DNA of 64,000 nucleotides from Salipiger thiooxidans (GTDB lineage: Bacteria > Pseudomonadota > Alphaproteobacteria > Rhodobacterales > Rhodobacteraceae): positions 1 through 64,000 of the forward strand of contig NZ_FNAV01000016.1 in NCBI RefSeq assembly GCF_900102075.1, read 5' to 3'. A program made the translations under genes and the position numbers. Below the pieces are notes generated by a model, which was not told the origin of the DNA, made no database searches, and saw nothing but the letters and a program-made list of their open reading frames with translations. Positions 1 to 64,000 of the stretch are shown in pieces (the stretch's first letter is position 1; every line of letters starts with the position of its first letter).

Positions 1-659
1 CTGATCGAAAACGCTGACAAGCTTCGCATTTCCAATGAAAGTTGATCACCAAAGCCGCTGTTTGTCGTTCACGCAGCATAGGTCAATCCGGGCTCTCTAC
101 CGCCCTTCTCCGCAGTCTAAACGAAAGGCCGCGGTCGGGAAATGGGCCAAACTTTGCAAATTCCGTTTTCTGCGCTGAGCTGCCGTTCGACCAGGACGCA
201 GCGAATGGCGGCTCGCCGCCCCTGGTGTCGATCGAGCGGGTTCCGGCCTTGGTTCTCGCTTGAATGGCCGCTTCCGCGGTGCGGCCGAGGTGCCTTCGCG
301 ACCGCGGCGAAAGTCCGGCATCCGCCCCTTGCGGCGGCCGACGAGAACGGCCCAGGCCTGCCGTTCAGTCTCTGGCCGAACGCCGCAGTGTAGCTTCACC
401 AGACCGGCCATTCGTGCATCTTGCAGCATTTTCGTAAGATCAAGGTCGGCAGCGCGGACTTTGCGTCCCTCGCTGAACGTGTGTCTTCGGCCCCGGACAG
501 AGCCGCCGTATTGGCCAGTGGCAGAAACGGTTGGATTTTGACACGAAATGAGCTGCGGAGAAAGGCCGAACTTTGGTTCATCTGCCGGGCACCGTTTAGC
601 CGGTGAACATCGACTTTGGAGATCAAACAGCGGCCGAAATCTGTTTCAATATGGACATC
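1..659. other. Gene-free region with a degenerate dispersed repeat copy
   Basis: I see no convincing gene here: the short open frames lack ribosome binding sites and recognisable protein sequence. From about 255 to 465 the sequence resembles intergenic DNA elsewhere in the window. The stretch CACCAGACCGGCCATTC (397-413), followed by a GCAGCATTTTCG block near 423, reappears with few changes at 5283-5322 and more loosely at 2278-2310. A GCGGCGAAAGTCCG segment near 303 recurs near 21855. The region is best read as intergenic DNA carrying a diverged repeat. Confidence 0.5.
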
Positions 660-1913
660 CTATCGGTCTGTGCTGGAGAAATCTGCAATACGAACGAGTT
701 CACAATCATTCCGCACAATCGAGAGACTTATTTCACTTCCGCCGACGTTGTCACTTGGAAGTGCGGTTCGCAGCCTTCCTCCGTAAGCGAAAGAATCCAC
801 TCCGCTTCCATAGAACCCAACGATCCTTAGAAGTTCCTCCTCTGCATTATCGACTTCGGACCCCGCCTTCACCTCCCTGGGTCCTCCAGAAAACTTGGCT
901 GCGGCACGATGAACGGCTGATTGTACTGCAAGCGCATCTGCCAAATTTGATACACCAAATCCTTCGAGAATCGACGACATGGAGCCGTCCAACAGTTCGT
1001 TAATTACTTCTTCTGGACAAAGACGCGCTCTCAAGTCTGAATTTACATCAACGATCGGCGGTAAGTCCTTTCCAAACACTGCATCAGCGAGGTTCGGCTT
1101 GCCTTCAATTCCAGTAAAATCGGCTAGCCCAATATATGCCGTTGAGAAGTCAGAAAGATCCAAGGAGCTTTGGGAAAAATCGGCCTGCAACAAAAATGCG
1201 CCTTCGAAACTGCTGTTTATAAATGCCGCATTAGAGAAATTCGAATCGCTAAGAGATGCATTGGAAAAGGAGGACCCAATGAAGAAAGTTCTTGAAAAAT
1301 CAACATCTCCAAAAGTTCCTGAAAAGTCGACCGCCCTTCCACCAGAATGCGAAAAAGATGTACCTTGAAGCAACGAATCGGCAAGGTTCGCTCCGCTTAA
1401 GTTAGCGGCTATGCGGGCATAATTCATAGTCGCCCCACGAAAGTTAACCTCTCTCAAGTCTGCAAGTTCCTTCCACGAGCCCAAACGTAACTCTTCAAGG
1501 TAAACAGGATAGCGGCAAGTAAGACCGTCCCGTCCTCCCTGAGTTTCGCAAGAAAGGTCCAGACCCACTAAGTTTATTTCGGCGCGATCAAGCGTTTCTA
1601 GAGCATCCGTTTTGCCGCTATTTCCAGGTGATTTTGCAGTTAGCAACTGCCACGCGCTAGTTATCGACTGCTCTGCACTGCTCTTTCTCGTTGCCTCTAG
1701 TCCTTCTAGGTTTGCAGTCAGATCCCTAACTGCGATTATTGTAGCTACAATCCCAAATGTCCATGCGGCAATCTTGGCGCAGACCACAGCTACTCTAATA
1801 GACTTCAAGTCTTCCAGTTTTTGAGCTTCATTCTTTTTCTTTAATGCGGACCTCTTTTGAAGTTGGCGAATATTAGGCCGAATCTTGGCTGGATGTTTCT
1901 TTATATACTTCAT
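660..1913 (-). CDS. Pentapeptide-repeat membrane protein
   Basis: A 417-residue protein of unknown function. It has a basic, lysine-rich N terminus (residues 1-38), one membrane segment (about 41-63), and a central run of imperfect A(D/N)Lxx/xxFxx pentapeptide repeats (about 150-270) of the type that folds as a right-handed quadrilateral beta-helix. A C-terminal region of about 140 residues has no family I recognise. The topology suggests a membrane-anchored protein with the helix on one side of the membrane. The gene is visibly AT-richer than its neighbours and uses codons such as ATA, AAA and TTA that are rare nearby, which suggests recent acquisition. No operon partner lies within 600 bases on either side. 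Confidence 0.8.
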   Translation of the reverse strand: MKYIKKHPAKIRPNIRQLQKRSALKKKNEAQKLEDLKSIRVAVVCAKIAAWTFGIVATIIAVRDLTANLEGLEATRKSSAEQSITSAWQLLTAKSPGNSGKTDALETLDRAEINLVGLDLSCETQGGRDGLTCRYPVYLEELRLGSWKELADLREVNFRGATMNYARIAANLSGANLADSLLQGTSFSHSGGRAVDFSGTFGDVDFSRTFFIGSSFSNASLSDSNFSNAAFINSSFEGAFLLQADFSQSSLDLSDFSTAYIGLADFTGIEGKPNLADAVFGKDLPPIVDVNSDLRARLCPEEVINELLDGSMSSILEGFGVSNLADALAVQSAVHRAAAKFSGGPREVKAGSEVDNAEEELLRIVGFYGSGVDSFAYGGRLRTALPSDNVGGSEISLSIVRNDCELVRIADFSSTDR

Positions 1914-2534
1914 TACGGCCTTTCTTTCTCAGTCGAGCCGGATAGATCACACGAATCAGCCAGAAATCGACGCAAACACTCTGCCACGAGTCGCACGCCT
2001 AAACGGTCACTTCTGTGCCACTCGCAGTTTGAAGATAAATCAAAACGCTAGCTTGGCCAAAAGTATTGAGAAAAGCTTGGAGGTCGTGGGGCGTTTGCGC
2101 ACCAATGGCGGGATAGATCGTTCGCCGCAGTTTGTTGAATGCGTCGGTTGGGCTCGTTCCCGACCTTCGCTGCGCAGCCGGGTCAAGCGCCTAGTCGCCC
2201 ATCGGGCGGCCGTCGCTCCCGGCCCATTGCCGACCTTGGGACTTGTTTACCACGCCGCGGCGCAGCTTCACCGAAGCGGTCGTTCGTGCGTCGCGCAGCA
2301 TTTTCCGACATCCAGGGTCCGCTGAGCGGGACCTTTCCGACCTTCGCTGCACTTGCACCAATGTCCGGTCTGAAGAACCGTTCAACAAAAGGAAGTTTTT
2401 GACCGGCCTATGCGGGTGTATCAAATTTTCGCTTCGAGCGGCTGGCATTCCGGCAACCAACATTCCCTTGGACTGAACGGTATCCATGCAGGAACCCGCG
2501 GCCTGCGCCGGAGCATAGCCGCAGGATGATATGG
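1914..2534. other. Intergenic region with dispersed repeat copy
   Basis: There is no gene I can support. From about 2130 to 2360 the sequence shows internal similarity (a CCGACCTTCGCTGC block at 2161-2174 returns at 2338-2351). It also matches the intergenic repeat seen near 255-465 and 5235-5345: a cttcacc-accg-ccgttcgtgc segment at 2276-2290 is followed by CGCAGCATTTTCC at 2294. Short open frames across it are repeat translations rather than genes. Confidence 0.45.
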
Positions 2535-3392
2535 CTACCGGTAAAGCAGGACCGGAATGTTCGCCGTCTGGATCATGGTAGTGGTCGTGGAGCCGATAAT
2601 CAGCTGGCGGATGCGACTGTGACCGTAGGCGCCCATGACCAGAAGATCGAAACCTTCGGCTTTGACCAAGTCGTTCAGCACATCGCCCGGTTCACCCGTC
2701 GCCGTGCGTGCCACGGCCGTAATGCTGGCGTGCTGCAAATTTGCGACCGCTTCAGCGGCCGCGGCTATTGCTTTCGCATTACCACCGTCCTGACCGATGC
2801 AAAGGACTGTGACGTCAAGGTCTGCAAAGATGGCGCTGCCGGACATACGCTCGATCGCGATCTTCGCGCTGGCGCTGCCGTCGTAGGCCACCAGAACCTT
2901 CTGGATCGCCCCGTAGGTGCGGGACGCGACGAACACCGGCACCTTGGACGCGCGGATGATCCGCTCGAGGTTCGATCCAAGGTGAGCAGATGCAAATCCA
3001 TGACCTTCGCCGCGCTTGCCGATGGTGATGGCGCGGATGTCCGGCTGCAGTTCCTGAACGGCTTCCAGCAAGTCGCCCTTGCGCAGCCGTCTCTCGACAT
3101 GCGGCACGCCGTCCTTGTCCAAGATGGCTTTGGCATCCTCGAGGATGGCATGGCCCTTTGCCTGGACCAGTTTCGCGCGCTGTTCGTCCAGGGATGACAG
3201 TTCGGCAAGCAGGGCGCTGCGTGCCCCGAGCCGCAGCGATCCTGACAGGTCCGTCGGCGCGGCCCCTTCGCGTCGGCCCAGCACATGCATTGCAACGATT
3301 CCTGCATTCAGCTTCTGCGCGATCCAGGCTGTATGGTGACAGACGCTTTCGGAGTATTCCGACCCGTCCAGGAGTGCGAGTATCTTATCCAT
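2535..3392 (-). CDS. Tandem universal stress protein (UspA family)
   Basis: A 285-residue cytoplasmic protein made of two UspA domains (about 1-158 and 163-285). Both carry the ATP-binding G-2x-G-9x-G(S/T) motif: residues 125-140 (GKRG...GS) and 254-269 (GAYG...GST). It is therefore likely an ATP-binding Usp. Fused tandem Usp proteins of about 280 residues are common in proteobacteria and are linked to stress survival, but the molecular target is not predictable. It lies 14 bases downstream of the SulP transporter gene on the same strand, so the two are probably co-transcribed and the Usp may act with the transporter. Confidence 0.9.
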   Translation of the reverse strand: MDKILALLDGSEYSESVCHHTAWIAQKLNAGIVAMHVLGRREGAAPTDLSGSLRLGARSALLAELSSLDEQRAKLVQAKGHAILEDAKAILDKDGVPHVERRLRKGDLLEAVQELQPDIRAITIGKRGEGHGFASAHLGSNLERIIRASKVPVFVASRTYGAIQKVLVAYDGSASAKIAIERMSGSAIFADLDVTVLCIGQDGGNAKAIAAAAEAVANLQHASITAVARTATGEPGDVLNDLVKAEGFDLLVMGAYGHSRIRQLIIGSTTTTMIQTANIPVLLYR

Positions 3393-3406
3393 GTCAGTTT
3401 CCTCCC

Positions 3407-4903
3407 TCAGTGACTCATCAATTTGTCCATCGCCCCGGGCTTGTCATGGATGGCAAGCTTGTCGACGATGGTTTCCGATGCCTCGTTCATGCCGATGACC
3501 TCGACCTCCGCGCCTTCGCGACGGAACTTCAGGATCGCCATGTCCAGCGCCTGAACCGAACTGATGTCCCAGATATGCGCACGGCTGACGTCGATCACGA
3601 CCCGGTCGGGGGCCTCACGGAAATCCAAGGCATTGGTAAAGTCCTCGGCCGAGCCGTAGAACAGCTGCCCTTCCATCACGTAAGTGCGGGTGCGGCTATC
3701 GTCGGACAATGTCGAGGAGATGCGGAACAGCTGAGCGATCTTGGCGGCAAAGAAGATGCCCGACAGCAGCACGCCCACCAGAACGCCGATGGCGAGGTTG
3801 TGGGTGTAGACGACCGTGACGACGGTCGAGAGCATGACGACGCTGGACGACCGGGGATGCACCCGAAGTGCCTTGATCGACGACCAGGAAAACGTGCCGA
3901 TCGACACCATAATCATGATCGCGACCAAAGCCGGCATCGGAATCCGTCCCACCAGATCGCCGAGACCGACAACGAGGATCAGAAGCACGGCCCCGGCGGT
4001 AAAGCACGACAGCCGCCCGCGCCCGCCCGATTTGACGTTGATGATCGACTGGCCGATCATCGCGCAGCCCGCCATGCCACCAATGAAGCCGGTCGCAGTG
4101 TTGGCGATACCCTGACCGATACACTCTTGGTCGCGGCTGGATTTCGTATCCGTCAGATCGTCGACGATGTTCTGCGTCATCAGGCTTTCCAGCAGCCCGA
4201 CGACGGCCACGGCCAGCGCGTAGGGCAGGATGGTGAGGAATGTCTCGACGTTCAGCGGAATTTGCGGGATCAGGAACACCGGCAATGTGTCCGGCATGGC
4301 TCCCATGTCACCGACCGTCCGCACGCCATCCCACCCCATCACCGTAACAAGTATGGTGAGCACGATGATCGTCACCAGCGGCGACGGCACGGCGGTCGTC
4401 AGGCGCGGCAGCAGGTAGATGATTGCCAGCCCCAGCGCCACCAGCGCAAAGGTCAGATAAGTCACGCCGGGATTGGCAAGGTTCAGTTCCGGCAGCTGTG
4501 CCATGAAGATCAGGATCGCCAGCGCGTTCAGGAAGCCTGTCATGACCGATTTCGAGACGTAGCGCATGAAGCGTCCCAGCTTCAGAAAGCCGGCTCCGAT
4601 CTGGATCAAGCCCGCCAGCACCGTGGCCGCCAGCAGGTATTCCAGTCCGTGATCCCGAACGAGGGTGATCATCAACACAGCCGTGGCAGCCGTAGCCGCC
4701 GAGATCATCCCGGGCCGGCCGCCGACGAAGGCAATCAGGACTGCAATCGAGAACGAGGCGTAGAGCCCGACCTTGGGGTCGACGCCTGCGATGATGGAAA
4801 AGGCGATCGCCTCGGGGATCAGCGCCAGTGCGACGACGATGCCCGCAAGCACATCGCCGCGGATGTTGCCAAACCATTGTTGGCGGTAGTCAGTAAGTGT
4901 CAT
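3407..4903 (-). CDS. SulP family anion permease with STAS domain
   Basis: An inner-membrane SLC26/SulP transporter of about 498 residues. The N-terminal part contains about a dozen hydrophobic segments, beginning with the family-typical region around [20 protein letters not shown]. The C-terminal 100 residues form a cytoplasmic STAS domain. The family moves sulfate, bicarbonate or other anions by proton or sodium coupling; the substrate cannot be told here. I chose the ATG at 4903 ([10 protein letters not shown]) because family members begin here. A TTG at 4954 or an ATG at 4924 would add 17 or 7 residues without family similarity. It is followed closely by the Usp gene, a pairing that suggests stress-linked ion homeostasis. 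Confidence 0.9.
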
Positions 4904-5401
4904 TGAAATTCCATGACCCTGCATCGACACATCCAGCGCAGGACGGTTCGGCAATGATATTCAGGGTTCATCAAAAATGATCTGGCGGATCAGCGGCCAG
5001 AAGAGCCACCCGGGCTCTCACCGGGTCCTTACGCTTGGGTGTCCCTTACCCAGAAGGCCTGCAAAAGATCAACCGTTGCCGCACCCAGCTTGTCTAAATC
5101 GCCGAAATTTCTTTGTCTTTGCCAAGGAAGCCGACATTCGCTGCACAACAGAAAGTAAGCACTACGGGCTCGGAGCAGACATGCGGCGGTGCCGCGAGCC
5201 CCACGGCCTCCTCGGCCAGCCGGGTCGTCGCTGACGGCCCAGACCGGCCATTCAGTCACTGGCCGATCGCTGCGGTGCACGTTCACCAGACCGGCCATTC
5301 ATCCATCGCGCAGCATCTTCGGAGAATGAAGGTCGGGAGGGCGGAAGAAGCAGACCTTGATGCCCGATGCATTGAGGTGCGCAACGTCCGGTGTTTCGAT
5401 A
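4904..5401. other. Intergenic region with dispersed repeat copy
   Basis: No gene is supported. The segment 5235-5345 is the clearest relative of the repeat at 355-465: CACCAGACCGGCCATTC at 5284-5300 is identical to 397-413, the following GCAGCATCTTCGG is nearly identical, and AAGGTCGG closes both blocks. The half-repeat CAGACCGGCCATTCA also occurs a second time 48 bases earlier (5239-5253 and 5287-5301), so the element has an internal duplication. An apparent plus-strand frame through it is only a translation of the repeat. Confidence 0.5.
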
Positions 5402-5752
5402 TTACTTCCTGTCTTCGATGATTTCCGTCTGTTCGCCCACGAGGATCAGGGTGGTGTCGTGGTCGAGAAACGTCTTCTCATCGGGGAAGACCTTGTTCTG
5501 GTAGGTGTCCGATCCGAGCACGGCACGCATGCCTTCGGTGCTGTCGAACCAGATCTCGGCAGTGCCGTCGAACTCGGCTTGGGGGACCGGGAAGTCGCCC
5601 TCCGCCGGGTGGGTCTGGATGTAGCGCAGCACGTGCGTCTCTGCCTCGGGGATCGAGCGGAATAGTGGACCGTGTGTCTCGCGGTGGTGGCGCACGAATT
5701 CATCGTGGTCTATCTCGGGGTTGCGCTTCAGTAGCATTGTCATTTTGATCAT
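5402..5752 (-). CDS. EthD domain-containing protein
   Basis: A 116-residue protein of the EthD family (dimeric alpha-beta barrel fold). It shows the family opening KMTMLLKRNPEIDHDEFVRH, followed by the HxxTHGPL-type segment (about 23-30) and a C-terminal strand with an FxDxxxT pattern. EthD-type proteins accompany degradation of ethers, aromatics and other carbon compounds, and several bind or isomerise small cyclic substrates. No substrate can be assigned. It starts 12 bases after the ABM-VOC gene on the same strand, so the two are almost certainly an operon, divergent from an IclR regulator. Confidence 0.85.
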   Translation of the reverse strand: MIKMTMLLKRNPEIDHDEFVRHHRETHGPLFRSIPEAETHVLRYIQTHPAEGDFPVPQAEFDGTAEIWFDSTEGMRAVLGSDTYQNKVFPDEKTFLDHDTTLILVGEQTEIIEDRK

Positions 5753-5764
5753 GGGATCTCTCCT

Positions 5765-6601
5765 TCAGGGGTGCGGGGTCCAGCGGATCGTTGGCGCGTC
5801 CGCGGGCATGTCGATGCCGCCGGGATAGGTCAGAAGCTCGATCAACATGCCCCAGGGCGCGTGGCCGTAGATGCCAGCATTGCCGTCCTGGTCATCGTTG
5901 TTGGCGAGCGGGTGGGGGCCCTTGAGGAGCTTGCCACCGGCCTCCGTGAAGGCAGCGCAGGCGGCGTCGATATTATCCACGTAGAGGCCGATATGGGTCA
6001 GGCCCTTGTCTTGCAGACGGGCGGGATCGGCTTGGTCACCGTCTTCCATCCTGAAGAGTTCAAGGCAGGGCCCGTTGCCGATCCTGAGAAGTCGCATGTG
6101 GACGATTCGTGTGCCGGGGCTCAGTCCCAGCTCTGCCTCCGGCCCTTTGCCGGACATATCCGGCCCATCCTCAGGCAGGACGTCGTAGAGCGTCACCGCG
6201 CCGAACGCCTTGGCAAAAAAGCGCGTCGCATCCTGGATATCGGGCACTGTCAGGCCGGCATGGTCGATGCCAAGGATTCCGGGCGCGGCAGGCCGATCAG
6301 CGGCAACGCCCGCAAGGTCCGTGACCTGAGATCCGCCGCCCGTCGCGACGTCTTCCAGGGAGGCATTGAACTGCTTCGTATGGGGCTTTTCCAAATGCGC
6401 CTCGAAGGCCGCGTCGTCTCGGTATTCCTCCAGCATCAACATCGCGCCACCCTCCTCGCCAAAAACCTCGAAACGTATGTTTCCTGGCTCTGCACGGACA
6501 TTGCGAGCCAGGTCCTCCACGAGTGTTCTGAGTTGCGCGTCCCGCCCGGCTTTGGGGGTGGCGCGGGCCATCATCGTGCGTGTCATGGTCGTCTCCGTCA
6601 T
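5765..6601 (-). CDS. Antibiotic-biosynthesis-monooxygenase/VOC fusion protein
   Basis: A 278-residue two-domain protein. Residues about 8-90 form an ABM-type (quinol/antibiotic monooxygenase-like) ferredoxin fold with the LEEYRDDAAFEAHLEKPHTK signature. Residues about 108-265 form a vicinal-oxygen-chelate (glyoxalase/dioxygenase) domain with a metal-ligand candidate His in GIDHAGLTV, a second in LTHIGLYV and a C-terminal Glu in MLIELL. Such fusions occur in degradation clusters for small ketones, lactones or aromatics; the reaction is not predictable. ATGs at 6601 and 6586 are both possible starts, and neither has a strong ribosome binding site. It is in an operon with the EthD gene and divergent from the IclR regulator, which probably controls it. 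Confidence 0.8.
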   Translation of the reverse strand: MTETTMTRTMMARATPKAGRDAQLRTLVEDLARNVRAEPGNIRFEVFGEEGGAMLMLEEYRDDAAFEAHLEKPHTKQFNASLEDVATGGGSQVTDLAGVAADRPAAPGILGIDHAGLTVPDIQDATRFFAKAFGAVTLYDVLPEDGPDMSGKGPEAELGLSPGTRIVHMRLLRIGNGPCLELFRMEDGDQADPARLQDKGLTHIGLYVDNIDAACAAFTEAGGKLLKGPHPLANNDDQDGNAGIYGHAPWGMLIELLTYPGGIDMPADAPTIRWTPHP

Positions 6602-6713
6602 CGTCGCCGCGCTGCGGCATTCAGGATATGAACGGATCGCTCAGACTGGCGTTCCGAGATTTCCATGAAAGCCGTTGAAAATTCGAAGGATTGGCGGCAT
6701 TTTTCACTACTGC

Positions 6714-6723
6714 TGAAATTTCA
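6714..6723. promoter_or_regulatory. Candidate IclR operator palindrome
   Basis: TGAAATTTCA is a perfect 10-base palindrome in the divergent region between the ABM-VOC gene and the iclR-type gene, 10 bases before the regulator's ATG. IclR family proteins often bind short AT-rich palindromes in such positions and autoregulate. A looser TGAAAA...TTTTTCA arm pair (6676-6706) lies just upstream. The assignment rests only on position and symmetry. Confidence 0.3.
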
Positions 6724-6732
6724 AGGAACTCA

Positions 6733-7449
6733 ATGGTTCAGTCCGTCGCCCGCGCCACCGATATTCTCGACTCGATCGCCCATGCGGGGGGTGCCGCACA
6801 TCTGAACGACATCGCCGCCGCCACGGGTCTGAAGACGACCACGGCGCACAACATTCTGAAGGCGTTGCAGACGGCGGGCTACGTGCGCCGCCGCGCCGGC
6901 GACACGCGCTACCATCTCGGCGACAGGATTTTGAACCTCGCCCGCGTCGCGGGCGACGACGACGCCCTTCGCCATAGCCTGCGCCCCGCGCTGGAGGCCA
7001 TGGCCACTGAAACCTCCGAGACCGTTTTCCTCGCCGTGCCCTCGGGTGATGAGGTCTACTTTCTCGACGCGATCGAAAGCACGCGCGCTCTGAAGGCGGC
7101 GAGCCAGCGCGGACACCGCGAACCCATGGCGGGCTCCGCCATCGGCCTTCTGTTCCTTGCCTTCATCCCCGCGCTACGCAGACGGATGTTTGATACACAC
7201 GCCGACCGGATCGGCCCCGGCATCGCGGCCGAGATCGAGGCGATCGCCGAACGCGGCTATGCCCTCGACCGGGAGAACTGGATGCCCGGCCTCAACTGCA
7301 TCGCAATACCTTGGCGCGACGAGGGCGAGATCCGCGCGGGCTTCGGTCTGGCTGGTCCCAGCAGCCGTCTAACTGCATCGCGACTGAAAGAGATGGCCGA
7401 GCTCATGCAGAAGATCGCGTCCGAGACCGACGGTCGTTATGAGGGATGA
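6733..7449 (+). CDS. IclR family transcriptional regulator
   Basis: A 238-residue regulator with an N-terminal winged helix (about 1-62; motif LNDIAAATGLKTTTAHNILK) and a C-terminal IclR effector-binding domain (about 75-235; GSAIGLLFLAF and a late GLNCIAIPW segment). I chose the ATG at 6733 because it begins with the family pattern VQSVARATDIL and has an AAGGAA ribosome binding site 6 bases upstream. The upstream ATG at 6691 would add 14 atypical residues. It is divergently transcribed from the ABM-VOC/EthD pair and most likely regulates that operon in response to a small metabolite. Confidence 0.9.
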   Translation: MVQSVARATDILDSIAHAGGAAHLNDIAAATGLKTTTAHNILKALQTAGYVRRRAGDTRYHLGDRILNLARVAGDDDALRHSLRPALEAMATETSETVFLAVPSGDEVYFLDAIESTRALKAASQRGHREPMAGSAIGLLFLAFIPALRRRMFDTHADRIGPGIAAEIEAIAERGYALDRENWMPGLNCIAIPWRDEGEIRAGFGLAGPSSRLTASRLKEMAELMQKIASETDGRYEG

Positions 7450-7858
7450 GATCACAGAATGTCGCAGAAGCCCTCAAGCCGGACCTGCGGCGACGCAGCG
7501 GGTCGTCCGCTTGGCAGGCATTGTCGGCCGTCGGTCCCGGCCTAAGGCTGCCCTAAAAGAAAGCGGAAATGCTGCGGCGCGGTATCCGGGAAGGTGGACG
7601 TCTGTGATGTATTGCTTGGGCCTTCCCCGCAGCTAAGAAAGGATTTCCTACGGGGCGTGAAGTTCGTGCATTCGCTCCGCAAACATGAAGCGCGTGATTC
7701 GGCGCTCTGACTGCGCTTGATCGAATTGTGGATGTGCTGTCCTTGGTAGTGCTGCGCTCCCGCCTCGGAAAAGCAAGCTAAAGACTATTCCACAAGGCAC
7801 GGGTTGGCGGGATTTATCGCAGATGGTCCTGCATTCGTGCTCAAGCTTCAGCCCCCCT
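7450..7858. other. Intergenic region, nothing recognised
   Basis: About 400 bases between the iclR-type gene and the 3' end of the inositol-side minus-strand operon. I find no protein-coding frame with a ribosome binding site, no clear RNA gene and no rho-independent terminator. Confidence 0.4.
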
Positions 7859-8632
7859 TCATCCCCCGAAGGCTTCACGGAATGCAGTGAGTGCGGCCAC
7901 GTCTTTTCCGGATGCAAACGCCTCCATGCCGACCGGCCCGTCATACCCCATCTCGGTAAGGGCTTTGGCGATAACCGAGTAATTGATCTCGCCCGTGCCG
8001 GGCTCGCAACGACCGGGCACATCGGCGACCTGGATCTCGCCAATCCAAGGCAGAGAGGCGCGGCAGAGCTCGATCAGGTTCCCCTCGCCGATCTGCGCAT
8101 GGTAGAGGTCGAGGTTCAGGCGCAGTTGCGGCCGATCGACCGCGGCGACCAGGGCAAGCGTCTCCTCGGCCCGTGCGAAAGGAACGCCGGCGTGATCCAC
8201 GGGCAGATTCAAATTCTCGAGCGTGAAGGTCACGCCCAGTTCTTCGCCGAGATCGCAGATGCGGTGCAGCGTGTCGCGAGCCTTCACCCATTTCAGCGGG
8301 GTCGCGACCTCGGCCAACTTCGGCCGGCCGCCGTCGCCAAGGCCGGTTCCATGGAGGTTCAGCCGGGCCACGCCGAGGCGCTTGCCGACCTCAGCCGCCT
8401 CGCGGGCGGAGGCCAGCAGCATGTCAGCGCCCTCGTCGTCGGCGAGCCGGCCTTCGAGATAACCGTTCATGATCGAGAACGTCGCGCCGGACGCCTCGAG
8501 CTTGGCGAGGTCGTGGTCGACCCAGTTCCATAGCCCGACCTCGAAGCCCATCTCGTCAAGCCGGGCGCAGCGCCATTCGATGGGGCGGTCGCGCCACAGC
8601 ATCTCCGCGCAGGCGGCCAGGGTGAATGCCAT
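7859..8632 (-). CDS. Sugar phosphate isomerase/epimerase-like TIM-barrel protein (hydroxypyruvate isomerase type)
   Basis: A 257-residue protein of the AP-endonuclease-2/xylose-isomerase-like TIM-barrel superfamily. It has the metal-site pattern of the hydroxypyruvate isomerase/epimerase group: Glu in TLENLNLPVDH, Asp and His in NLDLYHAQI, and a late GMEAF. The family isomerises or epimerises small keto-sugars. It lies 3 bases downstream of the iolG-like gene in the operon divergent from the iolR-type gene, so it probably acts on inositol-derived keto intermediates (an inosose isomerase or epimerase role is plausible but inferred). Confidence 0.85.
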   Translation of the reverse strand: MAFTLAACAEMLWRDRPIEWRCARLDEMGFEVGLWNWVDHDLAKLEASGATFSIMNGYLEGRLADDEGADMLLASAREAAEVGKRLGVARLNLHGTGLGDGGRPKLAEVATPLKWVKARDTLHRICDLGEELGVTFTLENLNLPVDHAGVPFARAEETLALVAAVDRPQLRLNLDLYHAQIGEGNLIELCRASLPWIGEIQVADVPGRCEPGTGEINYSVIAKALTEMGYDGPVGMEAFASGKDVAALTAFREAFGG

Positions 8633-8635
8633 CGT

Positions 8636-9637
8636 TCAGGCCCCTGTCATGTCGGCCGTCACGGCCACGGGTCGACCCTCGGCGAGCGAGCGGTCCGCCG
8701 CTTCGGCGAGGGCAAGCGCGTTGACGCCGTCCTGCACGCCGGCGGGCACCGGCGCGCCCTCGATCACGGCGTCGACGAAGGCCGACCATTCGATGGCATA
8801 TGCGCGCATGTAGCGCTCGAGGAAGAAGAACACCGGCTTGGCCGAGACGACGCCCGCAGCGGTGGACTTCACCACGGTGTTCTCGATCTCGTTCTCGGCG
8901 GCGAGCGTTCCGTCCGCGCCGAGCACCTCGACGCGCTGGTCGTAGCCGTAAGGCGCCTGCCGCGAATTGCGGATGGTCGCGATCCGCCCGTCGGCATAGG
9001 TCAGCACGACGACGGCGGTATCGATATCGCCCGCGGCGCCGATCTCCGGATTGATCAGGCATGACCCGTGCGCCATCACCGTGTCCGGCATGCCGAAGAG
9101 GAAGGAACACATGTCGAAGTCATGGATCATCATGTCGCGGAAGAGCCCGCCCGACACTTCGATGTAGCTGACGGGCGGCGGGGCCGGATCGTAGGACGTC
9201 ACCGACAGCATCGCCGGTTTGCCGATCTCACCTCCTTCCAGCGCGCCCTTCACTTGGGCGAAGTTCGGGTCGAAGCGGCGGTTGAAGCCCATCATGATCG
9301 GCTTGTCGTGATCCTCGGCGATCTTGCGGATCTCGAGCGCGCGCGCGAGGTCGAGATCGATGGGCTTCTCGCAGAACACGGCCTTTCCGGCCATCACGCC
9401 GGCGGAAATCAGGTCGGCATGCGTGTTGGTCGAGGACGCGATGAGGATCGCGTCGATCGACGCGTCCCTAAGGATGTCATCCGCGCTTCGTGCGGCGATC
9501 CCGTGCTCCTTCGCCAAGGCCTCTGCGGCCTCGGTCATCACGTCGGTGACGGCGACAAGCTCGGATCGCGGGTCCATCTTGATCGAGGCGGCGTGCACCT
9601 TGCCGATACGGCCGGCGCCGAAGATTGCGACTTTCAT
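8636..9637 (-). CDS. iolG: Inositol 2-dehydrogenase (Gfo/Idh/MocA family)
   Basis: A 333-residue NAD(P)-dependent dehydrogenase with an N-terminal Rossmann fold (FGAGRIGKVHA, residues 6-16), the family's catalytic-lysine motif CEKPIDLD, and the C-terminal Gfo/Idh/MocA alpha/beta domain with a GxxxDMxIHDFDMC-type segment. IolG oxidises myo-inositol to 2-keto-myo-inositol (scyllo-inosose), the first step of the pathway encoded to its right. The ATG at 9637 gives the family N terminus; the open frame continues far upstream but that part is antisense to the next gene. It is flanked by a second dehydrogenase and the TIM-barrel gene in one operon. Confidence 0.85.
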   Translation of the reverse strand: MKVAIFGAGRIGKVHAASIKMDPRSELVAVTDVMTEAAEALAKEHGIAARSADDILRDASIDAILIASSTNTHADLISAGVMAGKAVFCEKPIDLDLARALEIRKIAEDHDKPIMMGFNRRFDPNFAQVKGALEGGEIGKPAMLSVTSYDPAPPPVSYIEVSGGLFRDMMIHDFDMCSFLFGMPDTVMAHGSCLINPEIGAAGDIDTAVVVLTYADGRIATIRNSRQAPYGYDQRVEVLGADGTLAAENEIENTVVKSTAAGVVSAKPVFFFLERYMRAYAIEWSAFVDAVIEGAPVPAGVQDGVNALALAEAADRSLAEGRPVAVTADMTGA

Positions 9638-9663
9638 GGGGTATGACCTTTCCGGATGAGGCG

Positions 9664-10779
9664 TCAGAGAGACACGCGCCGGCCTTCGCGGGCCGAGGTG
9701 TCGATGGCGTGGATGACCTGCTCGAACACGAGCGCGTCGGTGAAGTCGGGATAGGCTGACGTGCCGGTGGCGATCGCGCGCAGGAAGGCGGCGGCCTCGA
9801 TGGTCTTGAGATTGCCGAACCCGAGCTGATGCCCCGGCGCCGGACAGAACGCGCCGTAGGGCGGGTGATCGGGGCCTGTCAGGATCGTGCGGAAACCTTG
9901 CTCGGCCTTGGGGCCTTCGTTCACGTAAAGGCACAGTTCGTTCAGCCGCTCCTGGCTGAAGGTGATCATGCCGCGCGTGCCATGCACTTCCCAGTCGAGC
10001 TTGTTCTTGCGGCCCCATGCCGTGCGTGAGGTGCAAAGCGTGCCCTGCGCCCCTGAGGCGTAGCGCACCAGTGCGGAGGCCGTGTCCTCGTTCTCGACGG
10101 TGCCGCGGCCAGGCCCATCGGGCAGGGGGCGCGTCGCGTGGGCGATCTGGGTGTCGGCCAGAACGCTTTCGAGGGGACCCATCAGGAGATGCGACATCGA
10201 CACGAGGTGGCAACCGAGATCGCCGAGCGCGCCGAGGCCCGCCTCGGCCCGGGTCGCGCGCCATGTCCAGGCGAGCTCGGGATCGGCCTGGTAGTCCTCG
10301 TCGACCCAGCCGCGGAAATGCACCGGGCGCCCGATCCTCCCGTCCGCGATCAGCCTCCGGGCGTGGGCGACCGCCGGGTTGTGAATGTAATTGTAGCCGA
10401 CCATCGTGGAGACGCCGGCCTCGCGGGCGGCGTCCGCCATTTCCTCGGCGTCCTCGAGGGTCAGCGCCAGCGGTTTCTCGCAATGCACGTTTTTCCCGGC
10501 GGCGATGGCGGCGAGGGCCATCTCGCGATGCAGCCCGTTCGGTGTGGTGATACAGACGACATCCACTTCCGGATCAGCGACGAGCGCAGTCCAGTCGTCG
10601 GACGCGCGGGCAAATCCGAACTGCGAGGACATCGCCTCGGCGCGGCCCAAGGGCATGTCACACAGCACGGAGAGGCGGGCTTCTGGCACGTCCGCCATGA
10701 CCGCTCGTGCCGCGCGATAGGCCAGGGCGTGCGCCTTGCCCATGAAGCCGGTTCCAATCAGGCCAATACCGATCGCCAT
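9664..10779 (-). CDS. Second Gfo/Idh/MocA family dehydrogenase, inositol locus
   Basis: A 371-residue oxidoreductase with Rossmann motif GTGFMGKAHALA (residues 8-19), the catalytic CEKPLALT motif, and a C-terminal domain containing a GDLGCHLVSM segment. Its position suggests it oxidises another inositol stereoisomer (scyllo- or chiro-inositol) or an inositol derivative; the exact substrate is inferred. The start at 10779 is supported by a strong GGGAGGAG ribosome binding site. It is the first gene of a three-gene minus-strand operon, and a GGAA-N6-TTCC palindrome lies 18 bases upstream of the ATG. Confidence 0.85.
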   Translation of the reverse strand: MAIGIGLIGTGFMGKAHALAYRAARAVMADVPEARLSVLCDMPLGRAEAMSSQFGFARASDDWTALVADPEVDVVCITTPNGLHREMALAAIAAGKNVHCEKPLALTLEDAEEMADAAREAGVSTMVGYNYIHNPAVAHARRLIADGRIGRPVHFRGWVDEDYQADPELAWTWRATRAEAGLGALGDLGCHLVSMSHLLMGPLESVLADTQIAHATRPLPDGPGRGTVENEDTASALVRYASGAQGTLCTSRTAWGRKNKLDWEVHGTRGMITFSQERLNELCLYVNEGPKAEQGFRTILTGPDHPPYGAFCPAPGHQLGFGNLKTIEAAAFLRAIATGTSAYPDFTDALVFEQVIHAIDTSAREGRRVSL

Positions 10780-10795
10780 GATTCTCCTCCCATAA

Positions 10796-10811
10796 TGGAA
10801 TTTTCATTCCA
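10796..10811. promoter_or_regulatory. Candidate IolR operator (GGAA-N6-TTCC)
   Basis: TGGAATTTTCATTCCA is an inverted repeat (TGGAAT-TTTC-ATTCCA) in the 82-base divergent spacer between the dehydrogenase operon and the RpiR-type regulator gene. It fits the GGAA-N6-TTCC pattern reported for IolR in rhizobia. A second copy lies before the ABC transporter at 11717-11732. Binding here would let the regulator control both divergent units, including itself. Confidence 0.75.
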
Positions 10812-10861
10812 TATCTTGTGATGAGCGGTTAGAGTGAAGCTGTCAAGACAGGAGCCGAGGG

Positions 10862-11683
10862 ATGACCTACATCGAGAGCCAGGGCGCGACCGCGCCGACG
10901 AGCGTGACGGAGTTGCTGGAGCGGCTCGATGCCGAGACCGAGAAGCTTCCCAAGCGGTTGAGGCAATGCGCGACGTTCACCCGTGGGCACCTGCATCTCA
11001 TCGCGGTGTCGACCGTGGCCGAAATGGCAGAGGCTTCCGGTGTCGCAGCCTCGGCCTACATGCGGTTCTGCCAGGCCCTGGGGTTCAGGGGTTACTCCGA
11101 AATGCAGGCGCTGTTCCGCACGCAATTCACGGAATTTCGCCCCGGCTACGAGGCCCGGCTCGCGGCAGTGGATGCGGGGGGCGAGGGCATCGGCCGGCTC
11201 TTGGTCGACTTCGCGGAGTCCGGGCATAAGTCACTTCTTTCACTTGCAAATACCGTGACGAGCGGCACTTTGGAGTCAACCGCGCAGGGCTTGTCGCGGG
11301 CGCGGATTATTCACCTCGTCGGGTTGCGCCGCGCCTTCGCGGTGGCGAGTTCAATGTCGTATCTGTTCGGGAAAATGGGCGTCGCATCGGTGTTGCACGG
11401 TGGCAGCGGGCTTCTCGATGGGAGTGCCGTGATTCAACCTGGAGATGCCGTCTTTGCGATCACCTACGCGCCGTTTTCCCCCGAGACCTTATCCCTCGCC
11501 TCGGAGGCGGCGGAGCGGGGCGTGCCCGTATTCGGGTTGACCGACACGGTGGAGTGTCCGCTGGCGGATTTTGCGCAGGAGCTTCTCGTCGCGCGAGAGG
11601 ACGAGGTTGGCGCGCTGCGGGCGCTGAACGCCTCGATCACCCTGACCACCACACTTGCCGTCGCGGTAGGCGCCCTGCGCTAA
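10862..11683 (+). CDS. iolR: MurR/RpiR family regulator of inositol genes
   Basis: A 273-residue regulator with an N-terminal RpiR-type helix-turn-helix (about 15-90; VSTVAEMAEASGVAASAYMR) and a C-terminal SIS sugar-isomerase-like domain (about 130-260; IIHLVGLRRAFAVASSMSY and VFAITYAPFSPET). In alphaproteobacteria RpiR-type IolR represses inositol genes, with an inositol breakdown intermediate as inducer. The two flanking GGAA-N6-TTCC sites and the divergent arrangement support that role here. An AGGAG-type ribosome binding site precedes the ATG. Confidence 0.85.
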   Translation: MTYIESQGATAPTSVTELLERLDAETEKLPKRLRQCATFTRGHLHLIAVSTVAEMAEASGVAASAYMRFCQALGFRGYSEMQALFRTQFTEFRPGYEARLAAVDAGGEGIGRLLVDFAESGHKSLLSLANTVTSGTLESTAQGLSRARIIHLVGLRRAFAVASSMSYLFGKMGVASVLHGGSGLLDGSAVIQPGDAVFAITYAPFSPETLSLASEAAERGVPVFGLTDTVECPLADFAQELLVAREDEVGALRALNASITLTTTLAVAVGALR

Positions 11684-11716
11684 AATCGTTGACTTGCGGT
11701 GCCGATTCGGCATTTA

Positions 11717-11732
11717 TGGAATATATGTTCCA
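11717..11732. promoter_or_regulatory. Second candidate IolR operator
   Basis: TGGAATATATGTTCCA (arms TGGAA/TTCCA, centre TATATG) matches the GGAA-N6-TTCC pattern seen at 10796-10811. It lies about 95 bases before the substrate-binding-protein ATG and would control the transporter and iolCDEB operon. Confidence 0.75.
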
Positions 11733-11826
11733 AAAGGGCGTGATGCCGCGGGGCATGTGGAATTCGGCTCAGCCGGATGTCGCCGGGACGGGAGGTCCCG
11801 GCCGGAACGGTCAAAGGGGAGGACTC

Positions 11827-12753
11827 ATGACCAAATTCACTTACACCGCCGCGCTTGTTGCCGGCATGACCGTCGCAGCGCCCGCGCTGGCACAGGACAT
11901 ACTCGTGGTGGTTCACGGGCAGGCCAACGACCCGTTCTGGTCTGTGGTCAAGAACGGCGTCGATAAGGCGGCCGAGGACACCGGCGCGAACGTCGAGTTC
12001 CGCTCGCCCGAGACTTTCGACATGGTCCAGATGAGCCAGCTCATCGACGCCGCCGTGAACCAGGAGCCGGACGGGCTCGTGGTCTCGATCCCCGACGCGG
12101 ATGCGCTCGGGCCGTCGATCGAGCGCGCGGTCCAAGCCGGCATTCCGGTCATCTCCATGAATTCGGGCTCCGACGTTTCCAAGGAACTTGGCGCTCTACT
12201 GCATGTCGGTCAGGACGAGTTCACCGCGGGCCGTGAAGCCGGGCTGAAGCTGGCCGAAATGGGTGGCCAAGTGGGCATCTGCGTCAATCAGGAGGTCGGC
12301 AACGTCGCGCTCGACCAGCGCTGCGAAGGCTTCGCCGAGGGCTTCGGCGGCGAGGTCGAGGTCATCCCGACCCGCAACGATCCCGCCGAAGTGCAATCCA
12401 AGGTGCAGGCCGCGCTGGAGTCGAACCCGGACGTCGACACTGTGATGGGTCTTGGCGCTTCGCTGGTTGGCGAGCCGGCCGTCGCAGCGGTGGAAGCTGT
12501 GGGCCGGACCGGAGAGGTTAACGTCGCCACGTTCGATCTGTCGGCGGGCTTCCTCGAGTCAGTCGCCGAGGGTAATGCGGCGTTCGCCATCGACCAGCAG
12601 CAATTCCTGCAAGGCTATCTGCCGGTCGTCTTCCTGGCGCTCAACGCCAATTACGGCCTCGTCCCTGGCGGCAACGTGCCCTCGGGTCCGAACCTGATCA
12701 CGCAGGACAAGGCGGCCCAGGTCGTCGAGCTGTCGGCGCAAGGCATCCGCTGA
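11827..12753 (+). CDS. Inositol ABC transporter periplasmic binding protein (CUT2 type)
   Basis: A 308-residue periplasmic-binding protein of the ribose/inositol type (type I fold). It has a cleavable signal peptide (residues 1-22, ending ALAQ) and the family features DPFWSVVKNGVDKAAED near the N terminus and FAIDQQQFLQGYLPVVFL near the C terminus. The genomic setting makes inositol the expected ligand. The ATG at 11827 is preceded by GGGGAGGA; the longer upstream frame lacks a signal peptide and runs through the promoter. It is the first gene of the transporter-iolCDEB transcription unit, downstream of an IolR-type operator. Confidence 0.85.
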   Translation: MTKFTYTAALVAGMTVAAPALAQDILVVVHGQANDPFWSVVKNGVDKAAEDTGANVEFRSPETFDMVQMSQLIDAAVNQEPDGLVVSIPDADALGPSIERAVQAGIPVISMNSGSDVSKELGALLHVGQDEFTAGREAGLKLAEMGGQVGICVNQEVGNVALDQRCEGFAEGFGGEVEVIPTRNDPAEVQSKVQAALESNPDVDTVMGLGASLVGEPAVAAVEAVGRTGEVNVATFDLSAGFLESVAEGNAAFAIDQQQFLQGYLPVVFLALNANYGLVPGGNVPSGPNLITQDKAAQVVELSAQGIR

Positions 12754-12828
12754 CCCGATCCGCAAGCGCGGATCACGAGGGGCGTGCGCCCACGCGGCGC
12801 GGCCCCGATTTTCAAACGGGAGGAAATC

Positions 12829-13935
12829 ATGGCGGACACGCCTCAGATAGTGCTGGACGAACGGCTGAAGAAGGAAGGTATCGGCGCGCGCCTCATCAAG
12901 CGCCCTGAGCTTGGCGCCATCGCCGGCGTGGTTCTCGTGACGCTGTTTTTTCTGATCACGGCCGACGGCGCGATGTTCACGCTGTCCGGCATCATGAACT
13001 TCATGACCCCCGCTGCCCAGCTCGGCATCCTGGCGATCGGCGCGGCGATGCTGATGATCGGCGGCGAATTCGACCTCTCGATCGGATCGATGGTGGCCTT
13101 CGCTGGGCTTATCTTCGGGGCCTGCACGGTCACGCTCGGCCTGCCGCTCATCCTCGCAATCCCGCTGACGCTTGCGGTCGCGGCGGGGATCGGCGCGGTC
13201 AATGGCGCCATTGTGCTGAAAACGGGGCTGCCGTCCTTCATCGTGACGCTCGCATTCCTGTTTATCCTGCGCGGCGCTTCTCTGGTGGGTCTGAAGCTCG
13301 CTTCGGGCGGATCGACCCAGCTACGCGGCGTGCGGGATGCGGTCGAGGGGGACTGGCTGGCACCGTTCTTCTCGGGAGACGCCCTCGGTCCGATCTTTGC
13401 GTGGCTCGCCCAGGCGGGGATAGTCGAGACCTTCAACAATGGAGCACCCAAGGTCCCCGGCATTCCGGTCGAAATCCTCTGGTTCATCCTGCTGGCGCTG
13501 ATCGCGACCTACGTCCTTCTGCGAACCCCGCAGGGCAACTGGATCTTCGCTTCGGGCGGTGACCGCAACGCGGCCTCCAACTCGGGTGTGCCGGTGCGGA
13601 GCGTCAAGATCTCGCTCTTCATGTTCGCGGCAATCTGCGGCGCGCTGGTGGCGATCATTACAGTGATGGACTCGGGGTCAACCGACGCGCGCCGGGGCTT
13701 CATGAAGGAATTCGAGGCGATCATCGCCGCGGTGATCGGGGGGTGCCTTCTGACCGGCGGCTACGGCTCCGCGATCGGCGCCTTCTTCGGTGCGATCATC
13801 TTCGGGATGGTCACCATCGGGCTGACCTACACCAACTTCGACCAGGACTGGTTCCAGGTGTTCCTCGGGGGCATGCTCCTGATCGCGGTCCTCTTCAACA
13901 ACTACATCCGCAAGCGCGTGACAGGGGAGCGGTGA
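12829..13935 (+). CDS. Inositol ABC transporter permease (CUT2 type)
   Basis: A 368-residue inner-membrane permease of the RbsC/IatP type with about 8-10 hydrophobic segments. It carries the family stretch [20 protein letters not shown] and the C-terminal [22 protein letters not shown] segment. Residues about 185-225 form a hydrophilic loop longer than in RbsC. The ATG at 12829 has a GGGAGGA ribosome binding site; the in-frame ATG at 12784 would add 15 unlikely residues. It is paired with the binding protein upstream and the ATPase one base downstream. Confidence 0.88.
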
Positions 13936-13936
13936 G

Positions 13937-14758
13937 ATGGACCAGGAAACCAAGTTCCACCACGGCGCGCCCGCCGCGGACGCCAAGCCGATTATCGAGA
14001 TGCGCGACATCGAGAAGCACTTCGGCAACATCATCGCCCTGGCGGGCGTGAGCTTCGATGTCCGTCCCGGCGAGTGCCACTGTCTTCTCGGGGACAACGG
14101 CGCCGGAAAGTCGACCTTCATCAAGACCATGTCGGGCGTTCATAAGCCGACCAAGGGCACCATCACCATTGACGGAAAGCCGATGGACTTCTCGAGTCCG
14201 CGTGACGCCATGGAGGCCGGCATCGCAACCGTGTTCCAGGATCTCGCGATGATCCCGCTGATGTCGGTCACGCGCAACTTCTTCATGGGGCGCGAGCCGG
14301 TGATCGGATCGGGACCGTTCAAGCGGATGGATATCCAGACGATGAACGAAGCCGCGGTCGAGGAGATGCGCAAGATGGGTATCAACCTGCGCGGTCCCGA
14401 TCAGGCTGTTGGCACCCTCTCCGGCGGGGAGCGCCAAACCGTAGCCATTGCCCGGGCGGTTTATTTCGGGGCGCGGGTGCTGATCCTCGACGAACCGACC
14501 TCCGCGCTCGGGGTGCGCCAGACCTCGAATGTCCTTGCCACGATCGACCGAGTCCGTAAGCAGGGCGTGGGCGTCGTGTTCATCAGTCACAACGTCCGGC
14601 ACGCCCTTGCCGTGGGCGACCGCTTCACTGTGCTCAATCGAGGCAAGACGCTCGGCACGGCGACGCGCGGAGAGATCACCCCCGAAGAGTTGCAGGACAT
14701 GATGGCCGGCGGCCAGGAAATGGCGCAGCTTGAAGGCTCGCTCGAGGGCACGGTCTGA
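13937..14758 (+). CDS. Inositol ABC transporter ATP-binding protein (single-domain CUT2)
   Basis: A 273-residue cytoplasmic ABC ATPase with Walker [10 protein letters not shown] (residues 52-60), signature LSGGERQ, Walker [13 protein letters not shown] and a switch histidine in [10 protein letters not shown]. Classical CUT2 importers use a fused double ATPase of about 500 residues. This one has a single domain and would form a homodimer, as in the FrcA-type transporters of alphaproteobacteria. It is separated by one base from the permease and overlaps iolC by one base (TGATG), indicating translational coupling. Confidence 0.9.
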
Positions 14759-16671
14759 TGGTCAAGGATCTCGATCTCATCACGATCGGTCGCTCGTCCG
14801 TGGACCTCTACGGGGCGCAGGTGGGTGGCCGGCTCGAGGACATGCGGACCTTCGAGAAGTATCTCGGGGGTTCGCCCACCAACATGGCAGCTGGAACCGC
14901 GCGGCTCGGATTGAAATCGGCGCTTCTGACCCGCGTTGGCGACGAGCACATGGGGCGCTTTATCCGTGAGGAGCTGGCGCGCGAGGGCGTCGACACCACG
15001 GGCGTCATCACCGATCCTGAGCGCCTGACCGCGCTGGTGCTTCTGGGTATTCGGGATCAGGAAAGCTTCCCACTAATATTCTACCGGGAGAACTGCGCCG
15101 ATATGGCGCTGTCGGTCGAGGACGTCGCCGAAGACTTCATCTCCCGCGCCCGGGCTGTCGTCGCGACCGGGACCCACTTATCGCATCCGCGCACGGAAGC
15201 GGCGGTGCTGAAGGCACTCGAGATCGCGCGATCTTCGGGCGCGCAGACCGCCCTTGATATCGACTACCGGCCAAACCTCTGGGGTGTTGCCGGTCATGGC
15301 GACGGCGAAAGCCGGTTCGTCGCTTCCGAAAAGGTCACGACAAAGCTGCAATCGACGCTTCACCTCTTCGACCTGATCGTGGGCACCGAGGAGGAGTTCC
15401 ATATCGCCGGCGGGACGACCGACACGGTCGCGGCCCTTCGTGCCGTGCGTAAGGTCTCTGCCGCAACGCTGGTCTGCAAGCGCGGTGCGGCCGGAGCTGT
15501 CGCCTTCGAGGGCGGCATCCCGGACAGCCTCGACGAAGGCCAAGCGGGTCCGGGCTTTCCGATTGAGGTTTTCAACGTGCTCGGGGCCGGTGACGGCTTC
15601 ATGTCCGGGCTGCTGAAAGGCTGGCTCGATGGCGAGGCTTGGCCGCGCGCGCTCGAATACGCCAATGCCTGCGGGGCCTTCGCGGTCTCGCGGCACGGCT
15701 GCACACCGGCCTATCCCTCCCTGACGGAGCTGAATTTCTTTCTCGAGAGGGGCGTGCGCGAGCCGGCCCTTCGCAAGGATGCCGCACTTGAACAGGTGCA
15801 CTGGTCGACCAATCGCAAGGGGGACTGGAGCACGATGCGCGTCTTTGCCTTCGATCATCGAATGCAGATGGAAGAACTCCCCGGCGCGTCACCCGAGCGG
15901 ATCGGCCGCTTCAAGGAGTTGTGCCTCGACGCCTGTCTCGACGTGGCAGACGGGCGGCTCGGATACGGCCTCCTCTGCGACGGACGGCTCGGCCGCGAGG
16001 CGCTTTACCGCGCCGCGGGGCAACGGCTCTGGATCGGGCGCCCGGTCGAATGGCCGGGATCGCGTCCGCTCACGCTCGAGCCTGAGCTTGGCCCCGATTT
16101 CGGGGGGCTGTCGGAATGGCCCTCCGACCATGTGGTCAAGTGTCTGTGCTTCTATCATCCTGACGACGATGCAGAAACGCGCGCGTCGCAAGAGGACACC
16201 GTCAGGCGGCTCTTCCACGCGGCCCGACGCAACCGGTTGGAATTCCTTCTTGAAGTTATCCCGTCGAAGGTGGCGGAGGCGAGCGCTGACACCACTGCCC
16301 GTGTGATCGAGCGTTTCTACGAAATCGGTGTCTACCCTGACTGGTGGAAACTGGAGCCGATGCGCAGCGACGCCGCTTGGCGCGCGGCCTGCGCGGCGAT
16401 CGAGAGGCACGATCGCCACACGCGTGGCATCGTCGTGCTGGGGCTCGCCGCTGATGAGGCGGCGCTCGCCGAAAGTTTCCGTATCGCGGCGCGCTTTCCG
16501 TTAGTGAAGGGCTTTGCCGTCGGGCGCACGATATTCGGTGCCCCGGCCGAGGCCTGGATGAGCGGCGAGATGAGCGACGCCGAGGCGGTGCGGAAGATGA
16601 GCGACACATACGCGCGGCTTTGCCGGACCTGGGACGAGGCGCGCGGCATTGAACGGGAGGATGCGGCATGA
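14758..16671 (+). CDS. iolC: 5-dehydro-2-deoxygluconokinase fused to DUF2090 (aldolase-like) domain
   Basis: A 637-residue bifunctional protein. Residues 1 to about 325 are a PfkB/ribokinase-type kinase with the GAGDGFMSG anion-hole/catalytic-Asp motif, which phosphorylates 5-dehydro-2-deoxy-D-gluconate. Residues about 345-637 form a DUF2090 TIM-barrel domain beginning [18 protein letters not shown]2090 is proposed to act as the 6-phospho-5-dehydro-2-deoxygluconate aldolase in organisms that lack IolJ, and no separate iolJ is seen here. The gene overlaps the ATPase by one base and iolD by four (ATGA). Confidence 0.92.
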
Positions 16672-18500
16672 GTGTTATCCGACTGACGGCCGCACAGGCG
16701 ATGGTCAAGTATCTCGCCGCGCAGATGACGGAAGACGGCGAGCCTTTCCTTTCAGGGATCTGGGCGATCTTCGGCCACGGCAACGTCGCGGGCATCGGCG
16801 AGGCGCTCTACGCCGAGCGCGAGACCTTCCGGACCTATCGCGGCCACAACGAGCAGACTATGGCGCATGCAGCCATTGCCTATGCCAAACAGTCCAAACG
16901 ACGCCGCGCGATGGCCGTAACGTCTTCGATCGGGCCGGGCGCCACAAATATGGTGACCGCCGCGGCGCTGGCGCATGTGAACCGGCTCCCGCTATTGCTG
17001 ATCCCGGGCGACGTGTTCGCCAATCGTGGGCCTGACCCGGTGCTCCAGCAAGTCGAGGATTGGGGTGACGGCACGGTTTCAGTCAACGACTGTTTTCGAC
17101 CAGTGACGCGTTAATACGACCGGATAGCGCGGCCGGAGCAGCTGCTCACCGCGCTGCCACGTGCCTTCCGGGTGATGACCGATCCGGCCGAATGCGGGCC
17201 CGTCTGCCTATCGTTCTGCCAGGACGTCCAGGCCGAGGCGCATGATTGGCCGGAAAGCTTCTTTGCGCCGCGGGTGTGGCGCCTGCGCCGTCCGCATCCG
17301 GACCCGGCCGAGATCGCCGCGGTGTCGGAGATGCTGAAAAAGGCTAAACGGCCAGTAATCGTTGCGGGTGGCGGCATTCACTATTCGGACGCGTGCGATG
17401 CCCTTGCATCCTTCGCCGAGGCGCATCGAATTCCCGTTGTCGAGAGTCAGGCTGGCAAGTCGGCCCTGGCCTGGGATCATCCGCTAAATTTCGGGCCGGT
17501 CGGAGTCACTGGGGCCTCATCAGCCAACATCATCTGCGCGGAAGCGGACCTCGTCCTCGGCGTCGGAACCCGCTTCCAGGATTTCACCACTGGATCGTGG
17601 AGCCTTTTCGAGAACCCCGCGCGCCGGCTCGTGTCGCTGAACGTGGCGGCTTACGACGCGATGAAACACGGGGCAGAACCGCTCTGCTGCGATGCCCGTG
17701 TCGGGCTCGAGGTCCTCTCCGCGGCGCTCGGAGATCATGCGGTTGTGGCGCCGGACCCCGGTCTCAAGGCCGACTGGTTCGGCGCGGTCGACCCGCTCAC
17801 CGCTGCTCCGGAGGATGAGGGCAATGCACTCCCAACCGATCAGCAGGTTATCGGCGCCGTGCAGCGGGCCTCGGGGGACGATACCGTCGTCATGTGCGCC
17901 GCCGGCACCATGCCGGGCGAGTTGCACAAGCTCTGGAAAGCCCCGCGCCCGGGCGCCTACCACATGGAATACGGCTATTCCTGCATGGGTTACGAGGTGG
18001 CGGGCGCGATGGGGATCAAGATGGCCCAGCCGGATCGCGATGTGATCTGCATGGTCGGCGATGGCTCCTACATGATGGCCAATTCCGAGCTCGCGACGGC
18101 TGCCATGCTCGGCATCGATTTGACCGTCGTGATCCTCGACAATCGAGGTTACGGCTGCATCAACCGGCTCCAGATCGGCACCGGCGGCGCGGAGTTCAAC
18201 AACCTCCTCGACCTCTCGCATCATGTGAACCCGTCGAACATCGACTTCGCCGCGCACGCGGCCTCGATGGGTGCCGGCGCCGTGCGCGTGTCCTCAATCG
18301 CTGAGCTTGAAACCGCCCTGGCGCGCCGCCGCGACACCGCCGGGCCGTTCGTCATCGTGATCGACACCGACCCGTATCCGTCGACGCCCGACGGGGGTCA
18401 CTGGTGGGACGTCGCCGTCCCCGAGGTTTCGACCCGCGAAGAGGTGCGAGACAAGCGCCGCGCCTACGAGGCGCAGGTCCGGGCGCGCGCGCTCAACTGA
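16668..18500 (+). pseudogene. iolD: 3D-(3,5/4)-trihydroxycyclohexane-1,2-dione hydrolase, interrupted by in-frame TAA
   Basis: The full reading frame from ATG 16668 to the stop at 18500 spans 610 codons, the normal length for IolD, the ThDP-dependent ring-opening enzyme. One TAA at 17112-17114 falls in the same frame, at codon 149, in the place where the family has Tyr in an R-Y-F-D-R segment. The frame on both sides is intact: N-terminal PYR domain with the ThDP Glu62 (RGHNEQ), central domain, and C-terminal PP domain with GDGSYMM...LDNRGYG. As read, translation gives a 148-residue fragment; reinitiation at ATG 17172 would give 442 residues. It may be a genuine nonsense mutation, a sequencing error, or a site of readthrough or reinitiation. 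Neighbours iolC, iolE and iolB look intact. Confidence 0.8.
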
Positions 18501-18603
18501 TGCGGCCGCGCCCGCGCGCCCCGCATGCACCCTCCCTTGCATGCGGGGCGCAGTCCCTTATCCCCATACCGCGCGCCACGCGCCCAACTGCGAGGACCCG
18601 TTC

Positions 18604-19521
18604 ATGAGCGTCCAGATCGGCATTTCCCCTATCGCCTGGCAGAACGACGACCTGCCGGACCTAACCGCCAACTACACAATGGAGCAGGCGCTGAGTGAAG
18701 CGCGCCAGATCGGCTACACTGGCGCCGAACGCGGCCGCCGGATGCCCGCCGACACGACCGGGCTGAAACGCTTCCTCGGGTCCCACGACATGGCGCTCTG
18801 CGGCGGGTGGTGCTCGGGCAATCTTCTGGTCAATGACATCGAGACCGAGAAATCCGTGATTGCCGAACAAGTCGCACAGTTCGCGGCGCTGGGAGCGCCA
18901 TGCATTGTTTACGCCGAATGCTCTAACACCGTGCAGGGCGATCGGAGCACGCCGGTGAATGCCCGCCCGCGGCTAACACGCGACGAGCTCATGGCCTACG
19001 GTGCCAAGCTATCGGAGATTGCAAAATGGACGGCGGGCGAAGGCCTGCCGCTGGCCTACCACCACCACATGGGCGCGATTGTTGAACACCCGGACGAGAT
19101 CGACTGGCTGATGGAGGGCTCCAGCCCCGAGGTTACGCTCCTTTACGATACCGGCCACCTGGTCTTTGGCGGTGGCGATCCGCTTGCCACGCTCGATCGC
19201 TGGGGCGACAGGGTTCACCATGTGCACTACAAGGACGTGCGTGCGGATGTTGTGGCGCGGGCCCGGGACCAGGATTGGTCGTTCCTCGACGCTGTGATCG
19301 CCGGTGCCTTCTCCGTCCCAGGCGATGCCGAAGGCTCGATCGATTTCGCCGCAGTGACCGACCGTCTCGCGAAGATGGGTTACAGCGGCTGGATCGTGGT
19401 CGAAGCCGAACAGGACCCGGCCAAGGTCGCACCCTACGACGCATCCAAGCTGGGCTACGACACGATCCGGGGCCTCTGCGCGCGAGCGGGCCTTGAGGTC
19501 AAAGATCGCGTGTCGGCGTAG
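18604..19521 (+). CDS. iolE: Inosose dehydratase (2-keto-myo-inositol dehydratase)
   Basis: A 305-residue TIM-barrel enzyme of the xylose-isomerase-like superfamily. It begins IGISPIAWQNDDLPDL, the IolE hallmark, and has metal-binding residues in YHHHMGAIVE, LLYDTGHLVF, HHVHYKDVR and a late VVEAEQDP. It dehydrates 2-keto-myo-inositol to the trihydroxycyclohexane-dione that IolD hydrolyses. It lies about 100 bases after iolD and just before a small membrane protein gene and iolB. Transcription probably continues through from iolC, as no terminator is evident in the spacer. Confidence 0.93.
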   Translation: MSVQIGISPIAWQNDDLPDLTANYTMEQALSEARQIGYTGAERGRRMPADTTGLKRFLGSHDMALCGGWCSGNLLVNDIETEKSVIAEQVAQFAALGAPCIVYAECSNTVQGDRSTPVNARPRLTRDELMAYGAKLSEIAKWTAGEGLPLAYHHHMGAIVEHPDEIDWLMEGSSPEVTLLYDTGHLVFGGGDPLATLDRWGDRVHHVHYKDVRADVVARARDQDWSFLDAVIAGAFSVPGDAEGSIDFAAVTDRLAKMGYSGWIVVEAEQDPAKVAPYDASKLGYDTIRGLCARAGLEVKDRVSA

Positions 19522-19533
19522 CAGGGCTGAGCC

Positions 19534-19764
19534 GTGTTCGATCTGCAAAGTCCATGGCTCGCGCCGCTCTGGCGGCGCATCGCCATTACCGTCGTGGCAA
19601 TCGGGTGGGCGCTCGTGGAGCTGTCTTCCGGCGCACACTTCTGGGCGGCGCTGTTCGGCGCTGCGGGCCTATGGTGCGCCTACCAGTTCTTCGTGGTCTG
19701 GGACGCCGAGATCGTCGCCGCCCGCGCGGCCAAGCAAAACGAAACCGAGGACGACCAGAAATGA
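19534..19764 (+). CDS. Small two-helix membrane protein in inositol operon
   Basis: A 76-residue protein starting with GTG at 19534. It has two hydrophobic segments (about 15-32 and 36-54) and a charged C-terminal tail. I do not recognise a family. It is tightly packed between iolE (12 bases) and iolB (ATGA overlap at 19761-19764), so it is probably translated and coupled to iolB. A role in inositol uptake or membrane association is only a guess from context. Confidence 0.6.
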   Translation: MFDLQSPWLAPLWRRIAITVVAIGWALVELSSGAHFWAALFGAAGLWCAYQFFVVWDAEIVAARAAKQNETEDDQK

Positions 19765-20570
19765 CATCTCCCCTGCACCGCAAACCCTTCGGCACCCATG
19801 GAGAAGTGCACCGCATCACACCTGAGAGCGCCGGCTGGCGCTATGTCGGCTTCGCCCTGCACCGGCTGCGCGCCGGCGACCGGGTGGCCGAGACCACCGG
19901 CGACCGCGAGGTCATTCTGGTGATGGTCGAGGGCAAGGCGGCGCTCACCGGCGCCGGCAACGACTGGGGCGTGCTCGGCGAGCGCATGAATGTCTTCGAA
20001 AAGATCCCGCCGCACTGCCTCTACCTGCCGAACGGTAGCGACTGGGAGGCGGTGGCCGAGACCGACTGCACCATCGCGGTGTGCTCGGCGCCGGGCCAGG
20101 GCGGCCACGTAGCCCGCCGGATCGGCCCGGACGGCATTACCCTGACCGAGCGCGGGAAAGGCACCAACACCCGCCACATCAACAATATCGCCATGGAGCA
20201 CGAGGACTATTGCGACAGCCTCCTCGTGACCGAGGTGTTCACGCCGGCTGGCCATTGGTCGTCTTACCCCTCGCACCGCCACGACGAGGACGACTTCCCG
20301 CGCATCACTTACCTCGAGGAGACCTACTATCACCGCCTGAACCCCGCCTCGGGCTTCGGTATCCAGAGGGTCTATACCGACGACGGAGCGCTCGACGATA
20401 CGATGGCGGTTGTTGACGGCGACGTGGTGCTGGTGCCGCGCGGACACCACCCCTGCGGCGCGCCCTACGGGTTCGAGATGTATTACCTCAATGTCATGGC
20501 CGGCCCGCTCCGTAAATGGCGCTTCGTGCCCGCGCCGGAGGTCGAGTGGATCATGGAGCGTGATAGCTGA
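19761..20570 (+). CDS. iolB: 5-deoxy-glucuronate isomerase
   Basis: A 269-residue bicupin enzyme of the KduI/IolB family. It has the family stretch YVGFALHRLRAGD near the N terminus and a second cupin with metal-ligand histidines in WSSYPSHRHDEDDFPR, plus a C-terminal YYLNVMAGP motif. It converts 5-deoxy-D-glucuronate to 5-dehydro-2-deoxy-D-gluconate, the substrate of the IolC kinase domain. The ATG at 19761 overlaps the previous stop. It is the last gene of the plus-strand inositol unit. Confidence 0.95.
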   Translation: MTSPLHRKPFGTHGEVHRITPESAGWRYVGFALHRLRAGDRVAETTGDREVILVMVEGKAALTGAGNDWGVLGERMNVFEKIPPHCLYLPNGSDWEAVAETDCTIAVCSAPGQGGHVARRIGPDGITLTERGKGTNTRHINNIAMEHEDYCDSLLVTEVFTPAGHWSSYPSHRHDEDDFPRITYLEETYYHRLNPASGFGIQRVYTDDGALDDTMAVVDGDVVLVPRGHHPCGAPYGFEMYYLNVMAGPLRKWRFVPAPEVEWIMERDS

Positions 20571-20899
20571 ATGCTCGCGGTGTCGTGTCAGCAGGCTGCC
20601 AAGCTAATTGGACTTGGCAATTCCATCCGCGACATAGACTTATATGAGTTCTAAACGTCGGCTGTTGGAAGAACCCTGAGTCCCGCGTTTGTTTGCAGCG
20701 AATGACGGCATTTCGCCCGGACGGTCCGCCGCGTAGCGACCGGCCCCGAGTTGTCGTGCGCCGACGCGTTCGACGCTGCGCCGCAGCGACATCAGAACGG
20801 ACATTGACGCAAGTTTTTACGTGTTCGAAGGCCGCGCGGCAGCAACGCGGACTTCCATGACATTCCACATATTTGAGAGAAAGACCGTTTTTGCAAAAG
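20571..20899. other. Intergenic region between convergent genes
   Basis: About 330 bases between the ends of iolB and the EEP-family gene. I see no coding frame. A short CGGACATTGACGCAAG segment near 20799 weakly resembles the reverse complement of the repeat region near 2350. No clear hairpin-plus-T-run terminator is visible. Confidence 0.35.
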
Positions 20900-21700
20900 C
20901 TACACTTCGAGGATGATCGGACAGTGGTCCGAGACTTCGGGGTCGTAGATGACTTCAAAACCCGTCACGGCATCTTGAGTGTTGATCAGCATGTAGTCGG
21001 CGAAGCGCCCCGGCTTTCGGTAGTGTGAGTTGCGGGTGCCCGAGAACCCGAGGGTCGTCACGAGTTCGGTCATTCCGGCATCGGCAAGGATCGAGAGCGT
21101 CTCGCTGTCCGGCTCGACGTTGAAGTCGCCGCAGATCACAATCAAGTCGCCGGGCTCCGACAGTTGGCTCGAGAGATCGCGCAGCCGATGAGCTTGTTCA
21201 ACACGCTCGGGCGTGTCCATCTTTCCAGCCAAGTCTCGCAGCCCGTGCATGTGCGTGACGCTCAAGGCGCGGTCCGCGTCGTAGTCCCACACGCGCACCC
21301 CATGGGCGCTTCGAGAGCGCGGGTGATCGCCGAAGCGGAGGGGAGAGTAATCCTTGTGAACGAAGCCCTGGACCTGTCCGATGATCGGGAAAGAGCGATG
21401 AACGAAGGTCGCCAAACCCCACTGCGATGGGATCGACACGTCGCCGTCCCAGAGGACGCCTTGCGCCGCAGGACAGAAGATAGCAGCGTGGTCCGGCAGC
21501 GCCGATGCGACGTCGCGAAACAGGTTCGAGCGTTGGGGCAGGACGTGATCGCCGTCGCGATAGGTTAGCCAGTCCTTTTCGGACGAAGGCCTGTGGATGA
21601 CCTCCTGAAGGCACAGGATATCGGGCGCGGTCGCGGTCAGATAGGGCAGCATCACTTCGTGGAGCTTGCCTCCCCAACCGTTCAAACACATGATTTTCAT
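20900..21700 (-). CDS. Endonuclease/exonuclease/phosphatase (EEP) family protein
   Basis: A 266-residue EEP-fold hydrolase beginning MKIMCLNGWGG. It has the metal-ligand Glu in DILCLQEVIH, the catalytic VICGDFNVEPDSET motif and the C-terminal SDHCPIILEV, all family catalytic signatures. EEP proteins cleave phosphodiester or phosphomonoester bonds in nucleic acids, lipids or inositol phosphates, and the substrate is not clear. The ATG at 21700 has an AAGGAGG ribosome binding site. The frame extends upstream to 21925, but that part lies in repeat-bearing intergenic DNA. It is convergent with the inositol operon and not obviously part of it. Confidence 0.88.
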   Translation of the reverse strand: MKIMCLNGWGGKLHEVMLPYLTATAPDILCLQEVIHRPSSEKDWLTYRDGDHVLPQRSNLFRDVASALPDHAAIFCPAAQGVLWDGDVSIPSQWGLATFVHRSFPIIGQVQGFVHKDYSPLRFGDHPRSRSAHGVRVWDYDADRALSVTHMHGLRDLAGKMDTPERVEQAHRLRDLSSQLSEPGDLIVICGDFNVEPDSETLSILADAGMTELVTTLGFSGTRNSHYRKPGRFADYMLINTQDAVTGFEVIYDPEVSDHCPIILEV

Positions 21701-22123
21701 GGCCGATCGCCCTCCTTGATGCTGACATTGGTTAAGATGGCAGCGAGGTGCAAGTCGGGCTTTGCGCAGACCTGCGGGGCGTCGTCCCGGTTCCACTTTT
21801 GTTAGGAGCGGCAATGTCGGCTCCCGCGTTGGCGAGGATCGAATTCGCTCATGCGGCGAAGGTCCGGAGTCCGCCCTTCGTGTCGATGCCAGGCTCGCAT
21901 GGTGGCTCAGAGGGGCTGGGACCATTCATACGGCGTTTGATGCTCGAATTGACTGTACCTGACCGAAGCTTTGTTGAGCCTCACACAATAATCGCTCCCA
22001 ATGTAGCAGAGCCGCACAAGGTCGGTTGCCTGTGTCTATTTGAAAATGAGTTAAGTCGCCAAACAGAGCGAACCGCGGCTCGGGGCAACCGCACCACGCT
22101 TGGAGCGTGCAGAGTGAAGTCCC
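21701..22123. other. Intergenic region with repeat-like segment and hairpin
   Basis: No gene is supported. Around 21745-21900 the sequence resembles the dispersed repeat (a GCGGCGAAGGTCCG segment near 21855 matches one near 303). At 22095-22109 there is a perfect inverted repeat CACGCT-TGG-AGCGTG, just past the 3' end of the minus-strand island genes. It lacks a T-run, so it is at best a weak terminator. This region may contain the left edge of the small island. Confidence 0.4.
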
Positions 22124-22345
22124 CTAGCTGTTCTCCGCCCACTGTTCATCCATGAAAGCTTTTAATTCCGCTTCACTAAGTGTCGCCTCAGTGGTTATCG
22201 CTCGCGCACATTCCTGCACTGATGCAATGCGCCCCATCAGGTTGTCTGGCTGGCTGTCTGACTGGTCATCGGTTTGTGTCGGCTTCGGCACTTGTTTCAC
22301 CGCCTTCATGATCCGGCGACGCTGCTCTGGTGTGCGGGTTTCCAT
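22124..22345 (-). CDS. Small hypothetical island protein
   Basis: A 73-residue acidic, glutamine-rich protein starting METRTPEQRR at 22345. An upstream in-frame ATG at 22468 would overlap the neighbouring gene. I do not recognise a family. It is the last of three closely packed minus-strand genes (XRE regulator, two-helix membrane protein, this gene) in the AT-richer island next to tRNA-Phe, and probably belongs to that unit. Confidence 0.5.
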   Translation of the reverse strand: METRTPEQRRRIMKAVKQVPKPTQTDDQSDSQPDNLMGRIASVQECARAITTEATLSEAELKAFMDEQWAENS

Positions 22346-22356
22346 CGCCGCTTGCG

Positions 22357-22644
22357 CTAAGCGTCTAGCAGGCGTGAGAAGGCCCACGCCGCTAGCATCG
22401 CTCCAAAGGATATCGGAACCAGGAAAATGGTGGCTCCCAATAGGGAAATCTGTATCGTCCCGACCCAACTAAGCCGGGTCACATCTACATCGAAGATTTG
22501 GAGATGTAGAAAGCCGGCGAGGTAAAAAGCGCAGACCGTGAATGTCGCTGTTGCTGTCTTTTGAAGTGCGGCATGATGGCGCCGCCTCACTCGCTCCAAC
22601 GTTGCCATGCGCGTTTGCTGCCATTTTTTGCTCGGCCTTTCCAT
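22357..22644 (-). CDS. Small two-helix membrane protein of the island
   Basis: A 95-residue protein with a basic N terminus (1-30) and two membrane segments (about 31-50 and 64-87). No family is recognised. It starts 4 bases after the XRE regulator's stop and ends 11 bases before the next small gene, so it is probably co-transcribed with the regulator. Small membrane proteins next to a repressor are common in prophage-derived or integrative islands; any immunity, holin-like or regulatory role would be speculation. Confidence 0.6.
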   Translation of the reverse strand: MERPSKKWQQTRMATLERVRRRHHAALQKTATATFTVCAFYLAGFLHLQIFDVDVTRLSWVGTIQISLLGATIFLVPISFGAMLAAWAFSRLLDA

Positions 22645-22648
22645 CGTG

Positions 22649-23071
22649 CTACTCCCTCAACAATTCAATCCATGTGTGGACGGCGTCCATTTCGATCTCT
22701 TTTCCGTCGAGGAGCGACCGATACCAGCGCGCAACGATGGCCCCGCGTTTTTCGCTTTTGATCCGGATGCCCTGTTCCGTAAGGAACAGGTCCAGCGAGG
22801 TTTCAAACTCTTCGAGAGCGTCAATGTCATGTTCGACGCGGGCCGCTTTGGTGCCGAGGAGTATCCAGTTCACATCCGATCCGAATTTTTCATGGATCTT
22901 GACCAGGGCCTCGATCGGCAGTCCACGTTCGCCCTTTTCATAGCTGTGGTATGCCCGCAGAGAGACGCCGATTTCCTTGGCTAGGTCCGTTTGCGAAAGC
23001 CCGAGGTCACTGCGTGTGATCGCGAGCCTGGCTCCGACCCCAACAAACAAATCAGATGTTTCTCGCGCCAT
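22649..23071 (-). CDS. XRE family (Cro/CI-type) transcriptional regulator
   Basis: A 140-residue repressor-like protein with an N-terminal helix-turn-helix (about 14-65; LGLSQTDLAKEIGVSLRAYH and GERGLPIEALVKI) and a C-terminal helical region of about 70 residues, probably for dimerisation. I chose the ATG at 23071 (MARETSD); the frame runs 19 residues further upstream through the divergent promoter. It faces two small excisionase-like genes and an integrase, the typical position of an island repressor. A 20-base imperfect palindrome at 23092-23111 is its likely operator. Confidence 0.85.
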   Translation of the reverse strand: MARETSDLFVGVGARLAITRSDLGLSQTDLAKEIGVSLRAYHSYEKGERGLPIEALVKIHEKFGSDVNWILLGTKAARVEHDIDALEEFETSLDLFLTEQGIRIKSEKRGAIVARWYRSLLDGKEIEMDAVHTWIELLRE

Positions 23072-23091
23072 AAAGCAGTTTCCGATTGACG

Positions 23092-23111
23092 TTTGCGCTA
23101 TATCTAGCAAA
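23092..23111. promoter_or_regulatory. Candidate operator between XRE regulator and excisionase-like genes
   Basis: TTTGCGCTATATCTAGCAAA is an imperfect palindrome (outer arms TTTGC/GCAAA, inner arms GCTA/TAGC). It is centred in the 70-base divergent spacer between the XRE gene and the plus-strand island genes. Its position suits a repressor controlling both directions. Supported by symmetry and position only. Confidence 0.45.
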
Positions 23112-23141
23112 TATGCACAAAATGACACATTTACACTTCTT

Positions 23142-23435
23142 ATGGCATCAGAACATGCCAGTTTGTGCGAAGCAAGAGATTACCTTCAACTACATGCCGA
23201 GGAGGCGACTTTGGAACAAGAGCGTTTGCTTTCACCCAAGCAGCTTGGCGAGATCGTCGGGCTAAGCCCTGCGCAAATTCGCGCACTTATGAACGCTGGG
23301 AAGTTGGAGTTCGTTGAGGTGTCTTCGAAGACGAAGCTCTTGACCATGAGCGGTTGGGAGCGGTTCCGGCGTAGAGCGACCAAAGTCAAAGTGCCTGAGC
23401 CTGACTGTTCGGGCGCGGCTTCTGATGCGGATTGA
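23142..23435 (+). CDS. Small helix-turn-helix (excisionase-like) protein
   Basis: A 97-residue protein with a MerR/excisionase-type helix-turn-helix in its middle (LSPKQLGEIVGLSPAQIRAL, about 35-54), followed by a wing-like strand and a C-terminal basic stretch RFRRRATKVK. I chose the ATG at 23142, downstream of the palindromic operator; the frame open upstream overlaps the divergent promoter. It lies 15 bases before another small HTH gene and likely serves in island excision or regulation with the integrase. Confidence 0.65.
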   Translation: MASEHASLCEARDYLQLHAEEATLEQERLLSPKQLGEIVGLSPAQIRALMNAGKLEFVEVSSKTKLLTMSGWERFRRRATKVKVPEPDCSGAASDAD

Positions 23436-23450
23436 CGGGGTATACACGAA

Positions 23451-23687
23451 ATGGCCACGACCAATCTCAACATCAGCGTGATAGACAAGCGTATGCTTCG
23501 TCAATCTGAGGCAGCGATTTATGCGGGGTTGCCTGTCAAGCACTTCAAGGCAACTTGTCCGGTGCGTCCGGTGGAGCTCAAACAAGGAACGCTCCTCTAT
23601 GATCGAAGGGACATCGACCAATGGATCGACCAAGTCAAATCCGGTACTGAAGCTGATACGCACGAAAAAATCTTAGGGCGCCTGTAA
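23451..23687 (+). CDS. AlpA/excisionase-like DNA-binding protein
   Basis: A 78-residue protein with an N-terminal helix-turn-helix of excisionase type (DKRMLRQSEAAIYAGLPVKH) and a C-terminal YDRRDIDQWIDQ segment, which is typical of Rhodobacteraceae island proteins encoded next to integrases. Its TAA overlaps the integrase ATG by one base, which points to translational coupling and a role as directionality factor. Confidence 0.75.
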   Translation: MATTNLNISVIDKRMLRQSEAAIYAGLPVKHFKATCPVRPVELKQGTLLYDRRDIDQWIDQVKSGTEADTHEKILGRL

Positions 23688-24799
23688 TGACGGTTGTCCG
23701 TGTTCGGGGGTTCAAGATTTTCCGGGATCGTCATGGGCAGATGCGCTGTTATCATCGAGAAACCGGGCGCAAAGTCGATCTGCGGAAGGCCCCATTGGGG
23801 TCCGCCGAATTTTTCGGAGAATGCGCCCGAATTGCAGCTCATGCAGAAGCTTTAAGAGAGAAGGCACCGCAGCCCGGAACGCTGGATGCACTCATGACCT
23901 CCTACTTTGCAGAAGATCACTTCCTGAGATTGTCGGACGCAAGCAAGCGAGAGTATCGGATGTGTGCCGATGTGCTCGAGCCCATCAGGGATACCCCGGT
24001 GTCAGCCATAGACACACCGTTGCTTGCCGCCATCCACGATAAGCTCGCGAAAAAGCATAGTTGGGACAAGGCGAACCGCGTGCGCAACTTCCTCATCCAG
24101 GTGTTCAAATTTTGCATCCCAAAGGGATTGATATCGAAGAATTTCGCCGAAGACGTTATCAAGAAGCCCCGACCAAAGGACGCTCCAGAGGCATATAGGA
24201 CATGGGCATTCGAAGAGGTGCAAACCGTCCTCGATGCAGCGTCGCCTCAGCTAAGAGCCGCTTTGGCTACGATCTTTTGCACCGGGCAGGATCCGACCGA
24301 TGCCTTGGAGTTTCGCAAAGATCAGGTGGACGATGGCGTGATTTGGAAAGGCCGCAATAAAACCAATGTCGGTGCGGCAATCCCGATCAGCAACGTCCTC
24401 ATATCAGAACTGGCGAGGGTGCCTGCGCATGATGCGCCCACACTTCTCGCCAGCTCGAAAGGTACGCCTTGGACCTACGATGGTTTCGCCAGCGCTTGGC
24501 AGCGGCTTCGTACAAAGCTCGAACAGGATGGAAGGGCCGCGCCAGGCCTAACTCCGAAGGGGCTGCGGCACACGATGGCGACATGGCTTAGGGAGGCAGG
24601 GCAGGACGAACGTGAAATTTCTGATCTGCTGGCTCAGGACTCGAAGGTCATGGGGCTGCATTATTCCAAGAATGCCGCGTTGGCCCGCAAGAACCGGAAG
24701 ACAATGCAGGTCTGGGAAGAGGAGTACGAACGACGCGCCATGAAGGCGAAAGTGTCAAACCCGCAGAAGAAACTGGCAAACCCTGACGAGCGGAACTAA
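23687..24799 (+). CDS. Tyrosine-type site-specific recombinase/integrase
   Basis: A 370-residue integrase with an N-terminal arm (1-60), SAM-like core-binding domain (about 63-155) and C-terminal catalytic domain (about 170-345). Visible catalytic residues are Arg294 and His295 in GLRHTMATWL and the nucleophile Tyr326 in GLHYSKNA. The first catalytic arginine, usually in a TGxR motif, is replaced by Asp202 (CTGQDPTDAL). The HxxR histidine position is Lys291. I recall related alphaproteobacterial recombinases with a TGLDP-type motif, so this may be subfamily character rather than decay. It lies next to the tRNA-Phe 3' end, consistent with integration there. Confidence 0.88.
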   Translation: MTVVRVRGFKIFRDRHGQMRCYHRETGRKVDLRKAPLGSAEFFGECARIAAHAEALREKAPQPGTLDALMTSYFAEDHFLRLSDASKREYRMCADVLEPIRDTPVSAIDTPLLAAIHDKLAKKHSWDKANRVRNFLIQVFKFCIPKGLISKNFAEDVIKKPRPKDAPEAYRTWAFEEVQTVLDAASPQLRAALATIFCTGQDPTDALEFRKDQVDDGVIWKGRNKTNVGAAIPISNVLISELARVPAHDAPTLLASSKGTPWTYDGFASAWQRLRTKLEQDGRAAPGLTPKGLRHTMATWLREAGQDEREISDLLAQDSKVMGLHYSKNAALARKNRKTMQVWEEEYERRAMKAKVSNPQKKLANPDERN

Positions 24800-24838
24800 T
24801 CGCATGACCAAAAGCAGCTTATTTTTCAGGTATTTAAA

Positions 24839-24913
24839 TGGTGCCCGGGGGCGGAATCGAACCACCGACACGAGGATTTTCAATCCACTGCTCTACCCCT
24901 GAGCTACCCGGGC
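24839..24913 (-). tRNA. tRNA-Phe (GAA)
   Basis: On the minus strand the sequence folds as a complete cloverleaf: acceptor GCCCGGG pairs with CCCGGGC, D arm AGCTCAGGGGTAGAGC, anticodon loop TTGAAAA (anticodon GAA), and T arm GGTTCGATTCC. The CCA end is encoded at 24839-24841. Its 3' end faces the integrase gene, making it the probable attachment site of the small island to the left. Confidence 0.95.
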
Positions 24914-25062
24914 ACTGGGTGAAGGGCGCCGCCCTTCGGGTGGAGGGGAGATAGCCGAGGGCACGGGGAGTGTCCAGAGCCTTTTCGCGGAAAAAATCGC
25001 CTCCGCGCAGGAAAATGCGATGGCGCTTTTCTCGGGCTGAAAGCCGCGCTAGACCTGCCGGT

Positions 25063-26133
25063 ATGGTCCGCTCCTTCCATGCCCTTCCCGAGATCCTGAA
25101 CCACGGATTCGACACCGTCATCGATGTCCGCAGTCCCGCCGAATTTGCCGAGGACCGCGTGCCGGGGGCGATCAACCTCCCCGTGCTCGACAACGAGGAA
25201 CGGGCGCGGGTCGGCACCATCTACAAGCAGCAGTCGCCCTTTCTCGCGCGCAAGATCGGGGCCGCGCTGGTGTTCCGCAACGCCGCCGCCCACATCGAGG
25301 GGCCGCTCGCCCATCACGAGGGCGGCTGGCGGCCGTTGGTCTACTGCTGGCGCGGCGGGCAGCGCTCGGGTTCGTTTGCCTGGATGCTGCAGCAGATCGG
25401 CTGGCGGGCCGAGGCGGTCGAGGGCGGCTACCGCACCTTCCGCAGGCTGGTCACCAAGGCACTCTACGAGGAGCCGCTGCCGCACCGTCTGATCCAGCTC
25501 GGCGGCTACACCGGCACCGCGAAGACCGAGCTTCTGCCGCTCCTGAAGGCGCGCGGGCTGCAGGTGATCGACCTCGAGGGGCTCGCCCGGCACCGCGGCT
25601 CGCTGCTCGGCGACATGCCCGGCGGGCAGCCCAGCCAGAAATGGTTCGAGACGTGCCTCGCGCAGGAGCTCAGCACGCTCGATCCGCAGCGCCCGGTGAT
25701 CGTCGAGGCCGAGAGCAGCAAGGTCGGGCAGATCATCCTGCCGCCCTCGCTCTGGGAGGCGATGAAGGCCGCGCCCTGGATCGAGGTCAGTGCTCCGGTG
25801 TCGGCGCGGGCGGTCTATCTCGACGCGGCCTATGACGACATCCTCTCCGACGGGCCGCGGCTGAAGGCGCAGCTCGAGCCGCTGCGCTATCACCGCGGAC
25901 ACGCGATGGTCGACCGCTGGGGGGCTTTGATCGACGCGGGCGAGCGGCTGGAGCTCTGCCGGTCGCTGGCGGAGGACCACTACGACCCGGCCTACGAGAA
26001 GTCCATGTCCGCGGTGTCGCCCGTGGTGCAGCAGCGTTTCGAGACCGGGACGCTCGATCCCGTGGGGCTCGGGGCATTGGCGGACCGCATCGCGGAGGCG
26101 TTGCAGAAGGCGGGTCAGACCAGCGAGATGTGA
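25063..26133 (+). CDS. mnmH: tRNA 2-selenouridine synthase
   Basis: A 356-residue enzyme that converts 2-thiouridine to 2-selenouridine at the tRNA wobble position using selenophosphate. The N-terminal rhodanese domain (1-125) has DVRSPAEF and the catalytic Cys95 in YCWRGGQRSGS. The C-terminal P-loop domain has GGYTGTAKTE (about 147-156). The ATG at 25063 gives the family N terminus; the frame upstream crosses the spacer after tRNA-Phe. Its last 19 bases overlap the 3' end of the convergent selD gene, which supplies selenophosphate. Confidence 0.93.
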   Translation: MVRSFHALPEILNHGFDTVIDVRSPAEFAEDRVPGAINLPVLDNEERARVGTIYKQQSPFLARKIGAALVFRNAAAHIEGPLAHHEGGWRPLVYCWRGGQRSGSFAWMLQQIGWRAEAVEGGYRTFRRLVTKALYEEPLPHRLIQLGGYTGTAKTELLPLLKARGLQVIDLEGLARHRGSLLGDMPGGQPSQKWFETCLAQELSTLDPQRPVIVEAESSKVGQIILPPSLWEAMKAAPWIEVSAPVSARAVYLDAAYDDILSDGPRLKAQLEPLRYHRGHAMVDRWGALIDAGERLELCRSLAEDHYDPAYEKSMSAVSPVVQQRFETGTLDPVGLGALADRIAEALQKAGQTSEM

Positions 26134-28277
26134 CCGGGCCAGTCGCCGGTGACACGCCCGATCACCGCCGCTGCATAGCCGAGCCCGCGCAGCGCTTCCA
26201 CCGCCTCTTCGCCATTCGGATGGCAGGCCAGCAGCCCGCCGGCGGTCTGCGGATCGAAGAGCAGGTCCCCGAGCGGGTCCTGCGGCACCAGACCCGGCAC
26301 CGCGTCGCGGTTCTTGGGGTAGAGGGTCGATCGCTGGCCCTGCGCCGCGAGCTCGAGCGCGCCGTCGAGCAGGGGGATGGCGTCGTGCCGCAGCTCGGCG
26401 CCCTTGCCCGAGGCCATGAGGATGCCGTGCAGGTGGCCGGCGAGGCCGAAGCCGGTGACGTCGGTCATGGCATGGGCTTCGCGCAGCAGCGCCGCCGCAT
26501 CGCCCTGCGACCGGGTCATGCTGGCAAGCGCGGCGGCGACCCATGCACCGCACGCGGCACCCGCCATCTCGGCCGCCATGATCACCCCCGAACCCAGTGG
26601 CTTGGTCAGCACCAGGGCATCGCCCTCGCGCGCGCCGGAGAGCGTGATCGGTTCGGCTTCGCAGAGCCCGGTCAGGGTGAAGCCGATGGTGGTCTCGTCC
26701 CCCATCGAGGAATGGCCGCCGACGATCTCGGCCCCGGCCTCGCGCAGGATGGCGGAGGCGGCTGTGAGGATCTCGGTGAGGCTGCGCTGCGCCAGCGCCT
26801 CGGACATGCGGGGCAGGGTGATGCTGGCGGTGGCGGCCTGTGGCTCGGCGCCCATGGCCCAGATGTCGCCGAGCGCGTGCACCACGGCGATGCGGGCCAT
26901 GGTGACCGGGTCCTCGACGAAGGCGCGCAAGTGGTCGGTGGTCATCACCTGCCGGGTGCCTCCGGTCAGCAGCAGCGCCGCGTCGTCGCCGGGCAGGGGG
27001 GTGACGTCGTCGCGTGCCGGGGGCGGCAGGTGGCTCAGCGCGGCGCCGAGCGCGTCGCGGCCGACCTTGGCGCCGCAGCCGCCGCACATGGGCTTGTCGC
27101 CAAGCGCCTCGACGGTGCCGGCGGCGCGGGGCACCGGCAGTTTCGGCACAGGCATCTGCGGCAGGTCGTGGAACTTCGCCATGAAGCGGCGGTCGATGCG
27201 ATCCTTCCAGCGCCACATCAGCGGGCCCGAGAGCGCCATGCCGAAGCGGTCGCCGAGGGCGGCCTTCTCGCCCAGCGAGATCAGCTTGAGGTAGTCCTTC
27301 TGCGGGCGGTAGGGGCGCAGGGCGCTGTCGCCCGCGAGCCTCGCGCGCAGGTTGGCAAGCAGCACCGGCGCCTCGCGCACCGCGAAGACGCCGGCCTTGG
27401 GGCGCGGCGTCTCGGTCAGGTGGGCGCAGTCGCCGGCGGCGAAGATATCGGGGTCCGAGCTTTGCAGCGTGGGCCCGACGGCAATGAAGCCCTTGTGCAG
27501 GGCGAGGCCGCTGTCGCGCAGCCAGGCCTGCGGCCAGGCCCCCGCGGCGCCGGTGACGAAGGCCGCCTCGAGCGTGCGCCCGTCGGCAAGGGTGAGGCCC
27601 CTGGCGGTGACGGCGGCGACCGGCGCGTGCTCGTGCAGCGTCACGCCCTGTGCGGCCAGCGCCGCCCGCAGCTTTTCGGCGGCGCGCGGGCGCAGGGCCG
27701 AGAGCGCGGCGCCCCGGTCGACCAGGTGCACCTCGGCGGATCGGTTGCGCATGCGCAGGGCATGGGCCATGGCGGCGGCGAGCTCGGCGCCGGCGACGCC
27801 GCCGCCGATCACCGCGACAGAGGCGGGACCGGACAGGTCGCGGAAGGCCGCCCACCGCGTCGCGAAGGGGCCGAGCGGCTTGGCGGGCACGGCGTGTTCG
27901 GCAAAGCCCGGCAGGTCGGGCATGGCCGAGGTGATGCCGATGTCGATGGAGGCCACGTCGAAGCCCACCGGAGGGCGGCCCGACACGCGGATCTCGCGCG
28001 CTGCGAGGTCGATGCCTTCGGCTGTGCCGAGGATGACGCGGGCGCCGGCGAAGCGGGCGAGTTTCACGAGGTCGATGTCGAGCTCGTCGCGCCCGTAATG
28101 ACCCGCGACATGGCCCGGCAGCATGCCCGAATAGGGCGCGGTGGGGCCGGGGTTGATCAGCGTGACCCGGGCGCCGGGCAGTGGATCCATTCCCCACATG
28201 CGCAGCACCAGCGCGTGGGCATGGCCGCCGCCGACCAGCACGAGATCGCGGGTGAGGGGCAGGGCGGGGGCTTTCAT
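26115..28277 (-). CDS. selD: FAD-dependent oxidoreductase fused to selenide, water dikinase
   Basis: A 720-residue fusion. Residues 1 to about 370 are a pyridine-nucleotide-disulfide/NADH-dehydrogenase-like flavoprotein (LVLVGGGHAHAL, second Rossmann motif VIGGGVAGAEL, and SSDPDIFAAGDCAH). Residues about 400-720 are SelD, which makes selenophosphate from selenide and ATP. The essential Cys and Lys are in GGCGAKVG, and GGHSSMGDET and LLFDPQTAGGLL are conserved. The oxidoreductase half is thought to deliver or reduce selenium. The ATG at 28277 fits the flavoprotein start. It is convergent with and overlaps mnmH; no selA or selB is seen in the window. Confidence 0.93.
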   Translation of the reverse strand: MKAPALPLTRDLVLVGGGHAHALVLRMWGMDPLPGARVTLINPGPTAPYSGMLPGHVAGHYGRDELDIDLVKLARFAGARVILGTAEGIDLAAREIRVSGRPPVGFDVASIDIGITSAMPDLPGFAEHAVPAKPLGPFATRWAAFRDLSGPASVAVIGGGVAGAELAAAMAHALRMRNRSAEVHLVDRGAALSALRPRAAEKLRAALAAQGVTLHEHAPVAAVTARGLTLADGRTLEAAFVTGAAGAWPQAWLRDSGLALHKGFIAVGPTLQSSDPDIFAAGDCAHLTETPRPKAGVFAVREAPVLLANLRARLAGDSALRPYRPQKDYLKLISLGEKAALGDRFGMALSGPLMWRWKDRIDRRFMAKFHDLPQMPVPKLPVPRAAGTVEALGDKPMCGGCGAKVGRDALGAALSHLPPPARDDVTPLPGDDAALLLTGGTRQVMTTDHLRAFVEDPVTMARIAVVHALGDIWAMGAEPQAATASITLPRMSEALAQRSLTEILTAASAILREAGAEIVGGHSSMGDETTIGFTLTGLCEAEPITLSGAREGDALVLTKPLGSGVIMAAEMAGAACGAWVAAALASMTRSQGDAAALLREAHAMTDVTGFGLAGHLHGILMASGKGAELRHDAIPLLDGALELAAQGQRSTLYPKNRDAVPGLVPQDPLGDLLFDPQTAGGLLACHPNGEEAVEALRGLGYAAAVIGRVTGDWPGHISLV

Positions 28278-28352
28278 CGGCGCGGCACTCCTTGCGGGAC
28301 GCATGACGCCTAGCACGGCGCGCACCGCTCTCCCATGCGCGATGTCGTCAGA

Positions 28353-28388
28353 CTGGCGAAGGGGAGGGGCCTGGCGAAGGGGAGGGGC
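28353..28388. repeat. Perfect 18-base tandem duplication
   Basis: CTGGCGAAGGGGAGGGGC occurs twice in succession (28353-28370 and 28371-28388) with no mismatch, in the spacer between the selD start and the end of the sugar ABC operon. It is probably a recent slippage duplication. Confidence 0.85.
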
Positions 28389-28444
28389 GCTGCCCCTCTT
28401 GCCCTGCGGGCAATTCACCCCGGGATATTTTCAGCCATTGGAAG
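28383..28444. repeat. Roseobacter-type GC-hairpin intergenic element
   Basis: The hairpin AGGGGC-GCT-GCCCCT (28383-28397) is followed by a second small stem GCCC-TGC-GGGC (28401-28411) and then GGGATATTTTCAGCCATTGG with AAG (28422-28444). A closely matching core occurs inverted at 36759-36782, and a related hairpin element is at 36615-36674. It may act as a bidirectional terminator after the sugar ABC operon, or be a miniature repeat. Confidence 0.6.
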
Positions 28445-28463
28445 GGCCGGGCGCATGCGGGGA

Positions 28464-29489
28464 TCAGCGCAGCGCGAGGCCGGCGGCGTCGAAGAGGTGG
28501 GTCTGGTCCGGCTCGAAGGCGAGACCGCAGGGCTGGCCCGGGCTCAGGCCGGTGTCGCCGTGAGCGCGCACGGTGAGCTTGCCCGCCTCGCCGCAGTCGA
28601 CGATCACGTAGGTGTCGGCGCCGAGGTATTCCATCACATCGACGGTGCCGTCGATCTCGCCGCTGCCGGCGGCGCCGATGGCGATGTGCTCGGGGCGGAT
28701 GCCGAAATGCTCGGCCTCGGCGGGCAGGGGCGCGGGCAGGCGCAGGCCGGGGGTGGCGGCGGGGAAGACATTCATCTTGGGCGAGCCGATGAACTGTGCC
28801 ACGAAGAGGTTGCCCGGCCGCTCGTAGAGTTCGCGCGGGGAGCCGACCTGGCTCACCCGGCCGGCTTCCAGGACCACGATGCGGTCGGCCAGCGTCATCG
28901 CCTCGACCTGGTCATGGGTGACGTAGATCATCGTCGATTTCAGCGCCTGGTGCAGCTTGGCGATCTCGTAGCGCATCTCGACCCGGAGCGCCGCGTCGAG
29001 GTTCGAGAGCGGCTCGTCGAAGAGGAAGGCGGTGGGGTCGCGCACGATGCTCCGTCCAATGGCGACCCGCTGGCGCTGGCCGCCGCTCAGGTCCTTGGGG
29101 CGCCGGTCGAGGAGCGCCTCGAGCTTGAGGACGCGGGCGGCCTCGTCAACCTTGGCGGCCATCTCCTCCTTCGGGACGCCCGCGGCCTTGAGCGAGAAGC
29201 CCATGTTCTCGCGCACCGACATGTGGGGGTAGAGAGCGTAGCTCTGGAACACCATGGCGAGGCCGCGGCGGGCGGGGGGCTCGGCGGTGGCGTCGCGTCC
29301 GCCGATGATGATCTGCCCGCGCGAGGTCTCTTCGAGCCCCGCGATCATCCTCAGCAGGGTGGACTTGCCGCAGCCCGAGGGGCCCACGAAGATGACGAAC
29401 TCGCCCTCCTCGATGTCGAGGTCGACGCCCTTGATGACCTGGGCCTCGCCGTACCATTTCTCGACGGATTTCAGTTCGATGCTTGCCAT
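28464..29489 (-). CDS. Sugar ABC transporter ATP-binding protein (MalK/UgpC type)
   Basis: A 341-residue ATPase of the CUT1 family with Walker [10 protein letters not shown] (about 36-44), signature [14 protein letters not shown], Walker [13 protein letters not shown], switch His in [12 protein letters not shown], and a C-terminal regulatory OB (TOBE) domain (about 235-341). It energises import by the two permeases encoded just upstream in transcription order. It is the last gene of the four-gene minus-strand operon; the substrate is probably an oligosaccharide, glycoside or polyol but is not determined. Confidence 0.92.
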
Positions 29490-29516
29490 GTCTTCCTCCG
29501 GCCGCAGGGCGGCGCC

Positions 29517-30713
29517 TTATCCTTTCACCGAGCCTGCGGTCAGGCCCTTGGTCATGAAGCGTTCGAGCCCGAGGAACAGCACCATGATCGGCACCGTCGC
29601 GATCACCGAGCCTGCCATCAGGTGCTGGCGCGGCACTTCGGACGAGTTGAGCGAGGCGATGCCCCGGGTCAGCGTGTATTTCGACGGATCGTCCAGCAGC
29701 ATGAAGGCCAGCAGGAACTCGTTCCAGGCGATCATGAAGACGTAGAGCGAGACGCTGGCCAGCGCCGGCAGCGACAGCGGCAGGGTAATCTTCCAGATCA
29801 CCGCGAGCCGCGACAGCCCGTCCATGAGGCCGGCTTCCTCGACCTCGGCGGGGAGGCCGCGGAAGTAGCCCTGCAGCATGTAGAGTGCCACCGGGATGGT
29901 GGTGACCGGGTAGATCAGCACGATGCCGAAGATGGTGTTGCGCAGCCCGGTCATCGAGAAGGCGATGTAGATCGGCAGCGCGAGGACGATCATCGGCACC
30001 ATGTAGATGAGCAGGATGGAGCGCGAGAACAGCGCCTGCCCGCGGAAACGCAGCCGCGCCACCGCGTAGGCGCCGGGGATGGCGAAGGCCAGCGTGATGA
30101 GCACGGTCAGCACCGAGACGTAGAAGCTGGTCCAGAGGTAGCTGCCGAAGCTGTAGTCGCGCATCAGCTCGACGTAGCTCGAGAACAGGCCCCAGCCCTG
30201 AGACAGGTCGATACTGAAGTCGAGCGGGTTGGCCATCAGCGCCGCCTGGTTCTTCAGGCTGGTCATCACCATGACGTAGAAGGGGATGAGCACGATGGCG
30301 GTGAAGAAGATGTAGCCGAAGCCGGTGAGGAAGCGGATCACCGCCTCTTCGAACTCGTGGCGGGTGAGCGCGCCGGGGCGGATCTCTTCCAGGATCGTAC
30401 GGGCGCCGAGGGCGGTGAAGAGCGCCACCGCGCCGTGGCCCGCGACCAGCGCCACGAGGCCGGCGCCGTCGTCGGCTACCATGGGGCCGAAGCCCGCGAG
30501 CCCCAAGGCTGCCATCACCACGGCCGCGCCCCAGAGCGCCATCGCCCCGTGCAGGGCCGCGACGCCCAGGCCCGCCCCAAGCAGCAGCGACAGCAGGATC
30601 GCCGGCCGGAACGCCGCGCCGGTGGCGAAGCTCATGGCGACGGCCACGGTCACCGCGATGACGAAGCACCAGAGTGCGCCGAGGACGGGCGCCGTCACGT
30701 ATCCGCGTCTCAT
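29517..30713 (-). CDS. Sugar ABC transporter permease (MalG type) with N-terminal extension
   Basis: A 398-residue inner-membrane permease. The C-terminal ~280 residues are a MalG-like domain with about six membrane segments and the ATPase-coupling EAA loop (VEEAGLMDGLSRLAVIWKIT). The N-terminal ~115 residues add about four extra hydrophobic segments that classical MalG (about 296 residues) lacks. It partners the MalF-type permease 76 bases upstream and the ATPase 27 bases downstream. Confidence 0.88.
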   Translation of the reverse strand: MRRGYVTAPVLGALWCFVIAVTVAVAMSFATGAAFRPAILLSLLLGAGLGVAALHGAMALWGAAVVMAALGLAGFGPMVADDGAGLVALVAGHGAVALFTALGARTILEEIRPGALTRHEFEEAVIRFLTGFGYIFFTAIVLIPFYVMVMTSLKNQAALMANPLDFSIDLSQGWGLFSSYVELMRDYSFGSYLWTSFYVSVLTVLITLAFAIPGAYAVARLRFRGQALFSRSILLIYMVPMIVLALPIYIAFSMTGLRNTIFGIVLIYPVTTIPVALYMLQGYFRGLPAEVEEAGLMDGLSRLAVIWKITLPLSLPALASVSLYVFMIAWNEFLLAFMLLDDPSKYTLTRGIASLNSSEVPRQHLMAGSVIATVPIMVLFLGLERFMTKGLTAGSVKG

Positions 30714-30789
30714 CGCGCCGCTCCTTTCGTGGTTTTCGACTCCTGGCCGCCCACGTGGCGGCGCGCAGGCATGATGCGGAACACCCGGC

Positions 30790-32031
30790 TCACAGCCCTT
30801 CCTCCCGGCTCATGACGCGGAAGAAGAACACCGAGAACAGCAGCAGGCAGCAGAAGATCACCACCGCGACCGCCGCACCCGCGCCGATGTTCGAAAGCGC
30901 AAAGGCCTGCTCGTAGACGTTCACTGTCAGCACGCGTGTGCCCGCGTTGCCGCCGGTCAGCAGGAAGATGTCGTCGAACTTGTTGAAGGTCCAGATGAAG
31001 CGCAGCAGGAACAGCACCGACAGGATGCCGAGCAGCTGCGGCAGCGACAGGTAGCGGAACTTCTGGAAGGGCGAGGCCCCGTCCATGTCCGCCGCCTCGT
31101 ACATGTCGGTGTCGATGGACTGCATCCGCGCGAGGATGAAGAGGAAGCTCAGCGGGAAGTACCGCCAGATCTCGAAGAGCGTGACCATGATCAGCGCCAG
31201 CGGGCGCTCGCCGAAGAAGTTGATCGCCTCCGAGCTCACGCCCATTCGGATCAGCAGCGCGTTGGCCGAGCCCGAGAAGGGGTCGAAGAGCAGGATCCAG
31301 GCAAAGGCCACGGCGATGACGGGGGCAACGTAGGGGAAGAGGTAGAGCCCGCGCAACAGGCCCTGACCGCGGAAGGACTTGTTGAGCAGCAGGGCGGCGA
31401 AGAGCCCCATGATCAGGGCGCCCAGCGTGCCGAAGATGGTGTAGAAGAGCGTCACGCCCAGCACCGACCAGAACTCGGCCCCGTCGAAGACATGGGCAAA
31501 GTTCTCGTGCGTGAAGTCGAAATTGGTGAGCACGTTGCTGGCCTGGCCGGTGATCACCGGCGCGCTGTCGGTGGGGTCGGGGCCTTCGAAGTAGCTTGCG
31601 TCGGCGGTCACCGGGATCTGCAGAGTGATGCGCTGGCCGCCCTCCCAGTCGCCGAAATCGCAGTCGAGCCGGCCGTCGGCGATGGCGCAGGCGGGGTCGA
31701 GCTCGCCCGCCGCGAGCCCCTCGGGCCACGTGTCGCTGAGGGTCACGCCGAGGATCGGCTGGTCCTGCGAGGAGTTGCGGAGCCGGTAGCGCAGCGTGGC
31801 CTCGTCGCCCGCCGCCTCGAGATCGCCGCGGATGTCCTCGCGCACGATCGGGGTGGGCGGGCGCAGGTCGGCGAGGCCCACGGGCTTGAAGCTGATCCAG
31901 AACACCGCGAGCAGCGGCAGGATGACCACCAGCGACACCGCCGCCAGCGTCGGGAACAGCAGCCCCCAGGCCAGCCGTGCCTCGCGCCGCGCCAGCGGGC
32001 CGGTGCCGGTGGGAGGTGTGGTGTCGGTCAT
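30790..32031 (-). CDS. Sugar ABC transporter permease (MalF type) with inserted periplasmic beta domain
   Basis: A 413-residue inner-membrane permease. The first membrane segment (about 25-48) is followed by a periplasmic insertion of about 105 residues (60-165), then five more membrane segments with the EAA loop (YEAADMDGASPFQKFRYLSL). The insertion resembles a DUF11-type Ig-like repeat: a TWPEGL turn, Cys115 and Cys124 flanking an ADGRLD turn as a likely disulfide, then a GDWEGGQRITLQIPV strand. E. coli MalF also has a periplasmic insertion after its early helices, but of a different sequence. It functions with the MalG-type protein. Confidence 0.88.
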   Translation of the reverse strand: MTDTTPPTGTGPLARREARLAWGLLFPTLAAVSLVVILPLLAVFWISFKPVGLADLRPPTPIVREDIRGDLEAAGDEATLRYRLRNSSQDQPILGVTLSDTWPEGLAAGELDPACAIADGRLDCDFGDWEGGQRITLQIPVTADASYFEGPDPTDSAPVITGQASNVLTNFDFTHENFAHVFDGAEFWSVLGVTLFYTIFGTLGALIMGLFAALLLNKSFRGQGLLRGLYLFPYVAPVIAVAFAWILLFDPFSGSANALLIRMGVSSEAINFFGERPLALIMVTLFEIWRYFPLSFLFILARMQSIDTDMYEAADMDGASPFQKFRYLSLPQLLGILSVLFLLRFIWTFNKFDDIFLLTGGNAGTRVLTVNVYEQAFALSNIGAGAAVAVVIFCCLLLFSVFFFRVMSREEGL

Positions 32032-32092
32032 GGTCGTCTCCCGTCGCGGGGCGTCCCCGGAACCCTGTGACGGGGCCCCGGGGCGCGTGGTG

Positions 32093-33442
32093 TCAGTTGA
32101 TCGCGCCGAGCTCGCTGTTGAGCTTCTCGACGGCGGCGGCGGTGTCGATGCGGCCGTCGATGTATTCGCGCACGACCCGGTTCAGCGCCTGGCTGCCGAT
32201 CATCTTTGAGGCAAGCGCCAGCTGGCCGTCCTTGACGCCCCAGCGCTGCGCCACGTCGAGCCCAGCGACGATCTCGTCGATCATCTCCTGCGGGTAGAGC
32301 TCGCCCAGCGGCGCCTTGCGGTCCACGCCCACCGGCAGGGCCGACCATTCGGTCACGAAGAGCTCGGGGTCGTCTGCGGTGCCGCGGCGGATCGGGAACT
32401 TGCCCTCGGGCGCGATGGCCAGCGTGTCCACGTAGCCCTTGTCCATCGAGTACTCGACGAACTCCATGGCGGCGTCGGTCGAGGCGTCGCCGGTGATGCC
32501 GAACATGTTGATCGAGGCCCAGGCCGCACCGTCAGGATTGGACGGCCCCGAGAAGTTGGTCACGATCCCGGTCTTCGAGGCCAGCTCGGGCGAGGTCGGG
32601 TCGTCGGTGATGGTGGGCGGCGCGCTGTCGCGCAGGCCGGCGAGTTCGTCGAGGATGAAGGGCGACCAGATCACCATCGCGGCGTTGCCCGAGAAATAGA
32701 GCGTGCGCGACTGGTCCCAGTAGAGATCGCCCGGCGGCGAGGCCTCGGCCAGCGTCTTGTAGAACTCCAGCACCTCGGCGGTCTTGGCCTCGTCGAGCGG
32801 CGCAAAGCCGTCGGGGCCCACGGGCGACACGCCGTTGGCGAGGAACACCTGCTCGAGCACCTGGCTCATGAAGGACTCGTCCACCTTGGTGGCGGCGACG
32901 AAGCCATACATCTCGGGCGGGTTGTGCAGCGCCTCGATGGCGGCCTCGACATTGGCGTAGGAGGTCGGCGGCTCGAGGCCCGCTTCCTCGAAGAGGTCGG
33001 CGCGATAGAGGATCATCTGGGTCCAGCCGTCGGCGGGCACCGAGGCATAACCGCCGTCGAAGCTTGCCATGGCCAGCGCGCCGGGGGCGAAGGTGTCCTC
33101 TCCCAGCGCCTCGATCACGTCGGTGGCCGCGTCGGGGTCGAGGATCCCCGCTTCGGCCCAGGGCAGGGCCAGCGCCAGCGGGTGGTAGATCACGTCCGGC
33201 AGGTCGCCCGCCGCAAAGGCCGCGGTGGCGCGGGTGCCAAGCTCGGATTCCGTCACCGGGATCACCTCGACGGTGTGGCCGGATTCGGCGTTGAACGCAT
33301 CCGCCATCTCCTGCTGGCGCGCCAGCCGCTCGGGCTGCTCCTCGATGGTCCAGAAGCGGATGGTCTCCGCGCCTGCGGTGCCCGCGCTCAGCGCCAGTGC
33401 CATGGCGGCGCTGCACAAGAGCGGCGTTCTGATGACTTTCAT
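32093..33442 (-). CDS. Extracellular solute-binding protein, family 1 (sugar)
   Basis: A 449-residue periplasmic sugar-binding protein with a signal peptide (residues 1-25, ending TAGAE). It has the family-1 pattern of two lobes, with a TIRFWTIEEQPER start, an aromatic and acidic ligand site, and a C-terminal region near WSALPVGVDRK. It is the first gene of the importer operon and determines its substrate, which I cannot name. Two palindromes at 33670-33706 upstream are candidate operators. Confidence 0.9.
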   Translation of the reverse strand: MKVIRTPLLCSAAMALALSAGTAGAETIRFWTIEEQPERLARQQEMADAFNAESGHTVEVIPVTESELGTRATAAFAAGDLPDVIYHPLALALPWAEAGILDPDAATDVIEALGEDTFAPGALAMASFDGGYASVPADGWTQMILYRADLFEEAGLEPPTSYANVEAAIEALHNPPEMYGFVAATKVDESFMSQVLEQVFLANGVSPVGPDGFAPLDEAKTAEVLEFYKTLAEASPPGDLYWDQSRTLYFSGNAAMVIWSPFILDELAGLRDSAPPTITDDPTSPELASKTGIVTNFSGPSNPDGAAWASINMFGITGDASTDAAMEFVEYSMDKGYVDTLAIAPEGKFPIRRGTADDPELFVTEWSALPVGVDRKAPLGELYPQEMIDEIVAGLDVAQRWGVKDGQLALASKMIGSQALNRVVREYIDGRIDTAAAVEKLNSELGAIN

Positions 33443-33669
33443 GGGATCCTCCTGTCGAATGTGTCGGTCAAGCTCCGTCCGCTGCCTGCGCCGGATGGCG
33501 CGGACCGGTCGGATCCTGTCGGAAATCGCTGCGGGAGCAATCTTGCGGCGGCATGTCTGCGGCCGGATCGGCCTGGGTGGCGGGCGGTTTCACCGAAGGC
33601 ACCCGCACCGCGTGGCGCGGGCGCCGTGGCGCCTCTGCTTATTTCTGCCTGTGGCAGCATGCCTACAAC

Positions 33670-33685
33670 TCTCCCGTGCGGGAGA
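33670..33685. promoter_or_regulatory. Candidate operator palindrome
   Basis: TCTCCCGTGCGGGAGA is a 16-base near-perfect palindrome (seven paired bases on each arm), about 230 bases upstream of the sugar-binding-protein start. Its two-base centre is too short for a good RNA hairpin, so a protein site is more likely. No regulator gene is adjacent. Confidence 0.35.
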
Positions 33686-33694
33686 ATTGGCTCT

Positions 33695-33706
33695 CAAAGC
33701 GTTTTG
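33695..33706. promoter_or_regulatory. Candidate LacI-type operator
   Basis: CAAAGCGTTTTG resembles the AAArCGyTTT core of LacI-family operators that commonly control alphaproteobacterial sugar ABC operons. It lies upstream of the sugar importer. No lacI-type gene is in the window, so the regulator would be encoded elsewhere. Confidence 0.35.
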
Positions 33707-33752
33707 GGCAAGTCAAAAATGCGCCGCAACGCAGCAAGTTAGCGAAAAAATC

Positions 33753-34448
33753 CTAGATCGAGACCTTGGCCAGCAGCGCCTCGCGGTCGATCTCGCCCGC
33801 CTTGCCCGAAAGCGCCACCTCGCCGCGGGTGACGGCGACGAAACTGTCGGCCAGCCCCCACATGAAATCGAAGTACTGTTCGACCAGGATGATCGCCATG
33901 TCGCCCTGCGACCGCAGCTGCGAGATCACCCGGCCGATCTGCTGGATGATGTTGGGCTGGATGCCCTCGGTGGGCTCGTCGAGGAGCAGCACCCGCGGCT
34001 TCATGATCAGCGCCCGCGCGATGGCGAGCTGCTGCTGCTGGCCGCCCGACAGGTCACCGCCACGGCGCTGCAGGAAGTCCTTGAGGATCGGGAACAGCTC
34101 GAAGATGTGCTCGGGTACCTTGTGCTCGGATTTCGGCAGGCAGGCGAAGCCGGTCTCGAGGTTTTCCTGCACCGTCATCAGCGGGAAGACCTCGCGCCCC
34201 TGCGGGACGTAGGCGATGCCGGCGCGCCCGGCCTGGAAGGCGTTGAGGTGGTCGAGCGGCTTGCCGTCGAGCGTGATGCTGCCGCCCGAGTAGGGGTGCC
34301 GCCCGGCGATGGCCTTGAGCAGCGAGGTCTTGCCGACCCCGTTGGTGCCGGTGACGGCGGTGACCTTGCCGGGTTCGGCGGTCAGCGAGATGCCGTGCAG
34401 GATCTGGCTCTGGCCGTAGTGGAGGGTGAGGTTCTCGACGCTCAGCAT
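33753..34448 (-). CDS. urtE: Urea ABC transporter ATP-binding protein UrtE
   Basis: A 231-residue LivF-type ATPase with Walker A GTNGVGKTS (about 34-42), signature LSGGQQQQLAIARA and Walker B VLLLDEPTEGIQPNII, the last being characteristic of UrtE. It works as a heterodimer with UrtD to drive urea uptake through UrtB/UrtC. It is the last gene of the urt operon, 12 bases after urtD. Confidence 0.93.
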   Translation of the reverse strand: MLSVENLTLHYGQSQILHGISLTAEPGKVTAVTGTNGVGKTSLLKAIAGRHPYSGGSITLDGKPLDHLNAFQAGRAGIAYVPQGREVFPLMTVQENLETGFACLPKSEHKVPEHIFELFPILKDFLQRRGGDLSGGQQQQLAIARALIMKPRVLLLDEPTEGIQPNIIQQIGRVISQLRSQGDMAIILVEQYFDFMWGLADSFVAVTRGEVALSGKAGEIDREALLAKVSI

Positions 34449-34460
34449 GTGGCTCTCCCG

Positions 34461-35201
34461 TCAGCGGCCCAGGTAGACTTCGATGACCTGCGGGTTCGAG
34501 GTCACGTGATCGAGCGAACCCTCGGCCAGCACCGAGCCCTCGCAAAGCACCGTCACCTTGCAGTCGAGGCGGCGGATGAATTCCATGTCGTGCTCGACCA
34601 CCACCACCGCGTGTTTCTCGGCGGCGCGCTTGAGAAGGTCGGTGGTGTGCTCGCGCTCGGCGGGGGTCATGCCGGCGGCGGGCTCGTCGACCAGCAGCAG
34701 GCGCGGGTCCTGCGCCAGCAGCATGCCGATCTCGAGCCACTGCTTCTGGCCGTGGCTGAGCTCGCCCGCGATGCGGGGCAGCTGGTCGCTGAGCCCGATG
34801 ATGCCGGCGATCTCCTCGATGCGCTCGGCGCCGCGCCTGGTCTTGCGGTAGAGCAGCACGTCGACGGGGCCGCGCTTGTTCTTCAGCGCCATGGCGAGGT
34901 TCTCGCGCACGGTCTGGGCCTCGAAGACGGTGGGCTTCTGGAACTTGCGCCCGACGCCCGCCATGGCGATCTGGCTTTCGGACATCTTGAGCAGCGAGAT
35001 GGATTTCTCGCCGTAGATCACCGTGCCCTCGTCGGGGCGGGTCTTGCCGGTGATGATGTCCATGAAGGTGGTCTTGCCGGCCCCGTTGGGGCCGATGATG
35101 GCGCGCAGCTCGGGCTCGCCGATGCGGAAGGAGAGGTTGTTGATTGCCCTGAACCCGTCGAAGCTGACGGAGACGCCGGACATCTCGAGAAGCGTCTTCA
35201 T
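34461..35201 (-). CDS. urtD: Urea ABC transporter ATP-binding protein UrtD
   Basis: A 246-residue LivG-type ATPase with Walker A GPNGAGKTT (about 37-45), signature LSHGQKQWLEIGM (typical of UrtD), Walker B LLLVDEPAAGMTP and switch His VVVEHDMEF. The ATG at 35201 overlaps the end of urtC by four bases (ATGA). The longer open frame upstream is antisense-like sequence of urtC in another frame. Confidence 0.94.
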   Translation of the reverse strand: MKTLLEMSGVSVSFDGFRAINNLSFRIGEPELRAIIGPNGAGKTTFMDIITGKTRPDEGTVIYGEKSISLLKMSESQIAMAGVGRKFQKPTVFEAQTVRENLAMALKNKRGPVDVLLYRKTRRGAERIEEIAGIIGLSDQLPRIAGELSHGQKQWLEIGMLLAQDPRLLLVDEPAAGMTPAEREHTTDLLKRAAEKHAVVVVEHDMEFIRRLDCKVTVLCEGSVLAEGSLDHVTSNPQVIEVYLGR

Positions 35202-36439
35202 TTCTCTTCCTCCCCCTCGACGGTGCGGCGGGCGCCCTTGTCCGGGCCGAAGTCGGTGGTGGACACGGGCACCGGGTGGCGCCGGGTGACGAGGTCGAAG
35301 AGCCCGCCAATGCCCTTGGGTGCAAGCAGCGTGACCGCGACAAAGCTGACGCCCAACAGCACGAGCCACCAGTCGGTCCACTGGATGGTGTAGAAGCCGA
35401 GCGGGATGTTGGGCACGCCGCCACCGGTGAACCAGCTCGACAGCAGCGACACGAAGGCCGCACCCAGTGCGGCGCCGTAGAGCCTCCCGCGGCCGCCGAT
35501 GGCGACCCAGACCGCAAGGTAGATCGAGGCGATGGGCGCGACCTCGGCCGGGTTGATGATGCCCGCCTGCGGGTAGTAGAGCGCGCCGGCAAGGCCCGCC
35601 ACCACGGCGGTGACGGTGAAGACGAAGAGCTTGTAGCTCTCCACGTGGTAGCCGAGGAAGCGTACCCGGCCCTCGTTGTCGCGGATGCCGCGGATCACCG
35701 AGCCCATCTTGCCCGAGACCACCCAGGCGAAGAGAACGTATCCCGCCGCCAGTGCCGCCGCCGAGGCCCAGAAGAAGGCGATGGAGACCATGCTTTGCGG
35801 CACGCTGTCGAGCCCGGGCAGGTTCTGCAGGCCGGACAGGCCGTTGTTGCCGCGCAGCCCGCTGTCGTTCTGGAAGAGGTAGAGCGAGAGCGCCAGCGTC
35901 ATGGCCTGGGTCAGGATCGACAGGTACACGCCTGTGACCCGGCTGCGGAAGGCGAGCCAGCCGAAGATCAGCGCGAGCAGGCCGGGAACGATGACCACGA
36001 GCGCGAGCTGGGCCCAGAAGCTCGAGGCGAAGGCCCAGATCAGCGGGAAGTCCGAGCTGCCGACCACGCCGAAGATCTGGGTGCCGACGGCGTCGTGGAT
36101 CTCTTCCGGGGTGGGGGGGACGGCAGCAGCGCGCAGGGACTCCGAAACGATGATCTCGGTACGGGCATACATCAGCCACATGCCGATCATGTAGCCGCCG
36201 AGCCCGAAGAAGGCCATGTGCCCGAGCGACAGGATCCCGGTGTAACCCCAGACCACGTCCATCGCGACCGCCACCAGCATCAGGCAGAGCGTGCGGCCGA
36301 GCGTCTTGACGAAGCTCGTGGAAATCATGCCGTTGCCGATACCGTCCGCGAGCACGGTCACGATCAGGGTGAAGACCGCGAGCGACAGCAGGAACCAGAA
36401 GATCGAGCGGTTCCGGGTGAGGAAGGTCTGGCGGCTCAT
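35198..36439 (-). CDS. urtC: Urea ABC transporter permease UrtC
   Basis: A 413-residue LivM-type inner-membrane permease with about ten hydrophobic segments. It has the family stretch GYTGILSLGHMAFFGLGGYM and the coupling-loop region GKMGSVIRGIRDNEGRVRFLGY. It carries urea across the inner membrane with UrtB. It is separated from urtB by an unusual 403-base spacer holding repeat elements, but gene order and direction match the standard urtABCDE operon. Confidence 0.94.
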   Translation of the reverse strand: MSRQTFLTRNRSIFWFLLSLAVFTLIVTVLADGIGNGMISTSFVKTLGRTLCLMLVAVAMDVVWGYTGILSLGHMAFFGLGGYMIGMWLMYARTEIIVSESLRAAAVPPTPEEIHDAVGTQIFGVVGSSDFPLIWAFASSFWAQLALVVIVPGLLALIFGWLAFRSRVTGVYLSILTQAMTLALSLYLFQNDSGLRGNNGLSGLQNLPGLDSVPQSMVSIAFFWASAAALAAGYVLFAWVVSGKMGSVIRGIRDNEGRVRFLGYHVESYKLFVFTVTAVVAGLAGALYYPQAGIINPAEVAPIASIYLAVWVAIGGRGRLYGAALGAAFVSLLSSWFTGGGVPNIPLGFYTIQWTDWWLVLLGVSFVAVTLLAPKGIGGLFDLVTRRHPVPVSTTDFGPDKGARRTVEGEEEK

Positions 36440-36842
36440 GTGCGGGCTCCGTCAGAGGTGTTGCGCCGCGCCTGTGGCGCGCGCCTGGGGGGCAGGTGTG
36501 GGCCGGTGTGCCCGGAGTGGCAGGGGCTTGAGGGGATTGCGTCGCGGGCATGGGGCAGGCGGGCTTGGGGATGGCTCCGAAGGCCATCGTCCGCGTGGGG
36601 TTGGCGACGTTGCAGGGGGCGCTGCCCCCGTCCGCTGGCGCGGACTCCCCCGGAGTTTATTCGGCAAGATGAAGATGCGGAGCAGCGGCGCGGGAGGGCG
36701 AGGGAGACGGGCGACGGGGTCGCTAGCCTATCCTCTGGGGACCGGGCGCGGCCCCTGTCTTCCAGTGGCCGATAAATATCCCCGCCGGAGGCAGGCCGGA
36801 GATTGCGGCCGGGAAGGGCGGTCTGGAGGTGGCGTGTCATGA
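36440..36842. repeat. urtB-urtC spacer with two GC-hairpin elements
   Basis: urt genes usually adjoin closely, but here 403 bases separate urtB from urtC. The spacer holds a perfect hairpin GGGGGC-GCT-GCCCCC (36615-36629) with the trailing CCGGAGTTTATTCGGCAAG element (36650-36668). It also holds an inverted copy of the GGGATATTT...GGAAG core (36759-36782 in plus orientation) matching 28422-28444. A minus-strand open frame of 134 codons spans the gap but is arginine- and proline-rich without family features and runs through the repeats, so I do not call it. Confidence 0.6.
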
Positions 36843-38801
36843 TCAGTCTCCCGCCGCGCGGCCCTTGAGGGCGACGATGCCCTTGGGGCGGAACTGGATG
36901 AACAGGATGATGAAGAGGATCATGTAGGTCTGTGCTGCCAGGGTGTTGGACGGGTTCAGGAACTCGATGCCCTTCTGCAGGATGCCGATCAGTCCGGCGC
37001 CCGCCAGCGTGCCCCAGACGTTGCCGACGCCGCCCACGACGACGGTCATGAAGCTCTGGACGATGTAGTTGGCGCCCATCTCGGAGGTGACCTGCGCGTA
37101 GAGGCCGATGGCGATGCCGGCGATGCCCGCGATGCCGGAGCCGAGGCCGAAGGTCAGCATGTTGATCTTGTCGGGGTTGATGCCCATCGAGGCGGCCATG
37201 CCGGGGTTCTGGGTCACGGCGCGGACCTCGAGGCCGATGCGGGTCTTGTTCAGGATGAACAGGATCAGCCCGAGGAAAATCAGCGCCAGCACGAAGATGG
37301 CGATGCGGATGTTGGCGATGCCCACCACGTCGTTCAGCACCCAGGCGCCGTCGAGCCAGGATGGCGAGGTCAGCGGCCGGGCCTGCGTCCCGAAGATGTT
37401 CTTGGCAAGCTGCTGCAGCGCGATGGAGATGCCGAAGGTGGCGAGCAGGGTCTCGAGCGGGCGATGGTAGAGCCAGCGGATCACCAGCCGCTCCATCGCC
37501 ACGCCCGCGGCGAAGGTCACCGCGAAGGCCAGCGGCAGCGCCACCACCAGCGACAGCGTGTAGTCGGGGATGATCTGCTGCACAACGTAGCCGGTGTAGG
37601 CGCCCATCATGATGAACTCGCCGTGGGCCATGTTGATCACCCCCATCACGCCGAAGGTGATGGCAAGGCCGATGGCGGCGAGGAAGTAGATCGACGCCAG
37701 CGACAGCGCGTCGAGCGCCAGGTCGAGCGCCTGGTGCACCGCGACGCGGGTGTTGACCTCGTCAAGCGCGGCGCGGGCGGCGTCGGTGATGGCCGGGTCG
37801 CTCTCGGTGTATTCGTCGTAGAAGACATGCGAGGCGAGGGCCGTCTCGACGTCGCTTTCGGTGACCAGTGGCGGCACGGTGCCGGCGCTCGCGAGGGCGG
37901 CGTAGGCGCGGCCCCGGGCCTCTTCGGTGTTGAGCGCGCCGATAGGGACGCCGCCGACGCTGCCGTCGGTGATGTTTGCGGTCAGCGCACCCTTGATCTG
38001 GTCGCGGCTCTGGCGGGCGGGGGCGAGCCCGGCCTCGACGAGGCGGGCATAGGCCTCGGCCTCGGTCAGCTCGTCGCCGGGGGTGAGGGTGCGGGCGATG
38101 TTGGCGTCTGCGGGGAGTTCCACAGCCACGCCGGAGCGGGTGGTCAGGATCTGGTTCAGCACCGCACGGATCTGCACCGAGAGACCGCCGGACAGCGCCT
38201 CGATGGCGGCGATGCGCTCTTCGGGGGTGTCGCCGAAGGTGGCGGCGAGCATGCCGGCGAGATCTTCCTTGCGGGCACGCAGCGCGTCGTCGGGCTCGTC
38301 CCCGATGGAGGCGCGCAGCGGCTCGAGCTGCTCGGCCTCGGGGCTGCGGGCGATGGCGTCGAGCGCTGCGGTGCGGCGGGCGATGTCGGGATCGGAGAGC
38401 TGGAACTGCACCAGCGCGGTGGCGATCACCCGGCGCACGCCGCCGTTGGGGCGGATCTGTTCGAGATCGCCCGAGGGCGCGGTGCCGGCCGGCTCGCCGG
38501 TGGAGATGTCGATGAGGGCGAAATCGGAGCCGTCCTTCTTCGCGTAGAAGAACAGCCCGTCGGTGGTGCGGCGGTAGACGCCGCGGTCGGCCCAGTGCTC
38601 GAGGAAATCGGGTACGCTGTCGAGGCCCGAGGCCGCGAGGGTCTCGATCACCTCGCTCACGCTGCGGCGGCCGGGATTGGCCACCTCGTCCGCATTGGTC
38701 TGGAGGATCGCCTGCAGGTCCTGCTCCTGAGCCGCGGCGCGGGGCGCCGGCAGGCCAAGGCAGAGGATCAGCGCGAGGGCGGGGAGGAGCGCGCGCAGCA
38801 T
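36843..38801 (-). CDS. urtB: Urea ABC transporter permease UrtB
   Basis: A 652-residue LivH-type permease with a signal peptide (1-24, ending RAAAQ). A soluble, presumably periplasmic N-terminal region (about 25-360) contains helical repeat-like sequence. A C-terminal membrane domain (about 365-650) contains FGVMGVINMAHGEFIMMGAY and the late GNVWGTLAGAGLIGILQKG segment. UrtB proteins in proteobacteria often have such an extension, though this one is at the long end. It sits 78 bases after urtA. Confidence 0.92.
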   Translation of the reverse strand: MLRALLPALALILCLGLPAPRAAAQEQDLQAILQTNADEVANPGRRSVSEVIETLAASGLDSVPDFLEHWADRGVYRRTTDGLFFYAKKDGSDFALIDISTGEPAGTAPSGDLEQIRPNGGVRRVIATALVQFQLSDPDIARRTAALDAIARSPEAEQLEPLRASIGDEPDDALRARKEDLAGMLAATFGDTPEERIAAIEALSGGLSVQIRAVLNQILTTRSGVAVELPADANIARTLTPGDELTEAEAYARLVEAGLAPARQSRDQIKGALTANITDGSVGGVPIGALNTEEARGRAYAALASAGTVPPLVTESDVETALASHVFYDEYTESDPAITDAARAALDEVNTRVAVHQALDLALDALSLASIYFLAAIGLAITFGVMGVINMAHGEFIMMGAYTGYVVQQIIPDYTLSLVVALPLAFAVTFAAGVAMERLVIRWLYHRPLETLLATFGISIALQQLAKNIFGTQARPLTSPSWLDGAWVLNDVVGIANIRIAIFVLALIFLGLILFILNKTRIGLEVRAVTQNPGMAASMGINPDKINMLTFGLGSGIAGIAGIAIGLYAQVTSEMGANYIVQSFMTVVVGGVGNVWGTLAGAGLIGILQKGIEFLNPSNTLAAQTYMILFIILFIQFRPKGIVALKGRAAGD

Positions 38802-38879
38802 GGGCAGCCTTCGATGAAACGACGGAGAATCGGATGCGGCGGGCGCAATGAACGCGCGCCCGCCGCGGATCGGGTCAGA

Positions 38880-40169
38880 TCAGTAATTGGACTGGATCTG
38901 CACGCAGGTCTTGGTCTCGGTGTTGTACATGCCGCACTCGAGATCCTTCCAGTCGGACTCGAGCACCGCCGATTCCGGCAGGTAGTCGGTCCAGGCATCG
39001 CCCGGGACCGGGTCGGTCTCGGAGATGATGTCGAACTGGCCGTCGGCGCGGATCTCGCCGATCAGCACCGGCTTCGAGAGGTGGTGGTTCACGCCCATCA
39101 CCGCGGTGCCGCCGGTCAGGTTCGGGAACTCCTGGCCCCACATCGCCGAGCGCACGGCGTCGACGTCGGTGGTGCCGGCCTCGGTGGCGGCGTTCACCCA
39201 CATGTTGAAGCCGATGTAGTGGGCTTCCATCGGGTCGTTGGTGACGCGCTTCTCGTCGCCGATGAACGCGTGCCATGTCTCGATGAACTCGGCGTTCTCG
39301 GGGGTGTCGGCGGACATGAAGTAGTTCCACGCGGCGAGGTGGCCGACGAGGTTCGAGGTGTCGAGGCCCGAGAGCTCTTCCTCGCCCACCGAGAAGGCGA
39401 CGACAGGGATGTCGTCGGCCGAGACGCCGGCGGCGGCGAGCTCCTTGTAGAAGCCGATGTTGGCGTCGCCGTTGATGGTCGAGATCACGCCGACCTGCTT
39501 GCCGTCCTCACCCAGCTTGACCACGTCGCTGACGATGGTCGCCCAGTCGGAATGGCCGAAGGGGGTGTAGTTGACGAAGATGTCCTCGGCCGCGATGCCC
39601 TTGGACTTCAGGTAGGATTCCAGGATGTTGTTGGTGGTGCGCGGGTAGACGTAGTCGGTGCCCAGCAGCGCGAACTTCTCGACGCCCAGTTCGTCGAGGA
39701 AGTAGTCCACCGCGGGGATCGCCTGCTGGTTCGGCGCAGCGCCGGTGTAGAACACGTTCTTCGAGCTTTCCTCGCCCTCGTACTGCACCGGGTAGAAGAG
39801 CAGGCCATTCAGCTCCTCGATCACCGGCAGCACCGACTTGCGCGACACCGAGGTCCAGTTGCCGAAGATCACGTCGACGTTGTGCACGGTCAGCAGCTCG
39901 CGGGCCTTCTCGGCGAAGAGCGGCCAGTCCGAGGCCGGGTCGACCACCACCGCCTCGAGCTCGCAGCCCAGCAGGCCCCCCTTGTCGTTCTGCTGCTGGA
40001 CGAGCATCAGCATGGTGTCCTTCAGGGTGGTCTCGGAGATCGCCATGGTGCCGGAGAGCGAGTGCAGCACGCCCACCTTGATCGGGCAGGTCACGTCCTG
40101 CGCCGAGGCCGCGCCCGCGGCGATGAGAGCCGCAGCGGCCACACCCGAAAACTTCAGTGATTTGATCAT
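38880..40169 (-). CDS. urtA: Urea ABC transporter substrate-binding protein UrtA
   Basis: A 429-residue periplasmic protein with a signal peptide (1-21, ending AASAQ) followed by CPIKVGVLHSLSGTMAISE, the UrtA hallmark, and the conserved FYPVQYEGEESSKNVFYTGA stretch. It captures urea for UrtBCDE. I chose ATG 40169: its AAGGGA ribosome binding site is correctly spaced, whereas it would be too close to the GTG at 40178. It is the first gene of the operon and probably responds to nitrogen status, though no clear NtrC or sigma-54 site is visible. Confidence 0.95.
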   Translation of the reverse strand: MIKSLKFSGVAAAALIAAGAASAQDVTCPIKVGVLHSLSGTMAISETTLKDTMLMLVQQQNDKGGLLGCELEAVVVDPASDWPLFAEKARELLTVHNVDVIFGNWTSVSRKSVLPVIEELNGLLFYPVQYEGEESSKNVFYTGAAPNQQAIPAVDYFLDELGVEKFALLGTDYVYPRTTNNILESYLKSKGIAAEDIFVNYTPFGHSDWATIVSDVVKLGEDGKQVGVISTINGDANIGFYKELAAAGVSADDIPVVAFSVGEEELSGLDTSNLVGHLAAWNYFMSADTPENAEFIETWHAFIGDEKRVTNDPMEAHYIGFNMWVNAATEAGTTDVDAVRSAMWGQEFPNLTGGTAVMGVNHHLSKPVLIGEIRADGQFDIISETDPVPGDAWTDYLPESAVLESDWKDLECGMYNTETKTCVQIQSNY

Positions 40170-40642
40170 GGATGTCACTTCCCTTGTGCGCGGCGTAATC
40201 CTCCTGTCGCCGCCCCGACGTCCGGTCGGGCGGTAGAGACAGGACTGCTCGCCGCTTCGCTTTTTTATGTCGCCTGGATCGCCGTCGGATCGGGCCGTCG
40301 GTCGATCTTGGCACCCCCGTTATGCGCCAAATCCGTGGCGCTGCTTTTGGTTAGCCGAGCCGCGAAACGCCGCCACGTCAATTCCGGCGGCTCCGAGAAG
40401 GCGTTGTGTTTTTGCCTGTTGCGTAAGCGAAAATTATGACCGAAGATCAAAACTTGGGCGGAGGGGTGCATTCCAGCCATGGCTGCCATGCGTTTGGGGT
40501 GGTTCCGGGGCCGGATTGGATTCGATCCTGAGCCTGCCCAAAGAATGGGCGCAGACGCATTCGGGCACCAAATTTTTTCTCTCGGGGACTTTCACTTGTG
40601 GCAGGAAAGTTGGAGTTTGAGGCGCAGAGCGAAGGGAATACC
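40170..40642. other. Divergent promoter region, urt operon and Anbu operon
   Basis: A 473-base spacer between divergent urtA and the ATP-grasp gene. It contains an inverted repeat TTGGC-N13-GCCAA at 40308-40330, a possible regulator site (spacing does not fit a sigma-54 promoter). I find no coding frame with support. Promoters of both operons should be here. Confidence 0.45.
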
Positions 40643-42067
40643 ATGAGCGCCAAGCTAGCCAGCATCTTCAATGAAATGATGAACGGCGGAGACGTTCGGA
40701 CCGCCTATCAGAACCTAGAAAAATGGTATCGCTCCATGCCCTCGGAGCTTCGAAGCCTGAAACAGACCGAGGCGGAGTCGCTGTTCAGGAGGGTGGGCAT
40801 CACCTTCGCGGTCTACGGCGAGGGCGGCGATCCGGAGCGGCTCATTCCCTTCGACATGTTCCCCCGGGTCCTCACCGCCGAGGAGTGGCGCAAGCTCGAC
40901 AAGGGCATCCGGCAGCGGGCCGCCGCGCTCAACGCGTTCCTCTGCGACGTCTACGGCCGACGCGAGATCATCCGGGCCGGGCGCATCCCCGAGCACCTCG
41001 TCACCAACAACGAGGCCTACGAGAAGGCCGCCATCGGCTTCATGCCGCCGCGCGGGGTGTTCAGCCACATCGTCGGCGTCGACCTCGTGCGCACCGGTCC
41101 CGACCAGTTCTACGTGCTCGAGGACAATTGCCGCACGCCATCCGGTGTCTCTTACATGCTGCAGAACCGCGAGATCATGATGCGCATGTTCCCGCAGCTG
41201 TTCATGGAGAACCGCATCGCGCCGGTGGACGGCTACGCCAACGCGCTGAAGAAGACGCTGGCCTCGGTCGCGCCCAAGAAGTGCATGGCCGAGCCCAACA
41301 TCGTCATCCTGACGCCGGGCCAGTTCAACTCGGCCTATTACGAACACAGCTTCCTCGCCGACCTCATGGGGGTCGAGCTGGTCGAGGGGCAGGATCTCTT
41401 CGTCGAGGGCGACTTCGTGTGGATGAAAACCACCGAGGGCCCCAAGAAGGTCGACGTGATCTACCGCCGGATCGACGACAGCTTCCTCGATCCGCTCTGC
41501 TTCAAGCCCGAATCCATGCTGGGCGTGCCGGGGCTGATGAACGTCTACCGCTCGGGAGGCGTGACGATCTGCTCGGCACCGGGCGCGGGCGTGGCGGACG
41601 ACAAGGCGATCTACACCTACGTCCCCGAGATGATCCGCTTCTACCTTGGCGAGGAGCCGGTGCTCGAGAACGTCCCGACCTGGCAATGCGCCAAGAAGGA
41701 CGACTGCAAATACGTGCTCGAACACCTGCCGGAGCTGGTGGTCAAGGAGGTGCACGGCTCGGGCGGTTACGGCATGCTGGTCGGTCCCAAGGCCGACAAG
41801 TCGACGATCGAGGCCTTCGCCGCCAAGATCCGCGACAAGCCCGACAATTACATCGCGCAGCCCACGCTGGCGCTCTCGGCCTGTCCGACCTTCGTGGAGG
41901 AGGGCATCGCGCCACGCCACGTCGACCTGCGGCCCTACTGTCTCGTGGGGGAATCCATCGAGCTGGTGCCGGGCGGCCTCACCCGCGTGGCGCTGACCGA
42001 GGGCTCGCTGGTGGTGAACTCGTCGCAGGGCGGGGGCGTGAAGGACACCTGGGTCTTGGCGGAATAA
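40643..42067 (+). CDS. Circularly permuted ATP-grasp protein (Anbu operon)
   Basis: A 474-residue cytoplasmic protein of the circularly permuted ATP-grasp group. Recognisable features are FAVYGEGGDPERLIPFDMFP near the N terminus, the ATP-site stretch YVLEDNCRTPSGVSYM, and the late KEVHGSGGYGMLVGP and DLRPYCLVG segments. The family is predicted to ligate amino acids or peptides. It always travels with alpha-E and transglutaminase-like genes, as here, and often with Anbu. The ATG at 40643 is followed by MSAKLASIFNEM; a GTG at 40598 would add 15 residues. It is the first of four plus-strand genes. Confidence 0.9.
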   Translation: MSAKLASIFNEMMNGGDVRTAYQNLEKWYRSMPSELRSLKQTEAESLFRRVGITFAVYGEGGDPERLIPFDMFPRVLTAEEWRKLDKGIRQRAAALNAFLCDVYGRREIIRAGRIPEHLVTNNEAYEKAAIGFMPPRGVFSHIVGVDLVRTGPDQFYVLEDNCRTPSGVSYMLQNREIMMRMFPQLFMENRIAPVDGYANALKKTLASVAPKKCMAEPNIVILTPGQFNSAYYEHSFLADLMGVELVEGQDLFVEGDFVWMKTTEGPKKVDVIYRRIDDSFLDPLCFKPESMLGVPGLMNVYRSGGVTICSAPGAGVADDKAIYTYVPEMIRFYLGEEPVLENVPTWQCAKKDDCKYVLEHLPELVVKEVHGSGGYGMLVGPKADKSTIEAFAAKIRDKPDNYIAQPTLALSACPTFVEEGIAPRHVDLRPYCLVGESIELVPGGLTRVALTEGSLVVNSSQGGGVKDTWVLAE

Positions 42068-42084
42068 GGGCGGAGAATAAGATC

Positions 42085-43038
42085 ATGCTGAGCCGCACCG
42101 CGGAACACCTCTACTGGATGGCGCGCTATCTCGAGCGCGCCGAAACCACCGCCCGCCTGCTCGAGGTCGGCGCCCGAAACGCCTTGCTGCCCGATGCCTC
42201 GGGCGGCTACCGCAACGACTGGGAAGCCGTGCTTCAGGCCAAGAGCACGCTCGAGGAGTTTCGCGACAAGTACGGCGAACCCAACCAGCGCAACATCGAG
42301 ACATGGCTGTTCTTCGATGCCGACAACCCGTCCTCGGTGCTGTCCTGCATCAATGCCGCGCGCGAGAATGCCCGGGTGGTGCGCACGGCGCTCACCTCGC
42401 CGGTCTGGGACGCGATCAACACCGCCTTTCAGGAACTGAAGCAGCACCAGCGGACCGAGCGCAGCAAGCTCGACATGACCGACCTTACCGAGTGGACGGT
42501 GCGCAACTGCCACCTCGTGCGGGGCTGCGTCCTTGCCACCCAGCTGCGCAACGACGGCTACGAGTTCATGGGGCTCGGCAACTCGCTCGAGCGCGCCGAC
42601 AACACCGCGCGGCTGATCGACGTGAAATACTACGTGCTGCTGCCGTCGCTGTCCTACGTGGGCTCGGGGCTCGACCAGAGCCAGTGGGCGCTGCTGCTGC
42701 AGTCGATGACCGCGCAGCGGGCCTTCAACTGGACCTACAGCGGCGAGATCACTGCCCAGAAGATTGCACACCTGCTGATCCTAAACCGCAAGTTCCCGCG
42801 CTCGCTGCTGTCCTGTGTGCAATGGAGCTGCGACCATCTCGACAACCTCGCGGCGCTCTACCAGACCGGCACGCGGGCGCAGGAGGTGGCGCACCGGCTG
42901 CTCGAGGATCTCGACCGGGCCACCGTGGACGACATCTTCGACGAAGGGCTGCACGAGTTCCTCGCGCGCTTCATGGCGCGCAACGCGGGGCTCGCGACCA
43001 CGGTCCAGGACGTCTACCTGAACGGGATACCGGCATGA
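42085..43038 (+). CDS. Alpha-E domain-containing protein
   Basis: A 317-residue all-helical alpha-E protein starting MLSRTAEHLYWMARYLERAE, the family signature, with a second conserved LGNSLERADNTARLIDVKYY stretch. Its biochemical role is unknown. It is consistently encoded with the circularly permuted ATP-grasp and transglutaminase proteins and is suspected of acting with them on a peptide tag. It lies 17 bases after the ATP-grasp gene and overlaps the transglutaminase gene by four bases (ATGA). Confidence 0.92.
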   Translation: MLSRTAEHLYWMARYLERAETTARLLEVGARNALLPDASGGYRNDWEAVLQAKSTLEEFRDKYGEPNQRNIETWLFFDADNPSSVLSCINAARENARVVRTALTSPVWDAINTAFQELKQHQRTERSKLDMTDLTEWTVRNCHLVRGCVLATQLRNDGYEFMGLGNSLERADNTARLIDVKYYVLLPSLSYVGSGLDQSQWALLLQSMTAQRAFNWTYSGEITAQKIAHLLILNRKFPRSLLSCVQWSCDHLDNLAALYQTGTRAQEVAHRLLEDLDRATVDDIFDEGLHEFLARFMARNAGLATTVQDVYLNGIPA

Positions 43039-43877
43039 GACTGAGCGTTCGTCACACCACCCGCTATCGCTTCGACCAGCCTGTGCGCGGCGTCGCGCAA
43101 TCGCTGCGGCTCTGGCCCGCCGACTGCGCCTCGCAGAAGGTGCTGTCGTGGGGCGTCACCACCGAGGGCGCTCTGCGCGGCGCCGAATTCACCGACGGCG
43201 CCGGCGACCGCACCGCGCTCGCAAGCTGGCGCGGCCCGCTCGACGAGCTGACCGTCGCGGTCAGCGGCGAGGTCGAGACCGTCGATCTCTTCGGCGTGCT
43301 GCGCGACCATCGCGAAAAGGGGCCGGCGTCGCTCTACCTGCGTTCGACCTGGCATACCCGCGCCGACCAGGCGCTGCGCGAGCTCTCGCTCGCGGCGCTC
43401 GACGGCATGAAGACCGCGACCGATCTCGACCGTGCCCACGCGCTGGCGCGCGCGGTGGGCGAGGCCATCGCATACGCGCCCGGCGAGACCAGGGCCCACA
43501 CAACCGCGGCCGAGGCACTGACCGGCGGCAAGGGCGTGTGTCAGGACCACGCCCACGCGCTCATCGCCGTGGCCCACGTGGCGGGCATCCCGGCGCGCTA
43601 CGTCACCGGCTACCTGCATGCGGACGAGGACAGCGCGGCGCACGAGGCAAGCCACGCCTGGGCCGAGCTCTTCGTGCCGGATCTCGGCTGGGTCGGTTTC
43701 GACGCGGCCAACGCCTGCTGCCCCGACGAGCGCTACATCCGGCTCGGTTCGGGCTACGACGCGCAGGATGCGGCGCCAATCCGCGGGGTGGTGCAGGGCA
43801 GCACGCCCGAGGAACATCTCGAAGTCGAGGTCGTCGTGACGGCCGAAGGCGGGCAGCAGCAACAGCAACAGTCCTGA
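43035..43877 (+). CDS. Transglutaminase-like cysteine protease/transferase
   Basis: A 280-residue protein with an N-terminal beta domain (RHTTRYRFDQPVRGVAQSLR, about 6-25) and a papain-like transglutaminase core with Cys169 (GGKGVCQDHAHA), His207 (EASHAWAELF) and Asp223 (GFDAANACC) as the catalytic triad. It ends in a QQQQQQ tail. The family is predicted to hydrolyse or transfer peptide amide bonds, and in this operon it may process the product of the ATP-grasp ligase. No signal peptide is seen, so it is cytoplasmic. Confidence 0.92.
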   Translation: MRLSVRHTTRYRFDQPVRGVAQSLRLWPADCASQKVLSWGVTTEGALRGAEFTDGAGDRTALASWRGPLDELTVAVSGEVETVDLFGVLRDHREKGPASLYLRSTWHTRADQALRELSLAALDGMKTATDLDRAHALARAVGEAIAYAPGETRAHTTAAEALTGGKGVCQDHAHALIAVAHVAGIPARYVTGYLHADEDSAAHEASHAWAELFVPDLGWVGFDAANACCPDERYIRLGSGYDAQDAAPIRGVVQGSTPEEHLEVEVVVTAEGGQQQQQQS

Positions 43878-43959
43878 GCCACGCCCTTCGTCCCCATTGC
43901 CGGGGGCGACCGGGGTCTCTATAGCCGTTGCGGGGCGGTGTGACCTAAGGGATTCGGAA

Positions 43960-44682
43960 ATGACCTATTGCGTGGGTTTGCTGCTGGACGCGGGCATCGT
44001 GCTCCTGTCCGACACCCGTACCAACGCCGGGCTCGACAACATCGCGACCTATCGCAAGATGTTCCTGTTCGAGGAGCCGGGCGAGCGCGCCATCGGCATC
44101 ATGACCGCGGGATCGCTCTCGATCACCCAGACCACCATGGCACGGCTGACCGACGCCATCGAGGAGGGCGACAGCCCGAAATCCATCATGCACGCGCCGA
44201 CCATGCTGCAGGTGGCCGAGATCGTGGGCGGCATGCTCTCGGACGTGACCTCCGAGGTCTCGGCGAAGATGGAGCGGATGAGCCAGAACGCCACCGCCTC
44301 GATGATCGTCGCCGGTCAGCGCAACGGCGGCCCGATGCGCATGTTCCTGATCTATCCCGAGGGCAACTTCATCGAGGCCACCGCCGACACGCCCTTCCTG
44401 CAGATCGGCGAGCACAAGTACGGCAAGCCGATCCTCGACCGGGTGATTGCGCCGGGTACGTCGCTCGCCGATGCCGAGAAGGCGGTGCTGCTGTCGATGG
44501 ATTCGACTCTGCGCTCGAACCTGAGCGTCGGCATGCCGCTCGATTTCGCGGTGATCGAGGCCAATTCCCTCGAGATCAGCCGCCGGCGTCGCATCGAGGC
44601 CGACGACGAGGGCTTCTCGCGGATGAGCGCGGCCTGGTCCGAAGCCCTGCGCAACGCCTTCCAGCAGATCGACCCGATCTGA
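43960..44682 (+). CDS. Anbu, ancestral-type proteasome-like peptidase
   Basis: A 240-residue protein of the proteasome/HslV fold that matches Anbu (BPH). It begins MTYCVGLL, so removal of Met exposes the catalytic N-terminal Thr. Asp18 in LLSDTRTNAG and Lys33 in ATYRKMF occupy the expected active-site positions. Anbu assembles into a self-compartmentalised ring or helix. No ATPase partner gene (HslU or Mpa-like) lies nearby. It is 82 bases downstream of the transglutaminase gene in the same direction. Confidence 0.93.
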   Translation: MTYCVGLLLDAGIVLLSDTRTNAGLDNIATYRKMFLFEEPGERAIGIMTAGSLSITQTTMARLTDAIEEGDSPKSIMHAPTMLQVAEIVGGMLSDVTSEVSAKMERMSQNATASMIVAGQRNGGPMRMFLIYPEGNFIEATADTPFLQIGEHKYGKPILDRVIAPGTSLADAEKAVLLSMDSTLRSNLSVGMPLDFAVIEANSLEISRRRRIEADDEGFSRMSAAWSEALRNAFQQIDPI

Positions 44683-45222
44683 TCTGATTTGGCGTCGGCG
44701 CGGCCGGCCTGATCGAACGGGCCTTTACGACGATCCCGTCGCATCACATCCTCCAAAGCCAAAGCCAAAGCCAAAGCCAAAGCCAAAGCCAAAGCCAAAG
44801 CCAAAGCCAAAGCCAAAGCCAAAGCCAAAGCCAAAGCCAAAGCCGGTACCGAAGTCCAAGCGGTTCTGGCAAGGCGGCCGCCTTTCCCGGGTCACCGCTC
44901 TTGCCTTCCCCAGAGACGTCTCTCAATGCGTCGGGTCTCGGACCCGTTTGCAGCCGTCCTTCACGCAGCTCCGTTCAATTCGGCGCAGCGCCTCGCTTTT
45001 TTGCACTACACAGCGCCGTGCACGCCGTCCGAGCCAAAACTCTCCGCCCGACCGAGATGGTTCAGCAGGCCGTGTCACGCCGAGACGGCTGGATTCTTTG
45101 CTGTACGAGCCCTTCAAGGGGCCGCGTCGATGCTGTTGCGCTGAGTATGTGGGCAGATTGGCCCTGCATGCGCCCTGCCCCTTCGGCGGCCTTCCTCGGA
45201 TCCTGGCTGCCGGACACCCACA
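44683..45222. other. Spacer between Anbu and chemotaxis operons
   Basis: A 540-base gene-free region holding the hexanucleotide tandem repeat at 44755-44844. The remaining sequence (44845-45222) shows no supported gene. In plus-strand frame the repeat reads Lys-Ala and the frame stays open downstream, but no start codon lies between the TGA at 44710 and the repeat. A decayed gene is possible but not demonstrable. Confidence 0.45.
44755..44844. repeat. Perfect hexanucleotide tandem repeat (AAAGCC)15
   Basis: Fifteen uninterrupted copies of AAAGCC (90 bases), 72 bases after the anbu stop codon. It reads as (Lys-Ala)n on the plus strand, and as Leu-Ala or Leu-Trp dipeptides on the minus strand. 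Long perfect hexamer arrays are prone to slippage, so copy number is likely to vary between isolates. The sequence is not a CRISPR array: there are no spacers. Confidence 0.98.
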
Positions 45223-45753
45223 TCAGAACAACGTGATCTCGCCACTCGAAGGCGGCGGAGGTGCCACAACCGGCGGGGCGACCCGTTCAACCTCACCCGG
45301 CACGATGAATTGTTTCACGCGGCCGTCCGTCGGCCAGAAGCGGATCCGCCGCGCCGCGTTGCCCCCGGTGCTCTCGGATGCGATCGGGATCCCTTCGGAC
45401 TGAAGGAACTCTCGGGCGAAGGCGACGTTCGACACCCCGATGTCGCGCAATTGCGTGAGCATCTTGGCACCGCCGAAGAGCTTCGCAGTCATCCTGTTCT
45501 TGCGTGCACCGCGCTTCAAGAGACCGTTGATCAGGAGCTCCATCGAATATGCTCCATAGCGCACATCCTCGCCCTCACGTCCGGCCCGATGCGGCAGGAG
45601 GAAGTGGTTCATGCCCCCGATCTTCGCTTCGGGATCAGTGAGGCAGACTGCGGCACAGGACCCCAGGACGGTAGAGAGCACACAGGCCGGATCGTCGGAT
45701 ATGCGGTATTCGCCCTGGATCACGTTGATCAGCTTTTCGGGTCCTTCGATCAT
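45223..45753 (-). CDS. cheD: Chemoreceptor glutamine deamidase CheD
   Basis: A 176-residue deamidase that matures chemoreceptors by converting Gln to Glu in methylation regions. Catalytic Cys33 and His50 are in VLGSCAAVCL and GGMNHFLLPH, spaced 17 residues apart as in Thermotoga CheD. KLFGGAKML and the C-terminal GNAARRIRFWPTDGRVKQF motif are also family features. It has a proline-rich tail. It overlaps cheB by four bases (ATGA) and is the last gene of the chemotaxis operon. Confidence 0.94.
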   Translation of the reverse strand: MIEGPEKLINVIQGEYRISDDPACVLSTVLGSCAAVCLTDPEAKIGGMNHFLLPHRAGREGEDVRYGAYSMELLINGLLKRGARKNRMTAKLFGGAKMLTQLRDIGVSNVAFAREFLQSEGIPIASESTGGNAARRIRFWPTDGRVKQFIVPGEVERVAPPVVAPPPPSSGEITLF

Positions 45754-46829
45754 CGTGTCGTCATCCTCTGACTGGGACTTGCCTGTGGTGGCGCCGCGCA
45801 GGCGCGCAGGATCGCCGGGCCGATCTGTTGCAGCGGCAGGCTGGATTGCGCTGCGCCAAGCTCCATCGCTGCACGCGGCATGCCGTAGACGATGCTGGTG
45901 GCTTCGTCCTGTGCCATGGTGACCGCCCCTGCATCGCGCAGCGCGCGCAGTCCCTCGGCGCCATCGCGCCCCATGCCGGTGAGCAACGCTGCCACGGCGC
46001 GCCGCGCACCGGGGACCGCCGAGTGGAAAAGCGCGTCCACCGACGGCATGTGCCCGGTGATCGGCTGCCCGGGTTCCAGCACGATCCGCAGCGGGCTGCC
46101 TCCGGCCAGACGCATATGGGCGCGGCTGCCCGCCGCCAGAAGAATGTCCCCATGGCTGGCGGTCGCACCCTCCGCGGCTGGCCGCACCCGCGCCGCACAT
46201 TGTCTGTCGAGCAATCGGGTTAAGCTGTCCCCGAAGCCCCCGCCGGTATGCTGCACGATGAAGGTCGGCGGACAGTCGGCGGGGAAGCTGGAGAGAACGG
46301 TGAGCAGGGCATCGACCCCGCCGGTCGAAGCGCCGATCACGATGAAACGATTGGTTTTTGCCCTGTCCGGCACCACATTGGACGGAGGCGTGGGGCGGGA
46401 CGTGGGAGGGGTTTCAGTCCGAGGTGGGACTGGCGATACGCCATGGCGCCTTGCGGTCCGCGTAACGCTTCGCAGCGTTTCCACGAGGCGATCGGCAGGG
46501 ATGTCGGTGTCGATCGGGAACAGGTCAGACGTCCGTCCCCATGGTGAACCCTGATCACGCGCCGAGGCATCAGGCACCTCGGTGATCACGAGCCAGCGCA
46601 CGTCGAGCGTCGCAAACAGCGCGCGCATCACCTCAAATTCCGGAGCGCGCGCGAGCCGCCCCGCGATGACCACGGCCATCGGTTCTCGTTCCTCGACCTC
46701 GGCATAGGTCGTCATGAGATCGCGGGTCTCGGCGACGATCTCGATCCAGGGCGAGGCGCCGAGTTCTTCGGTCAGCCTTCGGCGCACGGATCTGTCCGGA
46801 ATGGCGATGACCAGCGAAATCGGATTCAT
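45750..46829 (-). CDS. cheB: Chemotaxis methylesterase CheB with degenerate receiver
   Basis: A 359-residue CheB. The C-terminal methylesterase (about 158-345) has the catalytic triad Ser168 (GASTGG), His194 (VQHTGGG) and Asp289 (GMGRDGAEG), so esterase and amidase activity is expected. The N-terminal region (1-125) keeps a receiver-like fold pattern, but the phosphoacceptor Asp and the acidic pair are missing: the usual LDxxMPxMDG segment reads VVIAGRLARAPEFE. A proline-rich linker spans 132-155. Control by CheA phosphorylation therefore looks lost. It starts 127 bases after the small DxxxQ gene. Confidence 0.92.
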   Translation of the reverse strand: MNPISLVIAIPDRSVRRRLTEELGASPWIEIVAETRDLMTTYAEVEEREPMAVVIAGRLARAPEFEVMRALFATLDVRWLVITEVPDASARDQGSPWGRTSDLFPIDTDIPADRLVETLRSVTRTARRHGVSPVPPRTETPPTSRPTPPSNVVPDRAKTNRFIVIGASTGGVDALLTVLSSFPADCPPTFIVQHTGGGFGDSLTRLLDRQCAARVRPAAEGATASHGDILLAAGSRAHMRLAGGSPLRIVLEPGQPITGHMPSVDALFHSAVPGARRAVAALLTGMGRDGAEGLRALRDAGAVTMAQDEATSIVYGMPRAAMELGAAQSSLPLQQIGPAILRACAAPPQASPSQRMTTR

Positions 46830-46956
46830 CGGCGTCCTCTTTCTGGTTCAGTACCGCAGCTTTCAACGGTCCACGGTGATGCTTGCGTTGCCGGTGCCCC
46901 GGGCGGGCCACCGGAATGGCGGGTCCGTCCCGCCGAACAGTCGCGTTCGGGCCCTG

Positions 46957-47313
46957 TCAGAACAGTTCCGGCGCGTTGGCCGACAGTTCTTCTAGGTGGC
47001 GCCCGGCAAGTCGACTTCGCAACTCGCGCAGCGGCACCTGCGACAGCTCGGGCGTGAGGTCGACACGGGTGTCGTCTGCAAAACGCGAGGACAGTTTCTC
47101 GACATATGCCGCCAGCGCGTCAGTGGATTGCGCAAGCATGTCGAGCTCCTGCAGGGCGGTGATCGCCACTGTGCCAAGGGATGCGCCGCCGGCGGCATAG
47201 AAGGCCTCCATCCCGTGTTCGAGTCGCTCGAGCCGAAATTGCAGCCGACGGATCTCCTGCGACAACAGCAACGAGGCCTTTCGAGGCGAGAGTTGGACAT
47301 CGGTCAGGGGCAT
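46957..47313 (-). CDS. Small chemotaxis-operon protein with CheZ-like DxxxQ motif
   Basis: A 118-residue, mostly helical protein. Residues 10-35 and 50-77 look like two long amphipathic helices. The second contains ALQELDMLAQSTDALAAYVE, in which Asp58 and Gln62 form the D-xxx-Q pattern used by CheZ to dephosphorylate CheY-P. CheT of Sinorhizobium meliloti, also from a che operon, is reported to use such a motif as I recall. The gene starts one base after the cheY stop (ATG 47313). I infer a CheY-P phosphatase or CheY-binding role; overall sequence similarity to CheZ is not evident. Confidence 0.65.
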   Translation of the reverse strand: MPLTDVQLSPRKASLLLSQEIRRLQFRLERLEHGMEAFYAAGGASLGTVAITALQELDMLAQSTDALAAYVEKLSSRFADDTRVDLTPELSQVPLRELRSRLAGRHLEELSANAPELF

Positions 47314-47314
47314 G

Positions 47315-47701
47315 TCAGAGCTTTCCCACCACACTTTCAATGCACTGCTTCATCGAGAGCGAGGTGAAAGGCTTTTTGATCATGTTGTTGAGGCCCCACT
47401 TCTTGGCGGCGGAGACCATATCTGGCGTCGGCTTTCCGGTGACGAGGATGAATCCAATCCGTTGCGTCGCCTTATTCTGGCGCACCGCCTGCAGCAGCCC
47501 GAGTCCGTCCATGTTGGGCATATTGAAATCGGACAACACAAGATGGACCGGGTTGGCGGAGAGCCTTGCAAGCGCCTTCTGGCCATCGTTTTCGGTCAGA
47601 TAGTTCTTGATCCCGATCTCATCGAGCGCCTGGGTAATCAGGCCCCGGGTCGTGGCCATGTCGTCGACCACCATGATGCGTAGCGAATCTTTCAGACTCA
47701 T
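47315..47701 (-). CDS. cheY: CheY-type response regulator
   Basis: A 128-residue single-domain receiver with acidic pair Asp13/Asp14, phosphoacceptor Asp58 (LVLSDFNMPNMDG), Thr88 (ILVTGK) and Lys110 (IKKPF). Being complete, it should be phosphorylated by CheA and bind the flagellar motor or serve as a phosphate sink. It is one of two CheY proteins in the operon and lies between cheR and the DxxxQ protein gene. Confidence 0.93.
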   Translation of the reverse strand: MSLKDSLRIMVVDDMATTRGLITQALDEIGIKNYLTENDGQKALARLSANPVHLVLSDFNMPNMDGLGLLQAVRQNKATQRIGFILVTGKPTPDMVSAAKKWGLNNMIKKPFTSLSMKQCIESVVGKL

Positions 47702-47710
47702 TTTTGTCTC

Positions 47711-48580
47711 CTAGGTCGCGGTGGCACTGCTCGCACCCGGTTTCTTGCGATAGGTCGTGACGCCGGCAGTGGTCAGCGCTTGCAGCGCCGGGCCAGTGAC
47801 ACGCTCGGAATGGCCGATGAAAAGGAAGCCGTCATCGCGCAACATCTCGGCGAAGCGGTTCCAGAGCGTCTGTTGGGTCTCCTGGTCGAAATAGATCGCC
47901 ACATTGCGGCAGAAGATCGCGTCGAACGGTCCGTGGAAGGGCCATGGCTCGATCAGGTTAAGTTCAGCGAACGAGATGAGCTTCCTGGTCTGGTCAATCA
48001 TCTCGAAAGCCCCAGAGGGATCGGCGACTGGCTTGGTCCAGCTCTTGCGGAGGTCTGGCGGGATCGAATCGGCTTCTTCCCGAGGGTACTGCCCGGCGCG
48101 CGCGCGGCGAACGACCGCCGGGTCGATGTCGGTGGCGAGGATTCGGACGTCTGTCCGCGCACTATCCGGAAGCACGTCGAGCAGCGTCATGGCGATCGAA
48201 AACGGCTCTTGACCGGAGGAGCATCCCGCCGACCAGATCCGCACGCGGGATTGCTTTCCCAGCGCTGGCGCGAGTTGGGATCTGAGTGTTTCGAAGTGGT
48301 GCTTCTCACGGAAGAAGCTCGTGACATTGGTGGTCAGGGCGGAGATCAGTTCGAGCCGCTCTTCGGCCTCGTCAGACTTGCCAAGCAGATTCATGTAGTC
48401 CTGAAACCGGGCGATGTTCCTGGCACGGAGCCTTCGGGCCAGGCGCGAGTAGACCAGTGGCTTCTTGCTTTCTGACAGGCTGAGTCCGAACTCTGCGCGG
48501 GCGAGACGGGCCAGCGCACGAAAGTCATCGTCGGTGAAATTGAACTCCCGCGGACCCAGTTCTGCCGGGGCGATGCTCAT
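47711..48580 (-). CDS. cheR: Chemoreceptor methyltransferase CheR
   Basis: A 289-residue SAM-dependent methyltransferase that methylates receptor glutamates. The N-terminal helical domain (about 15-75) is followed by a Rossmann methyltransferase domain with VRIWSAGCSSGQEPFSIAM (SAM site), LATDIDPAVV and DAIFCRNVAIYFD, ending LFIGHSERV. It overlaps cheW by four bases and precedes cheY by nine. Confidence 0.94.
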   Translation of the reverse strand: MSIAPAELGPREFNFTDDDFRALARLARAEFGLSLSESKKPLVYSRLARRLRARNIARFQDYMNLLGKSDEAEERLELISALTTNVTSFFREKHHFETLRSQLAPALGKQSRVRIWSAGCSSGQEPFSIAMTLLDVLPDSARTDVRILATDIDPAVVRRARAGQYPREEADSIPPDLRKSWTKPVADPSGAFEMIDQTRKLISFAELNLIEPWPFHGPFDAIFCRNVAIYFDQETQQTLWNRFAEMLRDDGFLFIGHSERVTGPALQALTTAGVTTYRKKPGASSATAT

Positions 48581-49044
48581 ACCGCCCCTCCCATGTCGTT
48601 ATCGAGGACTGCGTCGAGGTTGACGACTCGCACCATGCTCTCACCCACCGAGATGACGCCGAGGATGGCCTGCCGCGCCGCTTCGGATTTGATGTCGGGC
48701 GTTTCCTGGATCGCCGACTTGTCGACCGAGAGGATCTCAGAGACGGATTCGACGAGGAGGCCGATGGTGGTTCCGCCAGCGGCGGCTACGATGACCACGT
48801 TGCGTTCGTTGTCGGCGGTGGTGCCGAGCCCGAACCGAGCGGCGAGATCGAAGATGGGGATCACTGCGCCGCGCAGATTCATGACGCCCAGCACATCGTC
48901 CGGCGTGTGGGGAAGCTTCGTCACCGGGGTCCAGCGGCGGATCTCGCGGATCTGGGTGATCTCGAGGCAGAAGCTCTGGTCGCCGGACGAGAAGGTGATG
49001 AACTCGAACTGAGTTTCGGTGGGCGCTTCGACGACGTCAAGCAT
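48577..49044 (-). CDS. cheW: Chemotaxis coupling protein CheW
   Basis: A 155-residue CheW with the family's tandem SH3-like folds: FITFSSGDQSFCLEITQIRE at the N terminus, LRGAVIPIFDLAARFGL in the middle, and GLLVESVSEILSV. It bridges chemoreceptors and CheA. It overlaps cheA by eight bases and cheR by four, so translation is coupled. Confidence 0.94.
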   Translation of the reverse strand: MLDVVEAPTETQFEFITFSSGDQSFCLEITQIREIRRWTPVTKLPHTPDDVLGVMNLRGAVIPIFDLAARFGLGTTADNERNVVIVAAAGGTTIGLLVESVSEILSVDKSAIQETPDIKSEAARQAILGVISVGESMVRVVNLDAVLDNDMGGAV

Positions 49045-51184
49045 GGCGCAGCTCCATTCTGGCTGAGGATGCGGGCGGCAGGAACGGCGCCGCTGGGTTG
49101 AGTTTCACGAGCTCGTCGGGATCCAGGATCAGGGCGATCTTGCCATCGCCGAGGATGGTGGCGGCGGAGACGCCTGGGATGGCGCCGTAGTTGCTTTCGA
49201 GGCTCTTGATCACGACCTGTCGCTGGTCGTGGATCCCGCCGACACGAAGGGCGGTCAGACCCTGCGTCTCGGTGCTGACCAGCAGGAGTACACCGCCGCT
49301 GATGTCGGTCTCGCCTGCGGAGAGGCCGAGATTGCGCGCCACGTCGACAATGGGGACATAGGCGCCGCGGACCGAGATCACCTCGCCGCTGGTGCCGATG
49401 TAGTGCAGGTCCTTGCGGTTGGGTCGGATGGTCTCGATGATCGAAGCGATAGGAATGACCATGGTCTGGTCGGAGATGGAGATCACGAAGCCGTCCATGA
49501 CCGCGAGTGTCAGCGGCAGCACGATTGTGAAGGTCGTGCCATTACCAGGGGCGGAGCTGATGGAGACACGACCGCCGAGCCCGGCGACGGCATTCTTGAC
49601 CACGTCCATGCCGACGCCGCGGCCCGAGAGATTTGAGACCTCGGAGGCGGTGGAGAAGCCGGGCAGGAAGAGGAGGTTGTCGATCTCTTGCTCGGAGAGC
49701 TCGGCGTCGGGGGAAACAAGACCCTTCTCAACCGCCTTCTCGAGGATGCGCGGCCGGTTCAGGCCCGCACCATCGTCGGCGATCTCGATGAACACGCTGC
49801 CCGAGCGGTGCGACGCCGACAGGCGGATGGAACCGATCGGGTCCTTGCCTGCCTCGAGCCGCTTCTCGGGTGCCTCGAGCCCGTGGTCGACGGCATTGCG
49901 CACCATGTGGGTAAGCGGGTCGGCGAGACGTTCGATGACGGTCTTGTCGACCTCGGTCGAGTCGCCGACGGTCACCAGCTTCGACTTCTTGCCGGTCGCC
50001 TCGGAGGCTTCGCGGACGATACGGGACATGCGCTGGAAGAGCGGCTTCACCGGCTGCGCGCGGATCGCCATGACGCCTTCCTGGATGTCGCGGGCCAGCA
50101 GCTTGTAGGCCTCGAGCTCGTTGGTCAGGTGCGCCACTGCGGGCAGTTCCAGCTCTTCGATGCGCTGCGAGATCATCGCCTGGTTGATGATCAGCTCGCC
50201 CACGGTGTTGATCAGCCGGTCCACCCGTTCGAGATCGACCCGGAGCGTGGGGCGGGGGCCACGCGGCTCGTCGCGCGGGGCGGCCTGCTTCGCGCCGCCC
50301 TTCGACGAGGATGCGACCTGGACGAGAGCGGGGGCGGGGTCATCGTCGTCCTCGCCATCGTCCTCCATGTCGGGAAGGTCGATGAGGGAGGGCGCGGCCG
50401 GGCTTTCGATATGGGCCGGCGCAGGCTGCGGATCCGCGTCCTCGCAGACCGAGATCTCGAGATCGCAGAGCGCGTCGACGAATTCGAAGATCTCGTGCAG
50501 GACGGTCTCGTCCTCGGCGGTCTCGAGCGAGAGCTGCCAGTCGATCACCGCATCGTTGGGATCGAAGGCGTCGAACTCGGGCAGACGGCCCAGGTCGGCG
50601 CTGACCGACAGCGCGCCGAGCTCGGCCAGGGCGTCGAAGAGCAGCAGCGGCTCGTGACCGTTGGCGTAGAGCGCCGGGGTGGGGTTGAAGCGGATGTCGA
50701 AGCGCCGCACCGAGGCGACCTCGTCCGGCAGGTCGAGAGCCACGGGCCCCGCATCGAAATCGAGGCTCATCGCATCGAAGGAGAACTCTTCTTCCTTGTC
50801 GGCGTCGCCCAGATGCGCCTCGAGCTCCTTGAGGATCGTGGCCTCGGACTCGGCATTGGGCTCACGGCCGTCGCGAGCCGCCTCGACAAGGTCGGCGAGC
50901 TGGTCGCCCGATCGGTGGAAAAGCAGCATCAGCTCTTCGTCGACCTTCAGCACCTGCGAGCGGACCTTGTCCATCACCGTCTCGAAGGTGTGAGCGAAGC
51001 TCACCAGCCGGTCGAGCGCAAAGGCCCCGGCGCCGCCCTTGATCGAATGCACGGCGCGGAAGACGGCGTTCACCACCTCCATGTCCTCGGCGTTCTCTTC
51101 CATCGCCGAGAGACCCTCGACGAGCGCCTCGAGGAGCTCTTCGCATTCTTCGAAGAATGTATCGCGGATCGAGTTTGTCGACAT
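49037..51184 (-). CDS. cheA: Chemotaxis histidine kinase CheA
   Basis: A 715-residue kinase with an N-terminal HPt domain (His46 in AVHSIKGGAGAF), a CheY-binding-like P2 region (about 155-250), an acidic/proline linker (about 260-310), dimerisation domain (about 315-375), HATPase domain (HMVRNAVDHGLE, IADDGAGLN, GRGVGMDVVK) and a C-terminal CheW-like domain (about 555-705). It phosphorylates the CheY proteins of the operon. It starts three bases after the upstream cheY stop. Confidence 0.95.
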   Translation of the reverse strand: MSTNSIRDTFFEECEELLEALVEGLSAMEENAEDMEVVNAVFRAVHSIKGGAGAFALDRLVSFAHTFETVMDKVRSQVLKVDEELMLLFHRSGDQLADLVEAARDGREPNAESEATILKELEAHLGDADKEEEFSFDAMSLDFDAGPVALDLPDEVASVRRFDIRFNPTPALYANGHEPLLLFDALAELGALSVSADLGRLPEFDAFDPNDAVIDWQLSLETAEDETVLHEIFEFVDALCDLEISVCEDADPQPAPAHIESPAAPSLIDLPDMEDDGEDDDDPAPALVQVASSSKGGAKQAAPRDEPRGPRPTLRVDLERVDRLINTVGELIINQAMISQRIEELELPAVAHLTNELEAYKLLARDIQEGVMAIRAQPVKPLFQRMSRIVREASEATGKKSKLVTVGDSTEVDKTVIERLADPLTHMVRNAVDHGLEAPEKRLEAGKDPIGSIRLSASHRSGSVFIEIADDGAGLNRPRILEKAVEKGLVSPDAELSEQEIDNLLFLPGFSTASEVSNLSGRGVGMDVVKNAVAGLGGRVSISSAPGNGTTFTIVLPLTLAVMDGFVISISDQTMVIPIASIIETIRPNRKDLHYIGTSGEVISVRGAYVPIVDVARNLGLSAGETDISGGVLLLVSTETQGLTALRVGGIHDQRQVVIKSLESNYGAIPGVSAATILGDGKIALILDPDELVKLNPAAPFLPPASSARMELRHA

Positions 51185-51187
51185 GAG

Positions 51188-51562
51188 TTACACCACGTGT
51201 CCGGTGAGGCGGCGCAGCACCGAGACCAGCGAGGCGTCGTCGAAGGGTTTCACGATCCAGCCGGTGGCGCCGGCCTCTCGGGCGCGGGCCTTGAGGTCCG
51301 GTCCGCTTTCGGTTGTGAGCACGATGATCGGCACCGTGGTCCGGCTGGGGCCGCTGCGCAGCGTCTGGATCACCCCGAACCCGTCCATGTTCGGCATGTT
51401 GATGTCGGTGATCACCACGTCGGGCTCGACCTCGGAGAACTGTTCCACGCCTTCGACGCCGTCGCAGGCCGAGTGATATTCGAAGCCCGCACCCTCGAGC
51501 GAGACGCGCAGGAGGTTCCGGATGGTTCGGGAATCGTCGATCGCGAGGACTTTGGTCGTCAT
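51188..51562 (-). CDS. cheY: CheY-type response regulator (operon-proximal)
   Basis: A 124-residue single-domain receiver with Asp9/Asp10, phosphoacceptor Asp53 (VVITDINMPNMDG), Thr in VLTTES and Lys in WIVKPFDD. It is the second complete CheY of the operon, directly before cheA, and overlaps the STAS gene by four bases (ATGA, 51559-51562). Confidence 0.94.
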   Translation of the reverse strand: MTTKVLAIDDSRTIRNLLRVSLEGAGFEYHSACDGVEGVEQFSEVEPDVVITDINMPNMDGFGVIQTLRSGPSRTTVPIIVLTTESGPDLKARAREAGATGWIVKPFDDASLVSVLRRLTGHVV

Positions 51563-51843
51563 TGCAGCGGATCCTTGTCGAAATGATCGGGAGCGAGGCC
51601 AAGCCGTTCCAGCCCGGCGCGGAACGTGTCGTTGGCGTCTGTCAGTTGGAAGGCGATGCCTTCGCTCGCCCATTGCTTCTGCGCCACCAGCAGGATCTGC
51701 AGCCGGTGCGAATCGAGCCGTCCGACGTCGCGGGCCGAGATGGTGACCGGCAGGTGGCGGGCACCGAGCAGGAAGGGAACGAGCGCATCTTCGCCGTTGC
51801 GGTTCCGCGCGGGTTCGAGAGCGTGAAAGTGGACGTCGGTCAT
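51559..51843 (-). CDS. STAS domain protein of chemotaxis operon
   Basis: A 94-residue STAS-like protein (anti-sigma-factor-antagonist/MlaB fold). It has ISARDVGRLDSHRLQILLVA, corresponding to the conserved strand-helix with the S/T phosphosite region, and a WASEGIAFQLTD strand. STAS proteins at the head of alphaproteobacterial che operons are known, but their function is unclear. The ATG at 51843 gives the compact domain; the frame continues upstream without homology. First gene of the operon. Confidence 0.8.
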   Translation of the reverse strand: MTDVHFHALEPARNRNGEDALVPFLLGARHLPVTISARDVGRLDSHRLQILLVAQKQWASEGIAFQLTDANDTFRAGLERLGLAPDHFDKDPLQ

Positions 51844-52029
51844 GGCGGGGTCGGCACCTCTGGCAGCGTCGAGAGCGGAGCGACCGGTGGGACGATGCCC
51901 GATCCGGATCAGCAGAAGACATACGTGCGGTGTCTTAACAAAGCGTTCTGGCGCGACGTGAATCCGGCCCGTCTTGCGGCGCTCCGTCGAATTCTCCACA
52001 AACAGCGCAACAGCATTGGGAGAACGGTG

Positions 52030-53679
52030 ATGGCGCGCAATGGCGGACAACTGGTTGTGGACTGTCTGGTGGCACTCGGGGCGAAGCGGGCCTTCGGGGT
52101 CCCGGGCGAGAGCTACCTCGCGGTGCTCGACGCGATGCACGACCGCGACATGGCCTTCGTCAACTGCCGGCAGGAGGGCGGGGCGGCCTTCATGGCGGCA
52201 GCGCATGGCAAGCTGACCGGCCAGCCGGGGATTTGCATGGTGACCCGGGGGCCGGGGGCGACCAACGCCTCGATCGGGGTGCACACGGCGATGCAGGACA
52301 GCGCGCCGATGATTCTGCTGGTGGGCCAGATCGCCACCGACATGCGCGAGCGCGAGGCCTTCCAGGAGGTCAACTACCGCGCCGTCTTCGGGACGATGGC
52401 CAAGTGGGTGACCGAGATCGACCACGCCGACCGCATCCCCGAGCTGGTGTCGCGGGCCTGGACGGTGGCCACAACCGGGCGGCCGGGCCCGGTGGTGCTG
52501 GCGCTGCCCGAGGACATGCTGATGGCCGAGACCGACGCCGCGCCGGTCGCCGGCCCGCTGAGGGTCTACCCGCCGGAGCCCGCGCCCGCCGCGGTGGCCG
52601 AGACGCTCGAGCTGCTGGCGTCCGCCAAACGTCCTCTGATCCTGCTCGGCGGCGCGCCCTGGGACCCGGAGGCGAGCGCGGCGCTGCAGCGGTTCGCCGA
52701 GGCCTCGGACATCCCCGTCGCGAGCTCCTTCCGCTACCAGGACCAGTTCGACAGCCGCTCGCCCTGCTTCTGCGGCGATGCAGGCGTCGGCATGACGGCG
52801 GCGATGAAGGGGCTGATCCGCGACGCCGACATGATCCTCGCGCTGGGCATCCGCTTCGGCGAGAACATGACCGACGGCTACACGCTGCTCTCGGTGCCGG
52901 ACGCGGCGCAAAAGATCGTGCACGTGCATGTCTCGGACCGCGAGATCGGCAAGGTCTACCGCCCGGTCCTCGGCATCCACGCCTCGCCCGAGCGCTTTGC
53001 GATGGCGCTGGCGGGGTCGGTGAGCGGCGGATGGGGCGCGTGGCGCGAGGCGGCGCGCGCGGCCTATCTCGGCTTCATCGACAAGGCGCCAGCGCAGCCC
53101 GGGCCGGTGGACATGGTGGCGGTCTGCGCGCATCTGCGCACGCGTCTGGCGGGGCAGGAGCTGGTGCTGACCAACGGCGCTGGCAACTTCACCGTCTGGT
53201 CCTCGCGCTTCTTCCGGTTCGAGCCGGGCATGCGGCTGCTGGCGCCGCAGTCGGGGTCGATGGGCTACGGGCTGCCGGCGGCGGTGGCGGCCAAGATCGA
53301 GCGCCCAGGGGCAGTGGTGATCTGCTTCGCCGGCGACGGCGACATCCAGATGACCATGCAGGAGATGGCGACAGCGCGGCAGGCCGGGGCGGCGGTGATC
53401 GTGATCGTGGTGAACAACGGCACCTACGGCACCATCCGCGCCCACCAGGAACGCGAGTTCCCGGCGCGGGTCAGCGGCACCGAGCTGGTGAACCCGGACT
53501 TCGCGGCACTGGCGCAGGCCTGCGGGCTGCACGGCGAGACGGTGTCGGAGACCGGCGCCTTCGCCGAGGCCTTCGAGCGGGCGCTGGCCTCGCCCACCGG
53601 CGCGCTGCTGGAGCTGATCGTCGACAAGGAGGCGCTGACGCCCTACCGCACGCTCACCGAGATCCGCGAGAGCCGCTGA
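52030..53679 (+). CDS. Thiamine-diphosphate enzyme, acetolactate synthase large-subunit-like
   Basis: A 549-residue ThDP-dependent enzyme. The N-terminal PYR domain has the catalytic Glu49 (NCRQEGGAA), a central domain follows (about 185-320), and the PP domain has GDGDIQMTMQEMA with VNNGTYGTI for ThDP-Mg binding. The sequence resembles IlvB-type proteins annotated as ThDP-binding proteins rather than housekeeping IlvB, and no ilvN small subunit follows. It probably decarboxylates a 2-keto acid or makes acetolactate; the substrate is unknown. It is divergent from the chemotaxis operon across a 186-base promoter region. Confidence 0.9.
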   Translation: MARNGGQLVVDCLVALGAKRAFGVPGESYLAVLDAMHDRDMAFVNCRQEGGAAFMAAAHGKLTGQPGICMVTRGPGATNASIGVHTAMQDSAPMILLVGQIATDMREREAFQEVNYRAVFGTMAKWVTEIDHADRIPELVSRAWTVATTGRPGPVVLALPEDMLMAETDAAPVAGPLRVYPPEPAPAAVAETLELLASAKRPLILLGGAPWDPEASAALQRFAEASDIPVASSFRYQDQFDSRSPCFCGDAGVGMTAAMKGLIRDADMILALGIRFGENMTDGYTLLSVPDAAQKIVHVHVSDREIGKVYRPVLGIHASPERFAMALAGSVSGGWGAWREAARAAYLGFIDKAPAQPGPVDMVAVCAHLRTRLAGQELVLTNGAGNFTVWSSRFFRFEPGMRLLAPQSGSMGYGLPAAVAAKIERPGAVVICFAGDGDIQMTMQEMATARQAGAAVIVIVVNNGTYGTIRAHQEREFPARVSGTELVNPDFAALAQACGLHGETVSETGAFAEAFERALASPTGALLELIVDKEALTPYRTLTEIRESR

Positions 53680-53891
53680 CGGCGGATTGGGTCAATGGGT
53701 CAAGTCGCACGGGCGTATTGGCGCCCGCGCGGGAGCGCCGTGTCCTCGTGCGGGCAGTTCCCCAGAACGTCCGGAGTGACGGCGGAGCCGACCGCTCCCG
53801 CGAGGAGCAGAGGCACGCCACCTGACGAGAGAGGATAGCCTCGGGAGCCCCTGGACATCCCAGGGCGAGGCCAACCGGTGCTGGGAAGGGC

Positions 53892-54257
53892 TCAGCAGTC
53901 TGCGAGCGGGGCAGCCTGCTGCAGCGCGGCCTTGAGGCGCGACGTGTGCACGGGCTTGAGGCAGCATTCAGCCTGCGGGTAGCGGGTCTTGATTTCGTGG
54001 TCGTTTACGTGGCCGGAGTGGAACACCAGCCCCACGCCCATTTCCTGCAGCCGGTCGGCGAGAGGATAGACCTCGCCGTCCTTGAGGCTAACGTCGAGCA
54101 CCGCCATGTCTGGTCGGGTTTCGCCGATCTCGCGCATCGCGTTCGACACGGACGCAAAGGGGCCGATCACTTCGAAGCCGAATTCCTCGATCAGCAACTG
54201 GAGGTCCAGCGCGACGATATATTCGTCCTCGCAGAGCAGCACCTTCGACTTTGGCAT
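53892..54257 (-). CDS. Single-domain response regulator (LovR-like context)
   Basis: A 121-residue receiver domain without an output domain: acidic pair Glu10/Asp11, phosphoacceptor Asp55 (MAVLDVSLKDG) and Lys101 (CLKPVH). The VSLKDGEVYPLA pattern is that of receivers paired with HWE-family kinases in alphaproteobacteria. It starts four bases after the stop of the CheB-CheR-PAS-HWE kinase, its likely partner. It may act as phosphate sink or phosphatase, as LovR does for LovK in Caulobacter. An ATG at 54284 would give nine more residues and overlap the kinase. Confidence 0.88.
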   Translation of the reverse strand: MPKSKVLLCEDEYIVALDLQLLIEEFGFEVIGPFASVSNAMREIGETRPDMAVLDVSLKDGEVYPLADRLQEMGVGLVFHSGHVNDHEIKTRYPQAECCLKPVHTSRLKAALQQAAPLADC

Positions 54258-54261
54258 GGCA

Positions 54262-57200
54262 TCAGCTCCGGCTGTCAGGGGCATAGGTCAGGGTCATCCT
54301 TCGTTCGTGGCTTCCATACTCGACGGACACCTGTCCATTCAGCTGTACGGCGGAGAGCTGCACGAGCGTCGAACCAAATCCCGACGCTCCATCTGACGGC
54401 TCAACCTCCTGCCTGTGGATTTCGTTCCATGTCAAAATCACATGGCCGCCCCGTTCGAGACGCCAGGTTACTTCGAGGTGCCCGTCTGCGGGGCCGAGCA
54501 CCCCGTATTTGGCGGCGTTCGTGGCCCATTCATGGAGCAGCAGCGAGAGCGCTGTGAGCTCCTGGCTGGCGATCGGAACCACCGGTCCCTCAATGCGGGC
54601 GACGGCCTCGCCCGAGTAGGGCTCGAGCGAGGCGCGGATCGTCTGTTCGAGCGTCAGCGTCTGCCGGGCGGGGGCGTTCTGGGTCAGATCGTGCGACCGC
54701 GCCAGCGCGTTCACCCGGGTCTGGATGCCGTCCACCAGGTCCTCGACCGAGTCGGTGGTGCGGCTGGCAAGACGCACCATGCCCGAGATGATCGAGAACA
54801 TGTTCTTCACGCGATGGTTCATCTCGCGCAGCATCATCTCGCGGATCTGCTTGGCTTCCTGCTCTTCGGTCACGTCGAAGAGCACGCCCAGCACCCGTGC
54901 GGTGCGGCGCCCGTCGACCCGTCGCCCGACGATCTGGATCGAGTGGGCGCGGGGCTCGTCGCCCGCGAGGCTGCACACGACCTCGACCGGATCGCCCGAC
55001 TCGGTGAGTGTGGTCATGGACGTAACGATGTCGGCGCGCGAATCTTCCCGGAAACAAAGGAGGAATTCCTCGAGAGAGAGCACCGGGCTCTCGGCCCCGA
55101 GGCCGATGCAGGCGGTCTCGTCGAGCTTCATCACCCGGGTCGACGGGTCGAATTCCCAGACCCCGAGCGAGGTCACGTCAAGCGCCAGCCGCAGCCGTTC
55201 GCCCTCGCGCTGGAGCGCGTCCTCGAGCCGCAGCGCGTCGGTCAGCTCGGTGAACACCAGCGTCGCGCCGTCAAGTACGCCGTCGCGGGTGCGGTAGGGG
55301 GTGATGACCAGCGACCATGTGCGTTCCTCGGCGCGGTCCGAGACACGCAGGTGGCGCACGTCGCCGTCGTGCATCACCTCGGCGATGGTCTCGAGCACCT
55401 CGTCGTTGCGGCGCAGGGTGCTGGTGACCTCTGCCAGCGGGCGGCCCCGGTCGGTTTTGCGGAACGGGTAGATCGACTGGATCGCGTCGGTGTAGTTGCG
55501 GATCGACATATCTCGGTCGACGACCACCAGCGGCAGGGCGGTGGAGGCGAAGAAGTTCGAAAGATCGGCGTTGGCGCGCGACAGCTCGTCGACCTTGCCC
55601 TTGAGCTCGTCGTTGACCGTCGAGAGCTCCTCGTTGGTCGACTGGAGCTCCTCGTTCATCGACATCATTTCTTCGTTGGAGCTCTTCAGCTCCTCGTTCG
55701 CGGTCTCGAGCTCCTCGACGGTGGTGTGCAGCCGCACGCGGGTGTTGCGCAGCTCGTCCTCGAGGCTCTGGACGTGGCTGTCCATGTTGTCGAGATCGTC
55801 GAATTCCTCGTCGTCGTAGGCCTCGAAGCGGTCGCGCTCGCGGAAGACCAGCAGGATGGTGCCGTCCTTCAGCGGCTCGGCGATCAGGTCGAAGGCCTGA
55901 AGGCCGAATTCAGACCGCGCCGAGAGCCCGCGCGAGATGGTGCGGCGCTTGTTGGCGCTGACCTGCCGGATGATGGCCGAAAGCGCCTCGCGCGCGCCCG
56001 GGCGGGCGATGGAGGTGGCGAAGCGGTTGGTGTCGGGATCGCCCGGCGCGTATTCGAGATACTTGCCCAGCCGACCGGTGGTCTTGAGGATCTCGCCAGC
56101 GGTGGTCACCCGCAGCGTCGCCGGGGCATAGGTCGAGAGCAACCGCTCGGTGGCCCCGCCGTCGCCCCAGTCAAGCCGCTTGGACGGGGTTCTGTCGGCC
56201 TCGGCATGGCGCGCCCCGCCGCTGACGGGCAGGCTCCGGCCGCGCAGGTGCATCGGGTACTCGGGCCGGGTGTCGTTGCGCTGGAAGATGCGCGCGCTCT
56301 GATCGAGCGGTGCGAAGGCGTGGTCGTAGCGGCCGACGGTCTCGGACGGCCCGAGGAACAGCGTCCCGCCGGGCTTGATGGCGTAGTGGAAGATCGGCAG
56401 CGCCAGCCCCTGCAGCTTTTCCCCGAAGTAGATCAGCAGGTTGCGGCAGGACAGCAGGTCGATGTTCGAAAACGGCGGATCGCGCACGATGCTGTGCACC
56501 GAGAAGCGGATCATGTCGCGGATGCGGGCGGAGATCTTGAACCGTCCGTCGCGCGCGACGGTGTAGATGTCGCGCATCCCCTCGGGGATGTCGATCAGCG
56601 CCGCCTGCGGGTAGGTTGCATCGCGCGCCAGCCGCAGCATCTGCTCGTCGATGTCGGTGGCGAAGATCTGGATGTTGACCGAGCGGTTCTGCAGCCGGGC
56701 CTCGTCGGCGAACATCATGGCGATGGTGTAGGCTTCCTCGCCGCTGGAGCAGCCGGGCACCCAGACCCGGATCTCGTCCTCGTCGCCGGCGTTACGGATC
56801 AGCGGCTCGATCACGCGCTCGCGCAGCGCGGCGAAATGGGCGGAGTCGCGGAAGAAGCGGGTGACGTTTATCAGCAGTTCGCGGAACAGGATCTCGCATT
56901 CCTGCGGATCGGACTTGATGTGGTCGAGGTACTCCTTGGCGCTGCGCAGGTCGAGCACCTGGATGCGCCGCTGCACGCGCCGAATCAGCGTGCTTTTCTT
57001 GTAGCCCGAGAAATCGTGGCCCACAAAATTGCGCACCACAGAGCAGATGTCTTCGAGGCACTGCTCGACCGTGTTGGCCAGGGTGCCATCGATGGTCTCG
57101 ATGAAGGCGTGGGAGTAGAATTGCTGGATCGCCTCGACGATGTCGCCGGGGCGGCGCACGAAGTCCACGAGCCCGGTGCCCTGCGCCGAGGTCGGCATGC

Positions 57201-57723
57201 CGTCATACTTGGCGGTGCGCGGATCCTGCACGATGCAGAGCCCGCCGTTCTCCTTGATGGCGCGCAGCCCGGCGCTGCCGTCGGCGCCGGTGCCCGACAG
57301 GATCACGCAGGCGGCGAAGCGGCCCTGGTCCAGCGCGAGGCTCTCGAAGAAATCGTCGATGGGCCGGCGCAGGCCGCGCGGCTGCTCGAACTCGGTGAGG
57401 TGCAGCACGCCGTTGGTGACCGAGAGGCCGAAGCCCGGCGGGATGATGTAGACGTTCCCCGCGAGGATCTTCTCGCCGCCCGACACCTGCCGCACGTTGA
57501 GCGCGGTGTGTCGGGCGAGAAGCTCGGCAAGCAGGCTCTCGTGGTTGGGGTCGAGGTGCTGGATCACCACGTAGGCGAGATTGCTGTCCGAGCGGGCCTC
57601 GGTCAGCATCTCGCGGATCGCCTCCAGCCCGCCGGCTGAGGCACCGATGCCCACGATGCAGAGGCGCTCGCGGTCCGGCTCGCTCGACACGGTTGTCTGG
57701 TCGTCCTTTTTTTCGTCTCTCAT
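54262..57723 (-). CDS. CheB-CheR-PAS-HWE hybrid histidine kinase
   Basis: A 1153-residue cytoplasmic multidomain protein. It begins with a CheB methylesterase (about 20-205: Ser29 in GIGASAGG, His56 in VIQHLDPNH, Asp in GTGADGS), followed by a CheR methyltransferase (about 220-480: VWVPGCSSGEEAYTIAM, SCRNLLIYF). A long coiled coil (about 655-735, repeated ELxxxNEEL), two PAS-like domains (about 740-845 and 865-960), and a C-terminal HWE histidine kinase (EMNHRVKNMFSII phospho-His box; HEWATNAAKYG) complete it. It probably senses a signal through PAS or partner proteins and phosphorylates the adjacent receiver. It lies 27 bases downstream of the LOV gene. Confidence 0.93.
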   Translation of the reverse strand: MRDEKKDDQTTVSSEPDRERLCIVGIGASAGGLEAIREMLTEARSDSNLAYVVIQHLDPNHESLLAELLARHTALNVRQVSGGEKILAGNVYIIPPGFGLSVTNGVLHLTEFEQPRGLRRPIDDFFESLALDQGRFAACVILSGTGADGSAGLRAIKENGGLCIVQDPRTAKYDGMPTSAQGTGLVDFVRRPGDIVEAIQQFYSHAFIETIDGTLANTVEQCLEDICSVVRNFVGHDFSGYKKSTLIRRVQRRIQVLDLRSAKEYLDHIKSDPQECEILFRELLINVTRFFRDSAHFAALRERVIEPLIRNAGDEDEIRVWVPGCSSGEEAYTIAMMFADEARLQNRSVNIQIFATDIDEQMLRLARDATYPQAALIDIPEGMRDIYTVARDGRFKISARIRDMIRFSVHSIVRDPPFSNIDLLSCRNLLIYFGEKLQGLALPIFHYAIKPGGTLFLGPSETVGRYDHAFAPLDQSARIFQRNDTRPEYPMHLRGRSLPVSGGARHAEADRTPSKRLDWGDGGATERLLSTYAPATLRVTTAGEILKTTGRLGKYLEYAPGDPDTNRFATSIARPGAREALSAIIRQVSANKRRTISRGLSARSEFGLQAFDLIAEPLKDGTILLVFRERDRFEAYDDEEFDDLDNMDSHVQSLEDELRNTRVRLHTTVEELETANEELKSSNEEMMSMNEELQSTNEELSTVNDELKGKVDELSRANADLSNFFASTALPLVVVDRDMSIRNYTDAIQSIYPFRKTDRGRPLAEVTSTLRRNDEVLETIAEVMHDGDVRHLRVSDRAEERTWSLVITPYRTRDGVLDGATLVFTELTDALRLEDALQREGERLRLALDVTSLGVWEFDPSTRVMKLDETACIGLGAESPVLSLEEFLLCFREDSRADIVTSMTTLTESGDPVEVVCSLAGDEPRAHSIQIVGRRVDGRRTARVLGVLFDVTEEQEAKQIREMMLREMNHRVKNMFSIISGMVRLASRTTDSVEDLVDGIQTRVNALARSHDLTQNAPARQTLTLEQTIRASLEPYSGEAVARIEGPVVPIASQELTALSLLLHEWATNAAKYGVLGPADGHLEVTWRLERGGHVILTWNEIHRQEVEPSDGASGFGSTLVQLSAVQLNGQVSVEYGSHERRMTLTYAPDSRS

Positions 57724-57750
57724 GATCGTGTCGAAACTGCTCCCAGGCCC

Positions 57751-58299
57751 CTAGCGCCGTTTGTCGTCGAAGCTGAGTCGCGCCATCATCGCGACGGAAT
57801 CGGCGATGAGCTGGGCGGAACCCATCATCGCCAGTCCGAATTCGCGACCGATCTGGTCGAGGTCGGTCAGCGCGTTGGCCAGCTGTTCATCATTCTGCGC
57901 GATGCGCGAGCGCTGCATGGCAGAGCTCATGTCGAATTGTGAGGCGAGGATGAAGCGCACCTTGCCTTCGGGGTCGCGCAGCCGCGACATGAAGACGAAG
58001 TTGTGAAAGCTCGTGCCGTCCTTGCGGTAGTTCAGGATCGGGAAGCGTCCATTGTCGTCGCCGGCGCCGTGCACGAAGTCATGCAGGGCCTGCCGCTGCG
58101 CCCCGGAGGTGCCGGTGCCTTGCAGGAAGCGGCAGTTCTTGCCCATGACCTCGTCCTGCGAATATCCGGTGAGCTCGCAGAAGGACCGATTGACGATCGA
58201 CAGCGGCGCGTCCTCGGCCATCTCGGAAACCGCAAGCGCGACGCCGGACTGCGCGATGTAGTCGCGGAACGTGGTGGGCAGGGCGGAATAGAGGCTCAT
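57751..58299 (-). CDS. Short LOV blue-light photoreceptor protein
   Basis: A 182-residue protein with one LOV domain (about 15-125) and a helical C-terminal extension (125-182). The photoactive signature GKNCRFLQG (53-61) has adduct-forming Cys56. The flavin-contact residues Asn90 and Asn100 (NYRKDGTSFHN) and the signalling Gln121 (ASQFDM) are all present, so light-driven flavin-cysteine adduct formation is expected. It has no output domain, like the short LOV proteins of Pseudomonas and Dinoroseobacter. It lies 27 bases upstream of the PAS-HWE kinase in the same operon, which suggests that light modulates the kinase. Confidence 0.9.
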   Translation of the reverse strand: MSLYSALPTTFRDYIAQSGVALAVSEMAEDAPLSIVNRSFCELTGYSQDEVMGKNCRFLQGTGTSGAQRQALHDFVHGAGDDNGRFPILNYRKDGTSFHNFVFMSRLRDPEGKVRFILASQFDMSSAMQRSRIAQNDEQLANALTDLDQIGREFGLAMMGSAQLIADSVAMMARLSFDDKRR

Positions 58300-58581
58300 C
58301 TGGGACGGTCGCAGGTCTGGAGGTGGGGCGCAATGACGGGTTCTGAGGGCATCTGACGACTAGATGCATCGCTTGCGCAGCGAGGCAAGGGGAAACGGGT
58401 CGAATTCGCATATGTTGCTGACCTGCCCGCGCGGCATGCCGGTCCCGGGGCTCCGTCACCGCGGTGTGATCGGGCGTGAGCGCCTGCGGCCCCCCGCCGT
58501 GGTTTCCCCGCTCCGGAAAGCTGCCATGTTCAGGGGGTGCCCCTTCGCCCGACCCCGTCCCTGCCGCCGCCGGAGCCCGCC

Positions 58582-59562
58582 ATGTTCTCACGCCGCCGTT
58601 TCATCGTCGCCTCTGCCGGGGCGCTTGCCGCGCCCTCGGTCCTGCGGGCACAGGGCGCCGAGACCCTGCGCGAGGCCGCAACCGGGCTCGACCAGCTGCA
58701 TGCCATCCTCGTGCAGCGCGGCGACGAGACGCTGCTGGCCGAGGCGCCGCGCGGGCCGGGGCTCGGCCGGGTCGCAAATATCAAGTCCTGTTCCAAGAGC
58801 GTGCTGGCGCTGCTGCTCGGGACGGCCATCGAACGGGGCGAGGTCGCCGGGCTCGACGCCACGCTCTCCGAGGTGGCGCCCGATCTGATCCCGTCGGACG
58901 CCACCGAGGGCGCGGGCGATCTCACCATGTCGGACCTCGTCACGCTGCGGGCGGGACTCGAGGGCACCTCGGGCGGCAATTACGGCGCCTGGGTCAGGTC
59001 GCGCAACTGGGTGGCCTATGCGCTGCGCCAGCCGCGCGTCGCGCCCAACGGCGGGTGGATGATCTATTCGACCGGCACCACCCACGTGCTGGGGGCCGCG
59101 CTCGCCACCGCCACCGGCAAGAGCCTGTTGCAGCTCGCCCGCGAGCGCCTCGGCACGCCGCTCGGCATCGAGGTGCCGGCCTGGACCCGCGACCCGCAGG
59201 GCTTCTACTTCGGCGGCAACGAGATGGCGCTCACCCCCGAGGCAATGCTGCGGATCGCGGTGCTGATGCGAGACGGCGGCGCCTGGGACGGCACGCAGGT
59301 GATCGCGCGCGACTGGGTGACCCGTTCGCAGGAGGGGCAGACACGGTCGCGCTGGTCGGGGCTCGACTACGGCTACGGCTGGTTCCTGAGCCCCAGCGGC
59401 TGGACCATCGGCCGCGGCTACGGCGGCCAGATCATCGCGGCGCAGCCCGAGCGTGGGCTGGCGGTGGCCATAACCTCGGACCCGACGCGCCCGGCGCGGT
59501 CGGCTGGCTATTTCGGCGACCTGATGGCGCTGCTCGACGGGCCGGTGCTGGGGCTGGCCTGA
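58582..59562 (+). CDS. Tat-exported serine hydrolase (beta-lactamase family)
   Basis: A 326-residue periplasmic hydrolase of the serine beta-lactamase/class C esterase superfamily. It has a twin-arginine signal (SRRRFIVASAG, cleavage near ALRAQ, residue 24), the SxxK catalytic motif Ser69-xx-Lys72 (KSCSKSV), a Tyr162 motif (IYSTGT) and a C-terminal GRGYGGQ motif in place of the KTG box. It may act as an esterase, amidase or peptidase on cell-wall or small substrates. The ATG at 58582 gives the Tat signal; it is convergent with the AI-2E permease gene. Confidence 0.88.
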   Translation: MFSRRRFIVASAGALAAPSVLRAQGAETLREAATGLDQLHAILVQRGDETLLAEAPRGPGLGRVANIKSCSKSVLALLLGTAIERGEVAGLDATLSEVAPDLIPSDATEGAGDLTMSDLVTLRAGLEGTSGGNYGAWVRSRNWVAYALRQPRVAPNGGWMIYSTGTTHVLGAALATATGKSLLQLARERLGTPLGIEVPAWTRDPQGFYFGGNEMALTPEAMLRIAVLMRDGGAWDGTQVIARDWVTRSQEGQTRSRWSGLDYGYGWFLSPSGWTIGRGYGGQIIAAQPERGLAVAITSDPTRPARSAGYFGDLMALLDGPVLGLA

Positions 59563-59583
59563 TCCGGCCGGCCCGCGGGCAGG

Positions 59584-60621
59584 TCAGAGCCGCCCGCTGG
59601 CCGAAAGCAGGATGGCGATGGGCCGGGTCGCCGGGATCTCGGCCAGCACGATGATCATGCTCGCGGTCAGCGGCACCGCCAGCACCGCGCCGGGCAGCCC
59701 CCAGAGCGCGCCCCAGAACGCCAGTGCGAAGAGCACCACGAAGGGGCTGAGGTTGAACGTCCGGCTCATCATCCGCGGCTCGAGGTAGCCCGCAACGAAC
59801 ATCTGCGCCACGGTCAGCCCCACCGCCACCATCGAGGCCGCGCTGTAGGAGCCGGTCTGCGCGAGGCTCAGCAGCACCGGGAAGATCACCGCGATCAGCG
59901 AGCCGATGTAGGGAATGTAGTTCAGCAGCCCGATCAGGATCGCCCAGAACAGCGCGAAGTCGATGCCGAAGATCAGCAGCACGCCGTAGGAGAGCAGGCC
60001 GAGGATGATGTTCACCACGGTCTTCACCGACAGGTAGTCACCGACGCGGGTGTTGATGCGCTCGAAGAGCGCGATGGTGCGGGTCTCGCGCTCGGGGTCG
60101 CCGAAGGCGTTGGCAAGCTTGCGGGCCATGACCGCGCGTTCTGCCATCATGAAGAAGGCGTAGAGCGTGACGAGGAACAGCGTGCCGCCGAAGCCGCGCA
60201 GCGACAGCAGCACCGGGCCGATGTAGGACTGCACCTGGAAACGGTCGATGGTGGCAGAGCGCACCTTGGCCCAGGTCGGCTGGTCCTCGATGCCGAAGAC
60301 ATGCGCCGCCCGCAGCACCAGCGCGTCGATGTTGGATTCGTAACCGGGCAGGGCGGCGGCGACCTGGGTGAAGGTGTCGGCGAGATAGGCGAAGGACAGC
60401 ACCGTCAGGACGGTGAAGGCCAGCAGCACGATCAGCCGCCGCAGCAGCGCGGGCAGCCGTCCGATCACCGGTACCCGGCCCAGCCGGTCGGTGACGTTCG
60501 ACAGGATGTAAAGCGCGATGAGCGCGATCAGCACCGGCAGGATCACCGGTTTGCCGATGTGCAGGATGTAGCCCAGCATGATCAGGAGCGCCGTGAGATA
60601 GGTGATCTGCGGGAGGTTCAT
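59584..60621 (-). CDS. AI-2E family transporter (PerM-like)
   Basis: A 345-residue inner-membrane protein with about eight membrane segments arranged as in the AI-2E exporter/PerM family. It has the conserved stretch FWAILIGLLNYIPYIGSLIAV and the late PGAVLAVPLTASMIIV segment. Family members export small molecules, including sodium or lithium ions with proton exchange and, for TqsA, AI-2; the substrate here is unknown. The ATG at 60621 (MNLPQITYL) has a GGGAGG ribosome binding site. The upstream frame to 61077 has no family similarity. Confidence 0.9.
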   Translation of the reverse strand: MNLPQITYLTALLIMLGYILHIGKPVILPVLIALIALYILSNVTDRLGRVPVIGRLPALLRRLIVLLAFTVLTVLSFAYLADTFTQVAAALPGYESNIDALVLRAAHVFGIEDQPTWAKVRSATIDRFQVQSYIGPVLLSLRGFGGTLFLVTLYAFFMMAERAVMARKLANAFGDPERETRTIALFERINTRVGDYLSVKTVVNIILGLLSYGVLLIFGIDFALFWAILIGLLNYIPYIGSLIAVIFPVLLSLAQTGSYSAASMVAVGLTVAQMFVAGYLEPRMMSRTFNLSPFVVLFALAFWGALWGLPGAVLAVPLTASMIIVLAEIPATRPIAILLSASGRL

Positions 60622-61138
60622 GGTCGTGCTGGTCTCGCGTCTTGCCGTTGTGCCCTGCCGCGCGTTGCCGTGACATGCCGCGGGGTGCCCCGCCGACGGG
60701 GACCGACAAATGAGATAGCGATTTGAGGGGGAAATCAAAAGCTCTAAGCCATGACGACGGCGTGTGTGACGCAGCCCGCGGGCCGTTCCGGCGCGTAACC
60801 GGGCAGGGGGAAGGGCTGCGGTCGGGCCCCGGATTCGGGCGGCCGCATCTTTTGCGGGAGGGGAGATGCGGATGACGTCACGTCGCCTGACCTGAGTTGC
60901 CGCGCCGTCGTCCGCGACACCTTTCAGGCCGCCACGCTGGAGGCGCTCAATCCCGGCGCCGACTCGCGACCGCCGGTTTTCGGAGCCGAGGGCTGCGCAA
61001 ACCACGCGGTCTGGCCCAATCATCGCAACAGGCGTAGGCGTGAAAGCGCCGCTGAACCGCTTCTCGGAACAGCACAAAACCGGCGACGATGCGGCGGTCT
61101 GTGACGTGCCTGTCGGGCAATCATCGAGGTGAGGTAAA
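60622..61138. other. Intergenic region before tRNA-Thr
   Basis: About 517 bases with no supported gene. Frames through it are extensions of the permease frame or short, repeat-free artefacts. It contains the permease promoter region and the 3' flank of tRNA-Thr. I see no terminator with a T-run. Confidence 0.4.
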
Positions 61139-61213
<75 letters not shown>

Positions 61214-61462
61214 ACGCTGTCTCCGGATTGTTACTCCGAGCCTTGGCCCGACGCAAGCGGGTTCTGGAGAAACCCTTTTGTTTCAGCGCTTTAGAAGCTC
61301 TGGACTTCCCTTTGTCAAGGGCCATATCCAGTTGTGAACTTCGGCGGTGCCTAACGCCTGTCTGTGGTGTGCCTGACTGGCGTGGGCGGCTCTCTAGACG
61401 CAAATTCCGGGGGGCGCAAGCCTAATCTGGACGCTTTTTTTCAGCTGCTTTAAACAGGGCCC

Positions 61463-61621
61463 ATGGAGCGCAAGACAGGCACCCCGAAAAACAAGGCAGA
61501 AGACCGCGATACGCGGCTGAAAGCGGCGCTGAAGGCGAATCTCGTCCGGCGCAAGCAGCAGGCCCGTGCCCGGTCGACCGAGAAGCCCGCCGAGGGGCAG
61601 AGCAGCGAGAAGGACAGCTAG
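61463..61621 (+). CDS. Small basic protein upstream of murA
   Basis: A 52-residue, highly charged protein (MERKTGTPKNKAEDRDTRLK start) rich in Lys, Arg, Glu and Ala. It ends three bases before the murA ATG and shares its direction. It has no recognisable domain and is predicted helical and disordered. Similar short ORFs occur before murA in Rhodobacteraceae as I recall, so I think it is real despite its size. A specific ribosome binding site is not strong. Confidence 0.55.
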   Translation: MERKTGTPKNKAEDRDTRLKAALKANLVRRKQQARARSTEKPAEGQSSEKDS

Positions 61622-61624
61622 GAC

Positions 61625-62892
<1,268 letters not shown>

Positions 62893-62896
<4 letters not shown>

Positions 62897-63357
62897 CCGA
62901 CGCGAAATTCGAAGACGCGGGCGGCGGGCCGCTGAACCTTGGCGCGATGGACCCCGACGACCTGCAGGTGCTTTCGGCGCTGCTGCAGGACGCGGTGCTG
63001 ACTGTCTCCGACATCGCCTTCCAGAAACGGCACCGCCGTCTTGGCCTGCTGGTCAACCGGGTGCGGCGCGAGGACGGCGTGCATGTCTCGCCGCCCGAGC
63101 GGGTGCGGACGCTGGTCACGGTCGAGAACGTGCTCGGCGTCTCGAGCCAGGGCGTCGCGCGCGACACGCCGGACATGGTGCTCTCGGTGCTCTCGGTCGG
63201 TTTCGAGCCGGGCGAGGACGGCGCCGGCCACGTGGTCTTCACGCTGGCGGGCGACGGCGCGCTGCGGGCCGAGGTCGAGGCGCTGGAACTGGGGCTGCGC
63301 GACGTAACCCGTCCCTACGCCGCGGTCTCGGGCAAGCTGCCGGACCACGGCGCCTGA
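62893..63357 (+). CDS. DUF2948 family protein
   Basis: A 154-residue protein of the DUF2948 family, recognised by [20 protein letters not shown] and the [17 protein letters not shown] segment. Its function is unknown. In alphaproteobacteria it is typically found between murA and hisD, as here. It overlaps murA by four bases (ATGA) and is probably co-translated with it. Confidence 0.88.
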
Positions 63358-63547
63358 GGGCGCGTCCCGCGGCGGGGCCCCTCGTGGGTGCCGCCGCTGG
63401 CGCATGCCGGCCAATGGCGAAAGGGCCGGGCGGGCTTGAGGTGACCGGCCCGGCGCTCTAAAGCGGATCGGAAACCGTCCGCATCCGGCCCAAGGGAGAG
63501 GCCGCGGCCCGGCGCTGCCGCGCGGGTCGTCTTGGAAAGGAACCGCA

Positions 63548-64000
63548 ATGCCCGTCTTTCTCGACACGACCGAGCCGGATTTCGAAATCGAGTTCGCACG
63601 GCTCCTCGGCGCCAAGCGCGAGGACAGCCCAGATGTCGACGACACCGTCGCCGGGATCATCGCCGATGTCCGGGCGCGCGGCGATGCGGCGCTTCTGGAC
63701 CTCACCGCGCGCTTCGACCGTCTGGAACTGACCGCCGACCGGCTGGCCTTCACCCCCGAGGAGATCGCGGCCGAATGCGCCCGTGTCCCCGAGGCCGAAC
63801 GGCTGGCGCTCGAGACCGCGGCCGAGCGCATCCGTGCCTACCATGTGCGGCAGATGCCCGAGAACGCGCTCTGGACCGACCCCGATGGCGCAACGCTGGG
63901 CTGGCGCTGGACGCCGGTGGCCGCGGCGGGGCTCTACGTTCCTGGCGGGCTTGCCAGCTATCCGTCCTCGGTCCTGATGAACGCGATCCCTGCCAAGGTG
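63548..64000 (+). CDS. hisD: Histidinol dehydrogenase, 5' part
   Basis: The first 151 residues of HisD, which oxidises L-histidinol to histidine in the last two steps of histidine biosynthesis. Visible family features are ADVRARGDAALLDLTARFD, RIRAYHVRQMP and VAAAGLYVPGGLASYPSSVL, the NAD-site region. The gene is cut by the window end, not by a mutation. The ATG at 63548 follows a GGAAAGGA-like ribosome binding site. A 190-base spacer separates it from the DUF2948 gene. Confidence 0.96.
   Translation, partial: MPVFLDTTEPDFEIEFARLLGAKREDSPDVDDTVAGIIADVRARGDAALLDLTARFDRLELTADRLAFTPEEIAAECARVPEAERLALETAAERIRAYHVRQMPENALWTDPDGATLGWRWTPVAAAGLYVPGGLASYPSSVLMNAIPAKV

Follow-up and report, generated by a model that had tools for sequence, protein, structure and literature searches.

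A short LOV photoreceptor as the likely in-trans blue-light input of an adjacent CheB-CheR-PAS-HWE histidine kinase in Salipiger thiooxidans

The short LOV protein encoded in a 64,000-nucleotide stretch of the Salipiger thiooxidans genome (contig NZ_FNAV01000016.1, positions 1 to 64,000; hereafter the window) is, in our judgement, likely to be the dedicated in-trans blue-light input of the CheB-CheR-PAS-HWE histidine kinase encoded next to it, with output via a single-domain receiver and probably the PhyR-NepR-EcfG stress pathway. A preliminary description of this DNA had suggested a three-component light-input pathway. The proteins are indeed separate and their linkage is strongly conserved, and for these two reasons a pathway of LOV, kinase and receiver is the best reading of the locus; the light response, the binding, the phosphotransfer, and the stress output are inferred. 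If the reading is true, a light-driven stress pathway would have its sensor and its kinase in two separable proteins, an arrangement of use in optogenetics, and a class of CheB-CheR fusion kinases could be assigned a signal.

All three genes lie on the minus strand. The LOV gene (57751..58299, 182 amino acids, recognized from its open reading frame and PDB matches) is followed after an intergenic gap of 27 bases (57724..57750) by the kinase gene (54262..57723, 1153 amino acids) and then by the receiver gene (53892..54284, 130 amino acids, Pfam Response_reg), which, if translated from its first ATG, shares 23 bases with the end of the kinase gene. The receiver is a PRK13435-type response regulator, with a score below the curated cut-off. 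The preliminary description had placed the LOV gene correctly, omitting its strand, and the open reading frames and Pfam bear out what it said of the neighbors: the spacing, length, and CheB-CheR-PAS-HWE order of the kinase, the receiver beyond it, and the division of sensor and methylesterase- and methyltransferase-bearing kinase between two proteins. Upstream of the LOV gene and divergent from it lies a beta-lactamase-family gene (58537-59562, plus strand), relatives of which, 55-57% identical, occur about 4-7 kb from the module in two head-to-head genomes (L065:338-1348; L091:13325-14290).

The LOV protein comprises an N-cap (residues 1-26), a LOV core (27-126), and a C-terminal tail (127-182). 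Pfam recognizes PAS_9 (29-125, E 1.7e-14) as its sole fold, and what marks it as a LOV domain is its matching of phototropin, EL222, and LOV kinases in the PDB. Cys56, Asn90, Asn100, and Gln121, named earlier as the photochemical residues, are found at exactly those positions, and the reported lack of an output domain agrees with the length of the protein and the PAS fold alone. The core thus carries the adduct Cys, two Asn, and Gln with no fused effector, as in short LOVs, and in a tree the protein groups with RsLOV and not with LOV-HK or DsLOV-like LOVs. On these residues and this placement it is an RsLOV-type short LOV, predicted to bind flavin and to form the adduct. The Cys, both Asn, and the Gln are invariant in all 29 rows of an alignment of kinase-paired LOVs. 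Structure prediction gave a fairly confident core (pLDDT mostly 71-91) and a helical tail below 50, models 3-5 being much worse. Among 13 non-redundant co-directional LOVs, the mean top-residue frequency is 0.51 in the tail (146-175), 0.43 in the linker (127-145), and 0.62 in the core; for 12 head-to-head LOVs the corresponding values are 0.45, 0.35, and 0.62.

A lack of conserved linkage between LOV and kinase in relatives was among the outcomes named beforehand as refuting the proposal; the linkage proved to be conserved. A family sample of 295 genomes was searched with the window LOV, and all 29 short-LOV loci (28 among the matches listed that have an open frame of at most 320 amino acids, the window's own included, plus G091, which was added and whose LOV frame overlaps a longer antisense frame) were scanned for neighbors by tblastn. 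A CheB-CheR kinase neighbors the LOV in 17 of the 29. Among these listed matches, 17 of 21 short LOVs within the window's LOV clade are kinase-paired, against 0 of 8 outside it, and LOVs in longer proteins (L066-L077, 334-992 amino acids) have a CheB-CheR match in 0 of 12 loci, six of which match the HWE query. The 12 short-LOV loci without a CheB-CheR kinase are L045, L046, L047, L052, L055, L057, L058, L059, L060, L061, L063, and L064 (in L057 and L064 the contig ends on one side). The conserved linkage also means that the gene set in the window does not consist of chance open reading frames.

The pairing occurs in two layouts. The co-directional arrangement of the window is found in seven genomes of the family sample (G000, G088, G192, G107, G222, G262, and G217) and a head-to-head arrangement in ten (G253, G006, G171, G047, G051, G149, G050, G226, G153, and G091). 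Named co-directional loci are those of three S. bermudensis strains, a Maritimibacter MAG, and Phaeobacter sp. 22II1-1F12B; LOV-kinase gaps in 12 relatives were counted from the first possible start codons. Of 29 paired rows, 28 have a receiver adjoining the kinase; BLAST showed it in 25, and reading of open reading frames in three more (L049, L050, and L056). The sole module with no receiver beside the kinase is L041, in G222, where a Crp-type regulator gene (L041:8531-9271) separates LOV from kinase. Eight loci were read from 253 plasmid records with a LOV match: five carry the module (Sagittula stellata, Novosphingobium resinovorum, Sphingomonas sp. R1, Sphingobium yanoikuyae, and Rhizobium rhizoryzae), and three, from Shinella, Haematobacter, and Palleronia, have no module and LOVs in longer proteins (378-485 amino acids). 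The pairing is thus seen across three orders of Alphaproteobacteria. A class-wide scan at E <= 1e-18 gave matches in 10 of 385 genomes, the window's own included; at the four class-wide loci checked (L095, L097, L100, and L102) there was no CheB-CheR match within about 1.5 kb.

Judged by sequence, the window module matches RsLOV of Rhodobacter sphaeroides in sensor type and, by way of a genome with an identical LOV, in the kind of locus. The LOV of G295 (L091) shares all 175 aligned residues with PDB chain 4hj4/4hnb and differs from 7obz in one residue (99.4% identity); PMC4335406 names 4HNB as RsLOV. It lies head-to-head with a CheB-CheR-PAS-HWE kinase and a receiver, so the gene types are those of the window, whose own layout, unlike this one, is co-directional. 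The two LOVs fall in the same short-LOV clade, both have a C-terminal tail past the LOV core, and they are 28% identical over 166 residues. The LOV of L051 can be aligned over its full length with the RsLOV crystal chains. An intact LOV-kinase pair is present in four of five genomes examined in the genus of G295 (L051, L091, L092, and L094); in the fifth, G297, an RsLOV-type LOV and the receiver are still open, but the kinase has broken down to a remnant (L093:7100-8435). A 2022 paper states that, up to its own finding of PmlR2, nobody had identified a protein to which RsLOV, DsLOV, or the P. putida proteins bind (PMC9758184). The conserved linkage offers a concrete partner candidate to fill that stated gap for RsLOV-type short LOVs. 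The RsLOV type of the sensor, the wide spread of the pairing, its second, head-to-head layout, and the stress pathway in the genome all go beyond the preliminary description.

Comparison with known systems sets the module apart. In LovK/LovR of Caulobacter, LOV and HWE kinase are joined in one protein, and the partner of LovK is a single receiver. LovK, EL346, and RT-HK share a LOV input and an HWE kinase with the window module but are single polypeptides (for EL346 and RT-HK, see PMC10359499 and PMC12148442), whereas the module is divided between two proteins and its kinase has CheB and CheR added. A closer parallel in organization is PmSB-LOV of Pseudomonas mendocina, which, according to PMC9758184, acts in trans on PmlR2, the product of the adjacent gene. 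Both are stand-alone short LOVs beside a partner gene, a candidate one in the window, but PmlR2 is a MerR-type DNA-binding regulator and the candidate here is a kinase. The DsLOV-like LOVs (after DsLOV of Dinoroseobacter shibae, PDB 4kuk) are short and effector-free like the window LOV but lie outside its clade, and at the five such loci read (L052, L055, L057, L059, and L061, the last labeled by its best PDB match, 4kuk, and the others by the tree) a kinase was found in none, L057 offering only about 0.5 kb on one side. Among openly licensed papers we found none that describes the pairing of a short LOV and a CheB-CheR kinase; an earlier mention is possible.

The histories of the two genes were compared in trees. 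In the LOV tree (LOV frames of at least 210 amino acids cut to the last 185 residues, unpaired ones to 200; L072 and L073 omitted), the paired LOVs, whatever their layout, fall with L045-L047 and L058 into a single clade of 33 rows (100/100), L058 being a long branch whose placement there is unsure. LOV distances correlate with those of the CheB-CheR end (r 0.90) and the HWE end (r 0.84) of the kinase, both raw values with no species-tree control; L038 (the same as L003) and L093 (with the broken kinase) are left out. L113 is left out of both kinase trees, and the near-duplicates L004, L006, and L092 of the one that takes in LOV-less relatives. In that tree 12 head-to-head rows group together (100/100) with LOV-less L123 as their sister, 14 co-directional kinases fall in a clade of 15 (100/98) whose fifteenth member is LOV-less L122 (G280, at a contig end), and LOV-less L120, L121, and L124 are sisters of the co-directional clade. 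These LOV-less kinases weaken a strict one-to-one pairing, and their position beside both paired clades implies either an old pairing lost several times or a pairing that arose twice; the single LOV clade favors the former.

The window kinase has CheB (residues 24-199), CheR_N (224-273), CheR (286-475), PAS_10 (721-828), and HWE_HK (967-1045, E 9.5e-15) domains by Pfam, and the same five were found in all 18 LOV-paired kinases scanned, nine of each layout. It starts directly with CheB_methylest, with no N-terminal receiver, unlike chemotaxis CheB. Among six aligned proteins, S29/H56/D148 and G324-E330 are invariant, as are H970, N1069, and W1099/E1101; we take these to be the CheB catalytic Ser-His-Asp, the CheR SAM-binding residues, and the HWE residues, respectively, so that the kinase would retain the first two sets and, with its HWE_HK domain and H, N, and W-x-E residues, belongs to the HWE kinases. 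The region adjoining the HWE domain (54856..55230, minus strand, about residues 832-956) is PAS-like and unrecognized by Pfam at E 0.001; a kinase model of mean pLDDT 47.5, used for secondary structure alone, has PAS-like strands there (block pLDDT mostly 60-80). The corresponding region is a clear PAS_4 in nine of nine head-to-head kinases and at best a weak PAS_3 (three of nine) in co-directional ones.

Between CheR and PAS_10 lies a helix (55540..55767, minus strand, residues 653-728; VEELETANEELKSSNEEMMSMNEELQSTNEEL...) with Glu-type pairs (EE, DE, EQ, QE, or QQ) at heptad spacing, five to eight in number, which in the window begin at residue 670. Matches to this helix in 24 genomes, compared by eye, fell in CheB-CheR genes or a directly continuing open reading frame in 40 of 40 cases. 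All 29 LOV-paired kinases and all 10 full-length unpaired ones have a run of at least five pairs, with L113 (split) and L122 (contig end) set aside. Among 404 open reading frames of at least 300 amino acids, a run of at least three is seen in five that lack the CheB motif string; four of these derive from CheB-CheR genes, as pieces or variants, and the fifth is an annotated chemoreceptor (run of three) whose neighboring chemoreceptor has a run of two. The helix resembles the methylation helix of chemoreceptors, although heptads would be expected of a plain coiled coil too. We raise, as a speculative and rather unlikely extension, that the kinase is a self-adapting, chemotaxis-like receptor-kinase with a detachable photoreceptor, in which the fused CheR and CheB would methylate and demethylate the Glu helix in cis and so reset the response to steady light, and into which varied photoreceptors (short LOV and, once, a bacteriophytochrome) would plug. 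Adaptation inside one kinase molecule could be tested directly on this helix by mass spectrometry.

HWE kinases commonly feed the PhyR/NepR/EcfG stress pathway. In the window's genome, PhyR, NepR, EcfG, and an HWE/HisKA_2 kinase lie together on contig C25, and all 20 module genomes tested, from 16 genera, have NepR. In a family sample of 100 genomes NepR was found in 46, comprising all 7 that carry the module and 39 of the remaining 93 (Fisher 0.003, uncorrected for phylogeny). It is also present in all six LOV-kinase genomes of that sample that lack the module (G018, G048, G058, G062, G065, and G066; LOV in a frame of 334-450 amino acids at E <= 1e-10 among the matches listed), so it is not specific to the module and marks light/HWE signaling in general. 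Published work reports a link from a LOV-HK to PhyR in Rubellimicrobium (PMC12148442) and an effect of RsLOV on photo-oxidative stress genes (PMC4335406, PMC4844311), and a stress output of the module fits the latter. The kinase output would feed the receiver and probably PhyR-NepR-EcfG. In such a pathway light would produce a flavin-cysteine adduct in the short LOV, as its residues predict, and the adduct, by analogy with RsLOV, would shift the LOV dimer state or the pose of the C-terminal helices. The LOV would then dock on or release the kinase, most likely at the PAS/coiled-coil segment; the kinase would autophosphorylate at the HWE histidine and hand phosphate to the adjacent receiver; and phosphate might reach PhyR, directly or by competition, whereupon PhyR would draw NepR off EcfG, the parts for which are present.

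Other roles for the pair were weighed. LOV domains can sense redox state, that of LovK reportedly doing so, and the main reason for keeping this LOV with the kinase might be flavin/redox or oxygen sensing, with light secondary. The Crp-type gene between LOV and kinase in G222 would suit such a role, as would the TspO gene facing the unpaired kinase relative of G280, but the adduct Cys, dispensable for redox sensing alone, is invariant in all 29 paired rows, and we think it improbable.

That the module serves chemotaxis or phototaxis, with CheB and CheR acting on chemoreceptors and the LOV biasing swimming, we regard as very unlikely. A che cluster (CheA, CheW, CheR, a CheY-like receiver, and CheB; 45750-51184, minus strand) lies 2.7 kb past the receiver in the window, its CheB gene having no receiver domain by Pfam at E 0.001; in Rhizobium rhizoryzae the module comes after two chemoreceptor genes; and RsLOV is reported to affect chemotaxis genes (PMC4335406). 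Yet the output is an HWE kinase and not CheA, the TPP-enzyme gene that separates the module from the che cluster is unmatched in L003-L007 (about 3-4 kb past the receiver), and no che or chemoreceptor gene lies within 8 kb of the module on the Sagittula, Novosphingobium, Sphingomonas, and Sphingobium plasmids, as far as their incomplete gene tables go. The che cluster as a part of the system was rejected, having left no trace beside the module in the relatives checked.

Equally hard to credit is that LOV and kinase are merely co-regulated, each with partners of its own. In its favor, LOVs of this clade occur without the kinase and the kinase without a LOV. The observations that count against a dedicated in-trans input are these: four of the 21 clade LOVs among the matches listed have no such kinase nearby (three adjoin dynamin-like GTPase genes); the G297 kinase has decayed while its LOV and receiver stay open; and in a reverse test of kinases at E <= 1e-150 to the window's, with the two best candidates scored per genome, 17 of 24 in the family sample were the LOV-paired ones, and the other seven (G185, G134, G280, G286, G230, G170, and G065), whose loci were read, have no LOV beside them. 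The LOV-less kinases share the domain order and Glu-type pair helix of the window kinase and differ from it in having no adjoining LOV gene. The P. mendocina short LOV, moreover, targets a MerR-type regulator (PMC9758184). Linkage kept across two layouts, and down to LOV identities of about 30%, is what speaks for the in-trans partnership instead. Random adjacency, at 17 of 29 loci, was rejected (rough binomial 7e-39 at an assumed chance of 0.2%, the rows being non-independent), and so was a fused LOV-kinase of LovK type, LOV and kinase being separate genes in 29 of 29 paired rows.

Several neighborhoods merit separate mention. Directly upstream of the G230 kinase is a bacteriophytochrome with HWE kinase and receiver domains (L124:9138-11687), and the LOV-less kinase of G134 adjoins a gene for a PAS-histidine kinase-receiver protein. 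The G280 TspO gene (L122:2254-2730) faces, at a contig end, a kinase relative 59% identical over the CheB-CheR part. Beside more distant CheB-CheR genes (L108-L117), several of which have a receiver nearby, no stand-alone sensor was recognized when open reading frame starts were read by eye. The RsLOV-type short LOVs of L045, L046, and L047 (G015, G294, and G058) adjoin dynamin-like GTPase genes (Pfam Dynamin_N), a second recurrent short-LOV neighborhood, and two of the three also follow a small protein with no Pfam match.
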